DNA from: Pseudomonadota bacterium
Lineage (GTDB): Bacteria > Myxococcota > Myxococcia > Myxococcales > Myxococcaceae
Length of the DNA stretch: 15,289 nucleotides
Reading direction: 5' to 3'
Assembly: GCA_023424585.1 (NCBI GenBank)
Contig: JAFADT010000571.1
Location: forward strand, 1 to 15,289
Every line of letters begins with the position of its first letter. Positions within the stretch are counted from its first letter, which is position 1. The notes beneath the pieces were generated by a model. It worked only from the letters and a program-made list of their open reading frames with translations. It was not told where the DNA came from and did no database searches. Below are positions 1 to 15,289 of this stretch, piece by piece. The translations under genes were made by a program, and so were the position numbers.

Positions 1-1
1 T

Positions 2-820
2 TCCGCCGCGAGCAAGAGCGTGGCCCGCCTGGAGGAGCGCCTGGGCACCCGCCTCTTCCAGCGCTCCACACGGCGCATGCACCTCACCGAACAGGGCGCC
101 CGCTTCCACGAGCGCTGCGCCCGCGCCCTCACCGAGCTTCGCGACGCGGAGGCGGAGCTCGCCCACGCCGTGCGCACACCTCGGGGCCGCGTGCGTGTCT
201 CCGTCCCGGAGATGCTCGCGCTGCGACTCATCATCCCCAACCTCCAGCGCTTCCGCCGCGAATACCCCCACCTGGAGCTGGACCTGGACGTCAACGACCA
301 CGTGGCCGACATCGTCGGCGATGGCCTGGACGCCGCGGTGCGCTGCGGTGAGCTCTCCGACTCGCGCCTCATGCGCCGCCGCCTGGGCCCCAAGCGCTTC
401 ATCCTCTGCGCCGCGCCCACCTACCTCCAGGCGCATGGCACGCCTCGCTCGCTCGACGCGCTCCAGGAGCACGACTGCATCCGCTACCGCTTCGTGTCCA
501 CCGGCCGCGTGGAGTCCTGGGCCCTGCGCCTGCCCACAGGCGCTCCCGTGCCACGCATCCCGGAGACCTTCGTCTTCAACAACAGCGAGGCCGTCACCCA
601 CGCGGCCCGCGCGGGCTTCGGCATCGCCCAGTTCGTGGAGCTGATGATCCGCCCGGAGCTGGAGGCCGGCACGCTGCGACCCTTCCTCCGCGAGCACTCC
701 CTGGAGCGCGGCGCGCTGTGGCTGGTGTGGCCTCCGGCCCGGCGCACCCCGCCCAAGGTGAAGGCCCTGGGCGACTTCCTGGCGCGGCTCGTCGAAGAGG
801 ATGAGGCCGGGGCGCGTTAG
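2..820 (+). CDS. LysR-family transcriptional regulator, 5'-truncated by window edge
   Basis: DNA-binding transcription regulator of the LysR type; only the C-terminal 272 residues are visible. The frame is open from base 2, so the GTG at 20 is not the real start: the in-frame residues before it (SAASKSVARLEERLG) are the end of the winged helix-turn-helix, entered within the recognition helix. The typical LTTR continuation follows (GTRLFQRSTRR, then HLTEQG). The helical linker leads to a periplasmic-binding-protein-like effector domain beginning near GRVRVSVPEM and running to the end. It contains the familiar DGLDAAVRCGEL and AARAGFGIAQF segments, closest by eye to the CrgA-like LTTR subclass. 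It ends 41 nt before a PAP2 phosphatase gene on the same strand. LysR regulators usually control a divergent neighbour, which would lie left of the window. Effector and targets cannot be read from the sequence. Confidence 0.93.
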   Translation, partial: SAASKSVARLEERLGTRLFQRSTRRMHLTEQGARFHERCARALTELRDAEAELAHAVRTPRGRVRVSVPEMLALRLIIPNLQRFRREYPHLELDLDVNDHVADIVGDGLDAAVRCGELSDSRLMRRRLGPKRFILCAAPTYLQAHGTPRSLDALQEHDCIRYRFVSTGRVESWALRLPTGAPVPRIPETFVFNNSEAVTHAARAGFGIAQFVELMIRPELEAGTLRPFLREHSLERGALWLVWPPARRTPPKVKALGDFLARLVEEDEAGAR

Positions 821-847
821 CCCCCGCCGCCTGGATTGCGGGGAAGG

Positions 848-871
848 GGCGGAGCGCCCTTATGCTCCGCC
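848..871 (+). promoter_or_regulatory. Perfect 8-bp hairpin enclosing the RBS and start of the PAP2 gene
   Basis: GGCGGAGC (848-855) and GCTCCGCC (864-871) are perfect inverted repeats with an 8-nt loop. The Shine-Dalgarno-like CGGAG (850-854, 7 nt from ATG 862) lies in the 5' arm and the start codon begins in the loop. Folded in mRNA this would mask the ribosome site. Alternatively it is a weak terminator for the LysR gene, although no U tract follows. A chance match in GC-rich DNA is possible. Confidence 0.4.
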
Positions 872-1770
872 ACCCCATGCCTGCCTCCTACCGGACCCTC
901 GCCACCTTCTGCCTGCTCCTGCTCGCGCCGCTGTCCCCCGCCGCAGCGCAGGACACCTCGGACTCGCCGCGCGCGCTGCGCTTCAGCTGGACGCGCGACG
1001 GCATCCTCACCGGCACCGCGGGCGTGCTGTGGATCTCCAGCGAGACGGTCTTCAAGGACGACCTGGCCCCGGCGCGGTGCCGCTGGTGCGACCGCGCTCC
1101 GGACGGCACCGACCGGCTCAACCGCCTGGACCGCTGGGGCCGGGGCATCGCGGGCAACACCGAAGCGTCCCGCAGGCGCGCGAACACCTGGAGCAACGTC
1201 ATCGGGTTCGTGGGCCTGCCGCTGGGCATGCTGGGCACCCAGTACGCCGTGGGACACAGCAGCGGCGCCTCGGGTGAGCTCTTCGCCCAGGACGCCACCA
1301 TCATGGTGCAGAGCGCCGTCCTCGCCTCCGTCGCCAACCAGGCGGTGAAGTTCGCCGTGGGCCGCGAGCGCCCCTTCGTCCACGTCCTGCCGGAGTCGGA
1401 GAAGGGCCTCACCGCCCACCCCAACGACAACAACGTGTCCTTCTACAGCGGCCACACCAACCTGGCCTTCTCCCTCGTCGCGTCCGCCGGCACCGTCGCC
1501 GCGCTGCGCGGCTACAAGCACCAGGCCGTCATCTGGGGGGTGGGCCTGCCGCTCGCCGCCTCCGTGGGCCTGCTGCGCATGGGCGCGGACAAGCACTACC
1601 TCTCCGACGTCCTCACCGGCGCCGTGCTGGGCACCGCGTTCGGCGTCGCCGTGCCCCTGCTCCTGCACGGCCGCGTGGAGGACGCCCCGCCTTCCCCCAC
1701 GCGCCAGTCCTCGGTGTCCCTCAACCCGATGGTTGGCACCCAGATGGTGGGCCTGTCCGGCGCCTTCTAG
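862..1770 (+). CDS. PAP2-family phosphatase with signal peptide
   Basis: Member of the type-2 phosphatidic acid phosphatase/haloperoxidase superfamily, which dephosphorylates lipid phosphates or pyrophosphates at the membrane; the substrate here is unknown. All three signature motifs are present in the 302-residue product: K163-x6-R170-P171; Y195-SGH198, where Tyr replaces the usual Pro of PSGH; and R239-x5-H245-x3-D249, giving the catalytic His pair plus Asp. A signal peptide is likely at residues 1-30 (hydrophobic LLLLAPLSPAAAQ). A C73-x2-C76 pair precedes the catalytic core. Hydrophobic stretches lie near 112-130, 201-215 and 223-238. The protein ends in a short beta-like tail with a terminal Phe. 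ATG 862 is chosen because CGGAG lies 7 nt upstream; ATG 877 (MPASYRT) lacks an RBS but would also give a good signal peptide. Function is assigned to family level only. Confidence 0.9.
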   Translation: MLRHPMPASYRTLATFCLLLLAPLSPAAAQDTSDSPRALRFSWTRDGILTGTAGVLWISSETVFKDDLAPARCRWCDRAPDGTDRLNRLDRWGRGIAGNTEASRRRANTWSNVIGFVGLPLGMLGTQYAVGHSSGASGELFAQDATIMVQSAVLASVANQAVKFAVGRERPFVHVLPESEKGLTAHPNDNNVSFYSGHTNLAFSLVASAGTVAALRGYKHQAVIWGVGLPLAASVGLLRMGADKHYLSDVLTGAVLGTAFGVAVPLLLHGRVEDAPPSPTRQSSVSLNPMVGTQMVGLSGAF

Positions 1771-1784
1771 CCACGCGCACCAAC

Positions 1785-1799
1785 AGGCCCCCCCGGCCT
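1785..1799 (+). terminator. Small GC hairpin after the PAP2 gene
   Basis: AGGCC-CCCCC-GGCCT, a perfect 5-bp stem with a 5-nt loop, begins 15 nt after the PAP2 stop codon. It has no following T tract, so it is at best a weak or Rho-assisted terminator. Confidence 0.2.
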
Positions 1800-2151
1800 C
1801 CAAGCGCGCGCCCGACATGCCAGTCCCCCCGTTCGCCGTTCATCGGACGGGTCCTTCCACGCAGCCGCGGTGAAGGCCGCCAGGCCCGCGCCGTCATGCA
1901 GGAGGACCGCGGCCTCGCGGCCATGAGCGCCCTCCGCGCCACCGTGGCGGAGATGGAGCCGGCACGCGCGCGGCGACGCGGCGAGCCCCAGGCGTCCGCC
2001 CACCTGTCCCCCGCCGGCCCCCAGGCCGTGTCGACACCACCGGCGCGACCGCGGGCCCAAGCGATGGAGCTCGTGCCTCCTCTTGAACAGATGCCCGCCG
2101 CCGTCCGGGCATGGGGAGATGGCGGTGCTATCTGAGGGGTCCGTCCTCAGC

Positions 2152-2157
2152 AAGGAG
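2152..2157 (+). promoter_or_regulatory. Shine-Dalgarno deciding the start of the receiver-kinase
   Basis: AAGGAG lies 9 nt before GTG 2167. The frame is open upstream to TTG 2083 and ATG 2119, but GGGGAG abuts ATG 2119 with no spacer. The GTG start places the receiver's first beta strand (VKCLLVDD) at residue 5, as usual for such proteins. Confidence 0.6.
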
Positions 2158-2166
2158 CCCCTGTCC

Positions 2167-3282
2167 GTGGCCTCCCGGGTGAAGTGCCTGCTCGTCGATG
2201 ACCTGGAGGAGAACCTCCTGCCGCTCTCCGCCGTGCTGCGGCGCGATGACGTGGAGGTGCACTGCGCCCGCTCCGGCGCGGAGGCCCTGGAGCTGCTGCT
2301 GCAACACGAGTTCGCGCTCGCGCTCGTGGACGTGCAGATGCCGGAGATGGACGGCTTCGAGCTGGCGGAGCTGATGCGCGGCTCCGAGCGCACCCGCGAC
2401 GTGCCCATCATGTTCGTCACCGCGGGCACGGGCGACCCGCAGCGCACCTTCAAGGGCTACGAGGCCGGCGCGGTGGACTTCCTCCACAAGCCGCTGGAGG
2501 CCCAAGCGCTGCGCAGCAAGGCGGAGGTCTTCTTCCAGATGCACCGCCAGAAGCTACAGCTGGCGCAGCAGCTGGACACGCTCGCGGAGACCCTGCGCCT
2601 CAACGAGATGTTCACCGCGGTGCTGGGCCACGACCTGAGGAACCCCCTCTCCGCCATCCTCACCGCGGCGGACCTGCTCCAGCGCCGCTCGGACGACGAG
2701 GCCGTGAAGAGGACGGCCTCGCGGATGCTGGCCGCAGGCAAGCGCATGGGCCGGATGATCGAAGACGTGCTGGACCTGGCGCGCGCGCGGCTGGCGGGCG
2801 GCATTCCGCTGCGCCGGGGAGCGACGGACTTCGGGCAGCTGGTGCAGCGCATGGTGCAGGAGCACCAGACGGCGTGGCCGCGCCACCGCATCGAGGTGCA
2901 GCAGGACGGCGACCTCGTGGGGGACTGGGACGCGGACCGGCTGGCGCAGGTGGCCTCCAACCTCATCGGCAACGCGCTCCAGCACGGCGACGCCGCGGAG
3001 CCCGTGCGCATCCGCCTGGACGGCACGCGCGACGATGCCCTGCGCTTCGCCGTCATCAACATGGGCGTCATCCCGGCCCACCTGCTGCCCTCCCTCTTCG
3101 ACCCGTTCCGGGGCGGCCAGCAGCGCCGGGGCCGGGGAGAGGGGCTGGGCCTGGGGCTCTACATCGTCCAGCAGATCATCCACGCGCATCAGGGCGGCGT
3201 GGAGGTGCGCTCCGGCGCCGGGCCCTACACGGAGTTCCGCGTGGAGCTGCCGCGCGCGGCCGTGGACGTCATCAAGCGGTAG
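2167..3282 (+). CDS. Receiver-histidine kinase (REC-HisKA-HATPase), soluble
   Basis: Two-component signalling protein of 371 residues from GTG 2167 (387 from ATG 2119). An N-terminal receiver domain (about 5-120) has acidic residues D11/D12, phospho-acceptor D55 in LALVDVQMPEMDG, switch T85 and K108 in HKPLE. After a short coiled linker (about 122-148) comes a HisKA dimerisation domain with H155 in the H-box GHDLRNPLSA. The ATPase domain has the N-box (ASNLIGNALQHG, N265/N269) and G2 box GEGLGLGLYI (325-333). The G1 region reads VINMGVIP rather than the usual DxGxGIP. There is no membrane segment or sensor domain, so input probably comes through phosphorylation of the receiver by another kinase. 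The last 11 bp overlap the 3' end of the convergent phosphoesterase gene. Partners are unknown. Confidence 0.92.
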   Translation: MASRVKCLLVDDLEENLLPLSAVLRRDDVEVHCARSGAEALELLLQHEFALALVDVQMPEMDGFELAELMRGSERTRDVPIMFVTAGTGDPQRTFKGYEAGAVDFLHKPLEAQALRSKAEVFFQMHRQKLQLAQQLDTLAETLRLNEMFTAVLGHDLRNPLSAILTAADLLQRRSDDEAVKRTASRMLAAGKRMGRMIEDVLDLARARLAGGIPLRRGATDFGQLVQRMVQEHQTAWPRHRIEVQQDGDLVGDWDADRLAQVASNLIGNALQHGDAAEPVRIRLDGTRDDALRFAVINMGVIPAHLLPSLFDPFRGGQQRRGRGEGLGLGLYIVQQIIHAHQGGVEVRSGAGPYTEFRVELPRAAVDVIKR

Positions 3283-4225
3283 CGCCGTTGTCCGCGGGCA
3301 CGCTGCCCGCCCCGTCCGGGGACTTGGGAGCCCCCGGCTCCGGCTCCAGCGGCGGCAGCGTGTGCATCCCCCAGCGCTGCCCGGCCTGCCAGCTGGCGAC
3401 GCCGGACACGCCCCAGCCGGCGCGCTGGGCCTCGCGCCCCTCGAACTCCAGCCAGAAGACGGCGGTGTCCGGCCGCGCCGCCTGGTCCAGGCACGCCACG
3501 CGCGACAGGGTGCGCCCGTGCGAATCCAGCGCCACGGCGAAGGGCTTGTGCGAGTGCCCGCAGAGCACCCACTTCGGGTGCACCGCGTCCACCAGCCTGC
3601 GCGTCACCGGGTTGCCGATCCACGGCGAGGGCAGCGGGCGCTCGGGGCCCAGCCGCTCGTCGCGGACCTTCTGCACGATGCCCCGGGGCCACTCGTGGAC
3701 CAGGAGCAGGTCCACGTCCCGCGCCCTGGACACCCGCTCCACCTCCGGCGCGCGGAAGTAGCCCGCCTGCTTCGCCGTATCCAGCGACGTGGGGCGCTTG
3801 AGCGGCTGGTCGATGAAGCGCGGCGCGTGGATGCCGGACAGGTACGCCACGCGCAAGGGGCCCAGGGTGCGCAGGCCCGCGCGGCCCAGGTAGTGGACGT
3901 CCGGGGCCAGCTCCCCGCCGTCCTGCAGGTCGTGCAGCGCCTCGAAGTCCTCGTTGTTGCCGCCAATGAAGTACAGCGGCCGCTTCACGCGGCGGACGCC
4001 GTCCGCGTACTCGGCGAACTCGGCGGGCATGGAGCGCTTGGCGGCCTTGCGCCGGTGGTCATCCGCGCGGCGGAAGGCCTCCACGTCCCCCACCGCCAGC
4101 ACGAAGTCCACCCGCCGGCCGCGCGCCTGCTCCAGCGCGTCCAGCCACGCCTCCACCCGGTGGAAGCGGCCATGGATGTCGCCCAGCGCGGCGACGAGGA
4201 GGGGGTCCTGCGACATGTCCTTCAC
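3272..4225 (-). CDS. Dbr1-like calcineurin-type metallophosphoesterase
   Basis: Binuclear-metal phosphoesterase of 317 residues. Metal-site motifs are seen in order: G-D16-I-H18-G; G-D47-V; G-N90-N91-E92; H177 in VHEWPRG; and G-H224-S-H226. The intervening sequence follows the RNA lariat debranching enzyme (Dbr1) pattern as I recall it: GDVEAFRRADD (Dbr1 GDFQAVRNEADL), LYFIGGNNED (FIGGNHEA), GGELAPDVHYLGRAGL (GGWVAPNIYYLGLAGV), LLLVHEWPRGI (FLSHDWPRSI), and CGHSHKPFAVAL (SAHLHVKFAAL). Unlike Dbr1 it keeps Asp in the first motif, where Dbr1 has Cys, and it has Asn91 where most family members have the catalytic His. The C-terminal tail after about residue 290 is Pro/Glu/Gly-rich. GTG 4225 is preferred because GGGAGG (4232-4237) lies 6 nt upstream; ATG 4216 is the alternative. 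Substrate unknown: RNA 2'-5' linkage, cyclic nucleotide and nucleotide pyrophosphate are all possible. Confidence 0.85.
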   Translation of the reverse strand: MKDMSQDPLLVAALGDIHGRFHRVEAWLDALEQARGRRVDFVLAVGDVEAFRRADDHRRKAAKRSMPAEFAEYADGVRRVKRPLYFIGGNNEDFEALHDLQDGGELAPDVHYLGRAGLRTLGPLRVAYLSGIHAPRFIDQPLKRPTSLDTAKQAGYFRAPEVERVSRARDVDLLLVHEWPRGIVQKVRDERLGPERPLPSPWIGNPVTRRLVDAVHPKWVLCGHSHKPFAVALDSHGRTLSRVACLDQAARPDTAVFWLEFEGREAQRAGWGVSGVASWQAGQRWGMHTLPPLEPEPGAPKSPDGAGSVPADNGATA

Positions 4226-4259
4226 TCAAGGCCTCCCGCCCCGCCCTGTCGAGTCATCC

Positions 4260-4293
4260 GGCCAGGTCACTTTCCGGTGACGGACGAATGGCC
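4260..4293 (-). terminator. Nested inverted repeat between lipoprotein and phosphoesterase genes
   Basis: In the 75-nt gap, GTCAC (4266-4270) pairs with GTGAC (4277-4281) around a 6-nt loop. Further out, GGCCA (4260-4264) pairs with TGGCC (4289-4293). No T run follows on either strand. It could attenuate read-through from the lipoprotein gene or be incidental. Confidence 0.3.
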
Positions 4294-4300
4294 GCCCCGG

Positions 4301-7240
4301 CTACGGGCACCCCAGCGGATAGGTGATTTCCACGACGGCGCCCGGGGCGGGGGCGCGCAGCCGGTCGAAGATGACGGAGTTCGCGCGCGCGTCATAGTTC
4401 CAGCCCTCCGTCACCGGCAGCCCGTCCACGCGGACGACGATGGCGCCGGGATCCGCGGGCACCTCCGTCAGGAGGAAGGCCCGGTTGGGCCCGAAGGCGC
4501 TCTCCGACAGCTTCTCCAGCGACGCGGCCCAGTTGGGCGTGCAGATGCTCTCCACCACGCCGTTGAGCTTGTGGGCCAGCTCCATGTAGCGGGTGCCGGA
4601 GCTGCTGGCCGTGTTGCAGGTCGTCAGGTCCTCCGGGCCCACCACGGCGTTGAAGCTCACCTTGGACGGGTCGTTCCCCTTCAGGGCCAGGAGGTACGTC
4701 TCGTAGAAGGCCACCGGCTGCGTGCTGAAGTCCTCCTCGTCCGACAGCACGATGATGGCCAGCTTCGCGTCGTCGCGCAGGAAGCCGCCGTTGCCGTCGT
4801 TGGCCTGGGGCGTGCGCGGGTCGTCCAGGTTGTAGAGCAAGGGGTCGGACAGCGCGCGGTAGGCCGCGTCCAGGCCCTGCTCGTTCCAGTGGCACACGCC
4901 CACGTGCGTGTTGATGGCGAAGACGCCCGGCGCGTTGGGCGTGTCCGGCGTGATGATGCGCGGGCTGGAGCCGTCCACGGGGAACAGGCGCCCGTTCTCA
5001 CCGCCCAGCGCGCCGCCGGGGCACTCGGACCAGCCGCCCGGGGACGGGTCCAGGCCGGTGGTGGTGACGCCGATGCGGTAGTCCACCTGCGCGGCGGTGG
5101 CCGAGGACAGGAAGGCCGCGAAGTTCTCCCCCAGGCTCTGCTGCTCCTCCATCATGGAGCCCGAGTTGTCCACGACGAAGAGCACGTCCACGCGCGACTC
5201 CGCCTCCTGCACGAAGCGGTCCGTCTGCTCCGTCTTCTCCAGGCCGCGCCCCACCAGCCCCGCGCTGTAGACGGCGCCGTCCTTCAGCGTGAAGCGCACC
5301 GCCGCCGCGTCCTCGCCCTCCTCCCCGGGCGCGTACTTCGCGGTGAGCTTCACCCGCCCGCCCGCCGGGATCGTGGCCGGCAGCGCGCCGGACACCGCGA
5401 ACTCCGGGCCCGCCTGCTCCAGCTTCATGCCCGTCACCTTCACGTCCCCCGGGCAGTCGTTGTAGGCCATGAGCTCGCGGGTGCGCGGGCCGCACGCCAG
5501 CCGGGCGACGCCGAAGTCCACCGTGGTGGGCTGCACGGAGAAGCACCCCTGCACGCCCCGGCCCACCAGGTTCACCAGCGGGTGGCCGTGCGTGGGGTGG
5601 CTCACCCAGCCCTCCGCGAGCCCCTGGTACTCCCCTTCCGCGGGCGGCTGGAAGCGCACGATGAGCGTGGCCTTCTTGCCGGGCGCCAGCACGCTGTTGG
5701 GCAGCGGGGCCGCGCGGAAGGCGGGGTCCGACCCGGACGCCAGCTGGAGCGAGGACAGGAAGCACGCCTCCGCGCCGGTGTTCCTCAGCGTCACCCCCAG
5801 CGCCACCTCCGAGCCCACCGGCACCTGGCCGAAGTCCATGACCGACGGCAGCTCGAACTCGCACGGCGCGAAGGCCCTGCCCTCGCCGGACAGCGTCACG
5901 CCGTCCGTGGTGCTGGAGGCGCGCTGGCTGGAGGTGACGGCGAGCTGCCCCTGGCTGGGGCCGCCCACGCCCGCGCGCGGGCTGAAGGTGACGCCCACCT
6001 TCAGCGTGCCCCCGGGCGCCACCGGCTGGCGGGACGGCGCCTGCGCGAGCGTGAAGTAGCCCCCCGCCTGCGTGGTGAGGTTCAGCCCGGTGACGGTGGT
6101 CTCCTCGCGGCAGCGGTTGTTCACGGTGACGTCGCGCGTGGCCGTCATGCCGAAGGCCACCGGCCCGAAGTCCAGGTGCGAGGGCGTCACGTCCACGCAC
6201 GACGCGCCGCCCTCGCCCGCCAGCGTCACCTTGGGGCCGGGCGACGTCGTCTGGGGCTTGCGCACGGCCACCTCCACGCGGCCGTCGCGCACCCGGCCGT
6301 TCGCCACGGGCGTGAAGGCCACCCGCAGCTCCACCGCCGCGCCGGGCTGCAGCACGTCGTTGGGGAGCGCGGGCGCGCTCACCACCTTGAACACGCCGGA
6401 GGCGTCCTCCAGCAGCGCCGCGCCCTTGTAGCTGAGCGGCTCCGCGCCCTGGTTGCGCACGGTGATGCGCTCCTCGGCGGTGGCGCCCACCACCACCCGG
6501 CCGAAGTCCACGCGCAGCGGCGTCACCTCCAGCGCGCTGGCCACGCCCGTGCCCGTCAGCCGCACCTCCGCGGGCTCGCAGCCGTCGCACACGGCGACGC
6601 GCAGGGCCGCCTCCGCGTTGCCCAGCCGCACCGGGCTGAAGGCCACCGGCACCTTGCGCGTCTCGTGCGGCGCCAGCGTGGACGGCAGCCCCGCCCCGGC
6701 GGAGAACTCGTCCGCGTCCGCGCCCTCCACCGACAGCACCAGCGGGCTCTCCACGTCCGAGGGGTTGCGCACCGTCACCTCGCGCATCTCCACCAGCCCC
6801 AGGTTCACGTTGCCGAAGTCGAGCGCCGTCTCCGGCACCTCCACCAGCGCCTTCACGCCGCGCCCGCTGACGGGCACCTGCGTCGCCGCGCCGCCAGAGG
6901 CGTCCGTGAACAGCTCCAGCTGCCCCTGCACCGTGCCCTCCACGTCGGGCGTGAAGCGCACCTCGAGCTCGTGCTCCGCGCCCGCCGTCAGCGTGAAGGG
7001 CTCGAAGGCGGGGATGGTGACGTTGGGCAGCGACGCGCGCGCGCCCTCCACGCGGTACGACGCGCGCCCCTGGTTCGCCAGCCGCAGCGTCATCGTCTTC
7101 GTGCGGCCCACCGCGGCGGCGCCGAACTCCAGGAACTCCGGCCGCGCGGCGAAGCCCGTGCGTGCCTGCTGTGAAGTGGGCCGCTCACACGCCGTCGCCG
7201 CCACCACCACCGCCAACACCAGCCAACGGAGTCCACGCAT
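4301..7240 (-). CDS. Lipoprotein with six choice-of-anchor D (Hydin-like) repeats and a VWA domain
   Basis: Surface or periplasmic lipoprotein of 979 residues. The signal peptide ends in a lipobox, AATAC, with lipidated C18. Six immunoglobulin-like repeats of about 105 residues follow, roughly 31-129, 131-232, 234-345, 347-456, 459-564 and 565-668. Each opens with a DFG or EFG motif then a short V-G or L-G turn (LDFGNVNLG, VDFGRVVVG, LDFGPVAFG, MDFGQVPVG) and closes with a G-x-G strand such as LTGTGV or LAGEGG. This is the choice-of-anchor D/ASPM-SPD2-Hydin pattern. A von Willebrand factor A domain follows at about 680-910, with MIDAS D691-N-S693-G-S695 and a later LSDEED (832-837). The last 60 residues form a separate small domain ending in PLGCP. 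ATG 7240 has GAAGGGGA 6 nt upstream. A binding or adhesion role is inferred; ligand and anchoring side are unknown. The VWA contains several Cys residues that could form disulfides. Confidence 0.93.
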   Translation of the reverse strand: MRGLRWLVLAVVVAATACERPTSQQARTGFAARPEFLEFGAAAVGRTKTMTLRLANQGRASYRVEGARASLPNVTIPAFEPFTLTAGAEHELEVRFTPDVEGTVQGQLELFTDASGGAATQVPVSGRGVKALVEVPETALDFGNVNLGLVEMREVTVRNPSDVESPLVLSVEGADADEFSAGAGLPSTLAPHETRKVPVAFSPVRLGNAEAALRVAVCDGCEPAEVRLTGTGVASALEVTPLRVDFGRVVVGATAEERITVRNQGAEPLSYKGAALLEDASGVFKVVSAPALPNDVLQPGAAVELRVAFTPVANGRVRDGRVEVAVRKPQTTSPGPKVTLAGEGGASCVDVTPSHLDFGPVAFGMTATRDVTVNNRCREETTVTGLNLTTQAGGYFTLAQAPSRQPVAPGGTLKVGVTFSPRAGVGGPSQGQLAVTSSQRASSTTDGVTLSGEGRAFAPCEFELPSVMDFGQVPVGSEVALGVTLRNTGAEACFLSSLQLASGSDPAFRAAPLPNSVLAPGKKATLIVRFQPPAEGEYQGLAEGWVSHPTHGHPLVNLVGRGVQGCFSVQPTTVDFGVARLACGPRTRELMAYNDCPGDVKVTGMKLEQAGPEFAVSGALPATIPAGGRVKLTAKYAPGEEGEDAAAVRFTLKDGAVYSAGLVGRGLEKTEQTDRFVQEAESRVDVLFVVDNSGSMMEEQQSLGENFAAFLSSATAAQVDYRIGVTTTGLDPSPGGWSECPGGALGGENGRLFPVDGSSPRIITPDTPNAPGVFAINTHVGVCHWNEQGLDAAYRALSDPLLYNLDDPRTPQANDGNGGFLRDDAKLAIIVLSDEEDFSTQPVAFYETYLLALKGNDPSKVSFNAVVGPEDLTTCNTASSSGTRYMELAHKLNGVVESICTPNWAASLEKLSESAFGPNRAFLLTEVPADPGAIVVRVDGLPVTEGWNYDARANSVIFDRLRAPAPGAVVEITYPLGCP

Positions 7241-7246
7241 ACAGAG

Positions 7247-7254
7247 TCCCCTTC
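7247..7254 (-). promoter_or_regulatory. Ribosome-binding site of the VWA lipoprotein
   Basis: On the minus strand GAAGGGGA lies 6 nt before ATG 7240. It supports that start, which also gives a correct lipoprotein signal peptide. Confidence 0.65.
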
Positions 7255-7402
7255 TTTCCTACGCACGGCACCGGTGTCCCCCCACACAGCCCTGCACGTG
7301 GATCCGGTCGTCGTAGAAAGGTGCAACCCTGGTGCCTGGACGTCCCAACGAGGCGTCGTCGCTCCGCCAACATGGCAAACGGGCGCCCACGCTGATGAGC
7401 GG

Positions 7403-7419
7403 GCTTTAACGGGTAAAGC
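7403..7419. repeat. 17-bp inverted repeat, possible operator
   Basis: GCTTTA-ACGGG-TAAAGC is a perfect 6-bp inverted repeat with a 5-bp spacer. Length and AT content suit a dimeric repressor site. It lies 163 bp upstream of the lipoprotein start and 240 bp upstream of uvrA. Confidence 0.45.
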
Positions 7420-7425
7420 AGGAGA

Positions 7426-7445
7426 TTCCACGCTTCGTGGAAGCG
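7426..7445. repeat. Two overlapping, mutually exclusive hairpins
   Basis: TTCCACG-CTT-CGTGGAA (7426-7442) is a perfect 7-bp inverted repeat with a 3-nt loop. CGCTTC-GTG-GAAGCG (7431-7445) is a perfect 6-bp inverted repeat sharing most of the same bases. An RNA could form one or the other, not both. On DNA it could be an operator whose centre is 23 bp from the neighbouring repeat at 7403-7419. No T tract follows, so it is not a standard terminator. Confidence 0.45.
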
Positions 7446-7466
7446 ACTGAAAAACCTTCACAAACG

Positions 7467-7477
7467 GTGGCTGCCAC
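7467..7477. repeat. Short palindrome GTGGC-T-GCCAC
   Basis: A perfect 5-bp inverted repeat about a single base, the third such element within 75 bp. On its own it would be unremarkable. Confidence 0.25.
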
Positions 7478-7581
7478 ACCGACCTCCTGCCCTCGGGGGC
7501 CGTGCGACTTCCAGCGGGGGTGAGGGGGGCGCGCAGGACGGCCGGGTGCCCGCCCGGCCGGGGGATGCGGGCGGGGTCGCC

Positions 7582-7636
7582 GGGTGTTCTCCCTCGACCT
7601 CTCCGGTCGCGCGCCTTTGCGTGCACCGGAACACCC
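7582..7636 (+). promoter_or_regulatory. Nested stem upstream of uvrA
   Basis: GGGTGTTC (7582-7589) and GAACACCC (7629-7636) are perfect 8-bp inverted repeats 39 bp apart, enclosing a hairpin CGACC-TCTCC-GGTCG (7595-7609). The outer element ends 22 nt before the uvrA ATG. It may be a structured mRNA leader or a pair of protein half-sites. GTTC/GAAC halves are reminiscent of SOS boxes, but the spacing is far too wide for a single LexA site. Confidence 0.35.
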
Positions 7637-7658
7637 TTTCAGTGATAAAGCGCGCCCC

Positions 7659-10532
7659 ATGTCCGAGCCCGACGTCATTTCCATCCGCGGTGCCAGGGAG
7701 CACAACCTCAAGACCGTCTCCCTGGACATCCCGAAGAAGAAGCTCGTGGTGTTCACCGGCGTGTCGGGCTCCGGCAAGAGCTCGCTCGCGTTCGACACGC
7801 TCTACGCGGAGGGCCAGCGCCGCTACGTGGAGAGCCTGTCCTCCTATGCGCGGCAGTTCCTGGGGCAGATGGAGAAGCCCCGCTACGACACGCTGCGGGG
7901 CCTGTCCCCCACCATCTCCATCGAGCAGAAGGCGGCCAGCAACAACCCGCGCTCCACGGTGGGCACCGTCACGGAGGTGCACGACTACCTGCGCGTGCTC
8001 TACGCCTCCATCGGGGTGCAGCACTGCCCCCAATGCGGCCGCAAGGTGGGCAAGCAGAGCGCCCAGCAGATCGTCGACGAGATCATGAAGCTGCCGGCGG
8101 GCACCAGGCTCCAGGTGCTGGCGCCCATCGTCACGAACCGCAAGGGTGAGCACAAGGACCTGCTGGCGGAGGCGCAGAAGCGCGGCTTCTCCCGCGCGCG
8201 CGTGGACGGCAAGGTGCGGGAGCTGGAGGAGCGCATCGAGCTGGACAAGAAGTCCAAGCACGACATCGCGCTCATCATCGACCGCCTGGTGTTGAAGCCG
8301 GACCTGCGCACGCGCCTGACGGACTCCGTGGAGACGGCGCTGCGCGAGGGCAAGGGCACGCTGATCCTCACGGACGAGAAGGGCGCGCTCGCGTCCGACC
8401 GCGTGATGAGCGAGCTGAACGCGTGCCCCGCGTGCGGCCTGTCCTTCGGGGACCTCACGCCGGCGTCGTTCTCCTTCAACAACCCGCTGGGCATGTGCAC
8501 GGACTGCAACGGCCTGGGCACCCGCCCGGAGATGGACCCGGACCTGCTGGTGCCGGACCCGAGCCGTAGCATCCGCGAGGGCGCCATCGAGCCGTGGGCC
8601 AGCGGCATGAACCGCGGCGAGGGCTGGACGGCGGACTTCGTGGAGAGCCTGGCGGCGGCGTTCAAGATCGACCTGGACGTGCCGTACGCGAAGCTGTCCA
8701 AGCGGGAGAAGGACGTCCTGATGAACGGCGCGAAGGGCAGGTCCTTCACCGTGCAGTGGGGCGACAACGGCCAGTACGACATGGAGTGGGAGGGCCTGCT
8801 CGCCCGCACCATGCGCAACTTCAAGACGACGACGTCGGAGGCGCGCAGGGCGGAGCTCCAGAAGTACTTCAGCGACAAGCCCTGCCCGTCCTGCAAGGGC
8901 GAGCGCCTGCGCCCGGAGAGCCGCGCGGTGAAGGTGCACCAGCGCACGCTGGTGGACCTGAGCCGGATGACCATCACGGAGGCGCGGACGTTCCTGACGC
9001 AGCTGGGCCTGAGCGCGCAGGAGGAGAAGATCGCCCACGAGCTGCTCAAGGAGATCCGCAGCCGCCTGTCCTTCCTGGTGGACGTGGGCCTGGGCTACCT
9101 CACCCTGGACCGCACCGCGTCCACGCTGTCCGGCGGGGAGAGCCAGCGCATCCGGCTGGCGTCGCAGATGGGCAGCGAGCTGACCGGCGTCATCTACATC
9201 CTGGACGAGCCCTCCATCGGCCTGCACCAGCGCGACAACGGCAAGCTCCTGGCCACGCTCAAGCGCCTGCGCGACCTGGGCAACTCCGTCATCGTCGTGG
9301 AGCACGACGAGGAGACGATGGAGGAGGCGGACTACCTGGTGGACTTCGGCCCCGGCGCGGGCGAGCTGGGCGGGCAGGTGGTGTCCCAGGGCACGCCCAG
9401 ACAGGTGATGGCGGACGAGCAGAGCCTCACCGGCGCGTACCTGTCCGGGCGCCAGGAGATCGAGATCCCCGAGGCGCGCCGCCCGGTGAACCCCAAGCAC
9501 CAGATCTCCATCGTGGGCGCGACGGAGAACAACCTGAAGAACGTGGACGTGGACATCCCGCTGGGCATCTTCACGGCGGTGACGGGCGTGTCCGGCGCGG
9601 GCAAGTCCACGCTGATCAACGAGATCCTCTACCCGGCGCTGGCGCGCGCGCTCTACGACAGCCGCGAGCCCATGGGGAAGCACAAGGCCATCAAGGGCCT
9701 GGAGCACCTGGACAAGGTCATCGACATCGACCAGCGCCCCATCGGCCGCACGCCGCGCAGCAACCCGGCCACGTACACCAAGGTGTTCGACGCCATCCGC
9801 GAGGTGTTCGCGATGACGCCGGAGGCCCGGACGTTCGGGTACGGCCCGGGCCGCTTCAGCTTCAACATCAAGGGCGGCCGCTGCGAGGCGTGCGAGGGCG
9901 ACGGCGTGAAGCTGGTGGAGATGCACTTCCTGGCGGACGTCTATGTCCCGTGCGAGGTCTGCAACGGCAAGCGCTTCAACGAGGCGACGCTGCGCGTGCG
10001 CTACAAGGGCAAGAACATCGCGGAGACGCTGGACCTGAGCGTGCGCGAGGCCATGGAGCACTTCGGCGCGCACAAGGACATCATGCGCGTGCTCCAGACG
10101 CTGGCCGACGTGGGCCTGGGCTACCTGCGGCTGGGCCAGCCCTCGCCCACGCTGTCCGGCGGTGAGGCGCAGCGCATCAAGCTCGCCCGGGAGCTGGCCC
10201 GGGTGGCCACCGGCCGCACGCTCTACATCCTGGACGAGCCCACCACGGGCCTGCACTTCGAGGACATCCGCAAGCTGCTCTCCGTGCTCAACCGGCTGGT
10301 GGAGGCGGGCAACAGCGTGCTCGTCATCGAGCACAACCTGGATGTCATCAAGAGCGCGGACTGGCTCATCGACCTGGGGCCGGAGGGCGGCTCGGGCGGC
10401 GGCAACGTCCTGGCCACCGGCACGCCGGAGGCCGTGGCGAAGGTGGAGGCCAGCCACACCGGCCGCTACCTCAAGCACGTGCTGGGCAAGTCGCGCCGGG
10501 CCCGCATCGGCAAGCGCGTGGACGCGGCCTGA
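7659..10532 (+). CDS. uvrA: UvrABC system protein A (excision-repair damage sensor)
   Basis: DNA-damage recognition ATPase of nucleotide excision repair, which acts as a dimer and loads UvrB. The product is 957 residues (E. coli about 940). N-terminal ATPase: Walker [10 protein letters not shown] (34-42), zinc module C256-x2-C259...C280-x2-C283, signature [10 protein letters not shown] (489-498), Walker B YILDEPS (513-519). C-terminal ATPase: Walker [10 protein letters not shown] (643-651), zinc module C742-x2-C745...C765-x2-C768, signature [10 protein letters not shown] (831-840), Walker B YILDEPT (856-862). Extra CxxC pairs occur at 123/126 and 409/412. All key residues are intact. ATG 7659 is chosen because [17 protein letters not shown] matches the family N terminus; the frame is open back to GTG 7584. 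There is no good Shine-Dalgarno. The peptide-transporter gene follows after 22 nt and may be co-transcribed. Confidence 0.98.
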
Positions 10533-10554
10533 GGGGCCCCGGTAGGGTGGGGGC

Positions 10555-12003
10555 ATGGCCGAGACCTCGACCGCCCCCACCGCCCAGCGCTTCCCGCCCC
10601 AGATTCCCTACATCATCGGGAACGAGGCCTGTGAGCGCTTCAGCTTCTACGGGATGCGGAACATCCTCACGGTGTTCTTCATCGACTACCTCCTGCGCAC
10701 GCACGTGCCGGAGACGGCGGCGCGGGAGGCGCAGGCGAAGAGCCTGATGCACCTGTTCATGGCGGGGGTGTACTTCTTCCCGCTCATCGGCGGCTACCTG
10801 GCGGACCGCTTCTTCGGGAAGTTCCACACCATCTTCGTGCTGAGCCTCGTGTACTGCGGCGGGCACGCGTGCCTGGCGCTCTTCGAGGACAACGCCACGG
10901 GCTTCTACACGGGCCTGACGCTGATCGCGATCGGCTCCGGCGGCATCAAGCCGTGCGTGTCCGCGATGGTGGGCGACCAGTTCACGGAGAAGAACAAGCA
11001 CCTGGTGAAGAAGGTCTTCGCCATCTTCTACTGGACCATCAACTTCGGGTCGTTCTTCGCGTCGCTGTTCATCCCGCTGCTGATGCAGAAGTACGGGCCG
11101 GCGGTGGCCTTCGGCGTGCCGGGCATCCTGATGTTCCTGGCGACGGTCATCTTCTGGGCGGGCCGCAAGCACTACGTGCTGGTGCCGCCCACGGGCCGCA
11201 ACCCGCACTCGTTCTTCAAGGTGCTGGCCAGCGCGTCCCGGGGCCGGGCCGTGGAGGGCGGCACCTGGCTGGACAGGGCGAAGGCGGAGCACCCGGCGGA
11301 GGCGGTGGAGGGCGTGAAGGCGGTGTTCCGCGTGTCCGCGCTGCTCCTGCCCTTCGTGCCCTTCTTCTGGATGCTGTTTGATCAGAAGGCGTCCACCTGG
11401 GTGGTGCAGGCGCGGTCCATGGACCCCAACGTGGGCGGCATCGTGTTCCAGCCCAGCCAGATGCAGTTCATCAACCCCATGCTGGTGATGCTGCTCATCC
11501 CCTTCCTGACGGCCGTGGTGTACCCGGCCTTCCAGCGGATGGGCTGGGAGCTGACGCCGCTCAGGCGCATGCCCCTGGGGCTCATCATCGGCGCCGCGTC
11601 GTTCGTCATCGCGGGCTTCTTCCAGGTGGCCATGGAGGGCGGCCAGACGCTGAACATCGCGTGGCAGCTGTTGCCGTACATCGTGCTGACGGTGGCGGAG
11701 ATCCTCGTGTCCACCACGGGCCTGGAGTTCGCGTACACGCAGGCGCCCCGGGAGATGAAGGGCACCATCCAGAGCGTGTGGCTGGTGACGAACACGCTGG
11801 CGAACGTGGCGGTGGCCATCGCCGCGGCGCTCAACGTCTTCACGGGCGCCGCGCAGTTCTTCTTCTACGCGGCCCTGGCCGCGGCGGCCGGCGTGGGCAT
11901 GGCGCTGGTGGCCCGCCGCTACGTGGTGCGGGACTACTTCCAGGCGGACGCGCAGGCCCCCATGGACGGCCGCAACCCCGCCGTGGAGCCCAGGCCGGCC
12001 TAG
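10555..12003 (+). CDS. POT/PTR2-family proton-dependent oligopeptide transporter
   Basis: Inner-membrane major-facilitator protein of 482 residues that imports di- and tripeptides with protons. Its N terminus carries the POT signature ExxERFxxYG as E24-AC-E27-R28-F29-S-F31-Y32-G33, with Phe for the first Tyr. The PTR2 motif GGIKPCVSAMVGDQF is at 129-143 and FYWTINFGSFFAS at 158-170. The central FWMLFDQKASTW (271-282) and GLEFAYTQAP (389-398) are also typical, and the overall motif set resembles animal PepT1 and its bacterial relatives. About a dozen hydrophobic segments span the protein, and a charged cytoplasmic loop lies at about 204-252. ATG 10555 is the first in-frame Met 22 nt after the uvrA stop; the preceding G-rich TAGGGTGGGGG is a weak RBS. 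Its stop codon shares CTAG with the opposite-strand kinase. Substrate choice within POT (peptides, nitrate or others) cannot be fixed from sequence alone. Confidence 0.94.
   Translation: MAETSTAPTAQRFPPQIPYIIGNEACERFSFYGMRNILTVFFIDYLLRTHVPETAAREAQAKSLMHLFMAGVYFFPLIGGYLADRFFGKFHTIFVLSLVYCGGHACLALFEDNATGFYTGLTLIAIGSGGIKPCVSAMVGDQFTEKNKHLVKKVFAIFYWTINFGSFFASLFIPLLMQKYGPAVAFGVPGILMFLATVIFWAGRKHYVLVPPTGRNPHSFFKVLASASRGRAVEGGTWLDRAKAEHPAEAVEGVKAVFRVSALLLPFVPFFWMLFDQKASTWVVQARSMDPNVGGIVFQPSQMQFINPMLVMLLIPFLTAVVYPAFQRMGWELTPLRRMPLGLIIGAASFVIAGFFQVAMEGGQTLNIAWQLLPYIVLTVAEILVSTTGLEFAYTQAPREMKGTIQSVWLVTNTLANVAVAIAAALNVFTGAAQFFFYAALAAAAGVGMALVARRYVVRDYFQADAQAPMDGRNPAVEPRPA
12000..12003. other. CTAG shared by two convergent stop codons
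   Basis: The palindrome CTAG gives TAG on the plus strand (12001-12003) ending the transporter and TAG on the minus strand (12002-12000) ending the kinase. The two reading frames therefore overlap by exactly 4 bp with no intergenic terminator. Confidence 0.9.
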
Positions 12004-14222
12004 GGTCCCGCCCGCGCGGCCGGCTCCGCCGGGGGTGACGCGGGGTGCCCCCGGCGGGGGAGCTCCACCGTGAAGAGGGCGCCCCGACCCGCCTCGCTCT
12101 CGACCCGGACCGAGCCCCCCAGCCGCTCCACGAGCTGGTTCACGATGTGGAGGCCCAGGCCCAGCCCCCCGTAGTGGCGCGACGACACCCCGCGCTCGAA
12201 GGCCCGGAAGATGCGCGCGTGCCGCTCCGCCGGGATGCCGATGCCCTGATCCCGGACCTCCAGGCGGGCCGTCACGGCGTCCCCCTCCACCCGGACCGCG
12301 ATGGGCCTCCCCTCGCCGTACTTGATCGCGTTCGAGAGCAGGTTGGTGACGATCTGCTCCAGGCGCGACCGGTCCCACACGCCCGGCATCGCCGTGTCGG
12401 CGTGGACCTGGAGCCGGGTGCCCGACGTGGCCAGCTCGGGGGCGAAGCGCGCCGCGATGTCCCGGACCAGCGCGGCGAGGTCCACCTCCTCGAACTCGAG
12501 CTCGAGCCGCCCGGCCTGGATGCGGGAGACGTCCAGCAGGGTGTTGATGAGCTTCGCCATCCGCTTCGCCTGACGCTCGATGACCTCCAGCGAGTGGCTC
12601 ACGGCCTCCAACGGCGCGGTCCGGAGCGCGCCGGTCCGGGCGAGGCGCAGCAGGCCCTGCACGGACAGCTGGAGGGACGTGACCGGCGTCTTCAGCTCAT
12701 GGGAGGCGATGGAGAGGAACTCATCCCGCAGGCCAATCGCCAGCTGGGCCTGCTGATACAGGCGGGCGTTGTCCAGGGCCATCGCCGCGCGGCGGTCCAC
12801 CTCCTGCGCGAGCGCGAAGTCCGCCGGGCCATACCGGCCGCCGCCCTTCAGGCGGGCGAGCGTGAGCGCGCCGAGCGCATGCCCCCGCGCGAGCAGCGGC
12901 ACCGAGATCCAGGACTGGAACTCGACGACCTCGGACAGGCCCTGTCCGTCGCGGACGCAGCCCAGCGACATGGAGGCGCAGCCCTCCGGGCAGAACTCCG
13001 GCTCGGCCAGGCGGAGCACCCGCCCCGGGCCATGCTCGGCCTCCAGGTCCGGCAGCGAGCAGTGCATCCGCGCGGGCGCGGTGGCGCGCAGCGCGTCGGA
13101 GCGGGCCTCGGTGATGCGCTGGAAGGCGTGGCCTCCGTCCAGCAAGTCCACCGCGCACCAGTCGGCGAACCGCTGGACGGTCAGCGCGGCCACGCTCCGC
13201 AGCGCGGCCTCGGGGGCGAGCGAGCCGGTGAGCAGCCCGGACGCCTCCGCCAGGAGCGCGGACCGCCCCTCCTGCTCCTCCGCGCGGGCGCGCGCCTGCT
13301 GCTCCCGCTGGAAGGTCTGGTCGCGCTCCTGCTCGGTCCGGCGGTGCGCGGTGATGTCGATGCCGGTGCCGATGACGTACTCAATCGCGCCCGACTCGCC
13401 GCGCAGGACGTTGCTGGACCAGGAGATGAGGCGGCGCTCGCCCGTGCGTGTCAGCCAGTGATGCTCGGTGTGCTCGCTCCCCAGCCCGGCCGCGAGCATG
13501 GCGAAGTTCCTTTCAATCCGCGCCGCTTCGTCCGGCGGAGGGAGCCGCGTCCAGAAGTGCGCGCCGCGCAGCTCCTCGAAGGAGCAGCCCGTCATCTCCT
13601 GGCACGCCCGGTTGAAGCGGACGATCCGCCCTTCGGGATCCAGGACGATCACCAGGGCGCGGGCCGTGTCCAGGACCGCCGAGCTGAAGTCCCGCTCGCG
13701 CTGGAGCGCGCGCTCGCTGTCCAGGGCCCGCGCGAAGAGCTGCCGGTGGACGAGCGCGGTGCGGAGCACGCCGCCGAGCCGCTCCATCATGCCCCGGTAT
13801 TGCCGCGGCAGCCGAGGCTCGCCGTCGAAGTACAGCAGCAGCACGCTGGGAGGGGCCCCGGCGTCGTCGATGGGCACGGACCACCGCACGAGCCCCGGCG
13901 AGTCCAGCTCCGGATAGGGCAGGTCGACCCAGAGGGGCGCTGGCAGCCCCGGCCGCGGGGGCAGCTCCGGAATCGGGAGCTGGCGGGACGCCGCGGACAG
14001 CCCGCTCGCGCCCAGGAGCCCGACCCGCCCCCGCGCATCCGGCTGGAGCCAGAGGGCGACCGCGCACCCCAGCCGCTCCGAGGCCCGGGCCAGGAAGTCG
14101 TCGGCGGGCTCGTGGGGATCCAGCAGGTCGAGCGCCGCGACGGTGAGCTCCTGGAGCACGCTCAGCAGCGCGAGCTGCTCCTCGGTGAGCTTGGGGTCCC
14201 CGTCCGCGCCATGGTGCGCCAT
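12000..14222 (-). CDS. Soluble GAF-PAS-GAF histidine kinase, FIST-linked
   Basis: Sensor kinase of 740 residues from ATG 14222. Domains in order: a GAF-like N-terminal region (about 20-160); a short coiled coil; a PAS domain (about 178-290, with IVLDPEGRIVRFNRA and the PAC end GTGIDITAHRR); a coiled coil rich in Glu/Arg/Gln (about 294-320); a second GAF (about 325-490, opening with FADWCAVDLL); HisKA with H508 in ASHELKTPVTS; and an ATPase with N-box (NLLSNAIKYG), G1 box DQGIGIP (658-664) and G2 box GGLGLGLHI. All catalytic motifs are intact. No membrane segment is seen. The second GAF holds a cluster of C388, C411, C415 and C422. ATG 14222 has GAGG 6 nt upstream (14229-14232); GTG 14234 is an alternative with no spacer. 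It lies 16 nt downstream of a FIST gene, so FIST probably supplies its signal. The partner response regulator is not in the window. Confidence 0.93.
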   Translation of the reverse strand: MAHHGADGDPKLTEEQLALLSVLQELTVAALDLLDPHEPADDFLARASERLGCAVALWLQPDARGRVGLLGASGLSAASRQLPIPELPPRPGLPAPLWVDLPYPELDSPGLVRWSVPIDDAGAPPSVLLLYFDGEPRLPRQYRGMMERLGGVLRTALVHRQLFARALDSERALQRERDFSSAVLDTARALVIVLDPEGRIVRFNRACQEMTGCSFEELRGAHFWTRLPPPDEAARIERNFAMLAAGLGSEHTEHHWLTRTGERRLISWSSNVLRGESGAIEYVIGTGIDITAHRRTEQERDQTFQREQQARARAEEQEGRSALLAEASGLLTGSLAPEAALRSVAALTVQRFADWCAVDLLDGGHAFQRITEARSDALRATAPARMHCSLPDLEAEHGPGRVLRLAEPEFCPEGCASMSLGCVRDGQGLSEVVEFQSWISVPLLARGHALGALTLARLKGGGRYGPADFALAQEVDRRAAMALDNARLYQQAQLAIGLRDEFLSIASHELKTPVTSLQLSVQGLLRLARTGALRTAPLEAVSHSLEVIERQAKRMAKLINTLLDVSRIQAGRLELEFEEVDLAALVRDIAARFAPELATSGTRLQVHADTAMPGVWDRSRLEQIVTNLLSNAIKYGEGRPIAVRVEGDAVTARLEVRDQGIGIPAERHARIFRAFERGVSSRHYGGLGLGLHIVNQLVERLGGSVRVESEAGRGALFTVELPRRGHPASPPAEPAARAGP

Positions 14223-14238
14223 GCGCCACCTCACTCCC

Positions 14239-15289
14239 TCATCCAGGCAGGGCGACCACCACCGATGTCTTGTTGTGGAACTGGGGGGCCCCGCCTCCCA
14301 TGGCCCCCACCTCGCCCAGGGTCAGGCAGCCCACGACCGGGACACCCGCTCCGAGCGCGTCCTGGAACCTCGAAAGCTCGTCCCGGACGCCCTCCTCCCC
14401 CAGGAGGAGGTAGCGGGAGACGCAGTCGAACACCACCGCGCCGCCCAGCGGGCCGGGGGTCGACTCCCGGGCCTGGGTGGCGGCGCGGCCCGCGGCGTCG
14501 AGCAGCTCCGCGCGCCGACCCTCCATCACGCGGACCAGGGAGCCGTCCGGGACCTCGGCGATACAGCGGACCGAGCCATCGGGCTCGACGGCCAGCGGGT
14601 CGCGGATCACGAACTCGCCGTTGGCCTGCGGAATCCCCAGCGGGTGGGTCATCGCGAAGCGGGGGAAGCGCTGCGCGTCCAGGGCGTCCCCCCTGCGCTC
14701 GGCGGTGTGCCGGTAGACCTCGAAGGCGCGCTCGTAGTCGAGCTCGACGGCGGTCGGGCCCCGGGCCTTCGTGACCTGCGAGGGCGGACCATACGGAGAC
14801 CAGCCGTGCTGGAGGCCCACGCCGAACGGCGACTGGGCGTCCAAGGCGATCACGACCACCTGGTCCTGATAGGCGTGCCCCCGGGTGAACTGGGCCGTCT
14901 TCACGAACCGGACGTCGTTGCCCGCGCCGCCGCCCGCCCAGCGGACGCCCGCGCCCGCCTCCTGTTGGGCCCCGCGCACGACCTCCGTCGGGTTGCCGCT
15001 CAGCGCGTCCGGCAGGACGAACAGCATCCGCCGGTATCCGGGCGGCTTGGGAGGCAGCCGGCCGAAGGCCTCGGCCACCGCCGCGCGCCCGGCCGCCCGC
15101 GGGCTCACGCTGACCGGCCCGCCCATGCCCACGCCGACGCGGAAGTCGCCGCCGAGGAAGAGCGCGATGACCAGGCCCTGGAGCAGCAGCTCCGTCCCAG
15201 CGAAGACGCCCGCCGCGCAGCCCCCGGCCCAGGGGATGTCCCCGAGCGTCGCGCCAACTGCCGACGCCAGCGCCGCGGCGTCGTACTGG
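14239..15289 (-). CDS. FIST-domain sensory protein, 5'-truncated by window edge
   Basis: Signal-transduction protein carrying FIST N and FIST C domains, a predicted small-ligand (possibly amino-acid) sensory module named from F-box and intracellular signalling proteins. The 349 visible residues run in from the right edge: the frame is open past the internal ATG at 15132, and the upstream residues (GDIPWAGGCAAGVFAG, then LVIALFLGGDFRVGVG) are FIST N sequence, so 15132 is not the start. Typical FIST features include GNPTEVVRGAQQ, GGGAGND, the HPLGIP segment opening FIST C, and the C-terminal VVGCLTLGEVG ... FHNKTSVVVALPG. Roughly 30-50 N-terminal residues are probably missing, judging from usual family length. 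No signal peptide can be assessed. The stop lies 16 nt before the kinase start, indicating one transcript with FIST first. The ligand is unknown. Confidence 0.9.
   Translation of the reverse strand, partial: QYDAAALASAVGATLGDIPWAGGCAAGVFAGTELLLQGLVIALFLGGDFRVGVGMGGPVSVSPRAAGRAAVAEAFGRLPPKPPGYRRMLFVLPDALSGNPTEVVRGAQQEAGAGVRWAGGGAGNDVRFVKTAQFTRGHAYQDQVVVIALDAQSPFGVGLQHGWSPYGPPSQVTKARGPTAVELDYERAFEVYRHTAERRGDALDAQRFPRFAMTHPLGIPQANGEFVIRDPLAVEPDGSVRCIAEVPDGSLVRVMEGRRAELLDAAGRAATQARESTPGPLGGAVVFDCVSRYLLLGEEGVRDELSRFQDALGAGVPVVGCLTLGEVGAMGGGAPQFHNKTSVVVALPG

Follow-up and report, generated by a model that had tools for sequence, protein, structure and literature searches.

The window, a stretch of 15,289 nucleotides, carries on its reverse strand a 317-codon open reading frame (3272..4225) for a metallophosphoesterase (MPP) of the Dbr1/CWF19L1 clade. 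The candidate GTG start at 4225 is preceded by GGAGG at 4232-4236, and an alternative ATG start lies three codons in (4216), where homologs such as P0003 begin in the alignment. Residue numbers below refer to the 316-residue translation of 3272-4222 (reverse strand), with the GTG codon left out, and "A" denotes the group formed by the window protein and its orthologs. The window protein scored 51.8 bits with Pfam Metallophos (PF00149), whose cut-off is 21.5; a scan with NCBIfam gave weak matches only, all under their cut-offs, and no RNA feature scored above the Rfam gathering scores in the window. In comparisons with four orthologs dN/dS was 0.27-0.44, so the A gene is under purifying selection.

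The conserved upstream neighbour of the A gene, ending 75 bp before its start, encodes an ASH-repeat protein (Pfam ASH; 4301..7240, reverse strand). Its 979-residue product contains ASH repeats and a VDVLFVVDNSGSMM stretch that resembles, by eye, a von Willebrand A domain. A homolog of this gene precedes A in the same orientation at 33 of 38 A loci; the spacing is no more than 0.2 kb at 30 loci, 0.5 kb at a single locus and ~3 kb at two. As for the five A loci without this gene, L017 lies at a contig end, two are short-flanked, and L041 and L050 lack it. A UvrA homolog was present in 5 of 8 long A loci, and searches with retron-type and other queries found no reverse transcriptase (RT) gene in the window or in those eight loci. 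Farther along the window, at 12000-15132 on the reverse strand, a PAS-GAF histidine kinase gene adjoins a same-strand gene for a FIST-domain sensor protein, possibly forming a sensory pair.

Taking a match at E<=1e-100 as presence, we found A in 71 of 195 Myxococcota genomes, 70 of which fall in one family (taken as genomes G001 and G061-G155) where it is near-universal; outside that family, A was found in 1 of the 99 other Myxococcota genomes searched. One genome, G119, matched the A gene in two frames. A is described here as a vertically inherited, syntenic gene of the Myxococcaceae core. That it might be a viral or phage gene was considered and rejected, since no relative was confirmed when viral contigs were scanned with a pattern, and tblastn of phage records returned none.

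By sequence, profile and predicted fold, the nearest solved family of A is Dbr1, with CWF19L1. A phmmer search of the PDB at E<=10 returned seven distinct sequences, namely five of Entamoeba histolytica Dbr1 and two of CWF19L1, and not a single other MPP. The profile built from 35 A members matched Dbr1 at 5.9e-28 and CWF19L1 at 3.4e-11 and 8.2e-6, with LpxH following at a non-significant 0.088. As a control set, the 33 PF00149 loci of the nearest genome compared (G001) were scored against a eukaryotic Dbr1 HMM. The A ortholog in that genome (L175) reached 115.6 bits, five other loci scored at most 5.0 bits (E of at least 0.57), and 27 of the 33 loci gave no match at E<=10 with filters off. 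This control and the gap in structural Z rule out a generic MPP that looks like Dbr1 by chance; LpxH, aq_1956, purple acid phosphatases and other MPPs have the superfamily fold and metal motifs in common with A. The view of the initial annotation that the protein is not a generic MPP therefore holds, Dbr1 being closer to it than the other families are. The alignments of A to Dbr1 stop at model residue 266.

Five segments of the window protein had originally been quoted as Dbr1-like in content and order. All five are present, in the order given, in the reverse-strand frame at 3272..4225, and the overall likeness far exceeds chance, but segment 2 (GGNNED) has Asn where Dbr1 has its proposed catalytic-acid His. 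Segment 3 is in order but looks closer to CWF19L1: it reads GGELAPDVHYLGRAGL in the window protein and GCELAENITYLGRKGI in human CWF19L1, and a 55-residue stretch containing it matched CWF19L1 at 0.0015 versus 0.016 for Dbr1.

A second set of relatives, group B, consists of bacterial Dbr1-like MPPs that keep the GNHE motif (P0121-P0240, L037-L040, L043, L044 and many of L051-L098). Protein searches were evaluated on the best 120 of 320 matches for A relatives and the best 120 of 691 for B relatives; A may therefore also occur beyond Myxococcota, and among the matches listed, B occurs in Myxococcota, Acidobacteriota, Cyanobacteria, Pseudomonadota, Planctomycetota and others. Its distribution within Myxococcota is patchy (30 of 195 genomes), and all 30 B-positive genomes also encode A. 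B matched Dbr1 at 6.6e-31, and the median Dbr1 HMM score was 169 bits for B versus 112 bits for A. In phages, B had weak matches only, in 12 records and at 22-26% identity. When we looked for a conserved partner gene near B or D, no cluster of neighbours other than B's own recurred at over 6 of the 41 loci. The record BNCN01000008.1 (L052) is titled "Comamonas sp. KCTC 72670" and is probably a mislabelled myxobacterial genome. More distant groups occur in Actinomycetota (D), in other Myxococcota (C) and in Woesearchaeota, where proteins of the Dbr1 clade with GNHEA are encoded at 2464-3120 of L124 and 218-919 of L129.

A defence role was also considered and set aside, since the PADLOC model PDC-S10 (PDLC04908) is, by its looks, a related MPP model and is not diagnostic. 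It gave no match to a second A member, P0113, and matched the window protein weakly at 1.4e-4, E. histolytica Dbr1 at 1.3e-3, one archaeal protein at 3.9e-5, and three B, three C and one D protein at 2.5e-7 to 2.6e-9. The PDC-S10 model may belong to the wider Dbr1-like clade.

The placement of A was assessed in a tree of 95 rows, a hand-picked spread that included 22 of the 52 Dbr1 matches and one partial CWF19L1 sequence, and in a second tree made from 70 of these rows, with the GNN columns removed and 18 Dbr1 rows. A formed one clade in the 95-row tree (94/91). The 22 Dbr1 rows formed a single clade that excluded A (100/99), as did the 18 rows of the second tree (100/98), placing A outside the eukaryotic Dbr1 clade. 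The sister to the eukaryotic Dbr1 clade in the 95-row tree was the Woesearchaeota L124 protein, on a long branch (96/82). CWF19L1 grouped with A in that tree (98/95), on a very long branch (2.5); AU tests rejected neither a Dbr1+CWF19L1 clade (p-AU 0.32) nor an A+B clade without CWF19L1 (p-AU 0.19). When the GNN columns were removed, the A clade stayed (100/96) and CWF19L1 fell in no well-supported set. These trees indicate that A branches off to one side within the Dbr1 clade, and we conclude that A is an MPP of the Dbr1/CWF19L1 clade and is not a Dbr1 by membership.

The active site was compared residue by residue using 35 aligned A members (54-86% identity to the window protein) and a residue map on the 95 rows (17 A, 38 B, 10 D, 2 archaeal, 5 C, 22 Dbr1 and 1 partial CWF19L1). 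All of the following features lie on the reverse strand. In A, each of the seven metal-ligand positions is occupied by a residue of ligand type, namely D15 and H17 of motif I (D15-x-H17, 4172..4180), D46 of motif II (G45-D46, 4085..4090), N89 of motif III (G88-N89-N90-E91, 3950..3961), H176 of H176-E-W-P179, which corresponds to HDWP of Dbr1 (3686..3697), and H223 and H225 of G222-H223-S-H225 (3548..3559). D46, N89, H176, H223 and H225 are invariant in all 35 members, and D15 and H17 are conserved in at least 90% of the 35, three rows of which lack the N-terminus. Each of Dbr1 His16, Asp45, Asn90, His180, His230 and His232 is matched in 17/17 A rows. In the partial human CWF19L1 sequence, by comparison, three of the five metal-ligand positions covered carry E, N and S instead.

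Several residues that are important for debranching in Dbr1 differ in A. The GNHE motif of Dbr1 reads GNNE in all 35 aligned A members, with N90 taking the place of Dbr1 His91. At this position, Asn is found in all 17 A rows and in CWF19L1, and His in all 38 B, 10 D, 5 C, 2 archaeal and 22 Dbr1 rows. Position 14 is Asp in every A row, as the initial annotation had observed for the window protein, and in 72/72 prokaryotic rows overall; it is Cys in 21 of the 22 Dbr1 rows, the exception being an E. histolytica entry with Ser. R63, at the end of a basic strip (R57-R58-K59-A-A-K62-R63, 4034..4054), occupies the position of Dbr1 Tyr64, which is Arg in 17/17 A rows and Tyr in 33/38 B rows. The region aligned with the lariat recognition loop (residues 129-157, 3752..3838) ends in R157, the counterpart of Dbr1 Arg158, and this Arg is kept in all 17 A and all 22 Dbr1 rows but in only 5 of 38 B rows. 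The span corresponding to Dbr1 129-159 is 31 residues long in every A row, 31-40 in Dbr1 and 18 in CWF19L1, and the Dbr1 loop RNA contacts K134, F136, F155 and H156 become A, R/K/T, G and Y/H, respectively, in A rows. The Dbr1 C-terminal domain (PF05011, PF20890) was absent from the seven Pfam families listed at E<=1 for the 35 A members, in agreement with the original impression that no such domain was evident; nor did these families include the CwfJ domains that form the C-terminal part of CWF19L1. B resembles A in its clade, in the Asp of motif I, in H[DE]WP and in having no C-terminal domain listed, and differs from it in the His, the Tyr and the loop Arg just described.

The data show a predicted MPP fold closest to Dbr1, kept ligand positions, a loop of the length found in Dbr1, invariant basic residues and a fixed GNN. 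The most likely reading, at about even odds, is that A is a metal-dependent phosphoesterase of altered chemistry that acts on a nucleotide or nucleic acid and is not an efficient debrancher. Such an enzyme would bind two metal ions and hydrolyse a phosphoester. Its substrate would probably be a nucleotide or nucleic acid gripped by the loop together with the basic HRRKAAKR strip, and water or the metal centre, instead of a His, would help the leaving group. MPPs with other residues at the GNH position are active, including LpxH (GNRD) and YfcE (GNCD). The substrate class is a guess drawn from the clade and the basic strip. Three observations weigh against this phosphoesterase reading: the GNN is also present in CWF19L1, and Drn1, the yeast/human relative of that protein, is non-catalytic; the loop and Arg that have been described as peculiar to Dbr1 are kept, which could mean a branched substrate after all; and A overlaps strongly with retron RTs by lineage (62 of 71 A-positive genomes, discussed below).

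If the likeness to Dbr1 reflected ancestry only, A could act on a small molecule or a lipid and have no role with nucleic acids. GN-x-E variants with other substrates do exist, such as the GNRD of LpxH, LpxH is the next match of the A profile, and the conserved neighbour is an ASH-repeat protein without a known RNA link. However, the LpxH likeness is not significant and A conserves the loop that Dbr1 is held to use for binding RNA, and we regard such a substrate as distinctly improbable.

The main rival to the phosphoesterase reading is a non-catalytic role like that of Drn1, which is described in partial text of PMC10470207 as a non-catalytic Dbr1 homologue that binds Dbr1. A would then correspond in bacteria to Drn1/CWF19L1, as a factor that binds nucleic acid or protein and perhaps modulates B or a branched-nucleic-acid pathway. 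A and human CWF19L1 have in common both the GNN and a GGELA..YLGRAG..YLSG stretch, and CWF19L1 joins A in the 95-row tree. That link is weakened by the length of the CWF19L1 branch, the AU result for a Dbr1+CWF19L1 clade and the loss of support once the GNN columns are removed. Moreover, the N-terminal domain of CWF19L1/Drn1 (human 8ro2_L1) has lost several metal ligands (three of the five covered) and has a loop of 18 residues, compared with 31 in A, which keeps every ligand position. A match to B was missing in 41 of the 71 A genomes, indicating that B is no obligate partner of A. We therefore view a non-catalytic role as possible but unlikely.

The initial annotation had suggested, as plausible, that the protein opens the 2'-5' branches of retron msDNA or group II intron lariats. 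Dbr1 is indeed the closest family, its loop and Arg are kept in A, and in vitro the 2'-5' bond of retrons is cleaved by Dbr1 (PMC8989520, in the portion available). Retron RTs, counted wherever a single type XIII-like RT gave any match at E<=1e-10, were present in 62/71 A-positive versus 19/124 other Myxococcota genomes. Within the family, the counts were 62/70 for genomes with A and 9/26 for those without (p 4e-7, although genomes are not independent events), and a hand count by genus in the family gave 9/13 A-positive versus 3/13 A-negative genera. This lineage overlap is strong and is the best remaining point for the debranching idea, but exceptions run both ways: nine A-positive genomes had no retron match, including three from one genus at 99-100% completeness, and 19 retron genomes had no A. 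The fetched flanks of A (the window and eight long loci) contained no RT gene. Group II introns, detected in 59 genomes (16 of them only below the Rfam cut-off), did not track with A, as they were found in 26/71 A-positive versus 33/124 other Myxococcota genomes (p 0.15) and were missing from 45 of the 71; within the family the comparison was 26/70 versus 9/26 (p 1.0).

The four features in which A departs from Dbr1 (E. histolytica 4pef, 4peh, 5k78), besides falling outside its clade, are ones that matter in Dbr1. According to the portion of PMC4176325 available, Dbr1 His91 is well placed as the catalytic acid, Cys14 is invariant and required for debranching, Tyr64 stacks on the branchpoint adenine, and the lariat recognition loop (130-158) and the C-terminal domain are each required for complementation. 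A lacks the C-terminal domain and has Asn in place of His91, Asp in place of Cys14 and Arg in place of Tyr64. In addition, Myxococcus xanthus is recognised as a producer of branched RNA-linked msDNA, judging from reference titles in PMC8989520, and the genus Myxococcus encodes A among the matches listed, which would imply that the branch is not efficiently removed there. Because four features important to Dbr1 are altered or missing, and because M. xanthus makes branched msDNA while its genus encodes A, lariat debranching by A appears unlikely, efficient debranching is not expected, and the proposal of a functional 2'-5' debranching enzyme, which the residues, the group II counts and the flanks leave unsupported, strikes us as quite unlikely.

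The name "lariat debranching enzyme" has already been given automatically to several A and B proteins (from one source, among the matches listed), and for the A-type proteins it is probably wrong as a statement of function. The titles and abstract openings returned by our literature search included no paper on a bacterial Dbr1 and no test of that name. "Dbr1-like" appears in the available parts of PMC6022877 and PMC4569894 as an item in a generic list of MPP families, and the terms DBR1 and CWF19 are absent from PMC9887622, on the origin of the spliceosome. B proteins are more promising candidates for debranching than the protein of the window gene. Within genera, B did not track with group II introns, which were present in 7/23 B-positive versus 2/4 B-negative genomes of g19 and in 1/5 versus 1/11 of g1.

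It is conceivable, if very doubtful, that B (a Dbr1-like enzyme with GNHE) and A (a CWF19L1-like partner with GNN) form, in some Myxococcaceae, a prokaryotic counterpart of the eukaryotic pair. If the GNN were shared by descent, the split between enzyme and partner would predate eukaryotes, and bacterial 2'-5' branched nucleic acids such as retron msDNA and group II lariats would be the original substrates. The wider finding is that prokaryotes have a Dbr1-like family, a widespread sister group of Dbr1 in which some branches have the His of GNHE (B and others) and one does not (A). According to the portion of PMC10470207 available, no enzyme other than Dbr1 is known to hydrolyse the 2'-5' links of lariats selectively. 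The prokaryotic sister group makes testable both the bacterial debranching of retron msDNA and group II lariats and the origin of the eukaryotic enzyme and its partner.
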